Positions 1-64,000 of a DNA stretch of 64,000 nucleotides are shown here, piece after piece. Origin of the DNA: Azospirillaceae bacterium (GTDB lineage: Bacteria > Pseudomonadota > Alphaproteobacteria > Azospirillales > Azospirillaceae). Position numbers and translations under genes: made by a program. A model generated the notes under the pieces. That model did no database searches. It saw only the letters and a list, made by a program, of their open reading frames with translations, and was not told the origin of the DNA. Within the stretch, counting starts at the first letter, position 1. Each line of letters starts with the position of its first letter. Where the stretch lies: positions 1,139,501 to 1,203,500 of the forward strand of contig JAPWJW010000003.1 of the NCBI GenBank assembly GCA_028283825.1, written 5' to 3'.

Positions 1-275
<275 letters not shown>

Positions 276-293
276 CTAAAAAGAACCCGGTGA

Positions 294-4481
<4,188 letters not shown>

Positions 4482-4712
4482 GAAATGCGCCTCTCGTGAA
4501 CTAGGCCCGGGTCAACTGCGCCGGCCGAATTGGATGCGACGGCAAGCGAAACAAACACAAATAGGCGCGTCCGGCCCCGCCCCTTCAGGAGCGGCCGCCG
4601 TCCGGCGCCAAACCACTAAAACTACGCTTCCCGCCCCCAATTCCCATTCGGAAACCTTCTTCGGGAAGACCTTGGAGGTTCAGCATACGCCACCCTCCGG
4701 GAAAAGGCGACA

Positions 4713-4758
4713 GCGCTGGGCGGCGGTCCCCCATATGGGGGGTGCCACCGTCCAGCGC
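4713..4758 (-). promoter_or_regulatory. Strong hairpin in the rplL-rpoB spacer (processing site or attenuator candidate)
   Basis: The 315-base spacer 4482-4796 has no gene. It contains a long imperfect hairpin whose outer arms GCGCTGG and CCAGCGC pair perfectly and whose tip is CCCCATATGGGG. A second small inverted repeat (GAAACG at 4773-4778 and CGTTTC at 4791-4796) follows the rplL stop directly. Neither is followed by a U-run in the direction of transcription, so neither looks like a simple terminator. In E. coli the same spacer carries an attenuator and an RNase III site; a similar role here is inferred from position only. Confidence 0.5.
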
Positions 4759-4796
4759 CATCACTTTTTTCAGAAACGTCCGCAAGGGGTCGTTTC

Positions 4797-5177
4797 TTAC
4801 TTCACTTCGACCTTCGCGCCGGCGTCTTCCAGCTGCTTCTTAATCTTAGCAGCCTCGTCCTTCGTGGCGGCTTCCTTGACGGTCTTCGGCGCACCCTCGA
4901 CCAGGTCCTTGGCTTCCTTCAGGCCCAGGCTGGTGATGGCGCGGATTTCCTTAATCACGTTGATCTTCTTGTCGCCAGCGTCGACCAGGATCACGGTGAA
5001 TTCGGTCTGCTCTTCGGCGGGAGCGGCGGCTTCAGCGGCCGGGCCGGCAGCGGCGGCGACGGCCACCGGAGCGGCGGCGGACACGCCCCACTTCTCTTCC
5101 AGGAGCTTCGACAGCTCGGCGGCTTCGATGACGGTCAGAGCGGACAGCTCTTCAACCAGCTTTTCCAGCTTGGACAT
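4797..5177 (-). CDS. rplL: 50S ribosomal protein L7/L12
   Basis: L7/L12 (126 residues), the multi-copy stalk protein that recruits translation factors to the ribosome. The N-terminal dimerisation helices ([27 protein letters not shown]) are followed by an Ala/Pro-rich hinge at about residues 34-55 and the C-terminal factor-binding domain with [11 protein letters not shown] and [14 protein letters not shown]. It follows rplJ by about 50 bases, with which it forms the L10-(L12) stalk unit. An AGGAG-like ribosome-binding site precedes the ATG. Confidence 0.99.
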
Positions 5178-5228
5178 GGGTATCTCCTAAATCAGATCTT
5201 GTCTTGAAAAACGATAAGTACGCGAGGC

Positions 5229-5747
5229 TCAGGCCGCCTCGCCCTTCGTGGCATAAGCCGACAGCACGCGCGCAACCTGGCCACCGGGCGCCTGCAACAC
5301 ACCGGCGATGCGGGTGGCGGGCGTCTGGATCATGCCAAGCAGGCGACCACGCAGTTCGTCCAGCGACGGCAGCTTCGAGAGAGCCTCGATGCCCTTGTCG
5401 TCCAGGACGACCGAGCCCATGCCGCCGCCAATGATCTTGAACTTGTCATTGGCCTTGGCATAAGCGACGGCAACCTTCGCAGCCGCGACCGGATCGCTTG
5501 AGTAAGCGATGGCGGTCACGCCGACGAAGAGGTCGTCCAGCTTTTCGAACTGGGTGCCCTTCAGGGCGATACGGGCGAGCCGGTTCTTGGTCACCTTGAA
5601 GCTTGCGCCAGCGGCCCGCATCTTCCGACGCAGATCCGTCACCTCGGCGACCGTCATGCCCGACTGGCGGGTCACAACGACCAAAGAGGTGGCGGAGAGC
5701 GCCTGATTCAGGGCCGCGATCGTCGCTTGCTTTTCTGTGCGATCCAC
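5229..5747 (-). CDS. rplJ: 50S ribosomal protein L10
   Basis: L10 (172 residues) anchors the L7/L12 stalk to 23S rRNA and, in well-studied bacteria, represses its own operon through the mRNA leader. I chose the GTG at 5745-5747 (protein begins VDRTEKQATI) because a perfect AGGAGG sits 7 bases upstream and the family starts there. The longer frame to 5882 would add 45 non-conserved residues. The RNA-binding N-terminal domain (VVVTRQSGMTVAEV, KVTKNRLARIAL) and the C-terminal helix that carries L12 dimers are both present. Confidence 0.97.
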   Translation of the reverse strand: MDRTEKQATIAALNQALSATSLVVVTRQSGMTVAEVTDLRRKMRAAGASFKVTKNRLARIALKGTQFEKLDDLFVGVTAIAYSSDPVAAAKVAVAYAKANDKFKIIGGGMGSVVLDDKGIEALSKLPSLDELRGRLLGMIQTPATRIAGVLQAPGGQVARVLSAYATKGEAA

Positions 5748-5950
5748 GGTTCGCCTCCTAACAACTGGGGCGGATGGGCTGACACCCTTCCCCCCGGTCC
5801 AAATGTGGTCCCGGCCTGTTCCCGCGAGCGGGCGTCGATCGGAACCGGTGAACCTGCCCCAGAAGTGACAAGCCTGACCCAAGCGAGCGCGGGGAAACCC
5901 GTCCAGCCTGGCAACTTGCTACTCCCGTCTATGCCGGCGTTGCATTAAGC
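5748..5950 (-). promoter_or_regulatory. Probable rplJ (L10) mRNA leader
   Basis: The 359 bases between the rplA stop (6107) and the rplJ start hold no gene. The part nearest rplJ is rich in GC hairpin-forming sequence and ends in an AGGAGG ribosome-binding site, the position of the L10 leader used for autoregulation in other bacteria. A further hairpin-rich stretch around 6050-6090 could end or attenuate the rplKA transcript. I cannot fold it here, so the call rests on position and the unusual length of the untranslated stretch. Confidence 0.4.
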
Positions 5951-6106
5951 CGCCCCGGACGTCATTCCCCGCGAAGGGAAATCGGTACCGGCTTGGCGCC
6001 CGCAGTCTCGGACAGGGTTGGGAAGAAGGATTGCGCCGCCTTCCCAAGCCGTCACCGCCGCCCGGACCCGAAGGCCGGACGGCGATCACGGAAACTCGAA
6101 TACGCC

Positions 6107-6808
6107 TTAGGCGACGATCGAAGCGACCAGCGCCGACACGTCGAGCTTCAGGCCCGGGCCCATGGAGGAGCTCAGGCTGACCTTCTCGATGTAGGTGCCC
6201 TTGGCACCCGTCGGCTTGGCGCGGTTGATCGCGGACACGAAAGCCTGGACGTTCTGCGTCAGGGCTTCCTGGCTGAAGCTGGCCTTGCCCACGCCGGCGT
6301 GGACGATACCGGTCTTCTCGGCGCGGAACTCGACCGAGCCGCCCTTGGCGGACTTCACGGCTTCGCCGACGTTCATCGTCACGGTGCCCAGCTTCGGGTT
6401 CGGCATCAGGCCGCGCGGGCCCAGCACCTTACCCAGACGGCCGACCAGGGCCATCATGTCCGGGGTGGCGATGCAGCGGTCGAAGTTCATCTCGCCCGCC
6501 TGGATCTTGTCGGCCAGGTCTTCCGCACCGACCAGCTCCGCACCGGCGGCCAGGGCTTCGTCAGCCTTGGGGCCACGGGCGAACACGGCGACGCGAACGG
6601 TCTTGCCGGTGCCGTTGGGCAGCTGAACCATGCCGCGGACCATCTGGTCGGCATGACGCGGGTCGATGCCCAGGTTCATGGCGATTTCGACGGTCTCGTC
6701 GAACTTGGCGGTGGCGTTGCCCTTCACCGTCTGGACGGCTTCGTCCAGGGCGTAGAACTTGTTGCGGTCGACGGTGGCGTTAGCCTTCTTGAGACGCTTG
6801 CCGGCCAT
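6107..6808 (-). CDS. rplA: 50S ribosomal protein L1
   Basis: L1 (233 residues) binds 23S rRNA at the E-site stalk and helps move deacylated tRNA. The start used is the ATG at 6806-6808 ([10 protein letters not shown]), 7 bases after GGAGG and just past the rplK stop; a TTG two codons upstream is less likely. Family segments visible are [31 protein letters not shown] and the [10 protein letters not shown] region, with the C-terminal [11 protein letters not shown]. It is translationally coupled to rplK. Confidence 0.98.
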
Positions 6809-6810
6809 GA

Positions 6811-7245
6811 TCAATCCTCCACCACTTCCAGGCCCATGGACCGAGCGGAACCGACCAGCATGCTGGCGGCCGCCTCAATGTCGTTCGCGTTCAGGTCAGG
6901 CATCTTGGTCTTCGCGATTTCGCGAATCTGAGACATCTTCACCGAACCGACGGCGGCACCCTTGCCAACCTGCACGGCACCCTTGGTGATGCCGGCGGCC
7001 TTCTTCAGGAAGTAGGTGTTCGGCGGGGTCTTGGTGACGAACGTGAAGGTGCGGTCACCGTAGGCGGTGATCACGACCGGGATGGGCATGCCCTGCTCCA
7101 GGTCGGCCGTCTTCGCGTTGAACGCCTTGACGAATTCCATGATGTTCAGGCCGCGCTGACCCAACGCCGGGCCGATGGGCGGCGACGGGTTGGCCTTGCC
7201 GGCCGGCACCTGCAACTTGATGTAACCGACGATCTTCTTCGCCAT
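6811..7245 (-). CDS. rplK: 50S ribosomal protein L11
   Basis: L11 (144 residues) binds the GTPase-associated region of 23S rRNA and takes part in factor binding and RelA activation. The N-terminal signature [15 protein letters not shown] and the C-terminal RNA-binding domain ([28 protein letters not shown]) are both present, with full normal length. It lies between nusG and rplA, with rplA beginning 2 bases after its stop. Confidence 0.98.
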
Positions 7246-7381
7246 GACACTTCCTCAACAACAATCCGGACGGAACCGCCTTGTCGGCGACGCCACCCGG
7301 ATCTGCGGGATGCGCGGTGCGGCTTGCCCCCATGGACTTGTTCCATTCGGAACCGGGCTCGCCTCCCGCGCGGGGAATGGG

Positions 7382-7399
7382 AAAACCCTCCGGAGAGGG
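7382..7399 (-). terminator. Weak terminator or attenuator between nusG and rplK
   Basis: Read on the minus strand, CCCTC-TCCG-GAGGG forms a short stem followed by TTTT, just after the nusG stop at 7409. With only five base pairs and four U residues it is a weak terminator at best. It would partly separate secE-nusG from rplKA transcription. Confidence 0.35.
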
Positions 7400-7408
7400 C
7401 CTTCCCGC

Positions 7409-7942
7409 TTAAATCTTTTCGACCTGCGTGTACTCGAGCTCGACGGGGGTCGCACGGCCAAAGATGGACACCGCCACCTTGACCCGCGCCTTGTCCTCGT
7501 CGACCTCTTCGATGAGGCCGGTGAACGAGGTGAAGGGGCCGTCGGTGACACGCACCTGCTCGCCCACCTCGAAGTGGATGGAGGGCTTCGGCCGCTCAAT
7601 CCCCTCCTGGACCTGGTTCATGATGCGCGAGGCTTCCGCCTCGCTGATGGGCTGGGGCTTGCCGCCGCCACCCAGGAAACCCGTCACCTTCGGCGCGTTC
7701 TTCACCAGGTGCCAAGTGTCGTCCGTCAGCTGCATCTTCACCAGCACGTAGCCGGGGAAGAACTTGCGCTCGGAGTTGATCTTGGCGCCACGGCGCACCT
7801 CCACGACCTCTTCGGTCGGGACCAGGATCTCTTCGAACATATCCTGAAGGCCCTTTTGCTCGGCCTTCTCACGGATGGACTGGGAGACTTTCTTCTCGAA
7901 GCCCGAATAGACGTGAACGACGTACCAGCGCGCGGCGGACAT
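7409..7942 (-). CDS. nusG: Transcription termination/antitermination factor NusG
   Basis: NusG (177 residues) binds RNA polymerase through its N-terminal NGN domain and contacts Rho or ribosomal protein S10 through its C-terminal KOW domain. Visible are RWYVVHVYSGFEKKV at the start, the FPGYVLVKMQL segment, and the KOW motif (GEQVRVTDGPFTSF) near residue 127. It lies directly downstream of secE with a 5-base gap, the normal pairing, and is probably co-transcribed with it. Confidence 0.99.
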   Translation of the reverse strand: MSAARWYVVHVYSGFEKKVSQSIREKAEQKGLQDMFEEILVPTEEVVEVRRGAKINSERKFFPGYVLVKMQLTDDTWHLVKNAPKVTGFLGGGGKPQPISEAEASRIMNQVQEGIERPKPSIHFEVGEQVRVTDGPFTSFTGLIEEVDEDKARVKVAVSIFGRATPVELEYTQVEKI

Positions 7943-7947
7943 GGGAC

Positions 7948-8145
7948 TTAGCCTCCGATACCGAAAACGAGGCGGACAGCGAACGCGATGATCTGATCGA
8001 CCGCCAGGAAGAACAGAGACGCGACGATGACCATGAGAAACACCATCCAGGTGGAAATAACCGTCTCCTTACGGGACGGCCACGTCACCTTGGTCATCTC
8101 ACGCTTAACTTCGCGTACAAACTGGGCAGGACTGGTCTTCGCCAT
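7948..8145 (-). CDS. secE: Preprotein translocase subunit SecE
   Basis: SecE (65 residues) is the small membrane subunit that clamps SecY in the Sec translocon. The conserved cytoplasmic stretch EVKREMTKVTWPSRKE precedes a single transmembrane helix (about residues 30-52). The start at 8145 (MAKTSPAQF) gives the usual alphaproteobacterial length; the upstream extension to 8280 overlaps the tRNA gene and is not conserved-looking. It pairs with nusG immediately downstream. Confidence 0.95.
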   Translation of the reverse strand: MAKTSPAQFVREVKREMTKVTWPSRKETVISTWMVFLMVIVASLFFLAVDQIIAFAVRLVFGIGG

Positions 8146-8250
8146 AAGGGCTACGCCACCACGTTCAGAGCTACTCGTCATTACTATTCCGGCATCCCTG
8201 CCGGCATCCGGCCCGCGAGGCCGTCCGGACGCGTTTTCAGCGGGGCGACG

Positions 8251-8326
8251 TGGCAGGAGTGGAGGGGATCGAACCCCCAACCCCCGGTTTTGGAGACCGG
8301 TGCTCTACCAGTTGAGCTACACTCCT
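8251..8326 (-). tRNA. tRNA-Trp (anticodon CCA)
   Basis: A 76-base cloverleaf on the minus strand with acceptor arms AGGAGTG and CACTCCT, the T-loop GGTTCGATCC, and the anticodon loop CTCCAAA giving CCA. The 3' CCA is encoded. It sits between tuf and secE, a position common in bacteria. Confidence 0.97.
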
Positions 8327-8584
8327 ACGTCGCCGGCCGCAGTTTCCCGCGTCACGGAGCGCCGGTTTATTCACCATTCGGGACCGCTTGTCCAGATAAA
8401 ACAGCACGTCCCCCGTACGCGGGGCAGACCTGCATTCCAGCAAGCGGCCGATGGTCCGGCGCCACCCCTTTCCCCGGCCCCGGGGCGCGGTGAAAAGCGG
8501 TGTTTTCAGGGGCTTGGGGGTGGCCCTGCGGCGATCCCAAGGGGCATTCCCGGGGCGCCTGGGCACCCTCCCCTACTTAAAGGC
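8327..8584 (-). other. Spacer between the tuf terminator and tRNA-Trp
   Basis: There is no credible gene here. Because a terminator ends the tuf transcript just upstream, this stretch must hold the promoter for tRNA-Trp-secE-nusG. A weak candidate on the minus strand is TGGACA, 17 bases, AATAAA about 60 bases before the tRNA, which I would not defend strongly. Confidence 0.35.
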
Positions 8585-8616
8585 AAAGGGGTGCCACCGG
8601 AAACCGGGGGCACCCC
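8585..8616 (-). terminator. Rho-independent terminator of tuf
   Basis: On the minus strand the arms GGGGTGCC (8609-8616) and GGCACCCC (8588-8595) form an 8-bp GC stem followed by TTTGCCTTT. It lies about 70 bases downstream of the tuf stop. Confidence 0.75.
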
Positions 8617-8684
8617 TCAACCCATCACGGCAGGCACATGCCCCGCCCGAGGGCGAGGCATGGCCAAACCTCCGCACGCGTACT

Positions 8685-9875
8685 TTAGGCGATGATCTTG
8701 GCGACCACGCCGGCGCCGACGGTGCGGCCGCCTTCACGGATGGCGAAGCGCAGGCCTTCGTCCATGGCGATCGGGGCGATCAGCTCCACGGTCACCTGCA
8801 CGTTGTCGCCCGGCATCACCATCTCGGTGCCTTCCGGCAGCGAGACCATGCCCGTCACGTCCGTGGTGCGGAAGTAGAACTGGGGACGGTAGTTGGTGAA
8901 GAACGGGGTGTGACGGCCGCCTTCTTCCTTCGTCAGGATGTAGGCTTCGGCCACGAACTTGGTGTGCGGGGTGATCGAGCCGGGCTTCGCCAGGACCTGG
9001 CCACGCTCGACGTCTTCACGCTTGGTGCCGCGCAGCAGCGCGCCGATGTTGTCGCCAGCCTGACCCTGGTCCAGCAGCTTGCGGAACATCTCGACGCCGG
9101 TGACGGTCGTCTTCACCGTGGCCTTCAGGCCGACGATCTCGATTTCCTCACCCACCTTCACGATGCCGCGCTCGACACGGCCGGTCACCACGGTGCCGCG
9201 GCCGGAGATCGAGAACACGTCTTCGATCGGCATCAGGAAGGGCTTGTCAACCGGACGCTCCGGCTGCGGGATGTAGGCGTCGACCGCCTTCATCAGCTCC
9301 AGGATGGCGTCCTTGCCCAGCTCGGGGCTGCGGTCTTCCAGGGCGCACAGGGCGGAGCCCTTCACGATCGGAATGTCGTCGCCAGGGAAGTCGTAGCTGC
9401 TCAGCAGCTCGCGCACTTCCAGCTCCACCAGCTCCAGCAGCTCGGGATCGTCGACCATGTCGACCTTGTTCATGAACACGACCAGGGCGGGCACGCCGAC
9501 CTGACGGGCCAGCAGGATGTGCTCACGAGTCTGCGGCATCGGGCCGTCGGCGGCCGACACCACCAGGATCGCGCCGTCCATCTGCGCGGCGCCGGTGATC
9601 ATGTTCTTCACATAGTCAGCGTGGCCGGGGCAGTCGACGTGGGCGTAGTGACGGTTGCCCGTCTCGTACTCGACGTGGGCGGTCGAGATCGTGATGCCAC
9701 GAGCCTTCTCTTCCGGGGCCTTGTCGATCTGGTCGTACGCGGTGAACGTCGCGCCACCGCTCTCGGCCAACACCTTCGTGATGGCAGCGGTCAGCGACGT
9801 CTTGCCATGGTCAACGTGACCGATCGTGCCGATGTTGCAATGCGGCTTGTTGCGCTCGAATTTCGCCTTGGCCAT
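8685..9875 (-). CDS. tuf: Elongation factor Tu
   Basis: EF-Tu (396 residues), the GTPase that delivers aminoacyl-tRNA to the ribosome. The G1 motif [10 protein letters not shown], the switch region [14 protein letters not shown], the G3 motif [12 protein letters not shown] and the G4 NKVD are all present, followed by beta-barrel domains 2 and 3 ending in GVVAKIIA. Upstream are tRNA-Gly and tRNA-Tyr on the same strand, so the three are probably one transcript. Many alphaproteobacteria have a second tuf copy next to rpsJ, not in this window. Confidence 0.99.
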
Positions 9876-9942
9876 GGTCCTATCCGCCTTTGTGCCTGAC
9901 AGTCTGAAAGTTAAGCTTTGGAATTCACGTGATGCCGTAAGC

Positions 9943-10016
9943 TGGAGCGGGTGAAGGGAATCGAACCCTCGTCGTAAGCTTGGAAGGCTTCTGCTCTACC
10001 ATTGAGCTACACCCGC
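9943..10016 (-). tRNA. tRNA-Gly (anticodon TCC)
   Basis: A 74-base cloverleaf with acceptor arms GCGGGTG and CACCCGC, the anticodon loop CTTCCAA giving TCC, and an encoded CCA end. It lies 67 bases upstream of tuf. Confidence 0.97.
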
Positions 10017-10130
10017 CTGATGCTACCGGCCCCGACATCGGGCCGCTGCCGTCCCCGGAAACTGCTTCGCGCACGCGGGGAACCAGCAAACCCACCCCTC
10101 ATTTTCTGGGGGGCGGTTTTGCCGGTAAAA

Positions 10131-10216
10131 TGGTGGAAGGGGTAGGATTCGAACCTACGTACGCTAACGCGGGCAGATTTACAGTCTGCTGCCTTTAACC
10201 ACTCGGCCACCCTTCC
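10131..10216 (-). tRNA. tRNA-Tyr (anticodon GTA)
   Basis: An 86-base tRNA with a long variable arm, as expected for tyrosine, acceptor arms GGAAGGG and CCCTTCC, the anticodon loop CTGTAAA giving GTA, and an encoded CCA end. It is the first gene of the inferred tRNA-Tyr, tRNA-Gly, tuf transcript. Confidence 0.97.
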
Positions 10217-10257
10217 GTGCGCCGCGTGTCCGACCGGGGTCGAAAACGGTGGACGGG

Positions 10258-10287
10258 TGAGTAGGCGTTTCGACCCCCACCTGTCAA
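10258..10287 (-). promoter_or_regulatory. Probable promoter of the tRNA-Tyr/tRNA-Gly/tuf transcript
   Basis: On the minus strand a perfect -35 box TTGACA (10282-10287) is followed, 17-18 bases later, by CTACTC or TACTCA, about 40 bases before tRNA-Tyr. The -10 element is poor, as in many alphaproteobacterial stable-RNA promoters. Confidence 0.5.
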
Positions 10288-10385
10288 CGATGAATTTTCA
10301 GTCCGGCAAAAAGTCTTGGGGATAACAGCGCCATGACCGCCAAAAGCAGTGGCACCCCTGCCCCGCTGGCGCTAAGGATGGCACC

Positions 10386-11339
10386 ATGAAGCGATCTGGA
10401 CATTCAGGCCAGGGTGGTTCCCGCACCGGCGGCAACGGCCCCTCCCCCTCCCATTCCCCCCGCCCGCCCCGCGATGGCGGCAGACCCGGCGTGTCCGCGC
10501 CCAAGGGGGCGCAGGGCGCAGGCGATCGTGCGCGTGCGCATGAGGCGCGGGGCGAAGGGAAGCCCGACAACCGGGAACCCCGGGGCGGTGCCAAGAAGCC
10601 GGCGCCCAAGCCCGGCATGCTGTACGGCCAGCATCCGGTGGTGGCCGCCTGGACCAACCCGGAACGGCGCTGCAAGGCCCTGCTGGCGACGGCGGCGGGC
10701 CTGGACCTGATGACGGAGGCGTTCGCCGCCGCCACGGCCGCCGGCCTGACCCGGCCCGCGCCCACGGTGGTGGAACGTGAGGCGCTGGACCGCCTGCTGC
10801 CGGCCGGCGCCGTCCACCAGGGCCTGGTGCTGGACGCCAGCCCCCTGCCCGAGCTGGACGTGGCCGATGTCACCCGCGCCTGCGGCGAGACCGACATGGT
10901 GGTGGTGCTGGACCAGGTGACCGACCCGCACAATGTCGGCGCCATCCTGCGTTCCGCCGCCGCGTTCGGCGCCAAGGCGGTCATCGTCCAGGACCGGCAC
11001 GCGCCGGAAGTGACCGGCGTGCTGGCCAAGACGGCGTCGGGCGCGCTGGAGGTGGTGCCCATCGTGCGCGTCACCAACCTGTCGCGGGCGCTGACCGAAT
11101 TGCAGGAGGGCGGCTTCTGGTGCGTGGGCCTGGCCGAATCGGGCCCGAAGGCACTGCACGAGCTGGATTTCCCCGGCCGCGTGGCCGTGGTCATGGGGTC
11201 GGAGGGCGACGGCCTGCGCCGCCTGACCATGGAACGCTGCGACGCCCTGGCCCATCTGCCCACCCGGCCGCCCATCGGCAGCCTGAATGTTTCAAATGCC
11301 GCCGCCGTGGCGCTTTACGAGGTCGCACGGCGACGCTAA
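10386..11339 (+). CDS. rlmB: 23S rRNA (guanosine-2'-O-)-methyltransferase RlmB (SpoU/TrmH family)
   Basis: SPOUT-class methyltransferase (317 residues), predicted to methylate the ribose of a guanosine in domain V of 23S rRNA. After a basic, Gly/Pro/Arg-rich tail of about 75 residues comes the substrate-binding domain (GQHPVVAAW). The SpoU catalytic domain follows with its three motifs: DPHNVGAILRSA, VMGSEGDGL and SLNVSNAAAVALYE, which form the deep-knot SAM site. The long low-complexity tail is common in alphaproteobacterial members. RlmB versus another TrmH-family specificity cannot be settled by sequence alone. The gene is divergent from the tRNA-Tyr transcript and followed by tRNA-Thr. 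Confidence 0.9.
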   Translation: MKRSGHSGQGGSRTGGNGPSPSHSPRPPRDGGRPGVSAPKGAQGAGDRARAHEARGEGKPDNREPRGGAKKPAPKPGMLYGQHPVVAAWTNPERRCKALLATAAGLDLMTEAFAAATAAGLTRPAPTVVEREALDRLLPAGAVHQGLVLDASPLPELDVADVTRACGETDMVVVLDQVTDPHNVGAILRSAAAFGAKAVIVQDRHAPEVTGVLAKTASGALEVVPIVRVTNLSRALTELQEGGFWCVGLAESGPKALHELDFPGRVAVVMGSEGDGLRRLTMERCDALAHLPTRPPIGSLNVSNAAAVALYEVARRR

Positions 11340-11374
11340 GGTCTGCCCCGCGCCGTAACGGCCACCAGGAATGT

Positions 11375-11450
11375 GCCGGCTTAGCTCAGCTGGTAGAGCA
11401 ACCGCCTTGTAAGCGGTAGGTCGCGAGTTCAAGTCCCGCAGCCGGCACCA
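11375..11450 (+). tRNA. tRNA-Thr (anticodon TGT)
   Basis: A 76-base cloverleaf with acceptor arms GCCGGCT and AGCCGGC, the anticodon loop CTTGTAA giving TGT, and an encoded CCA. It lies 35 bases after rlmB. Confidence 0.97.
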
Positions 11451-11486
11451 TTTCCTGATTCAAGCGCCTGAGGCGCACGAACCAAA

Positions 11487-12269
11487 CTACTTAATCACAT
11501 ACGGCTTGTGGCCCAAATCCAGGCCGATGTTGCCCTCGGGCACGTCGTTGAAGCTGCGGTAGCGGCCGCTGGCGCCGGGGCCGCCCATATATTCGGCCAG
11601 GGCGTCGTCATCGACGTAGTAGACCGCCGACGAGCGGTAGATGAAATACCCGTCCCGGCTGATCGACACCGTCAGCATCAGTTCGGTCGAGGTTTCCTCC
11701 ACCGAGGCGCTCTTGGCATCCAGCGCCATGCCGGCGGCCGCGGCGGTGATGCCCCACGGCAGGGCGTCCAGCATGAAGCGCCCCACCGCCACGCCGGCGC
11801 CCAGCGCCGTCAGCGGGCCCGGGACGCTGTGGTTCCCGCCGTGGAACTTGGCATGGGCGACGGGCAGCACGTCGATGGCGATGGCCACCACATCGGGCTT
11901 GGGCTCCTGCGCCACCGCGTTGCCGTTCTGGACGAAGGCGGTGGTGATGGCCTGCTGGAAAGCATCGGCGAAGGTGGTGTCGCTATGGCGGGTCAGATAG
12001 ACCTGCACCGGCGGTTTTTGCCCCGTCTGTTCGGACAGATAGGCGGAAACTGCCGAGGCGACGTCGTTGGCCACGATCACCCAATGGGCCATCGTTTCCA
12101 TCTTGTACTGCGGCTGGGTCATGAAGGGGGCCGCCACCGGCCGTTCCGCGCAGCCGGACAGCAGGCCACCGGCCAACATAAGGCCGCACGCGGCCAGCGG
12201 CAGGCGCCAGGGAAGGCGGCGTGGGGACGATGGGAAAACGGACGCGGCGCGGGGCATGGGGCGGCTCAT
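11487..12269 (-). CDS. Putative lipoprotein of unknown function
   Basis: A 260-residue exported protein. The N-terminus is basic and then hydrophobic, ending in a lipobox LLSGC with the acylated cysteine at about residue 40, so it should be a lipoprotein anchored to a membrane. The mature part has no motif I recognise. It contains a Gly/Ala-rich, possibly membrane-associated stretch (residues 155-190) and a C-terminus with several Tyr and Asp residues. It is transcribed toward tRNA-Thr and lies downstream of phoU. Function unknown. Confidence 0.75.
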   Translation of the reverse strand: MSRPMPRAASVFPSSPRRLPWRLPLAACGLMLAGGLLSGCAERPVAAPFMTQPQYKMETMAHWVIVANDVASAVSAYLSEQTGQKPPVQVYLTRHSDTTFADAFQQAITTAFVQNGNAVAQEPKPDVVAIAIDVLPVAHAKFHGGNHSVPGPLTALGAGVAVGRFMLDALPWGITAAAAGMALDAKSASVEETSTELMLTVSISRDGYFIYRSSAVYYVDDDALAEYMGGPGASGRYRSFNDVPEGNIGLDLGHKPYVIK

Positions 12270-12336
12270 CTCTGGGCGACAACCGCCCAGCGGGGCGATC
12301 CACCCGACAGATAAGCAAACACCGTGCCGAGCGCCT

Positions 12337-13068
12337 TCACGCGCTGGCGGAGGGGCTGTCCGCCGGCGTCAGGACGGTGGAGGCGCTGTCGTCGCCCTTG
12401 GTCCGCTCCGTCTCCGGCGCGCGGCCCTGGATCTGGAAGCACAGCGTCTCGGCGATGTTGGTGGCGTGGTCGCCGATGCGTTCCAGGTTCTTGGCCGCGA
12501 ACATCAGATGGGTGCAGGCGGTGATGCGCTGCGGCGCTTCCATCATGTAGGTCAGCAGTTCGCGGAACAGGGCGGTGTAGGCGAGATCCACCTCGCTGTC
12601 GGCATCGCGCACGGCCAATGCGGCCACCGCGTCGCGGTCGGCATACGCCGTCACCACCTGGGTCAGCATGTCGTTGGCGGCATCGCCGATGCGACGCAGC
12701 GACCGGGTCAGTTCCACCTCCGGCAACTGGTTCAGCGCCAGGGAGCGCTTGGCGACGTTGGCGGCGAAGTCGCCGATGCGTTCCAGGTTGGTGGCGATCT
12801 TCAACGCCGCCACCACCTCACGCAGGTCGCGGCCCACCGGCGCCCGCAAGGCCAGCACCTTCAGGGCCTGGGCCTCCACCTGGCGTTCCAGGGTGTCGAT
12901 GCGGGCGTCACTGGCCATCACGGCGGCGGCCAGGTCGCCGTCGCGGTCCAGCGTGGCCTTCAGCGCCTGGCCCAGTTGAACCGACGCCAGCCGCCCCATC
13001 TCGGTGATGGCGTGGTGGAGTTGGGCCAGTTCCTCATCATAGGACGCCACGATATGGCCGGTGGACAT
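12337..13068 (-). CDS. phoU: Phosphate-signalling protein PhoU
   Basis: PhoU (243 residues) links the Pst phosphate transporter to the PhoR-PhoB two-component system and dampens phosphate uptake. The two-fold PhoU repeat is clear: each half carries a metal-binding E/D-rich helix, with LERIGDFAANVAKR in the first half and LERIGDHATNIAE in the second. I chose the ATG at 13066-13068 (MSTGHIVASYDEEL) as the family start. The usual partners pstSCAB and phoB are not in this window, so the gene stands apart from its operon or is its distal end. Confidence 0.95.
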   Translation of the reverse strand: MSTGHIVASYDEELAQLHHAITEMGRLASVQLGQALKATLDRDGDLAAAVMASDARIDTLERQVEAQALKVLALRAPVGRDLREVVAALKIATNLERIGDFAANVAKRSLALNQLPEVELTRSLRRIGDAANDMLTQVVTAYADRDAVAALAVRDADSEVDLAYTALFRELLTYMMEAPQRITACTHLMFAAKNLERIGDHATNIAETLCFQIQGRAPETERTKGDDSASTVLTPADSPSASA

Positions 13069-13249
13069 GCGCTCTCTCATTTCTCGGGGACGGCCATCTG
13101 ACCGGAAGATAGGGACCAAGCATGGTCGAAGCGGCCCCAACGTCAATGTTTTCTTAGCAAAGGAGTAGGATGTTCAGTTGTAACCAGTCCAAAAGAAATA
13201 CAGACTGCGACCCAAATTTCGTACTGTCATTGAAAGGCCCGGCCAGGGC

Positions 13250-14551
13250 ATGACCCCTCACGAATTGATCGCCGTTCTGGAAAAGCACGACCGTTGGCTG
13301 AAAAAGAAAACCGGCGGCGCGCGGGCAATGCTGCCCCTGGTTGATTTGCAGGGGGCCAGCTTCTCCGGCATGAATCTGCAATCCGCCAAGTTGTCCGGGG
13401 CCAACCTCACTGGCTGTGACTTCACGAATGTCAACCTCAGCCTGGCCGATCTTTTCGCGGCGCGGTTGAACCGCGCCGTCCTGGTCAACGCCAACCTCTA
13501 TCGCGCCGACCTGCGCGGCGCCCATCTGCGCGGCGCCCGCCTGAAGGGCGCCATCCTGCGCGAGGCCGATTTGCGCGGCGGGGCGCTGCTGGACCGCCGG
13601 GGCCCCGGCCAGGTCAGCATGATGCAGTCCGACCTGCGCGGCGCCGACATGGATGACGCCCTGCTGTCCAGCGCCAACCTGGCCGGCGCCGACCTCAGCG
13701 AAAGCAGCATGGTGGGGGCCGACTGCTCCGGCGCGCAACTGGCCGGCTGCAACCTGTCCAAAGCGATGCTGAAGGCCGCCAACTTCACCGGCTGCGACAT
13801 GCGGGGCGTCAACCTGTCGGGCAGCAACCTGACCGGCGCCGTGCTGCGCGACTGCCGCCTGGCTGGCGCCACGCTGGCCGGCGCCATCCTGACCAATGCC
13901 GACCTGACGGGCGCCAACCTGGAAGGCGTGGACCTGTCGGGCGTGGACACCACCGGCGCCAACCTGGCCCGCGGTTCGGAAAACTTCTCACAGAAGATCC
14001 AGGAGGCGCTGAACCTGCACCGCACCTGGATCAACACCAACGGCGCCAAGGGCGTGCGCGCCGAACTGGCGGCCGAGGATCTGAGCCACATCGACCTGAA
14101 CGGCGTGAACCTCAGCGGCGCCAACCTGAAGAACGCCAAGCTGGTGGGCGCCAAGCTGCGCGACGCCCTGTTCATCATGTCCGACCTGGCCGGCGCGGAC
14201 CTGCGGGGCGCCGACCTCAGCGGCGCCACCATGGACGGCGTCAGCCTGCGCGGCACCGACCTGACCGGCGCCAAGCTGGACGGAGCGGAAATCGGCTCCG
14301 TCGATATCAAGGGGCCGGACGGGCGCCCCACCGGCCGGCTGTGGCCCGCCAACCTGGCCGATGCCCAGCTGACGCACGCCAGCCTGCAACGCGCCAACCT
14401 GCGCAGCGCCAACCTGACCGGCGCCGACCTGCGTGCCGCCGACCTCAGCGGCGCCAACCTGATCGACGCCAACCTGCGCGGGACCCAGCTGGAGGGTGCC
14501 CAGCTGGACGGCGCCACCATGCCGGCCGCCATCAACGACGACGACGACTGA
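13250..14551 (+). CDS. Pentapeptide-repeat protein
   Basis: A 433-residue protein made almost entirely of pentapeptide repeats of the form A(D/N)LXX, which fold into a square right-handed beta-helix. Two long runs, about residues 28-238 and 280-345, flank a non-repeat helical insert (QKIQEALNLHRTWI), and a third run is at 365-425. The C-terminus is acidic (DDDDD). No signal peptide is seen, so it should be cytoplasmic. Related helical-insert pentapeptide proteins are widespread in alphaproteobacteria without a known role; some pentapeptide proteins mimic DNA and bind gyrase, but nothing here proves that. It is divergent from phoU. Confidence 0.9.
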   Translation: MTPHELIAVLEKHDRWLKKKTGGARAMLPLVDLQGASFSGMNLQSAKLSGANLTGCDFTNVNLSLADLFAARLNRAVLVNANLYRADLRGAHLRGARLKGAILREADLRGGALLDRRGPGQVSMMQSDLRGADMDDALLSSANLAGADLSESSMVGADCSGAQLAGCNLSKAMLKAANFTGCDMRGVNLSGSNLTGAVLRDCRLAGATLAGAILTNADLTGANLEGVDLSGVDTTGANLARGSENFSQKIQEALNLHRTWINTNGAKGVRAELAAEDLSHIDLNGVNLSGANLKNAKLVGAKLRDALFIMSDLAGADLRGADLSGATMDGVSLRGTDLTGAKLDGAEIGSVDIKGPDGRPTGRLWPANLADAQLTHASLQRANLRSANLTGADLRAADLSGANLIDANLRGTQLEGAQLDGATMPAAINDDDD

Positions 14552-14638
14552 TCGCCCTTCCCAGCGGGAGGCGACGCCGCTAACCATGGGACCCGCGCCC
14601 GGGGATCCGCCCGGCGCGGCGATGGGGAAGCGGCACCG

Positions 14639-15502
14639 TTGACGATCATCCGGTCCTTGCAGGCGCTGTTGCTGGGCGCAGCATTGTCGGCCCCGCCGCC
14701 GGCCCTGGCCGAACCAGCCCCGCAACGCGTGGTTTCCCTGAACCTGTGCACCGACCAGTTGGCAGCACTGTTGCTGCCGCCGGCGCGCATCGCCGCCCTG
14801 TCGCACCTGGCGCGCGACCCGGAACTGTCCTATGTCGCCGACCGTATCGGCGGCATCCCCGTCACCCAGGGTGGCGCGGAGGAACTGCTGCACCTGGCGC
14901 CCGACCTGGTGCTGGCCGGCAAGTACACGGCCCAGCCGGCGGTGCGCCTGGCCAAGGCCCACCATATCCCGGTGGTACAGGTGGGCCTGATCGCCGATTT
15001 CGACGGAATCCGCGCCCAGGTGCGCACCGTGGCCGCCGCCTTGGGCGAATCGGCCAGGGGTGAGGAACTGCTGGCCGACATGGACCGGCGCCTGGCCGCG
15101 GCCGCACCCACGGACGCGCGCCGCCCCACCGCCCTGTCGCTGGCGCCGGGCGCCTTCACCTCCGGCGCCGGCACCTTGACGGCCGCCGTCATGGCGGCGG
15201 CGGGCCTGGCCAACTACGCCGAGGCCCACGGCCTGAAGGGCTACGGCTATCTGACGGTGGAGGGCATCGCCGCCGACCCGCCCGACCTGCTGATCGCCAA
15301 TACTGCGCCCAAGGACCGGCCGTCCCTGTCCGGCGCCCTGATTGACCATCCGGCCCTGCGCCGCGCCCTGCCGCCGGACCGCCGTCCGCAATTGGCGGAG
15401 AACCTGCTGGGCTGCGGCGGCCCCTACACGGCGGCGGCGGTGGAGGCCCTGGCCCTGGCCCGCGCCGACTGGCTGGCCCACCATGGGAAAGTCGCGCCAT
15501 GA
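14639..15502 (+). CDS. Periplasmic binding protein of a cobalamin/iron-siderophore ABC importer (BtuF-like)
   Basis: Class III solute-binding protein (287 residues) with an N-terminal signal peptide (hydrophobic core ALLLGAALSA, cleavage near ALA-EP). The TroA/BtuF fold is marked by VVSLNLCTDQLAALL at the start of the mature protein and GGIPVTQGGAEELLHLAPDLV in lobe 1. The start is a TTG with GGGGAAG upstream; the nearby ATG is out of frame. The next gene overlaps it by four bases (ATGA). Ligand is uncertain: vitamin B12, haem or ferric siderophore are all possible. No TonB-dependent receptor or B12 riboswitch is visible here. Confidence 0.87.
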   Translation: MTIIRSLQALLLGAALSAPPPALAEPAPQRVVSLNLCTDQLAALLLPPARIAALSHLARDPELSYVADRIGGIPVTQGGAEELLHLAPDLVLAGKYTAQPAVRLAKAHHIPVVQVGLIADFDGIRAQVRTVAAALGESARGEELLADMDRRLAAAAPTDARRPTALSLAPGAFTSGAGTLTAAVMAAAGLANYAEAHGLKGYGYLTVEGIAADPPDLLIANTAPKDRPSLSGALIDHPALRRALPPDRRPQLAENLLGCGGPYTAAAVEALALARADWLAHHGKVAP

Positions 15503-16497
15503 CCGCCTTCCTGCGTCGCCACCCCCGGGCCCTGCTGCTGCCGCTGGCGGCGGCCCTGTTCGTCGCGTCGCTGTCCATCGGCGCCAGCGGCGTGTCGCTG
15601 GGCGGCGTGCTGGCCGACTGGCGCAGCGGTGGGGGCGGCACGGCCATGGTGATCTTCACGGAGATCAGGCTGCCCCGCGCCCTGCTGGGCCTGCTGGTGG
15701 GCGGTGCCTTGGGCATGAGCGGTGCCGCCCTGCAGGGCATGCTGCGCAACCCGCTGGCGGAGCCGGCGGTCATCGGCGTGTCGCCCTGCGCCGCCTTGGG
15801 CGCCGTCATCGCCTTCTACAGCGGCTTCGCCAATGCCCTGCCCCTGGGCCTGCCCTTGGGCGGCATCGCGGGCGCCCTGCTGGCCGTGGCCCTGCTGTTC
15901 GCCCTGGCCGGCCGCAGCGTGGGCGTGCTGACCCTGATCCTGGCCGGCATCGCGCTCAGCAGTTTCGCGGGTGCGGCCACCTCGCTGGCCCTGTCGCTAT
16001 CGCCCAACCCCTACGCGCTGGCGGAGATCGTCTTCTGGATGATGGGCTCGCTGGCCGACCGCACCCTGGACCAGGTCTATCTGGCCGCCCCCTTCATCGC
16101 CGTGGGTGCGGCCCTGCTGCTGAGCGCTGGGCCGGCGCTGGACGCCCTGTCGCTGGGGGAGGATACCGCCCGGTCCATGGGTTTTCCCGTCAGCCGGGTG
16201 GGCGCCCGGGTGGTGCTGGGCACCGCGCTGGCGGTGGGCGCGTCGGTGGCCGTCACCGGGGCCGTGGGTTTCGTGGGATTGGTGGTGCCCCACCTGCTGC
16301 GCCCGCTGGTGGGGCACCAGCCGCGCCGCCTGCTGGTCCCGTCCTTCCTGGGCGGGGCCTGCCTGGTGCTGGCGGCCGACACGGCCCTGCGCCTGGGCGG
16401 GCCGGGGCATGAGCTGAAGCTGGGCGTGGTCACCGCCCTGCTGGGCGCGCCCTTCTTCCTGGGCCTGGTGCTGGCGACGCGGCGGAGGCTGGCATGA
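15499..16497 (+). CDS. FecCD/BtuC-type ABC transporter permease
   Basis: Integral membrane permease (332 residues) with about ten transmembrane helices, the pore of the importer. The FecCD signatures are visible: IRLPRALLGLLVGGALGMSGAALQG near residue 55, split here as PRALLGLLVGGALG then SGAALQGMLRNPLAEP, and TGAVGFVGLVVPHLLR, the cytoplasmic loop that couples to the ATPase, near residue 253. It overlaps the binding protein gene and the ATPase gene by four bases each, so the three are translationally coupled. Confidence 0.93.
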   Translation: MTAFLRRHPRALLLPLAAALFVASLSIGASGVSLGGVLADWRSGGGGTAMVIFTEIRLPRALLGLLVGGALGMSGAALQGMLRNPLAEPAVIGVSPCAALGAVIAFYSGFANALPLGLPLGGIAGALLAVALLFALAGRSVGVLTLILAGIALSSFAGAATSLALSLSPNPYALAEIVFWMMGSLADRTLDQVYLAAPFIAVGAALLLSAGPALDALSLGEDTARSMGFPVSRVGARVVLGTALAVGASVAVTGAVGFVGLVVPHLLRPLVGHQPRRLLVPSFLGGACLVLAADTALRLGGPGHELKLGVVTALLGAPFFLGLVLATRRRLA

Positions 16498-17258
16498 CCC
16501 TGGAAGCCCATGACATCCGCCTGGCCCTGGACGCCCGCACCGTGCTGGACGGCGTATCCCTGGCCCTGAATCCAGGGCAGCTGTGCGGCCTGATCGGCCC
16601 CAATGGGGCGGGCAAGTCCAGCCTGCTGCGCGTCCTGGCGGGCCTGCGCCGGCCGGATGGCGGCAGGGTGACGCTGGACGGTGCGCCCCTGGCCAGCCCG
16701 CCCGACAGCGCCACGGCCCGCCGCCTGGCCTATTTGGCGCAGGACCGTGACATCCATTGGCCGCTGACGGTGGCGCATGTGGTGGAATTGGGCCGCCTGC
16801 CCCATCGCGGCCCCTTCCGCGCCGACGGTCCCGCCGACCGCGCGGCGGTGGAGACGGCATTGGCCGCCGCCGATTGCGCCCATCTGCGTACGCGCGTCGC
16901 CACCACCCTGTCGGGGGGTGAACGGGCGCGGGTGCTGCTGGCCCGTGCCCTGGCGGGGCAGCCGGACATCCTGCTGGCGGACGAACCGGCGGCCGGCCTG
17001 GACCCCCTGCACCAGGTGCAGGTGATGGCGCTGCTGAAACACATGGCGGGGCAAGGGGCCGCCGTCCTGGCCGTGCTGCATGATTTGAACGCGGCGGCCG
17101 GCTGGTGCGACCGGGTGCTGATGCTGCACGGCGGGCGGCTGGTCGCGGACGGTCCGCCGGCCGAGGTACTGGAACCGGGGCTGCTGCATACCATTTACGG
17201 CGTGGAGATCGCCCGGGGCCAGGTCGATGGCCAGCCGATTTTTATTGCCCGGCGCTAG
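16494..17258 (+). CDS. ABC transporter ATP-binding protein (BtuD/FecE-like)
   Basis: ATPase (254 residues) that drives the FecCD-type importer. Walker A GPNGAGKSS is near residue 35, the ABC signature LSGGERARVLLARAL near 138, Walker B ILLADEPAAGLDP near 160, and the switch histidine in VLHDLNAAA near 193. It is the last gene of the three-gene transporter operon. Substrate is as uncertain as for the binding protein. Confidence 0.93.
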   Translation: MTLEAHDIRLALDARTVLDGVSLALNPGQLCGLIGPNGAGKSSLLRVLAGLRRPDGGRVTLDGAPLASPPDSATARRLAYLAQDRDIHWPLTVAHVVELGRLPHRGPFRADGPADRAAVETALAAADCAHLRTRVATTLSGGERARVLLARALAGQPDILLADEPAAGLDPLHQVQVMALLKHMAGQGAAVLAVLHDLNAAAGWCDRVLMLHGGRLVADGPPAEVLEPGLLHTIYGVEIARGQVDGQPIFIARR

Positions 17259-17319
17259 CGGCTGTCACGGACGGCGCTATGATGGGCCACCTTGAAATTC
17301 CAGGGAAAGGAGCAGTGCG

Positions 17320-18198
17320 ATGCGACAGGTGACGGTGGCGGCCACCCAGACGTGGTGCGACTGGAACAAGGGCGGCAACATCGACCGGGTGGAGGCGCTG
17401 GTGCGCCGGGCCGCCGCTGCCGGCGCCCAGATCATCCTGCCCCAGGAACTGTTCGAGACGCCCTATTTCTGCATCAACCAGAAGGCCGCGCACTTCGCCC
17501 ACGCCGCCCCGGCGGAGGGGCATCCCGTGCTGGCCCACTTCTCGGCGCTGGCCCGCGAGCTTGAGGTCGTACTGCCCACCAGCTTCTTCGAGAGGGCGGG
17601 CAACGCCTACTTCAACTCGCTGGCCATGATCGACGCCGACGGCGCCATCCTGGGCGTCTACCGCAAGAGCCACATTCCCGACGGCCCGGGCTATCAGGAA
17701 AAGTTCTACTTCAGCCCCGGCGACACCGGCTTCCAGGTCTACCAGACCCGATACGCCGCCATCGGCACCGCCATCTGCTGGGACCAATGGTTCCCGGAAA
17801 CCGCCCGCGCCATGGCGCTTCAGGGGGCGGAGATCCTGTTCTACCCCACCGCCATCGGCTCGGAACCGCAGGACCCCACCCTGGACAGCCGCGACCATTG
17901 GCAACGGGTGATGCAGGGCCATGCCGGCGCCAACCTGGTGCCGCTGGTGGCCAGCAACCGCATCGGCACCGAGGCGGACGACGACCGCAGCATCACCTTC
18001 TACGGGTCGTCCTTCATCGCCGATCCCAAGGGCGCCAAGGTGGCGGAGGCGACTCGCACGGAAGAGACGGTGCTGACCGCCACCTTCGATCTGGACGAGG
18101 TCGCGGCCATGCGATCGTCCTGGGGCGTGTTCCGCGACCGCCGGCCGGAGCTCTATGCGTCCCTGTTGACCCTGGATGGACGCACACGCAGGGGTTGA
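17320..18198 (+). CDS. aguB: N-carbamoylputrescine amidase
   Basis: Nitrilase-superfamily amidase (292 residues), predicted to hydrolyse N-carbamoylputrescine to putrescine, CO2 and ammonia in the agmatine route to polyamines. The catalytic triad is Glu43 (LPQELFE), Lys116 (YRKSHIPDG) and Cys153 (AICWDQWFPE). The ICWDQWFPE and GYQEKFYF segments are typical of AguB rather than other nitrilases. The partner agmatine deiminase (aguA) is not in this window. It begins about 60 bases after the ABC transporter operon, with GGAAAGGAG before the ATG. Confidence 0.92.
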   Translation: MRQVTVAATQTWCDWNKGGNIDRVEALVRRAAAAGAQIILPQELFETPYFCINQKAAHFAHAAPAEGHPVLAHFSALARELEVVLPTSFFERAGNAYFNSLAMIDADGAILGVYRKSHIPDGPGYQEKFYFSPGDTGFQVYQTRYAAIGTAICWDQWFPETARAMALQGAEILFYPTAIGSEPQDPTLDSRDHWQRVMQGHAGANLVPLVASNRIGTEADDDRSITFYGSSFIADPKGAKVAEATRTEETVLTATFDLDEVAAMRSSWGVFRDRRPELYASLLTLDGRTRRG

Positions 18199-18204
18199 CC
18201 ATGA

Positions 18205-18352
18205 AATCAGCCGATAAATGACGGATTAACCAACAATAAATGCGACAAATGTGTCGTGCATTGGCCCCAACTGCCGCAGCCGCAGATAAATCCTTTTGCC
18301 TGGACCGATTCTGCGATAAATCAGGGGCGGCAGTTGTTAAATCGAGGTCAAT
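18205..18352 (+). promoter_or_regulatory. Operator-rich leader of the PraR-like regulator gene
   Basis: This AT-rich stretch carries GATAAAT at 18213, 18285 and 18315, a related AATAAAT near 18235, a small inverted repeat CGACA/TGTCG (18243-18256), and a 10-bp inverted pair CAACTGCCGC (18268-18277) and GCGGCAGTTG (18327-18336) enclosing two of the GATAAAT sites. This looks like a multi-site control region, plausibly for autoregulation by the next gene. The factor is not shown by sequence. Confidence 0.45.
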
Positions 18353-18355
18353 CAA

Positions 18356-18820
18356 ATGGGTGCTCAAAAGAGCTCTGTGACCGGTACCCTTGCATCCGCG
18401 TATTCGCTTTCCAAGCGCGGTGAGGGTCCCAATCCTATCGACATTCACGTTGGCAACCGGTTGCGCTTGCGCCGTACTTTGCTGGGCCTGAGTCAGGAGA
18501 TTTTGGGTGAAGCCGTCGGCATCACCTTCCAGCAGCTCCAGAAGTACGAACGTGGCATGAACCGCATCAGCGCCAGCCGCCTGTTCAACCTTTCGCAGGT
18601 GCTGGGCATTCCCGTCGGATACTTCTTCGAGGACCTTCCGGCGTCCGAGCAAGCCACGCGCATCGCGCTGGGCAGCGAGGAAGGCGAGACCATGGCCCGC
18701 CGCGAAACGCTGGAACTGGTGCGCGCCTACTATCGCGTACCGGACGGCGCCGTCCGTCGCCGCGCCTTCGACCTGCTGAAGGCCCTGGGTGGCGACGTGC
18801 GCGAGACTGCGGACGCCTGA
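18356..18820 (+). CDS. XRE-family transcriptional regulator (PraR/PhrR-like)
   Basis: Helix-turn-helix regulator (154 residues). After a 25-residue lead, the segment NPIDIHVGNRLRLRRTLLG opens a Cro/CI-type domain, with the recognition region GITFQQLQKYERGMNRI near residues 55-72 and GYFFEDLP closing it. This arrangement is the PraR/PhrR group of alphaproteobacteria, in which members control surface attachment, quorum or stress genes and often their own transcription. The C-terminal part (MARRETLELVRAYYRV) resembles the helical tail of that family. The control region upstream is rich in repeats. Target genes cannot be inferred from here. Confidence 0.9.
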   Translation: MGAQKSSVTGTLASAYSLSKRGEGPNPIDIHVGNRLRLRRTLLGLSQEILGEAVGITFQQLQKYERGMNRISASRLFNLSQVLGIPVGYFFEDLPASEQATRIALGSEEGETMARRETLELVRAYYRVPDGAVRRRAFDLLKALGGDVRETADA

Positions 18821-18853
18821 TCCCCGCACTTTCGTCCAGTCCATGCCTGTGAC

Positions 18854-18892
18854 ACGGCCGCCGGTGGCAATCCCCGGCGGCCGTTTCATTTT
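18854..18892 (+). terminator. Rho-independent terminator of the PraR-like gene
   Basis: An 11-bp stem (ACGGCCGCCGG with CCGGCGGCCGT) closes a 9-base loop and is followed by TTCATTTT, 34 bases after the stop codon. Confidence 0.75.
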
Positions 18893-18897
18893 GCAGG

Positions 18898-19007
18898 CCC
18901 TCAAGCGCCGGGCGCGGCCATCCGGCCGCTGGGCTTCCTCACTTTCCGGTCTGCTTCGCTCCCCGGAAAGTTCCGGCGGATGCGGTCGCATCCTAGCGGC
19001 ACGAGGC
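18898..19007 (+). repeat. Dispersed multi-stem intergenic element, copy 1
   Basis: First copy of a family of intergenic elements. Order of parts: CCCTCAAGCGCCGGGCG lead; stem 1 GCGGCC-ATCC-GGCCGC; stem 2 with arms ACTTTCC and GGAAAGT; stem 3 GATGCGGTCGCATC; and the beginning of stem 4 (AGCGGCACGAG) without its second arm. It lies just beyond the terminator of the PraR-like gene, in the same direction. Copy 2 follows in tandem; together they fill most of the 402-base gap 18821-19222, which has no gene. Confidence 0.85.
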
Positions 19008-19028
19008 GTGGCCATTTCGTTTATGCCG

Positions 19029-19129
19029 GCCCTAAGGCGCCGGGCGCGGCCATCCGGCCGCTGGGCTTCCCCGGTTTCCAGTCCGCCTGCGGCTCCCCGG
19101 GAACCTGCGGCGGATGCGGTCGCATCCTA
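19029..19129 (+). repeat. Dispersed multi-stem intergenic element, copy 2
   Basis: Second, tandem copy. Stem 1 is identical to copy 1 (GCGGCC-ATCC-GGCCGC), stem 2 has arms GGTTTCC and GGAACC, and stem 3 is GATGCGGTCGCATC. Stem 4 is missing. It ends about 95 bases before the next start codon. Confidence 0.85.
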
Positions 19130-19222
19130 ATGTTAAGGGGCGGAATCCCGTGCCCCCGACATTTGACGTGCGGCTGCCCACGGGTGGTTGCCAACGGTCC
19201 CGCCAAAAGTGTTAATGCCTGC

Positions 19223-20380
19223 ATGACGCACACGACCGAAGACATCGCCCTGGACCATGGCTTCCCCGGAACCCGGCGCAGCCTGACCATCCATCGTTTC
19301 GGTCCCACTTCCCCTGCATCCGCACCGGTTCCCAAGGCCTACATCCAGGCCGCACTGCACGCCGATGAGATACCGGGCCTGCTGGTGGCCCAGCATCTGC
19401 TGGCGCGCCTGGCCCAGGCCGACACCCAGGGGCTGATCCGTGGCGACATCGTCCTGGTGCCCTATGCCAACCCCATCGGCCTGTCCCAGGCCGTGCTGGG
19501 CACCGCCATCGGCCGCTTCGCGCTCAGCAGCGGCGTCAACTTCAACCGCGATTTCCCTGACCTGACGGCCCAGGTGGCCGACCAGGTGATGAGCCACCTG
19601 GGCGCCGACGCTACGACCAACGTGGCCCTGGTGCGCCGCGCCGCCGTGGCCGCCGCCGCCGCCCTGGAGACCGCGACCGAGGCCGACAGCCTGCGCAAGG
19701 CGCTGCTGGGCCTGGCCATCGACGCCGACTATGTCCTGGACCTGCATTGCGACAGCGAGGCCTTGCTGCACGCCTACACCGGCACCGAATCCTGGCCGGA
19801 GGCGCAGGATCTGATGGCCGACCTGGGCTGCCGCGCCGTCTTCCTGGCGCTGGAATCCGGCGGCAGCCCGTTCGACGAGGCCTGTTCCGGCCTGTGGTGG
19901 CGCCTGCGTAACCGCCTGACGGCGGATGGCAAGCAAGCGCCACCCCTTCCCGCCGCCTGCCTGGCCGCCACCATCGAGCTGCGCGGACGCCAGGATGTGG
20001 ATGACGGCCTGGCCGCGACGGACGCCGACGCGCTGATGCGTTTCCTGGTGCGCCGGGGCCTGGTGGCGGGTGACGCCCTACCCCCGCCGCTGCCCGCCGG
20101 CACCGCCACCCCCCTGGCCGGCGTGGACCGGGTGCGGGCACCGGTTGCCGGCGTCATCCTTTACCGGGCGGCGTTGGGCGACACCGTCAGCATCGGCCAG
20201 ACGGTGGCGGAGGTGGTGGATCCCGTCACCGGCATCCGCCACCCGGCGCGCGCCCGCACCCCCGGTATCGTCTGGGCCCGGGCGGAACAGCGCTACGCCG
20301 CCGCCGGCGCCATCATCGCCAGCGTCGCCGGCGAGAAGCCGCTGGCCGATGAGGGCAGCGGCCTGCTGACCGCGCGCTGA
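19223..20380 (+). CDS. Succinylglutamate desuccinylase/aspartoacylase-family metallohydrolase
   Basis: Zinc carboxypeptidase-fold enzyme (385 residues, start MTHTTEDIALDHGF). The zinc ligands appear as HADEIPG near residue 49 and LDLHCD near residue 175, and the substrate-arginine region as NFNRDFPDL near 112. A C-terminal domain of about 100 residues (VRAPVAGVILYRAALGD) resembles the lipoyl/barrel-like tail of AstE/AspA-type proteins. It should remove an acyl group from an amino-acid-like substrate; which one is not determined. The longer frame to 18980 runs back through the repeat elements and is rejected as a start. Confidence 0.85.
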   Translation: MTHTTEDIALDHGFPGTRRSLTIHRFGPTSPASAPVPKAYIQAALHADEIPGLLVAQHLLARLAQADTQGLIRGDIVLVPYANPIGLSQAVLGTAIGRFALSSGVNFNRDFPDLTAQVADQVMSHLGADATTNVALVRRAAVAAAAALETATEADSLRKALLGLAIDADYVLDLHCDSEALLHAYTGTESWPEAQDLMADLGCRAVFLALESGGSPFDEACSGLWWRLRNRLTADGKQAPPLPAACLAATIELRGRQDVDDGLAATDADALMRFLVRRGLVAGDALPPPLPAGTATPLAGVDRVRAPVAGVILYRAALGDTVSIGQTVAEVVDPVTGIRHPARARTPGIVWARAEQRYAAAGAIIASVAGEKPLADEGSGLLTAR

Positions 20381-20389
20381 CTTATGCGC

Positions 20390-20421
20390 GCGGCATTTGA
20401 ACGTGACCGCTCAAATGCCGC
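20390..20421. repeat. Constant-loop hairpin module, copy A
   Basis: A 10-bp stem CGGCATTTGA/TCAAATGCCG around the loop ACGTGACCGC, 10 bases after the stop of the preceding gene and directly before element copy 3. The same loop core CGTGACCG recurs at 54892 and 56613 with different stems. Confidence 0.8.
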
Positions 20422-20546
20422 CCCTCAAGCGCCGGGCGCGACCATCCGGTCGCTTGGCTTCCTCAGTTTCTGGTCCACTTCGTTCCCCAGAGACTTCCGG
20501 CGGACGCAGTCGCGTCCTACAGCGGCACGAGTCACTCGTGCCGCTG
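20422..20546 (+). repeat. Dispersed multi-stem intergenic element, copy 3
   Basis: Complete copy. Stem 1 is CGACC-ATCC-GGTCG, a compensated variant; stem 2 has arms around TGGTCCACTTCGTTCCC; stem 3 is GACGCAGTCGCGTC; stem 4 is AGCGGCACGAG-TCA-CTCGTGCCGCT at 20521-20545. It lies between two convergent genes, oriented with the upstream one. Confidence 0.88.
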
Positions 20547-20560
20547 ATGTATGCGCGCCG

Positions 20561-21523
20561 TCAGAAGTTGGCGGCGATCACCGAGTTGACGAACGACGGC
20601 GTCACGAAATCCATCAGGATGGTGCCGTAGCCGTGCACGGGGTGTTTGGGTGACCCGTCCAGTTTCTGGGTCAGCTGCGGATTGATGATCTCGGCCGAGG
20701 CCCCCGGGTCCTTCGTGCTGGAGAAATTGAGATACCAGCTGTCGGGCCCGGCGGACTTTCCAGCCGCCTCGATGAAAGCCAGCACCTTCTTCACCTTGTC
20801 CGCCGGATCGTCGGTGTAGGCGTCCTGGATGACGAAGGACAGGCCGTGACGGTTGCGGTAGTCATTCAGGTTGGCGCCCGTGTCCGGCCATTCGAACTTG
20901 GCCCCCTCGAACACCGACGCCCAGGTGTGGTTGTCGGGATTGGCGCTCCACGCGTTGTAGAGGCTCCCCTTCGCGAACATCTTCACCGGGGTGCAGGCGT
21001 CCGCCACCTCTTCATTCGTGTCGATCTCGTAACGACGCAGCACCACCAGCTTGCCGCGCAGCCCGGCCAGGGTGGGAATGGTGTTGTCGGCCCGGATGGG
21101 ACTCAGATACAGGCGGCTCTGCTCGGCGCCGAAGGCGGTGCGCAGGATGTCCAGGACGCCGGCGTGGTAGTTGCTGAGTTCCCAGCGGTCGTACTTCAGT
21201 TGGACGATCAGCGTCTCCTGGCTGGATGCCGGCTTCACCAGGAAATCGTGGAACATCTTCGCGATGTCACCCAGGTAATAGCTGGTGTTGCCGCTGCCCC
21301 ATGTCCCGCCGTGGATGATGCGCAGGCCGTTGGTGCTGCCGTCCATCCGCAGGTCGAAATAACGCACGCCCATGTCCAGCTGCTCGGGCACGGTCGCGTT
21401 CTGGGTCTTGCTGGGATAGTTGAGTTCGTGGGTCGCACTGTCGTGCGTGCCGGGGATGGTGATCTGATGCAGCATGCGGTCAGCGGCAAGCTGCGACATC
21501 CAGTTCAGGGCGGTGTAGGCCAT
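20561..21523 (-). CDS. Phosphatidylinositol-specific phospholipase C X-domain protein
   Basis: A 320-residue TIM-barrel PI-PLC-like protein. The two catalytic histidines are His27 (IPGTHDSAT) and His71 (RIIHGGTWG), with YFDLRMDG between them, the pattern of bacterial PI-PLC X domains. C-terminal segments SFVIQDAYTDDPADKV and SWYLNFSSTKDPGA fit secreted bacterial enzymes of this group. No signal peptide is seen, so export by the Sec route is doubtful. Predicted to cleave the glycerol-phosphate bond of a phosphoinositide or related lipid; the natural substrate is unknown. It is divergent from the bactofilin-like gene. Confidence 0.88.
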   Translation of the reverse strand: MAYTALNWMSQLAADRMLHQITIPGTHDSATHELNYPSKTQNATVPEQLDMGVRYFDLRMDGSTNGLRIIHGGTWGSGNTSYYLGDIAKMFHDFLVKPASSQETLIVQLKYDRWELSNYHAGVLDILRTAFGAEQSRLYLSPIRADNTIPTLAGLRGKLVVLRRYEIDTNEEVADACTPVKMFAKGSLYNAWSANPDNHTWASVFEGAKFEWPDTGANLNDYRNRHGLSFVIQDAYTDDPADKVKKVLAFIEAAGKSAGPDSWYLNFSSTKDPGASAEIINPQLTQKLDGSPKHPVHGYGTILMDFVTPSFVNSVIAANF

Positions 21524-21780
21524 GGTGGGCTCCGTTCGGGCGATCTGTCGGCTGACAGGGTCGGTCCATCAGTAGCAATGCCGGGGCGCCATTTATACCC
21601 GTTAAAAGGGCATATCTATGATGAGAGCATCCTTTAGATAGCGATGAATTGGCACCCCCGGGCGCCAGGGCCGGTGGCCCTTGCCCCAGCAACCCTTTCC
21701 ATTGGAAAGTGCGGGCTTCGGCCGGGTTTCACTATTCCGCGGGGGAATGGCGCCAGGCCGGCGCGGGGGCGTGGATCATC

Positions 21781-22935
21781 ATGGTGCGGGGATTACGGGC
21801 GGCGTTCCTGGTTCTTCTTCTGGCGTCGGGCCTGCCGGGCACAGCCGGGGCCAGCGGCTGGCTGACCGGGCGCAACATCATCGTGGCCAGCCCCGCCGAT
21901 GACGGCGTCGTCGCCGTGGGCCGCACCATCCAGGTGGATGCGCCCGTGGCCGGCAGCGTCGTGCTGCTGGGCTCCACCGCCACCGTCAGCGGCACCGTGG
22001 CCGACAGCCTGTTCGTGCTGGCCGGCAGCACCACCCTGACCGGCCAGGTGGCGGGCGACGTGGTGCTGGTCGCCGGCTCCATCGACATGGAGAAGACCTC
22101 CGTCGTGTCGGGCGACGCCACCCTGCTGGGTGGGGACGTGACCTTGAGCGGCACGGTGGCCGGCGACGTGGCGGTGAAGGGCGGCAACCTGACCCTGGCC
22201 GGCACCGTCATGGGCGATGTGGACGCCAGTTCCGGCAAGCTGGCGCTGCTGCCCGGGGCCCGCATCATGGGCAACGTCACCTTCAGCGGCCCGCACGCGC
22301 TGGACGTGCCGGCCGGCGCCCACATCGAAGGCAAGGTCGAACACAAGGGCGAGTCCATGCACCGCTCCTCCCACGACGATGATGAGGATGAGGACAGCGC
22401 GCAGGACCGCCACGACCGGCGCGACAATCACCATGGCTGGCACATCTGGATGCCCTGGTTCGGCGGCATCGGCCTGATCAGCTTCGCCGTCGGCATGCTG
22501 CTGGTGGGCGGCGTGCTGTACGTCCTGTTCCCCGGCGTGGTCACCAATGTTGCCGCCGGCATCGCCGCACAGCCGGGGTCGGCGGCGGTCAAGGGGCTGG
22601 CCGTCCTGATCCTGGTCCCGCTGGTGGCGCTGTTGTGCCTGGTCACCATCATCGGCATCCCGGTCAGCCTGGTGCTGGGCTTTGCCTATGTGCTGCTGCT
22701 GATGGTGGCCATGCCGCTGGCGGGCTTCGCCCTGTCCGACCTGATGACCCAGCGGCGCGGCCCGCCGGTCAGCCCCGGGGACCGCATCCGCCGCTACGCC
22801 CTGACCGTGCTGGTGTTGAGCGTGGTGCAGGCCATTCCCCTGGCCGGCGGCCTGGTGAAGTTCGGCCTGCTGCTGCTGGGCCTGGGCGGCGCCACCACCC
22901 ATCTGCGCCGCCGTGGGCCCGCCGCCGGTTATTGA
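21781..22935 (+). CDS. Bactofilin-like beta-helix domain fused to a membrane domain
   Basis: A 384-residue protein with a signal-like N-terminus (AAFLVLLLASGLPG). Residues 30-180 are short repeats of the type GTVAGDV/GSVVLLGS, the pattern of polymer-forming (bactofilin-like) right-handed beta-helices. A charged His/Asp linker (about 195-220) follows, then about four transmembrane helices (residues 230-380). The start ATG at 21781 was chosen over a longer frame because the signal peptide begins there. A role in envelope organisation is inferred from the domain only. It overlaps the end of the convergent Rrf2 gene by 7 bases. Confidence 0.8.
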   Translation: MVRGLRAAFLVLLLASGLPGTAGASGWLTGRNIIVASPADDGVVAVGRTIQVDAPVAGSVVLLGSTATVSGTVADSLFVLAGSTTLTGQVAGDVVLVAGSIDMEKTSVVSGDATLLGGDVTLSGTVAGDVAVKGGNLTLAGTVMGDVDASSGKLALLPGARIMGNVTFSGPHALDVPAGAHIEGKVEHKGESMHRSSHDDDEDEDSAQDRHDRRDNHHGWHIWMPWFGGIGLISFAVGMLLVGGVLYVLFPGVVTNVAAGIAAQPGSAAVKGLAVLILVPLVALLCLVTIIGIPVSLVLGFAYVLLLMVAMPLAGFALSDLMTQRRGPPVSPGDRIRRYALTVLVLSVVQAIPLAGGLVKFGLLLLGLGGATTHLRRRGPAAGY

Positions 22936-23411
22936 TGGATCGCGGAATCGTTGGCACAGGCTTGCGGCTGGCCCACGGCCAGCGCCTGCGCCTGCCGTAG
23001 CGCCAGCCCCTGGGCCAGGATGTCCGACAGGCGCACCCGGCCCAGCGCCGCCTCCAGCGCGGCGTTGGCCTGGTCCATCGCGTCCAGGATAGCCAGGTTG
23101 GCGGTATGCTCCACCGTGCAGTCCGCCCGCTCCGCCGACGGGCCCAGGGTGAAGACGGACGCCGTTTCCAGCGCGCGGTGGATATCCAGCAGGGTCACAT
23201 CGGCCAGCGGGCGCAGCAGGCGCCAGCCACCGCGCGGCCCCTTCTCCGACGCCACGTAACCCCGGTCGCGCAAGGCCGCCATGGTCCGGCGCACCACCAC
23301 CGGATTGGTGCCCAGCATACGGGCGATGGTGTCCGACGTGGCCGCCCCATCATGGCAGGCCATGTGCACCATCACATGCGCCATGCGCGCCAACCGCGAA
23401 TCCCTGCTCAC
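22929..23411 (-). CDS. Rrf2-family transcriptional regulator
   Basis: Winged-helix regulator (160 residues). The recognition helix region is DTIARMLGTNPVVVRRTMAALRD, here split as TNPVVVRRTMAAL, and the wing is EKGPRGGWRLLRPLADVTLLDI. The three-cysteine Fe-S cluster motif of IscR/NsrR is absent (only isolated Cys residues remain), so it belongs with cluster-free members such as YwnA. It is divergent from a thioredoxin-reductase-like gene, whose promoter carries an inverted repeat, the typical arrangement of a local repressor of that gene. Confidence 0.88.
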   Translation of the reverse strand: MSRDSRLARMAHVMVHMACHDGAATSDTIARMLGTNPVVVRRTMAALRDRGYVASEKGPRGGWRLLRPLADVTLLDIHRALETASVFTLGPSAERADCTVEHTANLAILDAMDQANAALEAALGRVRLSDILAQGLALRQAQALAVGQPQACANDSAIHQ

Positions 23412-23495
23412 CCGACCTGATCCCTTCCCGAAGCCTTGGCCATTCCAAGGTAGCCGCGCCCCATCCCATTCGCAACAGACACTGTTTCATATCCC

Positions 23496-23534
23496 TTGAC
23501 CGTTCACCAGGATTCGTAATAGTCAAAGTTACGA
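23496..23534 (+). promoter_or_regulatory. Promoter with Rrf2-type operator
   Basis: TTGACC at 23496-23501 makes a -35 box, and the inverted repeat TCGTAA-N9-TTACGA (23514-23534) covers the -10 region, about 20 bases before the flavoprotein start. Binding there would block transcription. That the neighbouring Rrf2 protein is the binder is inferred from its position. Confidence 0.55.
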
Positions 23535-23554
23535 TCTAATCTGGAGAGCGTTCC

Positions 23555-24448
23555 ATGACCGGAAGTTACGACGTCATCATCGTGGGCGGCAGCTACGCCG
23601 GCCTGTCCGCCGCCCTGCAACTGGGCCGCGCCCGCCGCCGCGTCCTGGTCATCGATGCCGGCCAGCGCCGCAACCGCTTCGCCGACGCCTCACACGGCTT
23701 CCTGGGCCAGGACGGCGTGCTGCCCGGCCAGATCATCGCCACCGCGCGGGCGCAGCTGGCGCGCTACACCACCGTGACGGTGATGGAGGGCAAGGCCCTG
23801 GCGGCATCGCGCACGCAGGCCGGCTTCACCGTGGAGACCACCACCGGCACCGCCGCCAGCGCCCGGCTGATCCTCGCGTCAGGGGTGGAGGATGTGCTGC
23901 CCGAGGTGCCGGGCCTGGCGGCGCGCTGGGGCCGGCATGTGTTCCACTGCCCCTACTGCCATGGCTATGAGTTGAACCAGGGCCGCGTCGGCGTGCTGGC
24001 CACCGGGCCGTGGTCGCTGCACCACGCCCAGATGCTGCCCGACTGGGGCCCCACCACCCTGTTCCTGAACGGCGCGTTCGAGCCGGACGCCGATCAGTTG
24101 GCGGACCTGGAACGGCGCGGCGTGACGGTGGAGCGCACACCCGTCGCCGGCCTGTTCGATGAGGGCGCCGACCTCCGCCTGGCCGACGGACGCACCATCC
24201 CCCTGGCCGGCCTGTTCACCATGGCCCGCACCCGCATCACCAACCCGCTGGTGGTCCAGCTGGGTGTGGATGTCGAAACCGGGCCGCTGGGCGAATGGGT
24301 GCGGGTGGACGAGATGCAGCAGACCAACGTACCCGGACTGTTCGCCGGCGGGGATTTGTCGCGCATGATGGCATCGGTGGCGCTGGCGGTGTCCAGCGGC
24401 GCCATGGCCGGCGTGACCGCCCACCGGTCGCTGCTGTTCCCGGATTAA
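23555..24448 (+). CDS. Thioredoxin-reductase-like FAD/NAD(P) oxidoreductase
   Basis: Flavoprotein disulfide reductase fold (297 residues). The FAD-binding GGSYAGLSAAL is at residues 11-21, the redox pair CPYC at Cys132-Cys135 in HCPYCHGYEL, and the C-terminal FAD contact GLFAGGDLSRM near 265-275. It is shorter than classical TrxB and lacks a clear second glycine-rich NADPH site, like the small group of TrxB homologues often paired with Rrf2 or MarR regulators. Its electron acceptor is unknown. GGAGAG lies 6 bases before the ATG. Confidence 0.87.
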   Translation: MTGSYDVIIVGGSYAGLSAALQLGRARRRVLVIDAGQRRNRFADASHGFLGQDGVLPGQIIATARAQLARYTTVTVMEGKALAASRTQAGFTVETTTGTAASARLILASGVEDVLPEVPGLAARWGRHVFHCPYCHGYELNQGRVGVLATGPWSLHHAQMLPDWGPTTLFLNGAFEPDADQLADLERRGVTVERTPVAGLFDEGADLRLADGRTIPLAGLFTMARTRITNPLVVQLGVDVETGPLGEWVRVDEMQQTNVPGLFAGGDLSRMMASVALAVSSGAMAGVTAHRSLLFPD

Positions 24449-24487
24449 GCGAAGCGAATAGGCGGCGAGGCGGATGCCCCGCTGCCC

Positions 24488-25447
<960 letters not shown>

Positions 25448-25467
25448 GGCCACCCCCACTGTCGTGT

Positions 25468-25581
25468 GCCCTCAATCGCCGGGCGCCCGCATCCGCGGGC
25501 TTGGCTTCCTCAGTTTCCAGTCCGCTACGCTCCCCGGAAACCTCCGGCGGATGCGGTCGCATCCTACAGCGTCATGAGACA
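25468..25581 (+). repeat. Dispersed multi-stem intergenic element, copy 4
   Basis: Stem 1 is CCCGC-ATCC-GCGGG, stem 2 has arms GTTTCC and GGAAAC, stem 3 is GATGCGGTCGCATC, and stem 4 is only partial (GTCATGAGACAC). It fills the gap between the mtnN stop and the psuG start, which are both on the other strand. Confidence 0.83.
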
Positions 25582-25596
25582 CTGCCATTGAGCACG

Positions 25597-26367
25597 TCAC
25601 AGCACCGACGCCAGCCGGCGGATCAGCTCGGCCGCCCCGGCCGCCGCCGCCTGGCAGAAAGCGGGGAAGTCCATGTGGCTGTCGGAACCGGCCAGATCGC
25701 TCAGGCTGCGTACCACCAGGTAGGGCACGCCCCAGCGCGTGGCGACCTGGGCCACCGACGCGCCCTCCATCTCCACCGCCTGGGCTGAGAAGGTGCGGAA
25801 CAGCCGGTCGCGCGAGGTCTCGCAGTTCAGGAACTGGTCACCCGTCAGCACGGTTCCGAAATGGATGCCGGGCACCCGCGCCTGCCCGCCCGTGGCCGCC
25901 GCCGACAGGGCCGGCAGCGTCAGCCCGTCCAGGGCCGCGCGCGCCTTCGCCACCAGGGCGGCGTCCAGGTCATAGCCATGGACCTCGTCAAAGCCCGGCA
26001 GGGGCGGCACGCCCGGCTGGTAGACCTTCAGCTCCCCGTGCGCCAGCGCGCCGTAATCGTGCTGCACCAGGCGGGTCGCCACCACCACGTCGCCGATGGC
26101 CAATTCCGGATCCACGCCGCCGGCCACGCCGGAGAACAGCAGGGCGCGGCAGCCGAACACCTGCAACAGCAGGGTGGAGACGACGGCGGCGTTGACCTTG
26201 CCGATCCCGGCTTCCACCAGCACCACGTCGTGGCCATCCATCCGGCCGCGCTGGAAGGTGAAGCCGGCGATGTCCTGCACGCTGTCCGCCTGGAAATGCG
26301 CGCCGAAATGGGCGATTTCCTCAGGGATGGCGCAAATCAGGCCCAGCGGCCGCGTGGTCTCGGTCAT
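25597..26367 (-). CDS. mtnN: 5'-methylthioadenosine/S-adenosylhomocysteine nucleosidase
   Basis: Phosphorylase-fold nucleosidase (256 residues) predicted to remove adenine from MTA and SAH, feeding methionine salvage and clearing methylation by-products. It shows CAIPEE with the catalytic-base Glu near residue 16, LFSGVAGGVDPELAIGD, the purine-binding VEMEGASVAQVA and the closing RSLSDLAG, with the catalytic Asp. It is longer than E. coli MtnN by about 24 residues because of an insert near 120-165. It is divergent from the DNA helicase gene. Confidence 0.9.
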   Translation of the reverse strand: MTETTRPLGLICAIPEEIAHFGAHFQADSVQDIAGFTFQRGRMDGHDVVLVEAGIGKVNAAVVSTLLLQVFGCRALLFSGVAGGVDPELAIGDVVVATRLVQHDYGALAHGELKVYQPGVPPLPGFDEVHGYDLDAALVAKARAALDGLTLPALSAAATGGQARVPGIHFGTVLTGDQFLNCETSRDRLFRTFSAQAVEMEGASVAQVATRWGVPYLVVRSLSDLAGSDSHMDFPAFCQAAAAGAAELIRRLASVL

Positions 26368-26450
26368 GCTTCAAAGGTCCCCAATCAACCTGCGTATGTG
26401 CCGGCGACATCTGGTGAGCGCCGGGCCCGCCCCTCATATATCCTGACGCC

Positions 26451-28928
26451 ATGCCGCCTGTCGCGCTCTTCCCCGATTCCGATCTTTTACCCGCCAACAT
26501 CGCGGGCTGGTTCGCCCATCGCGGCTGGACGCCCCATCCCCACCAATTGGCGATGCTGGGTGCCGCCCGCCGGGGGGAACACACCCTGCTGATCGCACCC
26601 ACCGGCGGCGGCAAGACGCTGGCGGGCTTCCTGCCCAGCCTGATCGACCTGTCGGAACGCCCGCGCGAAGGTTTGCACACCCTCTACATCTCCCCCCTCA
26701 AGGCGCTGGCGGTGGACATCGCCCGCAACCTGGAACAGCCGGTGGCGGAACTGCGCTTGCCCATCCGGGTGGAGACACGCACCGGCGACACGCCGGAGGC
26801 CAAGCGCCGCCGCCAGCGCGCCCACCCGCCGCAGATCCTGATGACCACGGTGGAAAGCCTGGCGCTGCTGCTGTCATATCCGGAGGCGGCCAAGCTGTTC
26901 GACACCCTGCGCACCATCATCGTGGATGAGTTGCACGCGCTCGCCGGTTCCAAGCGCGGCGACCTGCTGGCCCTGCACCTGGCGCGGCTGGGCAGCCTGG
27001 CGCCAAGCGCGCGGCGGGTCGGGCTGTCGGCCACGGTGGCGCACCCCAGGGCGCTGGCCGACTATCTGGCCCTGCCCGGCCACCCGCTGGCGGGCCCTAA
27101 TCCAGTGAATATCGTGCGCGGCGCGCCCGGCGCCCCGGCGGAGGTCGGCACCCTGCTGACGCGGGAGATCCCCTGGGGCGGGCACATGGCGCTGCAGACC
27201 ATGCCCGACGTGTACCAGCAGGTGAAGGCCTGCGGCACCACCCTGATCTTCGTCAACACCCGCGCCCAGGCGGAACTGGTATTCCAGGAACTGTGGCGGG
27301 TGAACACCGACGGCCTGCCCATCGCCTTGCACCACGGCAGCCTGTCCACCGAGCAGCGCCGCAAGGTGGAGGCGGCGATGGCCAAGGGCAGCCTGCGCGC
27401 CGTCGTCGCCACCAGCTCATTGGACCTGGGCATCGACTGGGCGGCGGTGGATCTGGTGGTGCAGATCGGCGCACCTAAGGGTGTCAGTCGTTTGCTGCAA
27501 CGCATCGGCCGCGCCAATCACCGCATCGATTTGACCTCCCGCGCCCTGCTGGTGCCGGCCAACCGGTTCGAGGTGCTGGAGTGCAAGGCCGCCATCGACG
27601 CCGTGCGCGCCGGCACCCTGGACGGCGACCCGCCGCGCCCCGGCGGGCTGGAGGTGCTGGCCCAGCACATCGTCGGCACCGCCTGCGCCGGCCCGTTCGA
27701 CGCCGACCATCTGTTCGCCGAGGTCGGCAGTTGCGCAGCCTACGCCGACCTCACGCGTGACCGCTTCGACCAGGTGATGGATTTCGTCGCCACCGGCGGC
27801 TACGCGCTGCGCGCCTATGAACGCTTCCAGCGCCTGCGCCGGCGGGAGGATGGTTTGTGGCAGCTGGCCAATTACCAGGTCGCCCGCCAATACCGCCTGA
27901 ACGTCGGCACCATTGTGGAGGAGCCGACGATCAAGGTGCGCATGGCCAACGGCGGATCGATCGGCGACGTGGAGGAATATTTCATCCAGGGCCTGGTGCC
28001 GGGCGACACCTTCATCTTCGGCGGCCAACTGCTGCGCTTCGTGGGATTGCGCGACAACGTCGCCATCGTCGCCAAGGGCGGCCAGGGCCAGCCCAAGGTG
28101 CCGGTCTATGCCGGCGGCCGCCTGCCGCTGACCACCCACCTGGCCGACCGCGTGCGCGCGATGCTGTCAGACCCTGGGCAATGGGCCGATCTGCCGGCGG
28201 AGGTGGCGGAATGGCTGCGCATCCAGCGTTACGTCTCAAGCCTGCCCGACCGCGAAGGGCTGCTGGTGGAGACCTTCCCGCGCGGCGGCAAGCAGTTCCT
28301 GGTGGCCTACACCTTCGAGGGGCGCAACGCCCACCAGACCCTGGGCATGCTGCTGACCCGTCGCATGGAGCGCATGGGCCTGCACCCGCTGGGCTTCGTC
28401 GCCACCGACTATGTGCTGGCCATCTGGTCGCTGAATGCCCCCACCGACATGGACGCGCTGTTCGCCCAGGACATGCTGGGTGATGATTTGGAAGAATGGA
28501 TGGACGAGTCCAGCATGCTGCGCCGGACCTTCCAGACCGTGGCCACCATCGCCGGCACCCTGGAACGCCGCCACCCGGGGGAGGAAAAAACCAAGCGCCA
28601 GATGACGGTCAGCGCCGATTTGATCTACGACGTGCTGCGCCGCCACGACCCCGGGCACCTGCTGTTGCAGGCGACGCGGGCCGAGGCGGCGGCGGGATTG
28701 ACCGACATCCGCCGCCTGGCCGACATGCTGGCCCGGGTGAAGGGCCACATCCACCACCGGGCGCTGGACCGCATCTCCCCCCTGGCCGTGCCCGTGCTGC
28801 TGGAGATCGGACGCGTCATGGTGGGCGGCCGGGCGGACGAGGTGCTGTTGCAGGAGGCGGCCGAGGAACTGGCGGCGGAAGCCCTGCCCAAGACCGTGAA
28901 GCAGGGCCAGGGCCTGTTGCCTTTTTAG
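26451..28928 (+). CDS. Ligase-associated DEXH-box DNA helicase (Lhr-type)
   Basis: Superfamily 2 helicase (825 residues) of the group that travels with an ATP-dependent DNA ligase, an exonuclease and the phosphoesterase PdeM in a bacterial DNA-damage response cassette. Walker A is APTGGGKTLAG near residue 45, the DEXH box VDELHAL near 160, motif III GLSATVAHP near 190, and motif VI RIGRANHR near 348. The C-terminal half is the Lhr-specific WH and core regions. In this window only helicase and pdeM remain; ligase and exonuclease are absent nearby, and an AhpD-like gene stands between. Confidence 0.94.
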   Translation: MPPVALFPDSDLLPANIAGWFAHRGWTPHPHQLAMLGAARRGEHTLLIAPTGGGKTLAGFLPSLIDLSERPREGLHTLYISPLKALAVDIARNLEQPVAELRLPIRVETRTGDTPEAKRRRQRAHPPQILMTTVESLALLLSYPEAAKLFDTLRTIIVDELHALAGSKRGDLLALHLARLGSLAPSARRVGLSATVAHPRALADYLALPGHPLAGPNPVNIVRGAPGAPAEVGTLLTREIPWGGHMALQTMPDVYQQVKACGTTLIFVNTRAQAELVFQELWRVNTDGLPIALHHGSLSTEQRRKVEAAMAKGSLRAVVATSSLDLGIDWAAVDLVVQIGAPKGVSRLLQRIGRANHRIDLTSRALLVPANRFEVLECKAAIDAVRAGTLDGDPPRPGGLEVLAQHIVGTACAGPFDADHLFAEVGSCAAYADLTRDRFDQVMDFVATGGYALRAYERFQRLRRREDGLWQLANYQVARQYRLNVGTIVEEPTIKVRMANGGSIGDVEEYFIQGLVPGDTFIFGGQLLRFVGLRDNVAIVAKGGQGQPKVPVYAGGRLPLTTHLADRVRAMLSDPGQWADLPAEVAEWLRIQRYVSSLPDREGLLVETFPRGGKQFLVAYTFEGRNAHQTLGMLLTRRMERMGLHPLGFVATDYVLAIWSLNAPTDMDALFAQDMLGDDLEEWMDESSMLRRTFQTVATIAGTLERRHPGEEKTKRQMTVSADLIYDVLRRHDPGHLLLQATRAEAAAGLTDIRRLADMLARVKGHIHHRALDRISPLAVPVLLEIGRVMVGGRADEVLLQEAAEELAAEALPKTVKQGQGLLPF

Positions 28929-28930
28929 AA

Positions 28931-29031
28931 GTCCCCTCAAGCGCCGGGCGGGCCCATCCGGGCCCTGGGCTATCCTCGCATTCCAGTCCGCTCGCGCTCC
29001 CCGGAATGCTGCGGCGGCCACGGCCGTGGCC
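28931..29031 (+). repeat. Dispersed multi-stem intergenic element, copy 5
   Basis: Begins 2-3 bases after the helicase stop. Stem 1 is GGGCCC-ATCC-GGGCCC, stem 2 has arms CATTCC and GGAATG, stem 3 is GGCCACGGCCGTGGCC. Stem 4 is absent. Confidence 0.85.
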
Positions 29032-29083
29032 TTGTCGCTTCGCTCCGGGGGCGTGAAGGCAGGGGACGAGGTCGGCGGCCCAA

Positions 29084-29434
29084 TCACCCTTGCGTGGACG
29101 GATGCTGGTTGTACGCGTCCATCACGCGGGTGGTGTAGACTAGGGCCGCACCGGCGCCGATGGCGATGGCGACGCTCAACGCCTCGGCGATCTCATCCTT
29201 GGTGGCGCCGTGGCGGATGGCGGCGTCGGTGTGGACGGTGATGCAGCCGTCGCACTTGGCGGTGACCGCCACCGCCAGCGCGATCAACTCCCGCGTCTTG
29301 GCGTCCAGATGGTTGGTCTGGTTGGGCGCGTTGCTGAGGGCGGCATAGCCCTTCACCGTATCGGGGGTGAGCTTGGAATACTCCCCCACGCCGGCCTTGA
29401 TCTGCTGACGGTACTGGTTCCAATCGAGCATCAT
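29084..29434 (-). CDS. Carboxymuconolactone decarboxylase/AhpD-family protein
   Basis: A 116-residue all-helical protein. The AhpD-type redox signature CDGCITVHTDAAIRHGA (Cys61, Cys64, His68) is complete, so a peroxidase-coupled thiol function is more likely than true lactone decarboxylation. The start is the first of two adjacent ATGs, preceded by AGAGGAC. It lies between the helicase and pdeM on the opposite strand. Confidence 0.88.
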   Translation of the reverse strand: MMLDWNQYRQQIKAGVGEYSKLTPDTVKGYAALSNAPNQTNHLDAKTRELIALAVAVTAKCDGCITVHTDAAIRHGATKDEIAEALSVAIAIGAGAALVYTTRVMDAYNQHPSTQG

Positions 29435-29589
29435 GGTGCTTGTCCTCTGCCTTCGGGGGTGGTGCCGTGCGGCCCGCCCGTGAACCGATGGGTCGAAGAT
29501 AACGCCGGGACCCTGGACGAACCAGCGGCCGACGCCCATGTTTCCCCGCGCCGCCCAACACCAGCCCGAGGCCGGGGACCCTGTCGCGC

Positions 29590-30340
29590 ATGAACGTCCG
29601 TTTCGGCACCGGTGATACCGGCGACCAGACCGCCCTGACGCTGAACGGGACGGAGGTGTTGGCCGATGCCAGCGGCGCCCTGTTATGGCGCGACCGCGGC
29701 CTGCTGGTGGTGGCCGACCTGCACCTGGAAAAGGGCAGCGCCTTCGCCGGCCGCGGCACCTTGCTGCCACCCTACGACACCGCCGCCACCCTGGCGCGGC
29801 TGGAGGCGGTGTGCCGACGGCTGGCGCCGCGCCGCGTGCTGTGCCTGGGCGACAGTTTCCACGACCGGCGCGCCGCCGACCGGCTGTCGGTCGAGGACGG
29901 GCGGCGGCTGGGCGCCCTGGTGGCGGGACACGACTGGCTGTGGGTGGCTGGCAACCACGACCCCGCCCCGCCGCCCGGCTGGGGCGGCCAGGTGGTGGCC
30001 GACTGGGTGGAAGGCCCCCTGGTGTTCCGGCATGAGGCGGTGGACGGCCAGGCAGCGGGGGAGGTCTCCGGCCATTTACCACCCCAAGGCCAGCGTGCCC
30101 ACGCGGGCGCGCCGGGTGGGCGGACGGTGCTTCATCACCGACGGGATGCGATTGGTGCTGCCGGCCTTCGGCGCCTATACCGGCGGGCTGGACGTGCGCG
30201 ACCCGGCGCTGCGCCGGCTGTTCCCCGGCACCTTCCGCATCGTGCTGCTGCACCGCGACCGGGGTTATGCCTTCCACTCGGCGCACATCGTGGGGGATGG
30301 CGAGGACGACGGAATTGGATGCCAGCGGCACGAGACCTGA
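29590..30340 (+). pseudogene. pdeM: Ligase-associated DNA-damage endonuclease PdeM, frameshifted
   Basis: Calcineurin-like phosphoesterase of about 249 residues. The metal-site motifs DLHLEKGSAF (near residue 42), GDSFHD (near 94) and GNHDPAPP (near 121) are in one frame. The last metal motif GHYHPKA and the C-terminal half are in the next frame. Removing one T from the run at 30075-30077 restores a single reading frame of the normal family length. The break removes the last metal ligands, so as written the protein should be inactive. The C-terminal codons and stop come from intergenic element copy 6. A sequencing slip is possible. Confidence 0.82.
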
Positions 30341-30453
30341 CTCGTGCCGCCGTAGGCTGCGACCGCAGCCGCCGCAGCTTTCCGGGGAGCGTGGCGGACT
30401 GGAAAGCGAGGACCAGCCAAGCTGGCGGATGCCGGCGCCCGGCGCATGAGGGG
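30324..30453 (-). repeat. Dispersed multi-stem intergenic element, copy 6
   Basis: Minus-strand copy, complete. Stem 4 is AGCGGCACGAG with CTCGTGCCGC, stem 3 GGCTGCGACCGCAGCC, stem 2 arms CTTTCC and GGAAAG, and stem 1 GCCGGC-ATCC-GCCAGC with one mismatch. Its far end supplies the last codons and the stop of pdeM. Confidence 0.83.
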
Positions 30454-30467
30454 GAATTTGAAGAGCC

Positions 30468-30515
30468 CCAGAAAAGGAAACGGGCGGCCCGGGGATGGGG
30501 GAACCCGGGCCGCCC
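30468..30515 (-). terminator. Terminator-like hairpin on the minus strand
   Basis: A perfect 12-bp stem GGGCGGCCCGGG/CCCGGGCCGCCC (30482-30515) is followed on the minus strand by GTTTCCTTTT. There is no recognised minus-strand gene upstream of it, which suggests a short transcript within 30516-30800. Confidence 0.55.
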
Positions 30516-30918
30516 TTAGGTCGTCCGCCGAATGCGCTTTTGGGGGGTGCGCAACCAGGCCGGGATGGGGGGACCGGCGTACTGGATCACCAGCGGACAA
30601 TGTTTGAGATAGGAAGCCCTCCGGCAAAAACAAGCACGCCAATACATCAGGATAGGGTTGGTAGTAGATTTCACTACCCGTGATCCGCCGGATGGACAGG
30701 CACGTATCTTTCGTCATAAGCGGTTCGTCCTGCGACCATCCGCCCAACATCCTGCCGGAACGCGCGGAAAGGCTTATGGAAAGGGCGACAGGGGCTGTTC
30801 TTCTTGGGCCCTATTGTACCGTTAACATGCGGCACGTCCGTTCAGCGCAATCCTGACCCTACCCGAATGCGCGTCTTTCCGCGCAGCCTGCTCAACCAAA
30901 GCCTGGGCCCCGCCTTCC
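30516..30918. other. Gene-poor, lower-GC stretch before photolyase
   Basis: No convincing protein gene. The stretch 30580-30860 is visibly poorer in GC than its surroundings and contains GGTAGT-N7-ACTACC (around 30658-30677). An open minus-strand frame starting MTKDTCLSIRRIT near 30717 runs on through the terminator and the repeat, so it is not a clean gene. A short RNA or a small unrecognised protein is possible. Confidence 0.3.
30681..30708 (+). promoter_or_regulatory. Candidate ECF-sigma promoter upstream of phrB
   Basis: TGATCC at 30681 followed by 16 bases and CGTATC. A matching TGATCC-N17-CGTAAT lies at 32352 before the next gene. In Rhodobacter the RpoE-ChrR singlet-oxygen response uses TGATCC-type -35 boxes and includes photolyase, so this is a plausible but unproven match. 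It is about 210 bases from the phrB start. Confidence 0.35.
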
Positions 30919-32379
30919 ATGACCACCGCCCCCATCATCGTCTGGTTCCGCCAGGATTTGCGCCTGGCCGACAATCCCGCGCTGGCCCATGCCCATGCCA
31001 CCGGCCGGCCGATCGTGCCGCTGTACATCCTGGATGAGGCGGCGCCCGGCGCCTGGGCACCGGGTGGCGCCTCACGCTGGTGGCTGCACCACAGCCTGGC
31101 GGCGTTGGGCAACGCCTTGACCAAGGCCGGCTGCCCCCTGGTGTTGCGCCGGGGCCGGGCCGACGTGGTGTTGCACACCCTGATGCGAGAGGTCGGCGCC
31201 AGCGCCGTCGTCTGGAACCGGTGCTATGAGCCCCACGCCATCGCCCGCGACAGCGCGCTGAAGGCCGATCTGAAGGCGGAGGGCGTGGCGGTCGACAGCT
31301 TCAACGCCGCCCTACTGGCCGAACCCTGGACGGTCAAGACCAACGCCGGCGGCCCATTCAAGGTCTTCACCCCCTTCTGGAAATCGTTGCGCGCCAATCT
31401 GGCGCCACCCGACCTGGCGCCCACACCCAAAAGCCTGGCCGCCCCGCCCACCCCGCCGGACGGCGACAGCCTGTCCGACTGGGGCCTGCTGCCGACCAAG
31501 CCGGACTGGGCCGGCGGGATGCGCGATACCTGGACACCCGGCGAGGCCGGCGCCCACCGGCGGCTGGCGGACTTCCTGGCTGGCCCGGTGGCGGGCTACA
31601 GCGAGGGCCGCGACTATCCGGCCCAGCCCCGCACCTCACGCCTATCGCCCCACCTGCATTTCGGTGAACTCTCCCCCCGCCAGATCTGGGTGGCGGCGGA
31701 AGCGGCGGCCACGCCCGGGAACCGGGGTGAGGTCGACGCCTTCCAGCGCGAGCTGGGCTGGCGGGAATTCTGCCACCACCTGCTGTACCACTTCCCCGTC
31801 CTGCCGGAACGCCCCCTGAACCCGAAGTTCGAGGCCTTCGCCTGGGATCGCGACGACCGCCACCTGGCGGCGTGGCAGCGGGGCCGCACCGGCTATCCCA
31901 TCGTCGATGCCGGCATGCGCGAACTGTGGGCCACCGGCTGGATGCACAACCGGGTGCGCATGGTGGTGGGGTCCTTCCTGGTGAAGCACCTGCTGCTGCC
32001 CTGGACGGCCGGCCAGGCCTGGTTCTGGGATACGCTGGTGGACGCGGACCTGGCCAACAACGCCGCCAGCTGGCAGTGGATCGCCGGCTGCGGCGCCGAT
32101 GCCGCCCCCTATTTCCGGGTGTTCAACCCGGTGCTGCAGGGGGAGAAGTTCGACGCCCAAGCGGACTACGTCCGCCGCTGGGTCCCGGAACTGGCGGGCC
32201 TGCCCGACAGCCTGATCCACCAGCCGTGGACGGCCAGCACCCCGGTGCTCCGCGCGGCCGGCGTCACTCTGGGCCGCGACTATCCCCACCCCATCGTGGA
32301 ACACAAGGCGGCGCGCCAGCGGGCGCTGGATACCTTCGCGCAGATCAAGGGTGATCCAAACGAGGACGACAATACGTAA
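30919..32379 (+). CDS. phrB: Deoxyribodipyrimidine photolyase
   Basis: Class I CPD photolyase (486 residues), which uses FADH- and blue light to split UV-made pyrimidine dimers. The N-terminal alpha/beta antenna domain begins IVWFRQDLRLADNPAL. The FAD-binding domain shows SRLSPHLHFGELSPRQ near residue 240, RELGWREFCHHLLYH near 277, and the core GYPIVDAGMRELWATGWMHNR near 325, split here as YPIVDAGMREL and TGWMHNRVRM, then WQWIAGCGADAAPYFR. It is followed closely by an FAD oxidoreductase, as in alphaproteobacterial light-stress clusters. Confidence 0.95.
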   Translation: MTTAPIIVWFRQDLRLADNPALAHAHATGRPIVPLYILDEAAPGAWAPGGASRWWLHHSLAALGNALTKAGCPLVLRRGRADVVLHTLMREVGASAVVWNRCYEPHAIARDSALKADLKAEGVAVDSFNAALLAEPWTVKTNAGGPFKVFTPFWKSLRANLAPPDLAPTPKSLAAPPTPPDGDSLSDWGLLPTKPDWAGGMRDTWTPGEAGAHRRLADFLAGPVAGYSEGRDYPAQPRTSRLSPHLHFGELSPRQIWVAAEAAATPGNRGEVDAFQRELGWREFCHHLLYHFPVLPERPLNPKFEAFAWDRDDRHLAAWQRGRTGYPIVDAGMRELWATGWMHNRVRMVVGSFLVKHLLLPWTAGQAWFWDTLVDADLANNAASWQWIAGCGADAAPYFRVFNPVLQGEKFDAQADYVRRWVPELAGLPDSLIHQPWTASTPVLRAAGVTLGRDYPHPIVEHKAARQRALDTFAQIKGDPNEDDNT

Positions 32380-32380
32380 T
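32352..32380 (+). promoter_or_regulatory. Candidate ECF-sigma promoter before the FAD oxidoreductase gene
   Basis: TGATCC (32352-32357), 17 bases, CGTAAT (32375-32380), inside the end of phrB and 52 bases before the next start codon. It resembles the site at 30681. Recognition by an RpoE/ChrR-type sigma factor is an inference. Confidence 0.35.
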
Positions 32381-32432
32381 GACTTGGCGTTAGACTGGCG
32401 CCGTTGGATTTTTGGGTTTGGGAATCGCAGGC

Positions 32433-33767
32433 ATGAAGATCGCCGTCATCGGCGCCGGCATTACCGGCATGAGCTGCGCCTGGCTGCTGGCCCGGCAGGG
32501 GCACGACATCACCCTGTTCGAACAGAACGGCTATCTGGGCGGGCATTCCAACACGGTGATGGTGCCGGGCCGCGACGCCCACCCCCTGCCGGTGGACACG
32601 GGCTTCATCGTCTACAACGCCGCGACATACCCCAACCTGGTGGCGCTGTTCGATTATCTGGACGTGCCGACCCAGGCGTCGGAGATGTCGTTCGCCGTCA
32701 GCCTGGACCGGGGCAAGCTGGAATATTCCGGCACCAACCTGGCCGGCATGTTCGCACAGAAGCGCAACCTGCTGTCGCCCACCTATCACCTGATGCTGCG
32801 CGATATCCTGCGCTTCTACAAGACGGCCCCGGCCCTGCTGGACCAGCCGTCGGCCGCCGGCCTGACGCTGGGGGAATATCTGGTGGCGCAGCGCTACGGC
32901 CACCGCTTCATCTACGACCATCTGCTGCCCATGGGGGCGGCCATCTGGTCCTCCACCATCGGGGAGATGCTGTCCTTCCCGGTGCAGAGCTTCGTGCGCT
33001 TCTTCTGCAACCACGGCCTGCTGAAGCTGAAGGAACGGCCGCAGTGGCGCACCGTGACGGGCGGCAGCCGCGCCTATGTGGAACGCCTGACCCGGTCGCT
33101 GGACGGGCATTTCCACGTCAACCGCGCCATCTCCGCCATCCGTCGCAGCGCCGGCGGCGTGCACATGCAGGATTCCCAGGGCGGCATCACCAGTTTTGAG
33201 CAAGTGGTGGTGGCGACCCACGCCGACCAGGCGCTGGCCCTGCTGACCGACCCGTCGGAGGAGGAGCGCCGCGTCCTGGGCGCCTTCCGTTACCAGATGA
33301 ACCGGGCGGTGCTGCACCGTGACCCGCAGCTGATGCCCCGCCGCGCCAAGGCCTGGTCCAGCTGGAACTATACCGCCCATTCCACGCGGGAACGCGACGC
33401 CAAGGTGTCCGTCACCTATTGGATGAACATGTTGCAGGGACTGGACAAGCGGGTACCCCTGTTCGTTACCCTGAACCCCATCGCCGAACCCAGGCCGTCC
33501 CTGAAGGTGCGGGAGTTCATCTACGACCACCCGCTGTTCGACCTGGGTGCGGTCACCGCGCAGCAGGATCTGGGCCTGATCCAGGGCGTGCGCCGTACCT
33601 GGTTCTGCGGCGCCTATTGCGGCTATGGCTTCCACGAGGATGGGCTGTCGGCCGGGTTGGCGGTGGCGGAATCGCTGGGCGGCCAGCGGCCCTGGCACGT
33701 GGCCGATGCCAGCCCCGCCGGCCGCAACGCCCGCCCGCGCGGCACCCACCTGGCCGCCACCGGCTAA
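32433..33767 (+). CDS. FAD-dependent amine-oxidase-like oxidoreductase
   Basis: Flavoprotein (444 residues) with an N-terminal dinucleotide-binding motif IAVIGAGITGMSCAWLLARQ, split as VIGAGITGMSCAW, then LFEQNGYLGGHSNTV and the family segment VDTGFIVYNAATYPNL. Near the C-terminus FCGAYCGYGFHEDG forms the second FAD contact. This group usually sits beside a DUF1365 protein and a cyclopropane-fatty-acid synthase-like gene, with photolyase, in singlet-oxygen stress clusters. Here only photolyase is next to it. The substrate is not known. The start is MKIAVIGAG; the upstream TTG is less likely. Confidence 0.87.
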   Translation: MKIAVIGAGITGMSCAWLLARQGHDITLFEQNGYLGGHSNTVMVPGRDAHPLPVDTGFIVYNAATYPNLVALFDYLDVPTQASEMSFAVSLDRGKLEYSGTNLAGMFAQKRNLLSPTYHLMLRDILRFYKTAPALLDQPSAAGLTLGEYLVAQRYGHRFIYDHLLPMGAAIWSSTIGEMLSFPVQSFVRFFCNHGLLKLKERPQWRTVTGGSRAYVERLTRSLDGHFHVNRAISAIRRSAGGVHMQDSQGGITSFEQVVVATHADQALALLTDPSEEERRVLGAFRYQMNRAVLHRDPQLMPRRAKAWSSWNYTAHSTRERDAKVSVTYWMNMLQGLDKRVPLFVTLNPIAEPRPSLKVREFIYDHPLFDLGAVTAQQDLGLIQGVRRTWFCGAYCGYGFHEDGLSAGLAVAESLGGQRPWHVADASPAGRNARPRGTHLAATG

Positions 33768-33786
33768 GCCGTGCTAGCCTGAACCC

Positions 33787-33852
33787 ATGTCGTTGATCCT
33801 GAACGCGCGCGGCATTCCGCGAATTACCAACCCGGCCTGACGACAGGCCGGG
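33787..33852 (+). other. Short 17-codon frame ending in a hairpin
   Basis: An ATG at 33787 opens a 17-residue frame (MSLILNARGIPRITNPA) whose TGA at 33838-33840 lies inside a perfect 9-bp hairpin CCCGGCCTG-ACGA-CAGGCCGGG (33831-33852). It is 68 bases ahead of the kinase-like gene. The ribosome-binding site is weak and no U-run follows. It may be a leader peptide, the end signal of the preceding gene, or chance. Confidence 0.25.
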
Positions 33853-33919
33853 CGTTGGCGTTCGGGTTCAATCAGGGCGCCCCCAACGGGGCCGGCCCTT
33901 CGGCATCAGGAAATCACCC

Positions 33920-34444
33920 ATGTCCCATCCCCCTGTGCTGCACCTGGTGTGCGGCAAGATCGCGGCCGGCAAATCGACGCTGACGGCCCAGTTGGCGACC
34001 GCCCCCGCCACCGTGCTGGTGGCGGAAGACCATTGGCTGGCCCGGCTCTACCCCGATGAGATCCGAGAGATCGCCGACTATGTGCGCTGTTCCGCCCGGC
34101 TGCGGCAGGTGATGGGCCCGCATGTCATCGACCTGTTGCGGGCCGGCCTGTCGGTGGTGCTGGATTTCCCCGCCAACACAGTAGGCTTGCGTGCCTGGAT
34201 GCGCGGCCTGATCGACCAGGCCGGCAGCGATCACACCCTGCATTATCTGGACGTGCCGGACGCGGTCTGCCGCCAGCGGCTGCGCGCCCGCAACGCGGCC
34301 GGCGGCCATGACTTCGCCGCCACCGACGCGGAGTACGACGCCATCACCAGCTACTTCACACCACCGACGGAAGAGGAAGGCTTCGTCGTGCGGGTGCACC
34401 GGCCCGATATCAGCGGCATGAGGTCTGGCCTCATGCCGCTGTAG
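33920..34444 (+). CDS. P-loop kinase-like ATPase
   Basis: A 174-residue P-loop protein. Walker A GKIAAGKSTL is near residue 12, a lid-type segment RQRLRARNAAGGHDFAATD near 118, and FFTPP-like YFTPPTEEEGF near 145, the arrangement of small-molecule or zeta-like kinases (AAA_33 group). The phosphorylated substrate is unknown. The last ten codons (ending GLMPL) and the stop are supplied by intergenic element copy 7, so the native C-terminus may be altered. Confidence 0.8.
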   Translation: MSHPPVLHLVCGKIAAGKSTLTAQLATAPATVLVAEDHWLARLYPDEIREIADYVRCSARLRQVMGPHVIDLLRAGLSVVLDFPANTVGLRAWMRGLIDQAGSDHTLHYLDVPDAVCRQRLRARNAAGGHDFAATDAEYDAITSYFTPPTEEEGFVVRVHRPDISGMRSGLMPL

Positions 34445-34543
34445 GCGCCGACCGGCGCCGCCGCAGACTTCCGGGGAGCCGAAGGCGGACTGGAAGTCGA
34501 GGATGAGCCCAGCGGCCGGATGGCCGCGCCCGGCGCTTGAGGG
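34412..34543 (-). repeat. Dispersed multi-stem intergenic element, copy 7
   Basis: Minus-strand copy starting 10 bases after the stop of the hydrolase gene. Stem 1 GCGGCC-ATCC-GGCCGC, stem 2 arms GACTTCC and GGAAGTC, stem 3 GGCGCCGACCGGCGCC (as read on the plus strand), stem 4 AGCGGCATGAG with CTCATGCCGCT. Stem 4 lies within the end of the kinase-like gene. Confidence 0.85.
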
Positions 34544-34552
34544 AATTCTTGA

Positions 34553-35323
34553 TCAATCCACCAGGAAGTCCGCGATGACGGTCCCAAGGTCGGGCTTGGT
34601 CACCGCACTCATGTGGTCGCCGGGGATCTCGGCGTAGCGGCCCCCGGGCAAACGGTCGGCCAGATCCTGGGCGGAACCGTTGTCCCGGTCCTGCGCGCCG
34701 GATGTGACCAGCACCGGCAGGGTCAGACCGGCCAGCACGTCGGCCGGCGTGTCCACGAAGGTTTCCAGGATGTGCAGCAGGGCGACGGGGTCGCCGCCCA
34801 CCGTCTTCAGGAAAGCCTCCGCCATCCATTCGGGCGAACCGCGCTCGAAGGTGCCCAGGTTGGTCAGGATGTGGCGGAAGTGCGCCCCCCGGCCGGCGGT
34901 GTGCAGGATGCCCTCCAGCCCCATGCCGGCCAGGATGGCGCGGCCCGGCGTGGCGCCACGGGCCAGCATGCGCATGGTGGTGCGCCCGCCCAGGGAATAG
35001 CCGCCCAGATCATAGTCGGTCAGGCCCAGATGGGCCACCAGCGCCAGGCCGTCGTCGGCCAGCACATCGGACGGGTAGGCCGACGCCTCGTGCGGCTTGG
35101 CGCTGTCGCCGTGGGCGCGCAGGTCCGGCATGATGACACGGTAGCCGGCCGCCGCGATCTTGGCCGCGTGGCCGTACTTCAGCCAGTTGACGGTGGCGGT
35201 GGAGAAATAGCCATGGATCAGCACCAGCGGCCGGCCCTGCCCCACCTCGCGATAGGCCAGCCGCGCGCCGCCGTGGCCCTGGAAATACTGGACGGGAATG
35301 TCGGAAAAGGCAGGCGTGGCCAC
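34553..35323 (-). CDS. Alpha/beta hydrolase
   Basis: Alpha/beta-fold hydrolase (256 residues). The oxyanion segment is PLVLIHGYFSTATVNW near residue 32, and the nucleophile elbow is GGYSLGGRTTMRM with Ser near 108. Near the C-terminus GAQDRDNGSAQDL provides the acid, and GDHMSAV near 236 the histidine. The substrate is unknown; esterase- and haloperoxidase-like relatives share this layout. Confidence 0.88.
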   Translation of the reverse strand: MATPAFSDIPVQYFQGHGGARLAYREVGQGRPLVLIHGYFSTATVNWLKYGHAAKIAAAGYRVIMPDLRAHGDSAKPHEASAYPSDVLADDGLALVAHLGLTDYDLGGYSLGGRTTMRMLARGATPGRAILAGMGLEGILHTAGRGAHFRHILTNLGTFERGSPEWMAEAFLKTVGGDPVALLHILETFVDTPADVLAGLTLPVLVTSGAQDRDNGSAQDLADRLPGGRYAEIPGDHMSAVTKPDLGTVIADFLVD

Positions 35324-35396
35324 GGGGCAAGGCTCCAGCGTCGGGATGCGGGGTGCCCAGGCTACAGCCCTGCCGGGCCGCGATGGAAACCTTTCT

Positions 35397-35915
35397 TCAG
35401 GCCTGGCGGAACAGCGCCTTGCGCATGCCCCAGGCGGCCAGCTGGGTGCCGCACGCCATGGTCATCAGCCGGGGCCCCTGGCGCCGGTACCCCATGGCCT
35501 CATAAAACCCGACCGCATTCATGGAAGAGGTCAGGTGCAGGCCGCCCGCCCCCCGGCTCCACGCCACATCCTCGACCGCCGTCAACAACAACCGGCCGGT
35601 GCCCTTGGCCGCCACCGGGTCGACATAGACGGCGCGCACCTCCGCACTGTAGAGCGCGGCGAAACCCACGACGCGGCCGGCCATGTCGGCCACCACCACG
35701 TGCTCCCCCCAGTCGGTCATGGCGGCGCGGTAGTCCGCCGCCTCCCGACCACCCAGCAGGGCCATCAGCTGTTCCGGCGAATAATGCCCGGCACAGAAGG
35801 CGTGGACGGAGCGGATATGGACCTGGCGGATGCCCTCGGCATCGGCGGCGTCGGCCGGGCGGATCGCGGGCAAAGGCGCGTCGGCAGGTGGGGTTCTGAC
35901 GCTCGACCGGTACAT
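35397..35915 (-). CDS. GNAT-family N-acetyltransferase
   Basis: Predicted acetyl-CoA-dependent N-acetyltransferase (172 residues from the ATG at 35915). The fold is seen from IRPADAADAEGIRQVHI through VVGFAALYSAEVRAVYVDPVAAKGTGRLLL, here read as AEVRAVYVDP then KGTGRLLLTAVE, the acetyl-CoA pyrophosphate loop, and ends in NAVGFYEAMGYRRQG. The substrate is not predictable. A TTG start at 35996 is an alternative. Confidence 0.85.
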   Translation of the reverse strand: MYRSSVRTPPADAPLPAIRPADAADAEGIRQVHIRSVHAFCAGHYSPEQLMALLGGREAADYRAAMTDWGEHVVVADMAGRVVGFAALYSAEVRAVYVDPVAAKGTGRLLLTAVEDVAWSRGAGGLHLTSSMNAVGFYEAMGYRRQGPRLMTMACGTQLAAWGMRKALFRQA

Positions 35916-36280
35916 GCCGCCCAATTCGACCCTTCTTCGGAATTCCGCGCCCCCCAGGGGGACAGCGCTCACAAACGGCGCGCGCGGTTCTTTCAACTAT
36001 ATCGCGGTAAAGATGTGCATCAAGCCGCCATGCGCCATGGCGTCACCGATGGCACCACCGGGACACGCACATCCGCTATTTTGGCGGTCCAGCGGCAGGA
36101 AGGAATGCGGAATCGCGCGATACCGTTGCAATAGGGCAAAGGCCGGCGGATGGCTTGACCACCCATGCCCTAGACTCGGGGGAAGAGGCGCACCCCAAAC
36201 GCAACGGGCTCGGGGCTTCCATCCGCCGCCCATCCCGCTATCCTGGAAACCGACATCGCAACCACCCTGGCCTCACCCCC
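35916..36280. other. Divergent intergenic region
   Basis: About 365 bases between the acetyltransferase and the N-formylglutamate amidohydrolase, which point away from each other. Open frames here are short, lack ribosome-binding sites and have unusual composition. The two promoters must lie here, but I see no clear -35/-10 pair. Confidence 0.4.
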
Positions 36281-37087
36281 TTGAACACCGCTCTCGCCCC
36301 TGCCCCTTTCCTGCACCCCGATGAACCGCCGGCCGTCACGGTGGTGAACCCGGGGGGTGCCGCCCCCGTGGTGCTGCTGTGTGAGCACGCGTCCAACCGC
36401 GTGCCGGCCCGCCTGGGCACCCTGGGCGTGGCGGCGGGGGACATGCGCCGCCACATCGCCTGGGACATCGGGGCGGAGGCGGTGACCCGCGCCCTGGCGC
36501 GGCGGCTGGACGCGCCGGCGGTGGTGGCGGGTTATTCGCGCCTGGTGGTGGATTTGAACCGACCGCTAGACAGCCCCACCCTGATGCCGGCGGTCAGCGA
36601 CGGCACGCCCATCCTGGCCAACCAGTCCCTGCACGACGGCGACCGCCAGGCGCGGCTGGACGCCCTGTTCCATCCCTTCCATGCCGCCGCGAACGCGCTG
36701 GTGGCGGCCAAGCGGGATGGGGCCCAAGTGCCGGCCATCATCTCCGTCCACAGCTTCACGCCGGTCATGGATGGCGTCCAGCGGCCCTGGCACCTGGGGA
36801 TCCTGTGGGACCAGGACGGGCGCCTGCCCCTGCCGCTGCTGGACAGCCTGCGCGGCCTGCCGGGCGTGGTGGTGGGCGACAACGTCCCCTACTCAGGCCG
36901 CGACGGCCACGGCTATACCTTGCAGACCCATTCCAGCGCCCCCGGCCTGCCCGGCGTGCTGATCGAGGTGCGGCAGGATCTGATCGGCGACGCCGACGGC
37001 GCGGAACACTGGGCGGGTGTGCTGGCCGACGCCCTTGGACAGCTGATCGGCCGGCCCGATATACACCATGTGCTGAACGCCCCTTGA
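36281..37087 (+). CDS. N-formylglutamate amidohydrolase family protein
   Basis: Zinc-dependent amidohydrolase family member (268 residues from a TTG at 36281). Family blocks are VVLLCEHASNRVPARL near residue 30, AWDIGAEAVTRALARRL near 56, YSRLVVDLNRPLDSP near 83, and IISVHSFTPVMDG near 155 with the zinc-binding His. The C-terminal GVLIEVRQDLI also fits. Classical HutG removes formate from N-formylglutamate in histidine breakdown; no hut genes are nearby, so the actual substrate may differ. The start is uncertain because no good ribosome-binding site is seen. Confidence 0.83.
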   Translation: MNTALAPAPFLHPDEPPAVTVVNPGGAAPVVLLCEHASNRVPARLGTLGVAAGDMRRHIAWDIGAEAVTRALARRLDAPAVVAGYSRLVVDLNRPLDSPTLMPAVSDGTPILANQSLHDGDRQARLDALFHPFHAAANALVAAKRDGAQVPAIISVHSFTPVMDGVQRPWHLGILWDQDGRLPLPLLDSLRGLPGVVVGDNVPYSGRDGHGYTLQTHSSAPGLPGVLIEVRQDLIGDADGAEHWAGVLADALGQLIGRPDIHHVLNAP

Positions 37088-37099
37088 GGACCCCATCCC

Positions 37100-37408
37100 A
37101 TGATCCCCGACATCGACGACGCCACCCGCGTGGAACTTGAGGCCGCGGCCTTCCGCCGGCTGGTGGCCCACCTGCGCGAACGCACCGACGTGCAGAACAT
37201 CGACCTGATGAACCTGGCCGGCTTCTGCCGCAATTGCCTGTCCAAATGGTACCGCGCCGCCGCCAATGAGCAGGGCGTCGAACTGGACTACGAAGGCGCG
37301 CGCGAGATCGTCTACGGCATGCCGTATGAGGACTTCAAACGCCTGCACCAGCGCGAGGCGACGGCCGAACAGCAGGCCGCCTTCGAGCGTGCCAAGCCCC
37401 AGGACTGA
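37100..37408 (+). CDS. DUF1244 protein
   Basis: A 102-residue protein with the family core AAFRRLVAHLRERTDVQNIDLMNLAGFCRNCLSKWY, seen in parts as LRERTDVQNIDLM and GFCRNCLSKWYRAAA, followed by REIVYGMPYEDFK. The CRNC pair suggests metal binding. DUF1244 is conserved in proteobacteria with no established function. It follows the amidohydrolase by 12 bases and is probably co-transcribed with it. Confidence 0.93.
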   Translation: MIPDIDDATRVELEAAAFRRLVAHLRERTDVQNIDLMNLAGFCRNCLSKWYRAAANEQGVELDYEGAREIVYGMPYEDFKRLHQREATAEQQAAFERAKPQD

Positions 37409-37513
37409 CGCGCCAGCGGATTAACCGTCACCGGCGCTTGCCAGATCCGGGCGGGCGCGGGTAAGGTCGCGCCCTCACCATAGACCACCCCCTAGAATGA
37501 AGAGGCATTCCCC

Positions 37514-37774
37514 ATGTCGGACGCCCCGGTAACGGATGTTGGCGGCATCGCCGGCGAACGCCTGCGCTCCATCATCGAGCGCATCGAGCGCCTGGAAGAG
37601 GACAAGAAGGGCATCGCGGACGATATCAAGGACATCTACGCGGAAGCCAAGGGCACCGGGTTCGAGACCAAGGTGATCCGCGCGATCATCCGCCTGCGGA
37701 AGATGGAAAAGAACGACCGTCAGGAGCAGGACGCCCTGCTGGAACTCTACAAGTCCGCCCTGGGCATGGAGTAA
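37514..37774 (+). CDS. gapR: DUF2312/GapR nucleoid-associated protein
   Basis: An 86-residue coiled protein with the DUF2312 core IIERIERLEEDKKGI, DIYAEAKGTGFETKV and IRAIIRLRKME. In Caulobacter GapR encircles overtwisted DNA ahead of replication and stimulates topoisomerases. Length and sequence match closely. It has its own terminator downstream (37813-37848). Confidence 0.93.
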   Translation: MSDAPVTDVGGIAGERLRSIIERIERLEEDKKGIADDIKDIYAEAKGTGFETKVIRAIIRLRKMEKNDRQEQDALLELYKSALGME

Positions 37775-37812
37775 GGGCCGGCGCGACCAGCGCCACCCTT
37801 GAGCCGCAGGAG

Positions 37813-37848
37813 AAGGCCGGGCCGCCCCGACGGGCGCCCGGCCTTTTT
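37813..37848. terminator. Bidirectional terminator between gapR and the protease gene
   Basis: Arms GGCCGGGC and GCCCGGCC close an inner stem around CCCCGACGGG. On the plus strand TTTTTC follows; on the minus strand the stem is followed by TTCTCC, weaker. It separates two convergent genes. Confidence 0.75.
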
Positions 37849-37849
37849 C

Positions 37850-38827
37850 TTATGGGGTGGCATCCGGCTTGAAGCCAATCTCCGCCTTGTCGGCGTCGTA
37901 CAGCACGGCCGCGTGCTGATAGGCCAGCACCCCAGTCAGGATGCCGGGCGCGCCATCCGCCCCGGACAGGTCCGTGCGGCTGGCAGCGTCGGCCCCGGCG
38001 GCATAAGGCAGGCGGACCACGCCGGCACCGCTGCCGATGGTCAGCACCGCAGGCCCGCTGTCGCCCTGGCCCCGAAGCGCGGCATGGCCCAGGGGCATCA
38101 CCCCCACGGCGCCACTGTCCACCACCACCGGCGCACAGACGGGCGCGCCGTCGCCCACGGCGATACAGCCGGGCACGGCGTCGTTCATACCGCCACCCCG
38201 GCCGCGCATGGCCGGATCCAGCGGGAAACGAACGTAGCTCGCCACCTCATCCTCCGTTGGGTTCAGGACCAGACGGCCCATGATCCGCCCGGCCCGGGGC
38301 ACATCAATGACCCAGCGGTGGGCCAGCAGGGTCAGGGGATTGGGCAGCGGTGGATGCCCGCCCGGCTGGGGTAGCGACACGCCGATGATGGCGACGAAAC
38401 CGACCTGGGGGAAACCATCGCCACCGATGCGGTAGTCGGCCTGGGACAGGGCGCGGGCCGGACAGTCCGGTCGGGCGGCGACGCAGCCGACATGTCCCAC
38501 CCATTGCACCGGCATGGAAGCCGTGAGACCACCGAGCATGACCGACGCCGCCCGCATCGGCCCCAACAATTGCACCCCGCTGCCGTAGGCGGCCTGCATG
38601 GGCACCCCCTCGCCGGCGCCATCAGGACCCGCCAGCAGGTGCAAGCCGAAGGACCCGCTGTCCAGCATGGCCTGAACTTCGCGCCCGTCCACCGTCACCG
38701 GGACGGAATAACGCGGCGCGCCGTCCGGCAACACCGTCAGGGTGACGGGCACCTCGACCCGCGCATCAGCGTCCGCCAGCGCGGGTGTCGATATCGCCAA
38801 AAACAGAAGGGTCGCATGCCGCTTCAT
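37850..38827 (-). CDS. Putative exported pepsin-like aspartic protease
   Basis: A 325-residue protein with a signal peptide (ATLLFLAISTPALA). Two Asp-Ser-Gly motifs are present, AMLDSGSFG with Asp56 and VVVDSGAVG with Asp237, each within hydrophobic strands; the 181-residue distance fits the two lobes of a pepsin-fold protease. Cysteine pairs near 115/122 and 221/231 could form disulfides in the periplasm. Such bilobed enzymes are rare in bacteria. The usual flap Tyr is not obvious, and activity is therefore a prediction. The start MKRHATLL has GGGGTGGGG before it. Confidence 0.65.
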   Translation of the reverse strand: MKRHATLLFLAISTPALADADARVEVPVTLTVLPDGAPRYSVPVTVDGREVQAMLDSGSFGLHLLAGPDGAGEGVPMQAAYGSGVQLLGPMRAASVMLGGLTASMPVQWVGHVGCVAARPDCPARALSQADYRIGGDGFPQVGFVAIIGVSLPQPGGHPPLPNPLTLLAHRWVIDVPRAGRIMGRLVLNPTEDEVASYVRFPLDPAMRGRGGGMNDAVPGCIAVGDGAPVCAPVVVDSGAVGVMPLGHAALRGQGDSGPAVLTIGSGAGVVRLPYAAGADAASRTDLSGADGAPGILTGVLAYQHAAVLYDADKAEIGFKPDATP

Positions 38828-39137
38828 CCCCACCCCCGTCGCCATTTTTCATGGCCTTACCATTGGGGTAGAAGTCGGGATCTGGCTAGGGGAGGTGCTT
38901 CACTTCGCCGCCGCCGTGCGCTTGGATCAAGGCCCGGCGCCCTTCAAGGCAACCGGGTTTCCAGATCCCCCCGTCCCGAACCCACCCGCACCGTCGTGGC
39001 GATGCCTGAACACATCGCATGCACCATCAACTCCGTAAGGTCAGAAAGGCCATCCGATGGAATGCTGACCATTTGGGGATGGAATATGGCTGTGGTGTCG
39101 GCCGGGCGATCAATTAAGGCGACGATGCCAGGCCGCC
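38828..39137. other. Intergenic region without recognised features
   Basis: About 310 bases between the protease start and the dioxygenase stop. It presumably holds the promoter of the protease gene. I see no gene, strong hairpin or repeat. Confidence 0.4.
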
Positions 39138-39935
39138 TCAATCAAACCGGTAGGTGTCCATGGCCAGCGCGCTCAGTTGCACGCTGGCGTGCAGGCGGCG
39201 GCCGGGGACGCCGGGGGTGCCAGCGCCCACGGCGGCGAACAGGGGCAGCAGGTGTTCGTCGCGCGGATGGTTCTGGCGGGCGAAGGGCGCGCGGTTCCGG
39301 TAGTCGTCCAGCGCCGTGACGTCGGCGCCGCTGATCTTGTCGTGGATCCAGGTCTGAAAGGCGGCGGCCCAGGGCGCCACCTCATCCGTCCCCTCCCAAT
39401 TCAGGGCGCGCAGATTGTGGGTGAGGGAGCCGGAGGCGACGATCAGCACGCCCTGGTCGCGCAAGGGCCGCAGGGCGGCGCCCAGGCGACGGTGATAGGC
39501 CGCGTCCTGCTGCGGCTGGATGGACAGTTGCACCACGGGGATGTCGGCCTCCGGGAACATCAGGATCAGGGGCACCCAGGCGCCATGGTCCAGCCCGCGT
39601 TCCTGCCCGCCCGTCACCGTGATGCCGGCCGCGGCCAGGGCGGCCAAGGCCTGGCGTCCCACCTCCGGCGCGCCGGGAGCAGGATACTGCATCTCAAACA
39701 GCGCGCGGGGGAAGCCGCCGAAATCATGGATGGTTTCCGGGGCCGTGGCCGTCGAGGTGGTGGGCGTCCCCGTTTCCCAATGGGCCGACAGCACCAGGAT
39801 GGCCCGGGGGGTGCCGGCCGCCCGGATCTCCGCCCCCAACCCCATCAGGAAACGCCGCGCGGCGCTGTCCTCCAGCGCGATCATGGGCGACCCGTGGGAA
39901 ATGAAATAGGCTGGCTGGCGGACGGGGGTGGACAT
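39138..39935 (-). CDS. ygiD: 4,5-DOPA dioxygenase-family protein (class III extradiol dioxygenase)
   Basis: LigB-fold enzyme (265 residues) of the YgiD/DODA type, which in homologues opens the ring of L-DOPA between C4 and C5. Metal ligands appear as YFISHGSPMIAL (His near residue 14), LVLSAHWET (near 51) and GLDHGAWVPL (near 116). The C-terminal QLSALAMDTYRFD is typical. The physiological substrate in bacteria is uncertain. It is divergent from a LysR gene that may control it. Confidence 0.9.
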   Translation of the reverse strand: MSTPVRQPAYFISHGSPMIALEDSAARRFLMGLGAEIRAAGTPRAILVLSAHWETGTPTTSTATAPETIHDFGGFPRALFEMQYPAPGAPEVGRQALAALAAAGITVTGGQERGLDHGAWVPLILMFPEADIPVVQLSIQPQQDAAYHRRLGAALRPLRDQGVLIVASGSLTHNLRALNWEGTDEVAPWAAAFQTWIHDKISGADVTALDDYRNRAPFARQNHPRDEHLLPLFAAVGAGTPGVPGRRLHASVQLSALAMDTYRFD

Positions 39936-40011
39936 GAGGAAACCTTAGCTGGGCATTGATCATCCCAACATGGCCCCGGCATCGTCATTTGCCAAATCAC
40001 TGATCATCAAC

Positions 40012-40035
40012 ATCATCATTCATGATAATGATGAT
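40012..40035. promoter_or_regulatory. Palindrome between the dioxygenase and LysR genes
   Basis: The perfect inverted repeat ATCATCATT-CATGAT-AATGATGAT ends 2 bases before the LysR start codon. Its position suits a LysR operator that controls both divergent genes, including autorepression. No T-N11-A core was checked experimentally. Confidence 0.5.
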
Positions 40036-40037
40036 TC

Positions 40038-41000
40038 ATGGATCTCACCCGCATCGACCTGAACCTGCTGCACGTGTTCGACGCCCTGTACCGGGAGCGG
40101 CAGGTGACGCGCGCCGGCCGGGCGCTGGGCCTGTCGCAATCGGCGGTCAGCAACGCCCTGGCCCGGCTGCGAGGGCACTTGCAGGACGAGTTGTTCATCC
40201 GCACGCCCGACGGCATGGTGCCCACCGCCGTGGCCGACGCGGTGGCCGCCCCCCTGCAAGGCGCCCTGGAACAGGTGCGGGCGGCCTTGGCGGCCAGCCG
40301 GCCCTTCCAGCCGGGTACCGCCTGCAGCGATTTCACCATCGGCCTGTCCGACCATGCCGAGTTCGTGCTGGCCCCGCCCCTGGTGGCGGCCATGCGGGCC
40401 GAGGCGCTGGGCCTGTCGCTGGTGCTGCGCCATGCCGACAAGGACACCGCCCTACCGGGGCTGGAGCAAGGGCAACTGGACCTGGCGCTGGGCATGCTGC
40501 CCGACCCGCCGGCGCACATGACGCGGCAGATGCTGGTGCGTGACGGCCTGGCGGTACTGATGCGGCCGGGGCACCCGGCGCAGGATGCCGAATGGGGGCT
40601 GGAGGCGTATCTCGCCCATTCCCATCTGCTGGTTTCCGCCACCGCGGCGCGGGTGGGGGCGGTGGATCGACTGTTGGAGGCCATCGGGCGGCGGCGCACC
40701 CTGGCGGTGGTGGCCTCACACCTGCTGGCGGCCGCCCCCATGCTGCGCGACAGCGACCTGTTGTGCACCATGTCGGCCCGCGTGGCCCATCCGCTGGCGG
40801 CGGCCTTCGGCCTGGTGGTGCGCGCCCTGCCGCTGGATGTGGGCGACATGCGGCTGGGCATGCGCCTGTCCATGGTCTGGCACCGCCGGCTGGATGGCCA
40901 CCCCGCCCATGCCTGGCTGCGCCGCCGGGTGGCAGAGGTGGCGCGCGCCCTGCCGCCCATTCCGGAAGTGCCCGAACTTGCCGGCAACCCAGCCGCTTGA
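40038..41000 (+). CDS. LysR-family transcriptional regulator
   Basis: LTTR (320 residues). The winged helix at residues 5-65 shows LLHVFDALYRERQVTRAGRALGLSQSAVSNALARLR, seen in parts as VTRAGRALGLSQ and SAVSNALARLRGHL. The effector domain follows with FTIGLSDHAEFVLAP. It resembles the NodD/NahR-like subgroup with a C-terminal GMRLSMVWH. Likely regulates the divergent dioxygenase gene; the inducer is unknown. Confidence 0.93.
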   Translation: MDLTRIDLNLLHVFDALYRERQVTRAGRALGLSQSAVSNALARLRGHLQDELFIRTPDGMVPTAVADAVAAPLQGALEQVRAALAASRPFQPGTACSDFTIGLSDHAEFVLAPPLVAAMRAEALGLSLVLRHADKDTALPGLEQGQLDLALGMLPDPPAHMTRQMLVRDGLAVLMRPGHPAQDAEWGLEAYLAHSHLLVSATAARVGAVDRLLEAIGRRRTLAVVASHLLAAAPMLRDSDLLCTMSARVAHPLAAAFGLVVRALPLDVGDMRLGMRLSMVWHRRLDGHPAHAWLRRRVAEVARALPPIPEVPELAGNPAA

Positions 41001-41062
41001 CCTGCCTCATTGGCCCCCGGGGGCCCGCGATGTAAAGTGCGCGCCTCGATTCCCCCTATCCG

Positions 41063-42109
41063 GTGTACCCGCCTTGGCCCGAGCCGAACTTTTTCCTGGA
41101 CGACATCTGGTACTTCGCGCTCAGCAGCGGCACGCTGCCGGCCGGCACCATGAAGACCATGACCCTGCTGGGCCAGCCCGTGCTGTTCGGCCGCACCAAG
41201 GAGGGCGTGGTGTTCGCGCTGCGCGACATCTGCCCCCACCGCGGCATCCCGCTGTCCTGCGGCCGGTTCGACGGGACGGAGGTGGAGTGCTGCTACCACG
41301 GCTGGCGCTTCGACCAGCACGGCAAGTGCACCGACATCCCCTCGCTGGTGCCGGACCAGGATTTCGACCTGGACCGCATCAAGGTGCGCAAGTACCCGGT
41401 GCGGGAGATGAGCGGCAACATCTGGGTGTGGATGGGCACGGGTGAGCCCGACCAGGAACCGCCGCAGCCACCGGGCCTGCCGGTGGACAAGCAACCCGAC
41501 ATGCTGATGACCATGGATTTCCCCTGCCACCTGGACCATGCGGTGGTGGGCCTGATGGACCCGGCGCACGGCCCCTTCGTCCACCAGAACTGGTTCTGGC
41601 GCAGCCCGAAATCCATCCATGCCAAGCAGAAGGCGTTCGGCCCCGGCCCCTTCGGCTTCGTGATGAAAAAGCACCGGCCGTCCAGCAACTCCCGCGCCTA
41701 CACCATCCTGGGCGGCGTGCCGGAGACGGAGATCGCCTTCCGCCTGCCCGGCATCCGCACGGAGACGATCGAAGCCGGCCAGAACCGGGTGTGGAACCTG
41801 ACGGCGGTGACGCCGCTGGACGACAACAACACCCGCATCACCAACATGTTCTATTGGACCATGCCCTGGGCCAGCCTGCTGAAGCCCATCTTCAAGCCCA
41901 TCGCCAAACACTTCCTGGGCCAGGACCGCACCGCCGTGGTGATGCAGCAGGAAGGCCTGCGCCACAACCCGACCCTGATGCTGATCAAGGACGCCGACAC
42001 CCAGGCGCGCTGGTACTATCAGCTGAAGAATGAGTTCCGCCGCGCGCGGGACGAGGCGCGGCCGTTCGAAAACCCGGTGAAGGACGTCGTGCTGCGCTGG
42101 CGCAGCTGA
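41063..42109 (+). CDS. Rieske non-haem iron oxygenase, alpha subunit type
   Basis: A 348-residue oxygenase. The Rieske [2Fe-2S] ligands are Cys57/His59 (CPHRG) and Cys76/His79 (CCYHGW). The mononuclear iron site is in LDHAVVGLMDPAHGPFVHQ (near residues 157-175), with two His and an Asp. The sequence is closer to single-component Rieske oxygenases acting on large ring compounds (the pheophorbide/sterol-type group) than to benzoate-type enzymes. No reductase or ferredoxin is adjacent. Start is a GTG; no in-frame ATG is near. Confidence 0.87.
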   Translation: MYPPWPEPNFFLDDIWYFALSSGTLPAGTMKTMTLLGQPVLFGRTKEGVVFALRDICPHRGIPLSCGRFDGTEVECCYHGWRFDQHGKCTDIPSLVPDQDFDLDRIKVRKYPVREMSGNIWVWMGTGEPDQEPPQPPGLPVDKQPDMLMTMDFPCHLDHAVVGLMDPAHGPFVHQNWFWRSPKSIHAKQKAFGPGPFGFVMKKHRPSSNSRAYTILGGVPETEIAFRLPGIRTETIEAGQNRVWNLTAVTPLDDNNTRITNMFYWTMPWASLLKPIFKPIAKHFLGQDRTAVVMQQEGLRHNPTLMLIKDADTQARWYYQLKNEFRRARDEARPFENPVKDVVLRWRS

Positions 42110-42164
42110 TCCCCTGTTCCGCTATAGTCATGGCCGTACCCGCTTGAGACCAAGAGGACCGGCC

Positions 42165-43967
42165 ATGACCGCCCCCGCATCCGACCCCGCCCTGGGCGCC
42201 CTGCCCACCTGGGACCTGTCCGACCTGTTTGAGGCCCCGGACAGCCCCGCCTTGGCGGCCGAACTGGACCGGGTGGAGCGTGAGGCCCAGGCCTTCCACC
42301 AGCGCTACGCCGCCAAGCTGCCCGGCCTGTCGGGCCGCGAGCTGGGCCTGGCCATCGCCACGTATGAGGCGCTGGACGAGGCGCTGACCCGGGTCATGAG
42401 TTACGCCGGCCTGCTGTACGCTGGCGACCAGAGCGACGGCGCCATCGCCCGCTTCTACCAATCCATGCAGGAACGGGTGACGGGCATTTCCGTCAACCTG
42501 CTGTTCTTCACCCTGGAACTGAACCAGTTGGAGGACCGGGACCTGGCCGCCAAGCTGAAGGCGCCGGAGGCCCAGCGCTATGCCGCCTGGCTGCGCGACG
42601 TGCGCATCTACCGCCCCCACCAGCTGTCGGATGAGGTGGAGCGGTTCCTGCATGAGAAGGCGGTGGTGGGCCGCAACGCCTGGACCCGCCTGTTCGATGA
42701 GACCATGGCATCGTTGCGCTTTCGAATCGAGGACCGCGACCTGACCTCGGCGGAGGCGCTGAACCTGCTGTCCAGCCCGGACGCGACCGTGCGCCGGGCG
42801 GCGGCGGTGGAGATCGGCGCCGTGCTGGGCCGCAATGGCCGTCTGTTCACCCTGATCACCAACACGCTCGCCAAGGACAAGGAGATCGAGGACAAGTGGC
42901 GGCGCTACGACCAGCCGTGGTCGGCCCGCAACCTGTCCAACCGGGTGGAGGATGGGGTGGTGGAGGCGCTGGTGGGCGCCGTGCGCGACAGCTATCCCGC
43001 CCTGTCCCACCGCTATTACAAACTGAAGGCCAAGTGGTTCGGCGCCGAGTCGCTGGACTACTGGGACCGCAACGCCCCCCTGCCCGACGTGGCCGAACCC
43101 ACCATCCCGTGGCAGGAGGCACGCGACATCGTGCTGTCCTCGTACGCGCGCTTCAGTCCGGACCTGGCGAACGTGGGCCGGCGCTTCTTCGACCATGCCT
43201 GGATCGACGCCCCAGCGCGACCGGGCAAGAACCCCGGCGCCTTCGCCCACCCCGTCGTGCCCAGCGTCCATCCCTATCTGCTGGTCAACTACATGGGCAA
43301 GACGCGGGACGTCATGACCCTGGCGCACGAGCTGGGTCACGGCGTGCACCAGGTGCTGGCCGGCGCCCAAGGCCACCTGCAATCGGAAACGCCGCTGACC
43401 CTGGCGGAGACCGCCAGCGTGTTCGGGGAGATGCTGACCTTCCGCGGCCTGCTGGCGCAGGAGACCGACCCCGCCCGCCGCCGCGCCCTGCTGGCCGGCA
43501 AGGTGGAGGACATGCTGAACACCGTCGTGCGCCAGACCGCCTTTTACGATTTCGAGCGCCGGGTACATAGCGAGCGCCGCCAGGGCGAACTGTCGGAGGA
43601 ACGGCTGGGCCAGCTATGGCTGGACGTGCAGACGGAAAGCCTGGGCCCGGCGTTGCGATTCGATGCGGGTTACGCGACCTACTGGTCCTACATCCCGCAC
43701 TTCATCCATTCGCCCTTCTACGTCTACGCCTATGCCTTCGGCGATTGCCTGGTGAACAGCCTGTACGCCGCGTACGAGGAGGCCGCCGCCCATAATGGCG
43801 CCGACGCCTTCGCCCGCCGCTACCTGGACATGCTGGCGGCCGGCGGCACCAAGCGGCATAAGGAGCTGCTGGCGCCCTTCGGCCTGGACGCCACCGACCC
43901 GGCCTTCTGGCACAAGGGCCTGGCTATGCTAAAGAGCTTCATCGACGAGTTGGAAGCGCTGGGGTGA
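42165..43967 (+). CDS. pepF: Oligoendopeptidase F (M3 family)
   Basis: Zinc metallopeptidase (600 residues) that cleaves short peptides in the cytoplasm. The HExxH site is in TLAHELGHGVHQ near residue 388, followed by ETASVFGEMLTF with the third zinc ligand Glu. N-terminal WDLSDLF is also typical. The start is the ATG at 42165, preceded by AGAGGA. An intergenic element (copy 8) begins 14 bases after the stop. Confidence 0.94.
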   Translation: MTAPASDPALGALPTWDLSDLFEAPDSPALAAELDRVEREAQAFHQRYAAKLPGLSGRELGLAIATYEALDEALTRVMSYAGLLYAGDQSDGAIARFYQSMQERVTGISVNLLFFTLELNQLEDRDLAAKLKAPEAQRYAAWLRDVRIYRPHQLSDEVERFLHEKAVVGRNAWTRLFDETMASLRFRIEDRDLTSAEALNLLSSPDATVRRAAAVEIGAVLGRNGRLFTLITNTLAKDKEIEDKWRRYDQPWSARNLSNRVEDGVVEALVGAVRDSYPALSHRYYKLKAKWFGAESLDYWDRNAPLPDVAEPTIPWQEARDIVLSSYARFSPDLANVGRRFFDHAWIDAPARPGKNPGAFAHPVVPSVHPYLLVNYMGKTRDVMTLAHELGHGVHQVLAGAQGHLQSETPLTLAETASVFGEMLTFRGLLAQETDPARRRALLAGKVEDMLNTVVRQTAFYDFERRVHSERRQGELSEERLGQLWLDVQTESLGPALRFDAGYATYWSYIPHFIHSPFYVYAYAFGDCLVNSLYAAYEEAAAHNGADAFARRYLDMLAAGGTKRHKELLAPFGLDATDPAFWHKGLAMLKSFIDELEALG

Positions 43968-43980
43968 TTCTTACAATGTT

Positions 43981-44112
43981 CCCTCAGGCGCCGGGCGCCG
44001 GCATCCGCCGGCTGGGCTTTTCCTCGATTTCCGGTCCGCCGACGGCTCCCCGGAAATCTGCGGCGGCTGCGGTCGCAGCCTACAGCGGCATGAGGCGAAA
44101 CCTCACGCCGCT
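43981..44112 (+). repeat. Dispersed multi-stem intergenic element, copy 8
   Basis: Complete copy. Stem 1 is GCCGGC-ATCC-GCCGGC, stem 2 arms GATTTCC and GGAAATC, stem 3 GGCTGCGGTCGCAGCC, stem 4 AGCGGCATGAGG-CGAAA-CCTCACGCCGCT. It is oriented with pepF. Confidence 0.88.
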
Positions 44113-44195
44113 GCTATAAGATCATTATCCGAGTCGGGGCCGGGGGCGGCATTGACTCGGGCGTGTTCTGGTTGATTGGGGCAAGTATCAACGAC

Positions 44196-44729
44196 ATGAC
44201 GCATCTTTCCATTCACTTGGCGCTTCCCCTGCTGGCGGCGCTGCTGGTTTCCGGCACCGCCACGGCTGCCGCGCCCGCCAAGCATCCGCCCGCCAAGGCG
44301 GCGCCGGCCAAGCCGAAGGACGTCAACGGCTGGGGCCTGGTGACCTGGGGCATGACGCACAAGCAGGTGCTGACCGCCTATCCCAAGGCGCACGAGTACG
44401 AACTGGGCACGCCGCCGCACGTCCGCTACCTGTTCGGGCTGGAAAGCCTGCGCCTGGCCGGCTGCACCTACGCTGTGGACTTCGAGATGAAGCGCAACGC
44501 CCTGCGTCGCGTGACCCTGTACGGGCAAGAGGCGTCCAAGGAATGCGGCGAGGGCATCGACGCCCTGCTGGTCAAGCAATTGGGCGCCCCGGCCGAGCGG
44601 GCGAAAGCCAAGGACAACCTGTCGGCGGAAGCCGTCTGGAAGGCCGGCCGCACCCACGTGACCCTGCGCCGGGGCCTGGGCGCCGCCGCCAAGAAGGCAC
44701 CGCCGGTGGTGGAGTACACGCCGAAATAA
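44196..44729 (+). CDS. Exported protein of unknown function
   Basis: A 177-residue protein with a signal peptide (LALPLLAALLVSG, cleavage near ATA-AA) and an Ala/Pro/Lys-rich linker to about residue 40. The mature part (WGLVTWGMTHKQVLTAYP, then YLFGLESLRLAGCTYAVDF) resembles small periplasmic proteins with a WGM-type repeat, but I do not recognise a named family. Cys pair near 91 and 116 may form a disulfide. A GTG start 11 codons upstream is possible. A strong terminator follows. Confidence 0.75.
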   Translation: MTHLSIHLALPLLAALLVSGTATAAAPAKHPPAKAAPAKPKDVNGWGLVTWGMTHKQVLTAYPKAHEYELGTPPHVRYLFGLESLRLAGCTYAVDFEMKRNALRRVTLYGQEASKECGEGIDALLVKQLGAPAERAKAKDNLSAEAVWKAGRTHVTLRRGLGAAAKKAPPVVEYTPK

Positions 44730-44752
44730 ACCGTGCGCAGTCCGCACATAGC

Positions 44753-44784
44753 AAAAGGGCGGCCCCGATGGGACCGCCCTTTTT
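44753..44784. terminator. Bidirectional terminator
   Basis: Arms GGGCGG and CCGCCC with an inner CCC/GGG, flanked by AAAA on one side and TTTTT on the other. It ends the exported-protein gene on the plus strand and the atp operon on the minus strand. Confidence 0.85.
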
Positions 44785-44812
44785 CATGTCGCTGTGCGTC
44801 CGATCCGGTGGA

Positions 44813-45308
44813 TCAGTGCAGCTTGCCCGGCAGTTCGGCGATGGCGGATTCGATCATCGCGTCGCTGCGGGTCTTGTCAATGGACTTGGCCAGCAGCGAT
44901 TCGGTGGCGGCCAGCGCCACATCGACCGCCAGGCTGCGCACCTGCTGCAGGGCGGTGGCTTCGGCCTGGGCGATCTTTTCCAGGGCCTGGGCCTCGCGGC
45001 GCTTCAAGGTCGCCTCCAGGTCGGCTTCCGCGTGCTGGCGGATGCGGTCGGCCTCTTCACGGGCCGACGCGATGATGGTCGTCGGCTTCCTTCAGGGCAT
45101 CGCGCTGCTTCTTCTGATAGGCGGTCAGGGCCGCCTCGGCATCCTGGCGCAGCTTCTGCGCGGTCTCGATCTCCAGGCGGATCTTCTCCGCCCGGGCGTC
45201 CAGGCTGCGGGCCAGGGCACCCAGGCCACCCTTCCAGATGACCAGCGCGAAGAAGATGACGAAGGCGACGAGGACCCAAAATTCGGCGTCTTGCGGATTG
45301 AACATCAC
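44813..45308 (-). pseudogene. atpF: F0F1 ATP synthase subunit b, frameshifted as written
   Basis: Subunit b forms half of the peripheral stalk that holds F1 against the rotor torque. The N-terminal half (MMFNPQDAEFWVLVAFVIFFALVIWKG, seen as AEFWVLVAFVIFF) contains the single membrane helix and the start of the coiled coil. After residue 76 the frame breaks and a stop follows. Removing one G at 45077-45078 (plus strand) restores ADDIIASAREEADRI and joins the second half, which ends AIAELPGKLH; the total would be about 164 residues, normal for the family. It overlaps atpF' by four bases. Since b is needed for ATP synthase, a sequencing error is likely. Confidence 0.85.
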
Positions 45309-45958
45309 GCATGCTCCTTCAGGGCGGCATCGACGGCGCCATCGACGTTGCCCTGCTCGGGCTCAACGCCCGCCAGCTTGGCGACGGCGGCGGAGGCCGC
45401 CTCGGCGGCCAGGGTGCGAACGTTGGACAGGGCGGTCTGCTTCTGGCCTTCGATCCGCGCCTCGGCTTCCTTCTGCTTGACCGCCAGGCCGGCGGCCACG
45501 TCGGCCGTGCGCTTGGCGGCCGCGGCATCGGCCGTGGCGGCGGTCTCATTCAGCAGCTTGTGGGCATCGGCCCGGGCCTCGGCCACCGCCTTTTCATAGG
45601 CGGCGACGATGGCGTCGGTCTCGGCCTTCAGCTGGACGGCCTTGTCCAGGTCGCCGGAAATCTTGGCTTCGCGGGCTTCCAGGACGGCGCCGACACGGGG
45701 CAGACCGACCTTGGACACCAGCACGTAGAGGGCGCCAAAGGTGACGACCAGCCAGAAAATCTGGCTCGCGAACGTCTTGGTGTTGAGCTGGGGCAAGCCC
45801 TTTTCGTCGTGCTCGCCCACCTCCTGCCCCACGCTGGGCTCGGCCTGGACGGTATCACCACCCGACTGCGCGAACACCGGCGTGCCGCCCAGGTTCACCG
45901 CCAGGACGGCGGCGACGGCAAGGCCCTTGAGCCAGACCATGAGCCTTGGATTCACCAT
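45305..45958 (-). CDS. atpF': F0F1 ATP synthase subunit b'
   Basis: Second b-type stalk subunit (217 residues), as found in alphaproteobacteria and photosynthetic bacteria, which forms a b/b' heterodimer. It has a signal-like N-terminus (VAAVLAVNLGGTPVFA), the membrane helix QIFWLVVTFGALYVLV near residue 67, and a long Ala-rich coiled coil to the end. Intact here, unlike atpF downstream. Confidence 0.93.
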   Translation of the reverse strand: MVNPRLMVWLKGLAVAAVLAVNLGGTPVFAQSGGDTVQAEPSVGQEVGEHDEKGLPQLNTKTFASQIFWLVVTFGALYVLVSKVGLPRVGAVLEAREAKISGDLDKAVQLKAETDAIVAAYEKAVAEARADAHKLLNETAATADAAAAKRTADVAAGLAVKQKEAEARIEGQKQTALSNVRTLAAEAASAAVAKLAGVEPEQGNVDGAVDAALKEHA

Positions 45959-46153
45959 GGAAGATCACCTTGGATTACGAGGTCGCCCGGACCTGGAAAC
46001 AGAACCTGGAATGGCTCAGCCGGAACAGCGGCCGGACATGGGATCAGGGGCGGTGACCGGCAAACCGGCCCCGCCCCATCACTCATACCCAAACGCGACG
46101 CCCGCCCCCGAAGGGCCAGCCGTCACGGCCGTTCCATCAAGCCGGTATCAGGC

Positions 46154-46378
46154 TTAGGCGAACAGGATCAGGAAGGCGATCAGCAGCGCGAACAGCGCCA
46201 CGGCTTCGGTCAGCGCGAAGCCCAGAATGCCGATCGGGAACACCGAACCACGGGCGGCCGGGTTGCGGCCAACGGCGGCGATCAGGTTGGCGAAGATGTT
46301 GCCGATGCCGATGCCGACACCAGCCAGGGCGAACATGGCCAAACCGGCGCCGATGAACTTAGCGGCTTGCGGATCCAT
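46154..46378 (-). CDS. atpE: F0F1 ATP synthase subunit c
   Basis: The 74-residue proteolipid of the rotor ring. Two membrane helices flank the polar loop VGRNPAARG, and the proton-binding acidic residue is Glu58 in [13 protein letters not shown]. The N-terminal [11 protein letters not shown] glycine pattern packs the ring. A 195-base gap separates it from atpF'. Confidence 0.98.
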
Positions 46379-46452
46379 AGTAGACTTCCTTTGTGATGGA
46401 ACGGTTGAAAGGGGAAGACAGGCCCCACGGGAACGACGCGGGAATACCGGGC

Positions 46453-47202
46453 TTAGTGCAGCTCGATGGCGTCGCGGATGTAGAGGCAGGTCAGGATGGT
46501 GAACACGTACGCCTGCAGGAAGGCGACCATGATTTCAAAGCCGATCAGCGCCACGTTGATGACGATGGGCAGGATGCCAGCCAGCCAGCCGATGGTGCCC
46601 AATGCTGCGATCATGGTGACGGTGAAACCGGCGAACACCTTCAGCATGGTGTGGCCCGCCATCATGTTGGCGAACAGTCGGATGGACAGGCTGACCGGAC
46701 GCATCAGGTAGGAGATGATCTCGATCGGGATCAGGATGGGCGCCAGGATGATCGGCGCGCCGGAGGGGAAGAAGAAGCTGAAGAAGTGGAAGCCGTGGCG
46801 GAACAGCGCCAGCAGCGTCACGAAAATGAAGACGATGGCCGCCAGGGCGAAGGTGACGATGATGTGGCTGGTGAAGGTGAAGAAGCCGGGGATCATGCCG
46901 ATCATGTTGCCGAACAGCACGAAGGCGAACACCGAGAACACCAGCGGGAAATAGCGGCGCGCCTCTTCGCCGGCGTTGTCCCGCACCATGCCCGATACGA
47001 ATTGGTACAGCAGTTCCGCCACGGACTGCAGCCGGCCGGGGACCAGCGCGCGCGAGGCGGTGCCGATGGTCAGCAGGCCCGTGACAAGCACGGCCGCGAT
47101 CACCATGTAGAGGGCGGAGTTGGTGAAGGAGACATCGTGCCCGGCGAGATGCAGCGGAACGATCTGCTCGATGCGAAACTGATGCAGCGGATCAGTGGCC
47201 AC
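46453..47202 (-). CDS. atpB: F0F1 ATP synthase subunit a
   Basis: Stator subunit a (249 residues) that forms the proton half-channels against the c-ring. The essential arginine lies in [14 protein letters not shown] near residue 170, and the final helices are [21 protein letters not shown], seen as [12 protein letters not shown], and [15 protein letters not shown]. The start is a GTG at 47200-47202, overlapping the atpI stop and preceded by GAGGGGAA. The length matches the family; a longer frame does not. Confidence 0.96.
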
Positions 47203-47590
47203 TATTCCCCTCGCCTTCATCCTTTGCCGGGGGCGGCGAAGCACCACCCCCTTGGCCGGCGTCCTCAGGACGCCTGTATCCCACCGCGTATCCCATGCCG
47301 TTGACGGCACGGTACACATTCAACATTCCGGCCGCCGACCCCAGGAGGAACATGACGATCAGTCCCCAGGGAGCAGAGCCCAGCCAGCGATCGATCAGCA
47401 TGCCGCCACCGACCCCGACCACCAACGCCGCGACAAGCTCTGCCCCGATGCGAAACGCGATGCCGTACCAACCATTCCCCGCCTCATCCTTCCGGTCACC
47501 GGTGGATGAAGGGGCATGGGTGGCCCGTCGCGCCTGCGCCAAGCGGGCTTCAAGCTCTTCCAAGGAAGGCGGGGGTGTCTGGTCCGTCAA
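47192..47590 (-). CDS. atpI: ATP synthase assembly protein AtpI
   Basis: AtpI-type protein (132 residues) with two membrane helices, VAALVVGVGGGMLID and WGLIVMFLLGSAAGML, and the AtpZ/I core RWLGSAPW. It is the first gene of the F0 operon and is thought to help assemble the c-ring or handle magnesium. It overlaps the atpB start by 11 bases. Confidence 0.92.
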   Translation of the reverse strand: MTDQTPPPSLEELEARLAQARRATHAPSSTGDRKDEAGNGWYGIAFRIGAELVAALVVGVGGGMLIDRWLGSAPWGLIVMFLLGSAAGMLNVYRAVNGMGYAVGYRRPEDAGQGGGASPPPAKDEGEGNSGH

Positions 47591-47656
47591 GGTCTAAACC
47601 CCTGGAGGTATGCCCCTTCCGCCGCAATGGAGTCGCCGCCATGCGAAAGCGGCGGC

Positions 47657-47685
47657 ACCATACGGGGCAGCCCACCCCCTGTCAA
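47657..47685 (-). promoter_or_regulatory. Promoter of the atpI-atpB-atpE-atpF'-atpF operon
   Basis: On the minus strand, a perfect -35 TTGACA (47680-47685), a 17-base spacer and TATGGT (47657-47662) lie about 70 bases ahead of atpI. An AT-rich stretch upstream (47690-47740) could act as an UP element. Confidence 0.65.
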
Positions 47686-47770
47686 GTCGCAAAAGTACAG
47701 TGCCAAGTATATGATTCTAAAGGACTATTTTACCGCCCCGCGTGGCACGCACAGGGGCGATGCCGCAGCC

Positions 47771-48286
47771 TCAGCCACCACTGTGTCCGCCACCCTGCGT
47801 AGCACCCCCGGCCATGCCCGGTTCAGCCCCCGGCGCCAGCACCACGGCATCCACCGCCAGCGGCGCTGCGGCCTTGAAGCGCAAGGTCAAATGGACGCGC
47901 TCCCCCACCGACAACGGGCGTGTCAGGCCCATCAGCATGATGTGCGCGCCCTCCGGTTTCAGGGTCACGTCGCCCCCCGCCGGCAGGGCCACGCCATCGG
48001 CCAGGGGCCGCATGCGGGCGATGCCGTCCACAACCTCTGCCATGTGGATTTGCGCCATCTTAGCGACGTCCGTCTCCACAGCCACCAGGCGGTCAGCGGC
48101 GCCTGTGTTGCGCAGGGTGACGAAGGCGACGCCGGCATGGGCGCCGCGGATGGTGGGACGGGACCAGGCCGCCACCGCCTGGATGGATGAGGCGGGCGCC
48201 GGCGCCTCTTGCGCTGAGGCCGGCAGCGCCACGGGCAAGGCGGCCAGGACCAGGATCGCCGCCGTGCGGAGTCGCTTCAAGGACAT
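47771..48286 (-). CDS. PCu(A)C-type periplasmic copper chaperone
   Basis: A 171-residue exported protein (signal RTAAILVLAALPVALPASA, seen as ILVLAALPVALPA). The copper site fits the H(M)x10Mx21HxM pattern: His81, Met92, and His115-x-Met117 (GAHIMLMG). The His/Gly-rich tail may bind more metal. It should deliver Cu(I) to the CuA centre of cytochrome c oxidase, together with the SCO protein encoded next to it. Confidence 0.9.
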   Translation of the reverse strand: MSLKRLRTAAILVLAALPVALPASAQEAPAPASSIQAVAAWSRPTIRGAHAGVAFVTLRNTGAADRLVAVETDVAKMAQIHMAEVVDGIARMRPLADGVALPAGGDVTLKPEGAHIMLMGLTRPLSVGERVHLTLRFKAAAPLAVDAVVLAPGAEPGMAGGATQGGGHSGG

Positions 48287-48308
48287 GGGTTCTCCCCTTT
48301 TCAGGATG

Positions 48309-48977
48309 TTATTTGGCGGGGCCGGCGGCTATGGCCTCACGGATGCCCTTCACCATATCCTCCGCCGTCGTGCCGCGGGCGAAGATGGTGGCCAGGCGGT
48401 TGTTCGGGTCCATGAGGTAGACGTAGGTCGAGTGATCCATGAGGTAGTTTTCCGGATCATCGCCATTGACCTTGGCGGCATAGACCCGCCAGGCGCGGAT
48501 GGCCCCCTGCACCTGGGCAGGCGTGCCGGTCAGCCCCACCATGCGGGGATGGAACTGGGCGACGTAGTCCGACAGCTGCTGCGGCGTGTCGCGCCCGGGA
48601 TCGACGCTGACGAACAGCGGCTGCACCTTGTCGGCGTCGGGACCCAGTTGGTCCATGGCCTGGGCCATGACCTGCAGTTCCGTGGGGCAGATGTCCGGGC
48701 AGAAGGTGTAGCCGAAGAACATCAGGCGCCAGGACCCGTCGTAGGTCTTTTCCGTCACCGCCTTGCCCGACTGGTCCACCAGGGCGAAGGGGCCGCCCAC
48801 CGCCACGCCGGGCACGATGCGGCCCCCCGTACCGCCGGCCGGCGCGCCGCCCGTGCTGCTGGCGCTGGACGCCGGCCGCGACGACGGCGGCGCCCCCAGC
48901 CACCAGCCCACCAGGGCGGCGAGGATGAGCGCCGGCACCACGGCCAGCAGCAGGCGGATCAGACGTTTCTTGGCCAT
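48309..48977 (-). CDS. SCO1/SenC/PrrC-family copper-binding protein
   Basis: Membrane-anchored thioredoxin-fold protein (222 residues). After the anchor helix (LLLAVVPALILAALVGWWL, seen as VVPALILAALVGW) and a Ser/Gly linker come the copper ligands CPDIC (Cys93, Cys97) and a His in LMDHSTYVYL near 184. It assists CuA assembly of cytochrome c oxidase. It is the first gene of a pair with the PCu(A)C chaperone. Confidence 0.93.
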   Translation of the reverse strand: MAKKRLIRLLLAVVPALILAALVGWWLGAPPSSRPASSASSTGGAPAGGTGGRIVPGVAVGGPFALVDQSGKAVTEKTYDGSWRLMFFGYTFCPDICPTELQVMAQAMDQLGPDADKVQPLFVSVDPGRDTPQQLSDYVAQFHPRMVGLTGTPAQVQGAIRAWRVYAAKVNGDDPENYLMDHSTYVYLMDPNNRLATIFARGTTAEDMVKGIREAIAAGPAK

Positions 48978-49078
48978 GGATGGGGAATGCCCGCGCAACG
49001 GGAAGAAGGGGTCGGCGCCTAAGGTAACGCGCCTGCCCCGGCATTCCTATGGTCCTTCCGGCGGGTCTGGCCGGCCAC

Positions 49079-49117
49079 AAAAAAAGGGCGGGCGGCACCC
49101 ATCGGCACCGCCCGCCC
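49079..49117 (-). terminator. Rho-independent terminator of the PhoH-family gene
   Basis: A 10-bp stem GGGCGGGCGG/CCGCCCGCCC (49086-49117) followed on the minus strand by TTTTTTT, 22 bases after the stop. Confidence 0.85.
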
Positions 49118-49139
49118 GTCTTCCCAGCGTTATCGGGAA

Positions 49140-49892
49140 CTACAAGACATTCAGCATGCTGGCCACCAGTGGGTGACGCACGATGTCCTTCTCGTTCAGG
49201 CGCACCACGGCGATGCCCTCCACCGGTTCCAGCCGGCGGGCGATGTCGGACAGGCCGGACAAGCCGTTCAGCAGGTCCGACTGGTCCGGGTCGCCGGTCA
49301 GCACCATGGTGGAATGCCAGCCCAGGCGGGTCAGCAGCATCTTGATCTGGCCGTAGGTGCAGTTCTGCGCCTCATCAATCACCACGAAGGCGTTGTTCAG
49401 GGTGCGGCCGCGCATGAAGCCCACCGGCGCGATCTCGATGGTGCCCTCGGCCATCAGGGTGCGCAGACGCTTGCCGCCCAGGCGGTCGTTCAGCGCGTCA
49501 TAGAGCGGGCGCAGGAAGGGGGCCATCTTCTCCCCCATGTCGCCCGGCAGGTAACCGATGCTCTCCCCCGCCTCGATCGCCGGGCGGGACAGGATGATGC
49601 GATCGACGGTCCCGGCCTCCAACGCCTCCACCGCGCTGGTGATGGCGAGATAGGTCTTGCCCGTGCCGGCCGGCCCCAGGGCCAGCGCCAGATTGTGGGA
49701 CTGTATCGCCTCCATCAGCACCTTCTGATTGGGGCTCTGGGGTTTGACCTTGCGCACATAGCTCTGGTCCCGCCGTTCCTCGATGGGGTCCCAGGTGCCG
49801 GTGCGCACGGGCGCGGCATCGGGGAAAAGCGGGCGGACCTTGTTGTCCGAGGTGGAGCCACCGGAAGTCACCTTCACTGGACGCTTGGCCAT
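49140..49892 (-). CDS. PhoH-family ATPase
   Basis: PhoH-like ATPase (250 residues from the ATG at 49892, preceded by AGGAGA). Walker A is GPAGTGKTYLA near residue 72 and Walker B VVIDEAQN near 168, with the family segment RPAIEAGESIGYLPGD between and LTGDPDQSDL after. Members are linked to RNA metabolism and ribosome maturation with YbeY, though the exact role is unsettled. This gene is not beside ybeY or miaB here, unlike the usual PhoH/YbeZ operon, so it may be a second PhoH-type protein. Confidence 0.88.
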   Translation of the reverse strand: MAKRPVKVTSGGSTSDNKVRPLFPDAAPVRTGTWDPIEERRDQSYVRKVKPQSPNQKVLMEAIQSHNLALALGPAGTGKTYLAITSAVEALEAGTVDRIILSRPAIEAGESIGYLPGDMGEKMAPFLRPLYDALNDRLGGKRLRTLMAEGTIEIAPVGFMRGRTLNNAFVVIDEAQNCTYGQIKMLLTRLGWHSTMVLTGDPDQSDLLNGLSGLSDIARRLEPVEGIAVVRLNEKDIVRHPLVASMLNVL

Positions 49893-49995
49893 GTCTGTCT
49901 CCTCAGTCACACCGGTTTGCGCCGCCGGCGGGACCGCCGGCGGTCAAGGTTACTAGGCAGGCAGGAACCGCGTGCCGCGGCGACAGCCGGGCACG

Positions 49996-50031
49996 AAAAA
50001 ACCGCATCCCCCGGTGTGGGGCATGCGGTTT
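49996..50031 (-). terminator. Terminator hairpin upstream of the PhoH-family gene
   Basis: On the minus strand, AAACCGCAT pairs with ATGCGGTTT around an inner CCCC/GGGG stem and is followed by TTTTTTC. It lies about 105 bases before the PhoH-family start, so it ends an upstream minus-strand RNA or acts as an attenuator in the leader. Confidence 0.7.
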
Positions 50032-50335
50032 GGGATGGGCCATCGCGGGCGACGCTGCGGACTGTCCCGATCCGGGCAATCCCGATGCGGGGCGTCCCGA
50101 TCCGGGGACGCCAAGTCCCGGCAGTGCGTCGTGGCGAAGGGGCGATGGCGGCTGGGCGGGGGTCAACGGCATCGGGTGCGTCAGGGGGACTTGATCCCCC
50201 CGGTGGTCAATCGGCAGCGAAGGCAGCAGCGCGCAGATTGGCAAATCCCCGACCCGTCATTCTGGAGTGACGACCCTGGCAGGCACTTTACCGCAGGTGC
50301 GAGCGTCTGTCAGCAGGCTTGGGGTGGTACACCGA
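50000..50335 (-). ncRNA. Candidate small RNA or attenuated leader
   Basis: A minus-strand transcript is suggested by a TATATA box near 50344 with TTTCCG about 19 bases upstream, and a strong terminator at 49996-50031. The interval contains stable hairpin sequence (GGGGGATCAAGTCCCC) and the three tandem repeats. It matches no RNA family that I can recognise. Evidence is indirect. Confidence 0.25.
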
Positions 50336-50837
50336 ATATTCACACTATATATAGTGGCTAGGTCGCTCGAGTCGGAAAGCCGCAATCACGGCCGACGCCC
50401 GTACCCCGAGTCGCCGGAGGCGGCCTGCCCCTTCGGGATAAGCCCGGCGCGCGCATCACCCGGGGCTTCATCACGCGACAGCCAAAACCCGCCCGCGATT
50501 CAAGCGCCTGGGCCCCCGGGGCCGAAGGACACCGTGTGCGACGCAAGACAGCCACCTCCCCCCGAAGGTGCACTTAGACTCAATAAATATTGTGTGCGCC
50601 GGCGGTTTCCGCTCAAAATATGGATCTGAGGATTCCCTTGACGCCTGTACCCTATCTGGTCTTGAAACGCGCTTTCGACGGGTTCGGCACGGGCGTGGCC
50701 CCCTTCTTCAGAAGGTGGCCGCCTTATCATAGGGCCCTCTGCCCTCCTCGGGCGACCATCGTCCCCCACGTCCGTCCCCGCCGGGGCGTGGCCGGGGGCA
50801 TCCGGTCGGTGGTGGGGCTTCGAGGCCAAGGGTTACA

Positions 50838-50861
50838 CCCGGGGGTTCCCCCGGGGATTTT
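50838..50861 (+). terminator. Terminator-like hairpin just before minC
   Basis: CCCGGGGG-TT-CCCCCGGG followed by GATTTT, 18 bases before the minC ATG. It could stop transcription from upstream or attenuate minCDE. Confidence 0.4.
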
Positions 50862-50878
50862 GAGGGGTCAGGGGCGAG

Positions 50879-51649
50879 ATGAGCAACCAGGTGGCATTCC
50901 GCGACGCACCATTCCAGCTGCGCGGCAGCAACTTCACCATGATGGTGCTGAAGGTCTCGGACCCGCACGCCCAGAACTTTTTCTTCGCGCTGTCGGACAA
51001 GGTGCGCCAGGCGCCCAATTTTTTCCGCAATGCGCCGGTAGTGCTGGACCTGGATGATCTTCCGCCGGGCCAGGGTTTTGATTTTGAGAATTTCTGCGAC
51101 CTGCTGCGCACCTTGGGCCTGATCGCCGTGGGCCTGCAGGGCGGCACCCGCGAACAGCAGGAGGCGGCGCTGGCCGTGGGCCTGGCCGTGTTCCCGCAAG
51201 GGCGCGCCGCGGCCGAGGCGCCGGCGGCCCAACCGGCCGCACCGCGGCCGGTGGCCGTGGCCGACGCGCCCGCCCCGGCGGTGACGGCGGCACCGGCGCA
51301 CGACCTGCCCTACCAGAAGGCCACGCTGCTGGTGCGGGAGAATGTGCGGTCCGGCCGGCAGCTGTACGCCCAGGGCGGCGACCTGGTGGTGATCGGGTCG
51401 GTGTCGCCCGGGGCCGAGCTGGTGGCCGACGGCAACATCCACGTCTACGGCTCGCTGCGCGGCCGCGCCCTGGCCGGCATGGCCGGCGACCGCAACGCCC
51501 GTATCTTCTGCCAAAGCCTGGAGGCGGAGATGGTCTCCATCGCCGGGCTGTACCGTGTCAGCGAGGATCTGGAGAAATCCGTCCTGCGCCGCCAGGTCCA
51601 GATCTACCTGGACCAGGGTTTCCTTCACATCGATCCGGTCACCGTCTGA
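50879..51649 (+). CDS. minC: Septum site-determining protein MinC
   Basis: MinC (256 residues) blocks FtsZ assembly away from midcell when recruited to the membrane by MinD. The N-terminal FtsZ-inhibiting domain (residues 1-105) is linked by an Ala/Pro-rich stretch to the C-terminal beta-helix that binds MinD. The beta-helix is seen in GDLVVIGSVSPGAELVADGNIHVYGSLRGRA, read in parts as VVIGSVSPGAELV and GNIHVYGSLRGRALAG. First gene of minCDE. Confidence 0.96.
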   Translation: MSNQVAFRDAPFQLRGSNFTMMVLKVSDPHAQNFFFALSDKVRQAPNFFRNAPVVLDLDDLPPGQGFDFENFCDLLRTLGLIAVGLQGGTREQQEAALAVGLAVFPQGRAAAEAPAAQPAAPRPVAVADAPAPAVTAAPAHDLPYQKATLLVRENVRSGRQLYAQGGDLVVIGSVSPGAELVADGNIHVYGSLRGRALAGMAGDRNARIFCQSLEAEMVSIAGLYRVSEDLEKSVLRRQVQIYLDQGFLHIDPVTV

Positions 51650-51696
51650 CGCACGGCCGGTTTTCCCAGTAACCTTCTTTTCCAAGGGAGACGTTC

Positions 51697-52512
51697 TTGG
51701 CCAAGATCATCGTCATGACATCGGGCAAGGGCGGCGTCGGCAAGACCACCTCATCCGCCGCCTTCGGCACCGGCCTGGCCTTGCGGGGTTTCAAGACCTG
51801 CATCATCGATTTCGACGTGGGCCTGCGCAACCTGGACCTGATCATGGGGTGCGAACGCCGCGTCGTGTTCGACTTCATCAACGTCATCAACGGCGAAGCC
51901 CGTCTGAACCAGGCGTTGATCAAGGACAAGCGGGTGGAGAACCTGTACATCCTCCCCACCTCGCAGACCCGCGACAAGGACGCCCTGACGCCGGAAGGCG
52001 TCGAGAAGATCCTGAACGAACTCAAGAAAGAGTTCGACTACATCATCTGCGACAGCCCGGCCGGCATCGAGCGCGGCGCCCTGATGGCGCTGTACTTCGC
52101 CGACCACGCCATCATCGTCACCAACCCGGAGGTCTCCTCCGTCCGCGACAGCGACCGCATCCTGGGTGTCATCCAGGCCAAGTCGCGCCGCGCCGAGAAG
52201 GGCGAGGACCCGGTGCAGGAGCACCTGCTGGTCACCCGCTATGATGCGGAGCGGGTGGAAAAGGGCGAGATGCTGAAGGTCGAGGACGTGCTGGACATCC
52301 TGGCCATCCCGCTGCTGGGCATCATCCCGGAAAGCCCCGCCGTGCTGCGCGCCAGCAACGTCGGCATGCCCGTGGTGCTGGACGACAAGTCCAACGCCGG
52401 CCAGGCCTACGCCGACGCCGTCGGCCGCTTCCTGGGCGAGAAGATCGAGCAGCGCTTCGTCAAGGTGGAGAAGAAGGGCTTCTTCGACCGGCTACTGCGG
52501 AGGACCGCATGA
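51697..52512 (+). CDS. minD: Septum site-determining ATPase MinD
   Basis: MinD (271 residues), a membrane-associated ATPase of the ParA/MinD class. The deviant Walker A is GKGGVGKTT (residues 10-18), followed by IIDFDVGLRNLDLIMG and the CDSPAGIERGA switch region. The amphipathic membrane-targeting helix is at the C-terminus (KKGFFDRLLRR). The start is a TTG with AGGGAG upstream. It overlaps minE by four bases. Confidence 0.98.
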   Translation: MAKIIVMTSGKGGVGKTTSSAAFGTGLALRGFKTCIIDFDVGLRNLDLIMGCERRVVFDFINVINGEARLNQALIKDKRVENLYILPTSQTRDKDALTPEGVEKILNELKKEFDYIICDSPAGIERGALMALYFADHAIIVTNPEVSSVRDSDRILGVIQAKSRRAEKGEDPVQEHLLVTRYDAERVEKGEMLKVEDVLDILAIPLLGIIPESPAVLRASNVGMPVVLDDKSNAGQAYADAVGRFLGEKIEQRFVKVEKKGFFDRLLRRTA

Positions 52513-52814
52513 GCATTTTCAGCCTATTCCGCGCGCCCAAGAAGGCGTCCGGGGCCGACCAGGCCAAGGAACGCCTGCAAATCGTGCTGGCCCATGAGCG
52601 GGCCGGCCGCGACAGCCCGGACTTCCTGCCCCAGCTGCAGAAAGAGCTGCTGGACGTCATCAAGAAGTACGTCTCGATCGACGACGACAAGGTGGCGGTG
52701 AAGCTGGACCGGGCCAGCGGCTGTTCCATGCTGGAGGTCAACGTGGAACTGCCGGCGCCGGCCAAGGGCACGCCCCGATCCGGAGCGGCGCCGGCCAAGG
52801 TCGCGAGCGCTTAG
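52509..52814 (+). CDS. minE: Cell division topological specificity factor MinE
   Basis: MinE (101 residues) drives MinD off the membrane to create pole-to-pole oscillation. The membrane-targeting start is MSIFSLFRAPK, the MinD-contact helix KERLQIVLAHERAG, and the topological domain LLDVIKKYVSIDDDKVAVKL. The last gene of minCDE; element copy 9 begins 11 bases later. Confidence 0.97.
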   Translation: MSIFSLFRAPKKASGADQAKERLQIVLAHERAGRDSPDFLPQLQKELLDVIKKYVSIDDDKVAVKLDRASGCSMLEVNVELPAPAKGTPRSGAAPAKVASA

Positions 52815-52824
52815 TTCAGGCGTT

Positions 52825-52955
52825 CCCTCAGTCGCCGGGCGCCAGCATCCGCTGGCTTGGCGATCCTCGCTTCCCAGTCCGCCTACGGCTCCCCAGGAAG
52901 CTCCGGCGGACGCGGTCGCGTCCTATAGCGGCACGAGGCAAAAGCTCGTGCCGCT
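52825..52955 (+). repeat. Dispersed multi-stem intergenic element, copy 9
   Basis: Complete copy after minE. Stem 1 CCAGC-ATCC-GCTGG, stem 2 arms GCTTCC and GGAAGC, stem 3 GACGCGGTCGCGTC, stem 4 AGCGGCACGAG-GCAAAAG-CTCGTGCCGCT, followed by GGTTTT, so in this copy stem 4 could work as a terminator. Confidence 0.88.
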
Positions 52956-53009
52956 GGTTTTCAGTCCTTTAGGCAAGGGCCGGTCCTATCGGGGCCGGCC
53001 TTCGTCGTT

Positions 53010-53888
53010 TCAGGCGGCGTCCGCCTGCACCGCCTGCTGGCGCAGCTTGGCGGCCATCGCCGTGGCCTGGGCATCGTCGAAACCGTCCAGCGCCTCCAGC
53101 ACCAGGTCGCGCAGGCCCGCGTGGCGGGCGGCGCGGCGCAGGGCCACCAGGCCGTCGCCGTCGACGCCGACATGGTCCATGACGGAGGCCAGCGCCGCCA
53201 CCGTCTCGCGCGTCGGCGCCGCCGTCACCAGTTGCGCCAGATCCCCCCGTACCGTGGGCCGGCCCAGCCGCCCCAGGGCGATGACGGCGCCCGCCGCCAC
53301 CGCCCGGTCCGGATCGGCGCGCAGCTTTTCCAACGTGTCGATCACCGGGAATTCCGCCTGCCGCACACAGCCGCAGGCCGCCGCCCGCGCGGCGGCGTCG
53401 CTGCTGCCCAGCAGGCGCAGCAGCACCTTGCGGTCCAGCGCCACCTCCAGCCGCACGGCGGCGGCCAGCGCCGCCGTCAGCACCGGGCCGGACAGGGCCT
53501 TGTCCGCCAGCACGCTCAACACCAGGGCGTTGGCCTGCGGCCCGCCGATGGCGGCCAGCGCGTCCAGCACCGCCACCGGTTCGCGGCCCGCGAGGCCATA
53601 GCCCGCCAGGCGCCGCAGCCGGGCCCCCAGCAGCGGCACCGCCGCCGCCAGCCGGCGTTGCCCCGCCTCCGCCATCAGCGCACACGCGGCGCGCAGGGGC
53701 GCATCCGGCAGCCGGGCCAGCAGGCCCGCATCATCCAGGTCGGCCGGTGCGGGTTCACGGGGACGCAAGGGGGTGGGAGCCAGCACGGCGGGCGCGGACA
53801 CGGCGGGCGCGCCGAACAGATCCATCTGGTTTCGCGGTTCCACCACGGCCGTAGCCTTGGGGCCGCGCGATTTGGAAGTCCGTGCCAT
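53010..53888 (-). CDS. HEAT-repeat-like protein
   Basis: A 292-residue Ala/Leu-rich helical protein. From about residue 60 to the end it consists of two-helix repeats with patterns like AVAAGAVIALGRLGRPTVR and ALRRAARHAGLRDLVLEAL, as in HEAT/PBS-lyase-like scaffolds. The N-terminal 55 residues are basic and low-complexity. No catalytic motif is seen; protein-protein interaction is the likely role. Convergent with minCDE across element copy 9. Confidence 0.75.
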   Translation of the reverse strand: MARTSKSRGPKATAVVEPRNQMDLFGAPAVSAPAVLAPTPLRPREPAPADLDDAGLLARLPDAPLRAACALMAEAGQRRLAAAVPLLGARLRRLAGYGLAGREPVAVLDALAAIGGPQANALVLSVLADKALSGPVLTAALAAAVRLEVALDRKVLLRLLGSSDAAARAAACGCVRQAEFPVIDTLEKLRADPDRAVAAGAVIALGRLGRPTVRGDLAQLVTAAPTRETVAALASVMDHVGVDGDGLVALRRAARHAGLRDLVLEALDGFDDAQATAMAAKLRQQAVQADAA

Positions 53889-53984
53889 TCCGTCCCCGCC
53901 CGATCAAGAACAATATGGGAACAAATATAGGCAGGAACGAAAACGGCCGTCAATCCACCATCCGCAGCGGAATGAAGGAACCGC

Positions 53985-54827
53985 TCAAGCCTTGGGCCGC
54001 TTTTCCGCGAAGGTGTGTTCCGGCCCGGGGAAGCGGCGGGCGCGGACGTCGTCGGCATAGGCCTGGACGGCGCTGTCCACCTGGGCCGCCAGGTCGGCGT
54101 AGCGCTTGACGAACTTGGGCGTGAAGTCGGCGAATAGGCCCAGCATGTCGTCCGACACCAGCACCTGGCCGTCGCAGGCGGCACTGGCGCCGATGCCGAT
54201 GGTGACCACGGGCACCAGCTCCGTCACCTGGCGGGCCAACGGTTCCACCACGCCCTCGATCACCAGGGAGAAGGCGCCGGCCTCGGCCACGGCGCGGGCA
54301 TCGCCCAGGATCTTGGCCTGCTCCGCCTCGCCCCGCCCACGGGCGCGATAGCCGCCCAGGACGTTGACGGCCTGCGGCGTCAGACCGACATGGCCCATGA
54401 CGGGAATGCCCCGGCGCACCAGGAAGTCGATGGTGGGGGCCATCTCCTCCCCCCCTTCCAGCTTCACGGCGGTGGCACCGGTTTCCGCCAGGATGCGGGC
54501 GGCGACGCGGAAGGCCTGTTCCGGGCTTTCCTGGTAGCTGCCGAAGGGCAGGTCCACCACCACGGCCGCGTGGGACGACCCGCGCACCACGGCCGCACCG
54601 TGGGCCACCATCATGTCGACGGTGACGCCCAGGGTGCTGGGCAGGCCGTACAGCACCATGCCCAGGCTGTCACCCACCAGCAGCACGTCGCAGTGCGGGT
54701 CGAGCAGCCGCGCCATGGGGGCGGTGTAGGCGGTCAGGCAGACGACCGGCGTGGCCCCCTTGCGGGCGGCGATATCCGGAACACTGAGGCGTTTGGCGGC
54801 GGTGGTCGCGCTCATCCCTGGGTTCAT
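53985..54827 (-). CDS. panB: 3-methyl-2-oxobutanoate hydroxymethyltransferase
   Basis: PanB (280 residues) makes ketopantoate from alpha-ketoisovalerate and methylene-tetrahydrofolate in pantothenate/CoA synthesis. The metal and substrate site segments are [44 protein letters not shown] and [15 protein letters not shown] with DMLG following. The start could be either of two nearby ATGs (54827 or 54815). The partner panC is not adjacent. Confidence 0.95.
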
Positions 54828-54891
54828 CCCTTTATCGAGGGGGAAGGCTAGGGCGCAGATCCCTACACCAATCCGGCGGTTTTATACCAGT

Positions 54892-54919
54892 GGCCTTTGA
54901 TCGTGACCGGTCAAAGGCC
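54892..54919. repeat. Constant-loop hairpin module, copy B
   Basis: Stem GGCCTTTGA/TCAAAGGCC around the loop TCGTGACCGG, directly in front of element copy 10. The loop core is the same as at 20390 and 56613, while the stem differs by paired changes. Confidence 0.8.
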
Positions 54920-55040
54920 CCCTCAATTGCCGGGCGCCGACATCCGTCGGCTTGGGGCTTCCTCGCTGCGCCCTGCGGTGCTCCCTCCGGCGGACGCGGT
55001 CGCGTCCTACAGCGGCACGAGTCGGGCTCTCGAGCCGCTG
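54920..55040 (+). repeat. Dispersed multi-stem intergenic element, copy 10
   Basis: Stem 1 CCGAC-ATCC-GTCGG; stem 2 shortened and degenerate; stem 3 GACGCGGTCGCGTC; stem 4 AGCGGCACGAG with a weaker CTCGAGCCGCT second arm. It sits in the divergent panB/mntH intergenic region (54828-55196), the only copy between two divergent starts. Confidence 0.8.
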
Positions 55041-55131
55041 GCATTGCCAAGGGATGCCGATTGGAAAGGGCGGCCGATGCGCAACGCGCAACGGGCCCGC
55101 GCGCCGCTCGTCGTTCCCAATAAACTTCGGT

Positions 55132-55141
55132 ATGTTAACAT
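55132..55141. promoter_or_regulatory. Palindrome upstream of mntH
   Basis: ATGTTAACAT, a 10-bp palindrome in an AT-rich patch 56 bases before mntH. It may be an operator for a metal-responsive regulator, but it does not match a box I can name. Confidence 0.3.
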
Positions 55142-55196
55142 TTTTGCCCTTCGGATCATGTCCCTGCCGCCGGCACGGGACCTTCAAGGACGGTGC

Positions 55197-56504
55197 ATGC
55201 AGTCGGCAGTGGAAGCGAGCAAGGGCAGATGGCGATCGCCGGCGGTGGACCACCCGCCCAGCGTGCCCGTTTCCGGCGGATTCTGGCGCAAGCTGCTGGC
55301 CTTCTCCGGCCCGGGATATCTGGTGGCCGTGGGTTACATGGACCCTGGCAACTGGGCGACGGACATCGCCGGCGGTTCCCGCTACGGCTACGCGCTGCTG
55401 TCGGTCGTGCTGCTGTCCAGCCTGATGGCCATGCTGTTGCAGGCGCTGTCGGTGCGCCTGGGCATCGCCAGCGGCCGCGACCTGGCGCAACTGTGCCGCG
55501 ACCGCTACGGCCGCCGCACCGCCCTGGCGCTATGGGCGCTGTGCGAGGTCGCCATCGTCGCCTGCGACATCGCGGAGGTCATCGGCTCCGCCATCGCGCT
55601 GAAGCTGCTGTTCCATATACCGCTGATCGTGGGCGCGCTGATCACCGCCTTCGACAGCCTGCTGATCCTGGCCTTGCAGAACCGGGGCGTGCGCCGGCTG
55701 GAGGCGTTCATCCTGGGCCTGATCATCCTGATCGGCCTTTGCTTCCTGGCGGAGGTGGCGTTCAGCCGGCCGGGCGTGGTGGCGGTGTTGGCGGGTTTCA
55801 TCCCCACCAGCGACCTGCTGACCGACCCGGGGCGCCTCTACGTGGCCGTGGGCATCCTGGGCGCCACGGTCATGCCCCACAACCTGTACCTCCATTCCTC
55901 GGTCGTGCGCACCCGCGCCTTCGTGCGCGATGAGGCGGGCCAGCGCGAGGCCATCCGCTTCGCCACGGTGGACAGCACCGTGGCCCTGTTCGTCGCCTTC
56001 TTCATCAACGCCGCCATCCTGATCCTGGCGGCGTCCGCCTTCCACGGCCAGGCGGTGGTGGAGGATATCGAGGAGGCCTACCGCCTGCTGGCGCCCATCC
56101 TGGGCGCGCCGCTGGCCAGCATCCTGTTCGCCATCGCCCTGCTGGCGGCGGGCCAGAACTCCACCGTCACCGCCACGCTGGCGGGCCAGGTGGTGATGGA
56201 GGGTTTCCTGAAATGGCGCCTGCGGCCGGTGTGGCGCCGGCTGATCACCCGCCTGCTGGCCCTGGTGCCCACCCTGGCGGTGCTGGCCATCGCCGGCGAG
56301 GGGGCGGCCAACAGCCTGCTGATCTTCACCCAGGTGGTGCTGAGCCTGCAGTTGCCCTTCGCCGTCGTGCCCCTGGTCGCCTTCTGCGGCGACCGCCGGG
56401 TGATGGGGCCGCTGGCTGCACCCCGCTGGCTGCTGGTCCCCGCCTGGGGCGTGGCCGGCATCATCCTGGTGCTGAACGGTGTGCTGATCGCGCAGAGTTT
56501 TTAG
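55197..56504 (+). CDS. mntH: Nramp-family divalent metal transporter
   Basis: Nramp transporter (435 residues, about 11 membrane helices) for proton-coupled Mn2+ or Fe2+ uptake. The metal site in helix 1 is in [14 protein letters not shown], and that of helix 6 in [14 protein letters not shown] near residue 223. AAGGACGG precedes the chosen ATG at 55197; an ATG 13 codons upstream is possible, and the longer frame runs back through element copy 10. The stop codon lies within a long palindrome. Confidence 0.93.
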
Positions 56505-56548
56505 AGCGGAACGCGATCAGGTGGAATCACCTGATCGCGTTCCGCTCT
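56503..56548. repeat. Perfect 46-base palindrome at the mntH stop
   Basis: A 21-bp arm beginning AGAGCGGAACGCGATC and its exact complement enclose GAAT. It overlaps the last two bases of the mntH stop. Such long perfect palindromes are dispersed repeats in alphaproteobacterial genomes, and it can also act as a terminator stem. Confidence 0.85.
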
Positions 56549-56563
56549 ATCATCAACAGGTTA

Positions 56564-56601
56564 AGAACAAGATGGGATCACTCATGATCCCATCTTGTTC
56601 T
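56564..56601. repeat. Second palindrome downstream of mntH
   Basis: A 17-bp arm (AGAACAAGATGGGATCA) and its exact complement enclose CTCA, 15 bases after the previous palindrome. The sequence is unrelated to it. Confidence 0.85.
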
Positions 56602-56612
56602 ATCTAATACGC

Positions 56613-56644
56613 GGGGCATTTGAACGTGACCGCTCAAATGCCCC
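56613..56644. repeat. Constant-loop hairpin module, copy C
   Basis: An 11-bp stem GGGGCATTTGA/TCAAATGCCCC around the loop ACGTGACCGC. Third copy of the module, here without a multi-stem element attached. It ends 8 bases before the quinone oxidoreductase stop and so marks the edge of the block of different codon use. Confidence 0.8.
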
Positions 56645-56652
56645 CGGCAACG

Positions 56653-57654
56653 TCACGCAAGCGTAACGACCACCTTGCCCTTGGCACGGCCGGTTTCGAT
56701 GTAAGCGAACGCTTCGTTGAGTTGCTCGAACGGATAGGTCCGATCTACGACGGGGCGGATCGTACCGTCTTCGATGAGTCTGGCTATCCGGGTGAGTTGC
56801 GCGCCGTCGGCATGCATAAAGAGAAAGCTGTAATCGACGCCGGCACGCTTCGCCTTGCGCCGAATGCCGGCGCTCAGCAGCCGCAGGACGAGGCGGAGCA
56901 TCCGGTTCAGCCCCCGCGCCTTTGCGAAAGCCGGGTCGGGCGGCCCAGAGATCGAGATCAGCTTGCCGCCGGGCTTAAGCACCTTGAGCGACCTTTCCAG
57001 CGTCGTGGCGTCGAGGCTGTTCAGGACGATGTCGTAGCCCGACAGCAGCGACGAAAAATCCTGTGTCCGGTAGTCGATCACGACATCCGCGCCGAGCGAA
57101 CGGACGAGATCGGCATTGGCGGCGCTCGCCGTGGTGGCGACGTGCGCGCCGAGATGTTTGGCGAGTTGGATCGCAATCGTGCCGACACCGCCCGAGCCGG
57201 CGTGGATCAGCACTTTCTGCCCGATCTTTACCCCGGCAACCTCAACCAGCACCTGCCAGGCGGTGAGCGCGACGAGTGGCACCGACGCCGCCTCGGCGGA
57301 CGAAAGGTTCGCGGGCGCGAACGCCAGATCGGCGGCCTTGACCGCGACGCGTTCCGCGAATGCGCCGATTTGCCCGTCCCGTGGTCGCCCATAGACAGCG
57401 TCGCCTGGTTTGAACTGTCGGACGTTTGCGCCGACCTGGACGACGGTGCCGGCCAGATCGTGACCCAACACCAGCGGGAGCTTGTAGGGCAGGATCAGCT
57501 TGAACTCACCGTTGCGGAGCTTCGCGTCGAGCAAGTTGAGGCCGGCGGCCTTAATATCGACCAGCACGTCATCGGGGCCGATTACGGGTTCGGACCGACC
57601 ACCCAGGCGCAGTATCTGCGTCTTGCCGTAGCGGTCGAGGACATAGGCCTTCAT
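56653..57654 (-). CDS. Zinc-independent quinone oxidoreductase (MDR superfamily)
   Basis: NADPH-dependent oxidoreductase (333 residues from MKAYVLDRYGK). The GroES-like domain (VLVDIKAAGLNLLD, VLGHDLAGTVVQVGA) lacks the structural zinc cysteines, and the Rossmann motif is AGSGGVGTIAIQLAKHLGA near residue 150. The C-terminal FAYIETGRAKGKVVV is also typical. Likely reduces quinones or enones. It is the last gene of the SDR-OYE-quinone-reductase set. Ala and Pro codons here are often GCG and CCG, unlike genes outside the block. Confidence 0.9.
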   Translation of the reverse strand: MKAYVLDRYGKTQILRLGGRSEPVIGPDDVLVDIKAAGLNLLDAKLRNGEFKLILPYKLPLVLGHDLAGTVVQVGANVRQFKPGDAVYGRPRDGQIGAFAERVAVKAADLAFAPANLSSAEAASVPLVALTAWQVLVEVAGVKIGQKVLIHAGSGGVGTIAIQLAKHLGAHVATTASAANADLVRSLGADVVIDYRTQDFSSLLSGYDIVLNSLDATTLERSLKVLKPGGKLISISGPPDPAFAKARGLNRMLRLVLRLLSAGIRRKAKRAGVDYSFLFMHADGAQLTRIARLIEDGTIRPVVDRTYPFEQLNEAFAYIETGRAKGKVVVTLA

Positions 57655-57794
57655 AATTTTCTTTCTTCGATTGGACTGTCCTCGCCGCGCGTCTGGAAAC
57701 AGGCTCATGGCTGACGAACGATCAGCGCGAGCGAAATGGCCAGTCGAGGCTGTTGGAGCGGGCTGACATCGCCGGCCCGCCCCATGGCGTGATG

Positions 57795-58877
57795 TCAGCC
57801 CGCCAGCGTCGGATAGTCGGTGTAGCCCTTGGCGCCACCGCCATAGAGAGTGGTCGGATCGAGCGGGTTCAGCGCAACGCCGGTTTTCAGCCGCTCGACC
57901 AGATCCGGATTGGCGATGAACCGGCGCCCGAAGGCGAACAGATCGGCCTTACCCGCCGCCAATTGCCCTTGCGCGAGCGTCAGATCGAAGCCGTTATTGG
58001 CGATGAAGGTCCGGCTGAAGCGTTGGCGCAGCGCGGCATAGTCGAACGGCGCCACGTCGCGCGGTCCGCCGGTCGCACCTTCGACGACATGGATATAGGC
58101 GATGCCGAGGGCGTCGAGCTTTTCGACGACATGATTGAACAGCGGCTGTTCATCAGCCGAGATCACGGTGCCGCTGGCGGGCGAGACCGGCGAAAGGCGC
58201 ACGCCGGTACGGTCCGCGCCAATCTGCCCGGCGACGGCCGACGCCACCTCGACCAGCAGGCGCGCCCGGTTTTCGATCGAGCCGCCATAGGCGTCGGTGC
58301 GCACGTTCGACGATTCGCGCAGGAATTGGTCGAGCAGATAGCCGTTCGCGCCATGTACCTCGACGCCGTCGAAGCCGGCCTCGATTGCATTGGCGGCCGC
58401 CTTGCGGAAATCCTCGACGATGCCGGCGATCTCATCCAGCGTCAGCGCGCGGGGCTCGGACACGTCGGCGAAGCCGTTGTTGACGAAGGTCTTGGTCTTC
58501 GCCCGGATCGCCGACGGCGCGACCGGGGCCTGTCCGTCTCGCAGATCGACATGGCTGATGCGGCCGACATGCCAGAGTTGGACGAAGATGCGCCCACCTT
58601 TGGCATGGACCGCGTCGGTCACCCTGCGCCAGCCGGCGATCTGCCCGGACGTGTAGAGGCCGGGCGTGTCCTGATACCCCTGCGCATCCTTGGAGATCTG
58701 CGTCGCCTCCGTGATGATGAGGCCGGCGCTGGCGCGCTGCGAATAATATTCCGCCGCGAATTCGCCCGGGACGAGACCCGCGCCCGCGCGGTTGCGGGTC
58801 AGCGGCGCCATGACGATGCGGTTGGAGAGCGTGATGCCGCCCAGTTCATAGGTGTCGAAAAGTGTCGTGTCGCTCAT
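57795..58877 (-). CDS. Old Yellow Enzyme family alkene reductase
   Basis: FMN-dependent ene-reductase (360 residues) for alpha,beta-unsaturated carbonyl or nitro compounds. Visible are MAPLTRNRAGAG near residue 24, the His-x-x-Asn-type site EVHGANGYLLDQFL near 175-188, and DAYGGSIENRARLLVE near 198. FMN contacts are in FAFGRRFIANPDLV near the end. It is the middle gene of the block, with quinone reductase downstream and SDR upstream. Confidence 0.94.
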   Translation of the reverse strand: MSDTTLFDTYELGGITLSNRIVMAPLTRNRAGAGLVPGEFAAEYYSQRASAGLIITEATQISKDAQGYQDTPGLYTSGQIAGWRRVTDAVHAKGGRIFVQLWHVGRISHVDLRDGQAPVAPSAIRAKTKTFVNNGFADVSEPRALTLDEIAGIVEDFRKAAANAIEAGFDGVEVHGANGYLLDQFLRESSNVRTDAYGGSIENRARLLVEVASAVAGQIGADRTGVRLSPVSPASGTVISADEQPLFNHVVEKLDALGIAYIHVVEGATGGPRDVAPFDYAALRQRFSRTFIANNGFDLTLAQGQLAAGKADLFAFGRRFIANPDLVERLKTGVALNPLDPTTLYGGGAKGYTDYPTLAG

Positions 58878-58925
58878 GAATCGATGTTCCTGTCTGTCGG
58901 ATCAAAAGGACGGTGCTGACCGAGG

Positions 58926-59714
58926 TCAGTCCTTCGCCAGATAGCGTTGGGCAGGGTGGGACTGGCGGAATCCGGGGATCATCGCCTGACGCGCCGCCTC
59001 GAATGCCGCCCATTGCGCCTCGTCCTGAAGCGGTGGGATGGTCACGCCCTCACGCCGGTCGAAACCGACGAGCGCCGCATCAACGAGGTCAGTGACCTCC
59101 ATGACGCCTTCCATAGCGTTCACGTCGATCCCGGCATGCCCCCAGATCTCGGTGCGTGTCGCGGCGGGCAGCACTGCCTGCACATAGACGCCAAGCGGCC
59201 CGAGCTGGAGGCTCAGCGCCTGCGACAAGTGCAGGACGAAGGCTTTGGTCGCGCCATAGACCGGCATGCCGAACTCCGGTGCCAGCCCGACCACTGAGCC
59301 GATATTAACGATCGCGCCTTCACCCGCCTTGGCCAAACGCGGCGCGATCGCGTTGGCCAGTCGCACGAGCGCTGTCGTGTTGAGCGTCACAAGGCGATCG
59401 ATATCGTCCGTCGCCTGCTCGATGAAGCCGCCGCCGAGGCTGGCGCCCGCATTGTTGACCAGGATGCCGATCCGTTCGTCCTCGCGTAGCCGCGCCTCCA
59501 CCGCCAGCCGCTGCCCGGCATCAGCAAGGTCGGCAGGAACGATTTCGACCGCAACGCCCGCTTCCTTGCGTAGCTGCGCGGCCAGAGCTTCAAGACGCGC
59601 GACGTTACGCGCGACCAGCAGAAGGTCATGCCCGCGCCGGGCGAAACGTTCCGCATAACCCGCGCCGATGCCTGTGGAGGCGCCGGTGACGAGAACACTT
59701 GGCTTTGACCCCAT
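58926..59714 (-). CDS. Short-chain dehydrogenase/reductase
   Basis: NAD(P)-dependent SDR (262 residues). The coenzyme motif is VTGASTGIGAGYAERFARRG near residue 10, seen as TGASTGIGAGYAE, then ILVNNAGASLGGG near 84. The catalytic Tyr-x-x-x-Lys is PVYGATKAFV near 155, with Ser in NIGSVVGLAPEFG. It is the first gene of the minus-strand set and divergent from tetR. Confidence 0.92.
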   Translation of the reverse strand: MGSKPSVLVTGASTGIGAGYAERFARRGHDLLLVARNVARLEALAAQLRKEAGVAVEIVPADLADAGQRLAVEARLREDERIGILVNNAGASLGGGFIEQATDDIDRLVTLNTTALVRLANAIAPRLAKAGEGAIVNIGSVVGLAPEFGMPVYGATKAFVLHLSQALSLQLGPLGVYVQAVLPAATRTEIWGHAGIDVNAMEGVMEVTDLVDAALVGFDRREGVTIPPLQDEAQWAAFEAARQAMIPGFRQSHPAQRYLAKD

Positions 59715-59776
59715 GGCATTGCCCTTTCGATGGATTCAACATATATTCATGACATCTATCATCAATAAAAACACAT

Positions 59777-59790
59777 ATGATGATCATCAT
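59777..59790. promoter_or_regulatory. Operator-like palindrome between SDR and tetR
   Basis: The perfect 14-bp palindrome ATGATGATCATCAT lies in an AT-rich gap, 33 bases before the TetR start, where a local repressor would control both divergent transcripts. Binding by the TetR protein is inferred. Confidence 0.5.
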
Positions 59791-59822
59791 GAAAATGTCA
59801 ATGGCATCCGGAGCGGTTTGAG

Positions 59823-60416
59823 ATGAAGGTCACCAAGGAGCAGATGGCTCGCAACCGCGCCCGCATCCTCGATGAGGCGGGGCGGTTGTTCCGGGAACGG
59901 GGCTTCGCAGCGGTAAGCGTCGCCGAGGTCATGAAGGCCGCAGGGCTGACGCACGGCGGCTTCTATGGCCATTTCAGGTCCAAGGATGATCTTATCGCGC
60001 AGGTCATCGCCAACGCCTCGGGCTATGGTGAGTCCAAGGTCGATGATCTTTGTGCCTTCATCGATCAGTATCTTTCGACCGCCCATCGCGACCGTGCCGA
60101 TGCCGGCTGCCCAACCGCGGCCTTTGCGGGCCTCATGCGTGACCAAGCACCGGAGGCGCGCGCGGCGCTGGCGCGGAAGTTGGGTGGACAGATCGACAGG
60201 TTCGCCGCCGGCATGCCCGGCAACACGCCGGACGAGCGCCGCCGCGCCGCGATCGGAAGCTTTTCCGCGATGGTGGGCGCGCTGGTGCTGGCCCGCGCGA
60301 TCGATGATCCGGCCCTGTCGGGCGAATTGCTTAATCAGACCCGCGCCTGGATAGCCGACGACACGCCACCCGACCGTCACACACCCGATCAGACGAGACG
60401 CGCGGCCTATTCTTGA
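59823..60416 (+). CDS. TetR-family transcriptional regulator
   Basis: A 197-residue regulator. The N-terminal HTH is ILDEAGRLFRERGFAAVSVAEVMKAAGLTHGGFYGHFRSKD, seen in parts as LFRERGFAAVSVAEVM and GLTHGGFYGHFRSK. The ligand-binding C-terminal domain includes a CPTAAFAG segment with Cys near 96. It is divergent from the SDR-OYE-quinone-reductase set and probably represses it. It uses GAT, CTC, CTT and GCA codons more freely than the native genes. Confidence 0.92.
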   Translation: MKVTKEQMARNRARILDEAGRLFRERGFAAVSVAEVMKAAGLTHGGFYGHFRSKDDLIAQVIANASGYGESKVDDLCAFIDQYLSTAHRDRADAGCPTAAFAGLMRDQAPEARAALARKLGGQIDRFAAGMPGNTPDERRRAAIGSFSAMVGALVLARAIDDPALSGELLNQTRAWIADDTPPDRHTPDQTRRAAYS

Positions 60417-60419
60417 TCC

Positions 60420-60472
60420 CCTGAAGGGCCGGCGCGCCTACGGTGTCATGAGGCACTTGATGGCGCCGGTTC
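60420..60472 (+). repeat. Probable truncated copy of the multi-stem element
   Basis: Only stems 3 and 4 remain: GGCCGGCGCGCC, the linker CCTAC, then GGTGTCATGAG-GCA-CTTGATGGCGCC with several G-U pairs. It starts directly after the TetR stop and contributes the last codons and stop of the TPR gene on the other strand. Lower similarity than other copies. Confidence 0.45.
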
Positions 60473-62662
60473 GCTGTTCACCAGGGCCGCCAGCGCCTGG
60501 GCCACCTCATCCACCGGATCGCGCCAGTCGCCCAGCCGGCTTTGCCGGAACAGCCGCGCCGTCGGGTACCAGGGGCTGTCGGCGCGGCCCAGCATCCAGC
60601 GCCAGTCGGGCGTGGCCGACACCAGGATCCAGACCGGCTTGCCCATGGCGCCGGCCAGGTGGGCGACGGAGGTGTCGACGGTGATGACCAGGTCCAGCTG
60701 GGCGATGGCCCCCGCCGTCTCCGCATAATCCCCCAGGCGGCCGGACAGGTTGCTGATGCCGCCCGGCGGCCCGTTGCGCACATAGTGCGCGTCACCGGCC
60801 CGTTTCCCCACCTGCAGGCTGTACCAGCGCACCCCCGGCACCCGCCACAGCGGCGCCAGCGTGTCGATGCCGCCCAGCGAGCGGAAATTGTCGCCCTTGT
60901 GTTCCGGGTTGCCGGCCCAGACGATGCCCACCCGGGGGCCCGGCGGCGCGTCCGCGAACAGGGCCGACCAGCCCGCCAGGGCGTCCGGCGGCGGCGCCAG
61001 ATAGGGGATGGCGGCCGGCACGTTCTCCAGCGTCGTGCCCAGCAGGCCGGGCAGGCTGAGCAGGGCGGCATGGGCGTCCGCCGCCTCAAACCGGTCGTCG
61101 CCCACGATCATGCGGTCCAGGCCCTCCAGGCCGGCGAACAGCCGGGCCAGCGGCGGGGGCACGGTCATGACGATGCGGGCCGGGGCCCGGCCCGCCGGCC
61201 AGTGGCGCCGGTCGACATAGCGGCAGAACTGGATCAGGTCGCCCATGCCCTGCTCGGCATGCACCATCAGGGTGCGGCCGCCCAGATCCTCGCCCCGCCA
61301 CGGCGGCGCCGGAAACACGTCCCAGGGCTTGGGCTTGTGCCCGGCATGCAGCCGCCAGTCGAAATGATGCCAGCCCGGTGTCAGGCGGCCGGCCAGCAGG
61401 TGGGCGATGCCCAGGTTGACATGGGCGTCCACCATGTCCGGCTTCAGCGCCAGCGCGTCCTGCGCCGCGGCCACCGCCGCCGGCAGATCGCCGGCGATGA
61501 TGTGGACGGCGGCGCGCAGGTTGCGGGCGTCCGTGCTCTGGGGCTCCACCGCCAGCACCCGGTCGCAGGCTTCCAGCGCCTCCGCCAGCCGGGCCAAATC
61601 CTTCAGCGCCACCGCCAGGCACAGCCGCGCCGGCACGCAATCGGGCTTCAGCGCCAGGGCCGCGCGGCAGATGGTGACCGCCGCCGCGTGGCGCCGTTGC
61701 GCCTGCCGCACATTGGCGAGGCAGACATGGGCGTCCGCCGAATCCGGCCGCCGGTCGATGATGGCCTGGGCCAGATCGTCGGCCTCCTCCACCTCCCCCC
61801 GGTCGATCAAAGGCCCCATCAGCGCCGTGTAGACATCGACCATGTCGGGGTCCAGCGCCAGCGCGCGGCGGCCCGCGTCCAGCGCCGCGTCCTCCTCCCC
61901 CACCGCGCGGAGCGCCATGGCCAGGTTGGCCTCCGCCACCGCCAGGGTGGGATCCAGCGTCACCGCGTGGCGCAGCGCCGCCACGGCGTCGGCCGGCTGT
62001 CCATCCGCCTGGTGGGCCATGCCCAGGTTGCACCAATAGCCACCGTTGCCGGGGCTGAGGTCGATGGCCCGGCGATAGGCCGCCATGGCCTCCACCAGCC
62101 GCCCCAGGCCGCGCAGCGCGTTGCCCAGGTTGGCATGGGCGTCGGCATAGCCGGACGCCTGGTCCAGCGCCCGGCGGTAACAATCGGCGGCCTCGGCCCA
62201 GCGGCCGGCGGCGAAATGGGCGTTGCCCTCGCCGTTCAGCGCCGCCGCCCGTGCCAGCCGCGCCTCGGCCAGCCGGCGCAGACCTTCTTCCGCCGCCGGC
62301 AGCCCCGGCTGCAAGCCCAGCGCCCGGCGGAAGGTCGCCGCCGCGTCCTCCTCCTGGCCCAGGTCGGCCAGGACATTGCCCAGGTTCACGTACAGCACGG
62401 CATTGCCGGGGGCCAGCGCCAGGGCCTGGGCGTAGGTCGCGGCCGCCGGCGCCAGCTGGCCCAGGCGGCGCAGGGCCACGCCCAGATTGACCAGCGCCGG
62501 TATGGAATCCGCCTGCGCCGCCAGCGCCTGGCGCAGGGTCGCCACCGCCTCTTCCAGACGGCCTTGCTGGATCAGCGCCACGCCCAGGTCGGACAGGGCG
62601 ACGGCATCCAGGGGGGCCGTTTCAGCCCCGGTCCCGCTTTCCCCCCCGTCCTGCTCCGTCAC
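60446..62662 (-). CDS. TPR-repeat protein with a glycosyltransferase-like C-terminal domain
   Basis: A large protein (738 residues from a GTG at 62662; a TTG at 62761 is possible). About ten tetratricopeptide repeats fill residues 15-430 (for example ALVNLGVALRRLGQLAPAA and DAHANLGNALRGLGRLVEA, with the usual W/L/G/Y/A/F/A/P spacing). Residues 450-730 are a glycosyltransferase-9-like domain: MVHAEQGMGDLIQFCRY, GIVWAGNPEHKGDNFRS, and DTSVAHLAGAMGKPVW. Such proteins glycosylate proteins or surface polymers. Last residues and stop come from a truncated repeat. Confidence 0.85.
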   Translation of the reverse strand: MTEQDGGESGTGAETAPLDAVALSDLGVALIQQGRLEEAVATLRQALAAQADSIPALVNLGVALRRLGQLAPAAATYAQALALAPGNAVLYVNLGNVLADLGQEEDAAATFRRALGLQPGLPAAEEGLRRLAEARLARAAALNGEGNAHFAAGRWAEAADCYRRALDQASGYADAHANLGNALRGLGRLVEAMAAYRRAIDLSPGNGGYWCNLGMAHQADGQPADAVAALRHAVTLDPTLAVAEANLAMALRAVGEEDAALDAGRRALALDPDMVDVYTALMGPLIDRGEVEEADDLAQAIIDRRPDSADAHVCLANVRQAQRRHAAAVTICRAALALKPDCVPARLCLAVALKDLARLAEALEACDRVLAVEPQSTDARNLRAAVHIIAGDLPAAVAAAQDALALKPDMVDAHVNLGIAHLLAGRLTPGWHHFDWRLHAGHKPKPWDVFPAPPWRGEDLGGRTLMVHAEQGMGDLIQFCRYVDRRHWPAGRAPARIVMTVPPPLARLFAGLEGLDRMIVGDDRFEAADAHAALLSLPGLLGTTLENVPAAIPYLAPPPDALAGWSALFADAPPGPRVGIVWAGNPEHKGDNFRSLGGIDTLAPLWRVPGVRWYSLQVGKRAGDAHYVRNGPPGGISNLSGRLGDYAETAGAIAQLDLVITVDTSVAHLAGAMGKPVWILVSATPDWRWMLGRADSPWYPTARLFRQSRLGDWRDPVDEVAQALAALVNSEPAPSSAS

Positions 62663-62794
62663 GCCCCGCCCCCAAAGATGGCACCGGCCCAAAACGGCCG
62701 AGGCGCCGATGGTGACCCATCGACGCCCCGTCTGAAAACACCTGATGTGCCATCCGGCCAATCACACCGCCCAGGCGCCAACCGAGCGCAGCGG

Positions 62795-62893
62795 GTAGGC
62801 CCCGACCGGGGCCGCCGCGGCGTTTCGGGAAGCGTCAGCGGACTGAAACGCGAGGACAGCCAAATGGCCGGATAGCCATGCCGGCGCCTGAGG
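62795..62893 (-). repeat. Dispersed multi-stem intergenic element, copy 11
   Basis: Minus-strand copy, beginning about 10 bases after the nrdB stop. Stem 1 ATGGC-TATCC-GCCAT, stem 2 arms GCGTTTC and GAAACGC, stem 3 GGCCCCGACCGGGGCC (plus-strand reading). Stem 4 is absent or degenerate. Confidence 0.83.
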
Positions 62894-62901
62894 AACAGCA
62901 A

Positions 62902-63867
62902 TCAGTCAAACGCCTCGTCCCAGCTGCCGCCGGTGGCGGCCTTGCTGTACTCGGTGGCGCGGTTCTCGAAGAAGTTGGCGTGCTCCACGCCGTTCAGCAT
63001 CACGTCCATCCACGGCAGCGGGTTCTTTTCCACGCGGTAGATGGGCTGCAGTTCCAGCTGCACCAGGCGGCGGTCGGCGATCCAGCGGATGTACTGCTTC
63101 ACGTCCTCGGCCGTCAGGCCCTGCACGCCGCCCATCTCGAACGCCAGGTCGATGAAGGCGTCCTCATGCGCCACGATGGTGGAGCAGGCGACGTAGAGAT
63201 CCTTCTGGAAATCCTCGTTCCAGATCTCCGGGTTTTCGGCGATGAAGGTGCGGAACAGGCGGATGGCCGACTGGGTGTGCAGCGTCTCGTCCCGCACCGA
63301 CCAGGTCACGATCTGCCCCATGCCCTTCATCTTGTTGAAGCGCGGGAAGTTCATGAGGATGGCGAAGCTGGCGAACAGCTGCAGGCCTTCGGTGAAGGCG
63401 CCGAACACCGCCAGCGTCTTGGCGATGTTGGTCGGGTTGTCGACCGTGAATTCCTGCATGTAGTCGTACTTGTCCTTCATCTCCTTGTAGTGGAGGAAGG
63501 CGGAGTACTCCAGCTCCGGCATGCCGATCGTATCCAGCAGGTGGCTGTAGGCTGCGATGTGGATGGTCTCGATGTTGGAGAAGGCCGAGAGCATCATCTG
63601 CACCTCGGTCGGCTGGAACACCGCCGCGTACTTCTTCATGTAGCAGTTGTTCACCTCGACATCGGCCTGGGTGAAGAACCGGAAGATCTGGGTCAGCAGG
63701 TTGCGCTCGCCGTCCGACAGCTTCTGGCGCCAATCCTTCACGTCGTCGGCCAACGGCACCTCTTCCGGCATCCAGTGCAGGCGCTGCTGCGTCAGCCAGG
63801 CCTCATAGGCCCAGGGATAACGGAAGGGCTTGTAGACGGGATTGGGGGTCAGAAGCTGGCTGGCCAC
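62902..63867 (-). CDS. nrdB: Ribonucleotide reductase class Ia, beta subunit
   Basis: NrdB (321 residues) carries the di-iron tyrosyl radical used by NrdA to reduce ribonucleotides. The spacing of ligands matches E. coli R2 exactly: Asp69, Glu100, His103, radical Tyr107 (IETIHIAAYSHLLD), Glu160 (FTEGLQLFASF), Glu194 and His197 (RDETLHTQ). The C-terminus (SWDEAFD) is the tail that docks on NrdA. nrdA is not in the window; the upstream gene is an EF-hand protein. Confidence 0.97.
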   Translation of the reverse strand: MASQLLTPNPVYKPFRYPWAYEAWLTQQRLHWMPEEVPLADDVKDWRQKLSDGERNLLTQIFRFFTQADVEVNNCYMKKYAAVFQPTEVQMMLSAFSNIETIHIAAYSHLLDTIGMPELEYSAFLHYKEMKDKYDYMQEFTVDNPTNIAKTLAVFGAFTEGLQLFASFAILMNFPRFNKMKGMGQIVTWSVRDETLHTQSAIRLFRTFIAENPEIWNEDFQKDLYVACSTIVAHEDAFIDLAFEMGGVQGLTAEDVKQYIRWIADRRLVQLELQPIYRVEKNPLPWMDVMLNGVEHANFFENRATEYSKAATGGSWDEAFD

Positions 63868-63905
63868 GGTCGAAAATCCGTTCTCTTCTCAAGACATCAA
63901 AAGGA

Positions 63906-64000
63906 TCAAGACCGTTTCAGCGCCTCCAACGGCGCCATCATGGCCTTGAGGAATTCATCCCGGGTCACGCGGCCGTCATGGTCGGCGTCCCAGCTGTCGA
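63906..64000 (-). CDS. EF-hand protein (partial, C-terminus only)
   Basis: The last 30 codons of a gene entering from the window edge. The translated end contains a complete EF-hand loop DADHDGRVTRDEF with Asp at positions 1, 3 and 5, Gly at 6 and Glu at 12, followed by a helix and the end LEALKRS. It therefore should bind calcium. The rest of the protein, including any signal peptide or further EF-hands, is outside the window. Confidence 0.82.
   Translation of the reverse strand, partial: DSWDADHDGRVTRDEFLKAMMAPLEALKRS

Follow-up and report, generated by a model that had tools for sequence, protein, structure and literature searches.

The phoH gene of an Azospirillaceae bacterium appears to be preceded by a leader that carries an intrinsic terminator in attenuator position, a reading to which comparative sequence analysis gives a probability of about 0.85. 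The analysis covered one stretch of 64,000 nucleotides (the window), which corresponds to positions 1139501-1203500 of contig C3 in a genome of 7.16 Mb, together with loci from related genomes. According to the proposed mechanism, a conserved promoter (50313-50285) would start the phoH message, and the C-rich leader of about 283 nt would end at a terminator within the 5' UTR of phoH. Many transcripts would stop at this point and phoH would be made through read-through, so that the terminator would act as an attenuator. Read-through would probably depend on whether a leader ORF that starts with the TTG codon at 50244 is translated: a ribosome close behind the polymerase would block the hairpin, and a lagging or absent ribosome would let it form. 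A palindrome upstream of the promoter would serve as operator for a presumed regulator. The element is best filed as a phoH leader of the attenuator type, which is absent from Rfam and belongs to a general type already known. A literature search returned no report of an attenuator in a phoH leader, which is not proof of absence.

Proteins with a PhoH domain occur widely and are related to RNA, and a terminator built into the leader across the class would mean control after initiation, probably via translation. The attenuator would probably set the amount of the RNA-handling PhoH protein that is made. In E. coli, phoH is subject to phosphate control.

The region between phoH and minCDE

The region 49893-50878 separates two divergent units, phoH on the minus strand and minCDE on the plus strand, and it is the common control region for these genes, with two back-to-back promoters predicted within it (Table 1). 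It is single-copy in its own genome. The family around the window genus includes Azospirillum, and a DNA search of this family gave matches in 11 of the 82 genomes: the own genome, the six other members of its genus, each matched at this very locus, and four further genomes with nothing but short matches. Alignment with relatives, which the sequence-only reading had proposed as a check, confirmed that the region is conserved in the six other genus genomes, with 69-73% identity over about 800-870 of the 986 bases. When seven genus members and one representative of another genus were aligned, the conserved parts were the region of the phoH Shine-Dalgarno sequence, the terminator, a block from about 50213 to 50356 covering the 5' part of the RNA, the promoter and the palindrome, and the block in front of minC (50572-50665). 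The genus alignment is variable from the terminator to about 50130. The three tandem CCCGATCCGGG-type repeats that had been noticed before do exist, but they sit in an insertion of the window species that none of the other aligned genus members shares, and they were rejected as a functional unit.

Table 1. Features of the phoH-minC region (positions in the window)
Feature	Position	Strand	Basis
phoH coding region, PhoH-family ATPase, 250 codons	49140..49892	-	PF02562, E 4.7e-80
phoH Shine-Dalgarno sequence GAGGAG	49899..49904	-	sequence; kept within genus
Leader ORF, TTG start (50244), 113 codons, spans the terminator	49903..50244	-	ORF list, phase, stops; translation predicted
Intrinsic terminator, putative attenuator position	49996..50031	-	fold stability, comparison across loci, covariation
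Terminated leader RNA, predicted, about 283 nt	49996..50278	-	5' end deduced from promoter
Three tandem CCCGATCCGGG-type repeats, period 15	50053..50106		absent from relatives
Promoter CTGACA-N17-TAAAGT, conserved	50285..50313	-	sigma-70 scan and alignments
Palindrome CACTATATATAGTG, operator-like, NrdR-box resemblance	50343..50356		conservation
minC promoter block, conserved, TTGACG at 50638-50643	50572..50665	+	genus alignment
Two NrdR-box-like elements, 31-bp period, upstream of minC	50580-50595 and 50611-50626	+	paired-box scan
minC, first gene of minCDE	50879..51649	+	TIGR01222

Besides its Pfam assignment, the phoH product matches the NCBIfam model PRK10536 under the cut-off (199.5 vs 380 bits). 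A second PhoH-domain gene with 54% identity is located at positions 1924888-1925496 of the same contig, and such a gene likewise occurs in most family genomes among the matches listed. For comparisons across the family, the 82 genomes yielded 78 loci, after removal of two genomes in which only the second PhoH paralogue was found (G049, G051) and two without phoH alignment (G043, G017). The sample from the rest of the class comprised 26 of 46 matches outside the family, namely those for which a locus was obtained. In two loci of other genera, a SHOCT-like ORF of 68 amino acids with Pfam matches below the cut-off lies on the minC strand (L020:1060-1263 and L032:1055-1258). In these genera it sits between the phoH-side promoter and minC, and none was seen in the window genus.

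The sequence-only reading had placed the start of the RNA at a TATATA-type -10 element with an upstream TTTCCG, neither of which is conserved. The TATATA patch is the core of a conserved palindrome, CACTATATATAGTG, which had been located two bases off at 50341-50354 and is actually found at 50343-50356, about 30 nt upstream of the conserved -35 element. The promoter is instead predicted at CTGACA-N17-TAAAGT, the sole site returned by a sigma-70-like scan of 49000-51000 (one found, 0.3 expected in shuffles). A strict search detected its -35 element in 54 of 67 aligned loci; eight of the 13 loci lacking it are g11 genomes, where GTGACG was seen by eye. The -10 element, also judged by eye, reads TAnnnT in most aligned rows. 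From the position of this promoter, the RNA would start near 50278. Because the TATATA patch is an operator-like palindrome upstream of the -35 element, a terminated RNA of about 283 nt is expected rather than one of about 340 bases. In Azospirillum, the palindrome takes the form CACAACATCTTGTG or CACCACATCTGGTA, usually with a GAATnTT-like motif next to it, and it was also seen upstream of phoH in several class loci outside the family. The search for it over the 78 family loci used a loose limit (8 substitutions in 23) and was positive in 67; seven were negative, including one of the window genus (G062), and in the other four no run of five T's lay within reach. The 67 leaders are C-rich (C 42%, G 28%, T about 14%), and in 10 of 12 genera the C/G ratio is 1.4 or more.

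The terminator ahead of phoH

The strong minus-strand terminator that had been claimed for 49996-50031 is real and most probably sits in the phoH leader. Its hairpin extends from 50031 to 49999 and is followed by a U tract to 49996. The fold has a free energy of -23.5 kcal/mol (z -5.1), and none of 200 shuffles was equally stable. The 3' end lies 103 nt ahead of the phoH ATG. A simple terminator scan of the region did not list this hairpin, probably because three of the U's pair with A's, which leaves too few past the stem.

One rule, requiring a terminator on the phoH strand at most 200 nt from phoH, was applied across all loci. Within the family, such a terminator was found in 73 of 78 loci vs 25 of 780 shuffles, and it was absent under this rule from the remaining five. 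As a control, the same rule was applied to the minC strand ahead of minC and gave a terminator in 0 of 30 cases. In other families of the class, 14 of 26 loci carry a terminator before phoH vs 13 of 260 shuffles; under the rule used, the other 12 have none. The gap between terminator and phoH is at most 50 nt in 33 of the 73 family loci, with a minimum of 35 and a frequent value of about 44 nt, and it ranges from 18 to 119 nt in the class loci. In the g13 genomes, the phoH start set by the rule is possibly about 80 nt too far downstream, so that their gaps would be overstated. Since gaps as short as 18-50 nt leave no space for a separate promoter, phoH would need read-through. The terminator is assigned to phoH because the upstream neighbor in the window is divergent, so that no other gene needs a stop there. 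A minC match was found in just one of the 26 class pieces (L264), which is itself without a terminator. The gene upstream of phoH may have the same direction as phoH in part of the class loci.

The stem was further analyzed in the window genus, g11 and g12 (13 sequences in all), where 95.5% of the cells pair and two positions are compensated. None of 500 shuffles reached the covariation score or the number of changed cells; the count of pairs changed on both sides is not above chance, as 338 of 500 shuffles reach it. In Azospirillum, another stem, CCTCCC/GGGAGG, occupies the place of the terminator.

The stretch between the terminator and phoH contains further elements in individual genomes. 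In the window, a perfect GC-rich inverted repeat, CCGCCGGCGG, lies at 49922-49943 between the terminator and the phoH Shine-Dalgarno sequence, and relatives have a different repeat nearby. In two g13 genomes (L033, L034), a short ORF of about 10 codons (MAQRRFGSRR in L033) was seen by eye past the terminator, ending just ahead of the likely phoH start.

A leader reading frame across the terminator

The earlier statement that the region has no protein-like frame holds at the level of amino-acid conservation, but one of the leader frames has stayed open and retained its phase. In the window, its stop codon TGA (49905-49903) overlaps the phoH Shine-Dalgarno sequence, and in Azospirillum the ORF often continues into phoH in another frame. 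In one genome (G063, locus L006), the leader frame has no stop ahead of phoH and is in frame with it, which gives an open frame of 374 codons.

The frame counts cover 40 of 42 leaders of the Azospirillum group and six of seven window-genus genomes, which are not independent of each other. In none of these 46 genomes does the TTG frame stop before the terminator (0/40 and 0/6, respectively). The other two frames have such stops in 8/40 and 12/40 leaders of the Azospirillum group and in 6/6 and 4/6 of the window genus. Up to the end of the leader, the TTG frame is open in all 40 leaders of the Azospirillum group, the other two in 30 and 28. Length differences point in the same direction. A conserved GCACCGGCA block, present in 34 of these 40 leaders, is found at distances of 42, 72, 78, 93, 135 and 168 from the TTG, each of them divisible by three. 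Two anchors were used in the window genus; their distances from the TTG are 94/106/109 (7/7 genomes) and 130/139/148/157 (6/7 genomes) and differ by multiples of three. The rule is not followed from the RNA start to the TTG, nor from the anchors to the terminator. The phase of the leader was first noticed by eye in part of the same sequences, and this evidence is thus partly post hoc.

In 40 of 42 leaders of the Azospirillum group, the TTG follows GAGG, a good Shine-Dalgarno sequence. In the window genus, a Shine-Dalgarno sequence before the TTG was found in 0/6 genomes at 5/6 matches and in 2/6 at 4/6 matches, which is not above shuffles. A conserved small protein encoded in the TTG frame was rejected, since a substitution test revealed no synonymous preference in this frame, and the 113-codon frame had no match in a Pfam search. 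An alternative frame beginning with the ATG at 50260 was also discarded; it contains stops in relatives and reached a z of 2.0 with one reference and of -0.6 to 1.0 with others. We read the leader frame as being under selection for its translation and not for the peptide. The TTG frame has the highest proline content of the three frames, and it is a matter of speculation that ribosome delay in this proline-rich frame plays a role.

Control of phoH via translation of its leader, i.e., translation-coupled attenuation similar to that of pyrBI, is given roughly even odds. A constitutively leaky terminator is a possible but tentative alternative: it would lower phoH expression in a constant proportion, independently of translation, and the frame would be open partly because of composition. 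It is consistent with the unconserved amino acids, with a search for an antiterminator in 66 leaders that found none (mean z +0.27 vs the 5' arm), and with the depletion of stops in every frame of the C-rich leaders (2.49 open frames vs 1.96 in shuffles), because of which the openness of the frame is partly compositional. Indels that stay in phase argue against it, as does the difference between the frames in each of two genera, and the retention of the terminator across the class points to regulation more than to a constant loss. It appears very improbable that the terminator is governed by a riboswitch that binds a metabolite or by some other switch in RNA structure, even though a position just ahead of the Shine-Dalgarno sequence is typical for such switches. 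Apart from the missing antiterminator, the fold of the whole leader is barely above shuffles (z -1.6, 15 of 200 as good), the interior is poorly conserved, and Rfam gave no match in the region at the cut-off. Below the cut-off, there were seven weak matches at chance level, the best of which is BcKCsr2 on the terminator hairpin (E 0.1).

The sequence-only reading had suggested a small RNA or an attenuated leader of phoH. Its leader part is well supported, as phoH is accompanied by the terminator throughout the class, often at a distance too short for a separate promoter. The free-standing small RNA is not supported as main reading. A terminated leader of about 283 nt that acts in trans on other messages, either on its own or in dual use, would fit the possession of an own promoter and a strong terminator, and some short RNA is expected whichever reading holds. 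This option is nevertheless considered doubtful, as the element recurs ahead of phoH in family and class (73/78 and 14/26 loci) and is thus not independent of the downstream gene; furthermore, it exists in a single genomic copy, has no Rfam match at the cut-off, and its interior is poorly conserved, unlike that of an sRNA bearing a seed. In the sections consulted of a published sRNA survey of A. brasilense (PMC7685610), no link to the leader and no mention of phoH was found.

The layout proposed for translation-coupled attenuation of phoH has parallels in known systems. As in pyrBI of E. coli with its leader pyrL, a leader ORF (putative in the case of phoH) spans an intrinsic terminator before the structural gene, and no antiterminator would be needed. 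In pyrBI, a U-rich pause region accounts for the UTP sensitivity of the switch. In contrast, the phoH leader is C-rich (C 42%, T 14%), has no U-rich pause region and precedes a different gene. Because of this composition, it is not assigned to the pyrBI family, although its mode of action may be similar. For pyrL, it has been reported that a closely following ribosome prevents formation of the terminator hairpin, and that termination is restored in the absence of EF-P by stalling at proline runs (PMC5021804). The mdtU-mdtJI system of E. coli, in which a uORF and premature termination lie upstream of the gene (PMC7815308), has the same layout, as do other 5' UTR terminations with uORFs. However, mdtU-mdtJI is Rho-dependent and has a conserved peptide end, while the phoH leader has an intrinsic terminator and its peptide is not conserved. 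Attenuators of the trp type depend on mutually exclusive switching and on regulatory codons. Unlike in trp/his-type attenuators, neither an antiterminator nor a run of regulatory codons was seen in the phoH leader. The trp attenuator of Sinorhizobium meliloti (rnTrpL/peTrpL) is similar in being an alphaproteobacterial attenuator that gives a short RNA, which has been reported to act in trans (PMC7298713).

NrdR-box-like elements

The minC-side boxes resemble the NrdR operators of ribonucleotide reductase (RNR) genes in consisting of paired 16-bp palindromes with a 15-bp spacer; they differ in that the genes here are not RNR genes and that the second box on the phoH side is weak. NrdR operators have been described as 16-bp palindromes 15-16 bp apart (PMC12051234), and a single NrdR box with activation has been reported at topA (PMC4409342). 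NrdR is encoded in the genome. For scoring, we used the letters that we take to be the NrdR consensus. The pair upstream of minC scores 17/20, compared to maxima of 14-16 in six Markov sequences. On the phoH side, the first box in the window reaches 10/10 by a ten-position score. With up to three mismatches, the paired pattern occurs at four sites in the genome, including the minC side, and at none in the reversed control; none of the three other sites lies at an RNR gene. The score of the best pair, averaged across 77 family loci, is 14.3 vs 11.9 in shuffles, and many Azospirillum genomes are not above shuffles. A genome search for single-box operators was uninformative (four matches vs four in the control).

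Pairs at RNR genes reach scores of 13-16 in the own genome and, with a period of 31 bp, of 15-16 at loci of three relatives (L238-L240), which is not clearly above chance. At L215:760-1000, an RNR gene presumably has a cobalamin-riboswitch-like leader, as judged by eye, and immediately upstream of it lies a pair of boxes with a score of 16. A literature search found no report of NrdR at minCDE, which does not prove absence.

On this basis, action of NrdR at the candidate operators of the region is judged unlikely. About as improbable is a combined scheme, in which the dNTP-sensing repressor NrdR would bind operators on both sides of the region and jointly control division-site selection (minCDE) and the phoH message, and phoH would in addition be gated by the closeness of ribosome and polymerase in the C- and proline-rich leader. 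If this scheme were true, PhoH would respond to lost coupling of transcription and translation, and this helicase-like family would gain a defined signal. The paired candidate operators upstream of minCDE also suggest a possible influence of a nucleotide-sensing repressor on genes for cell division. The best paired site of the genome, with one mismatch, is found elsewhere (L219:1501-1545, contig C1 positions 48531-48575), beside what by eye are a tRNA-like sequence and an integrase-like ORF.
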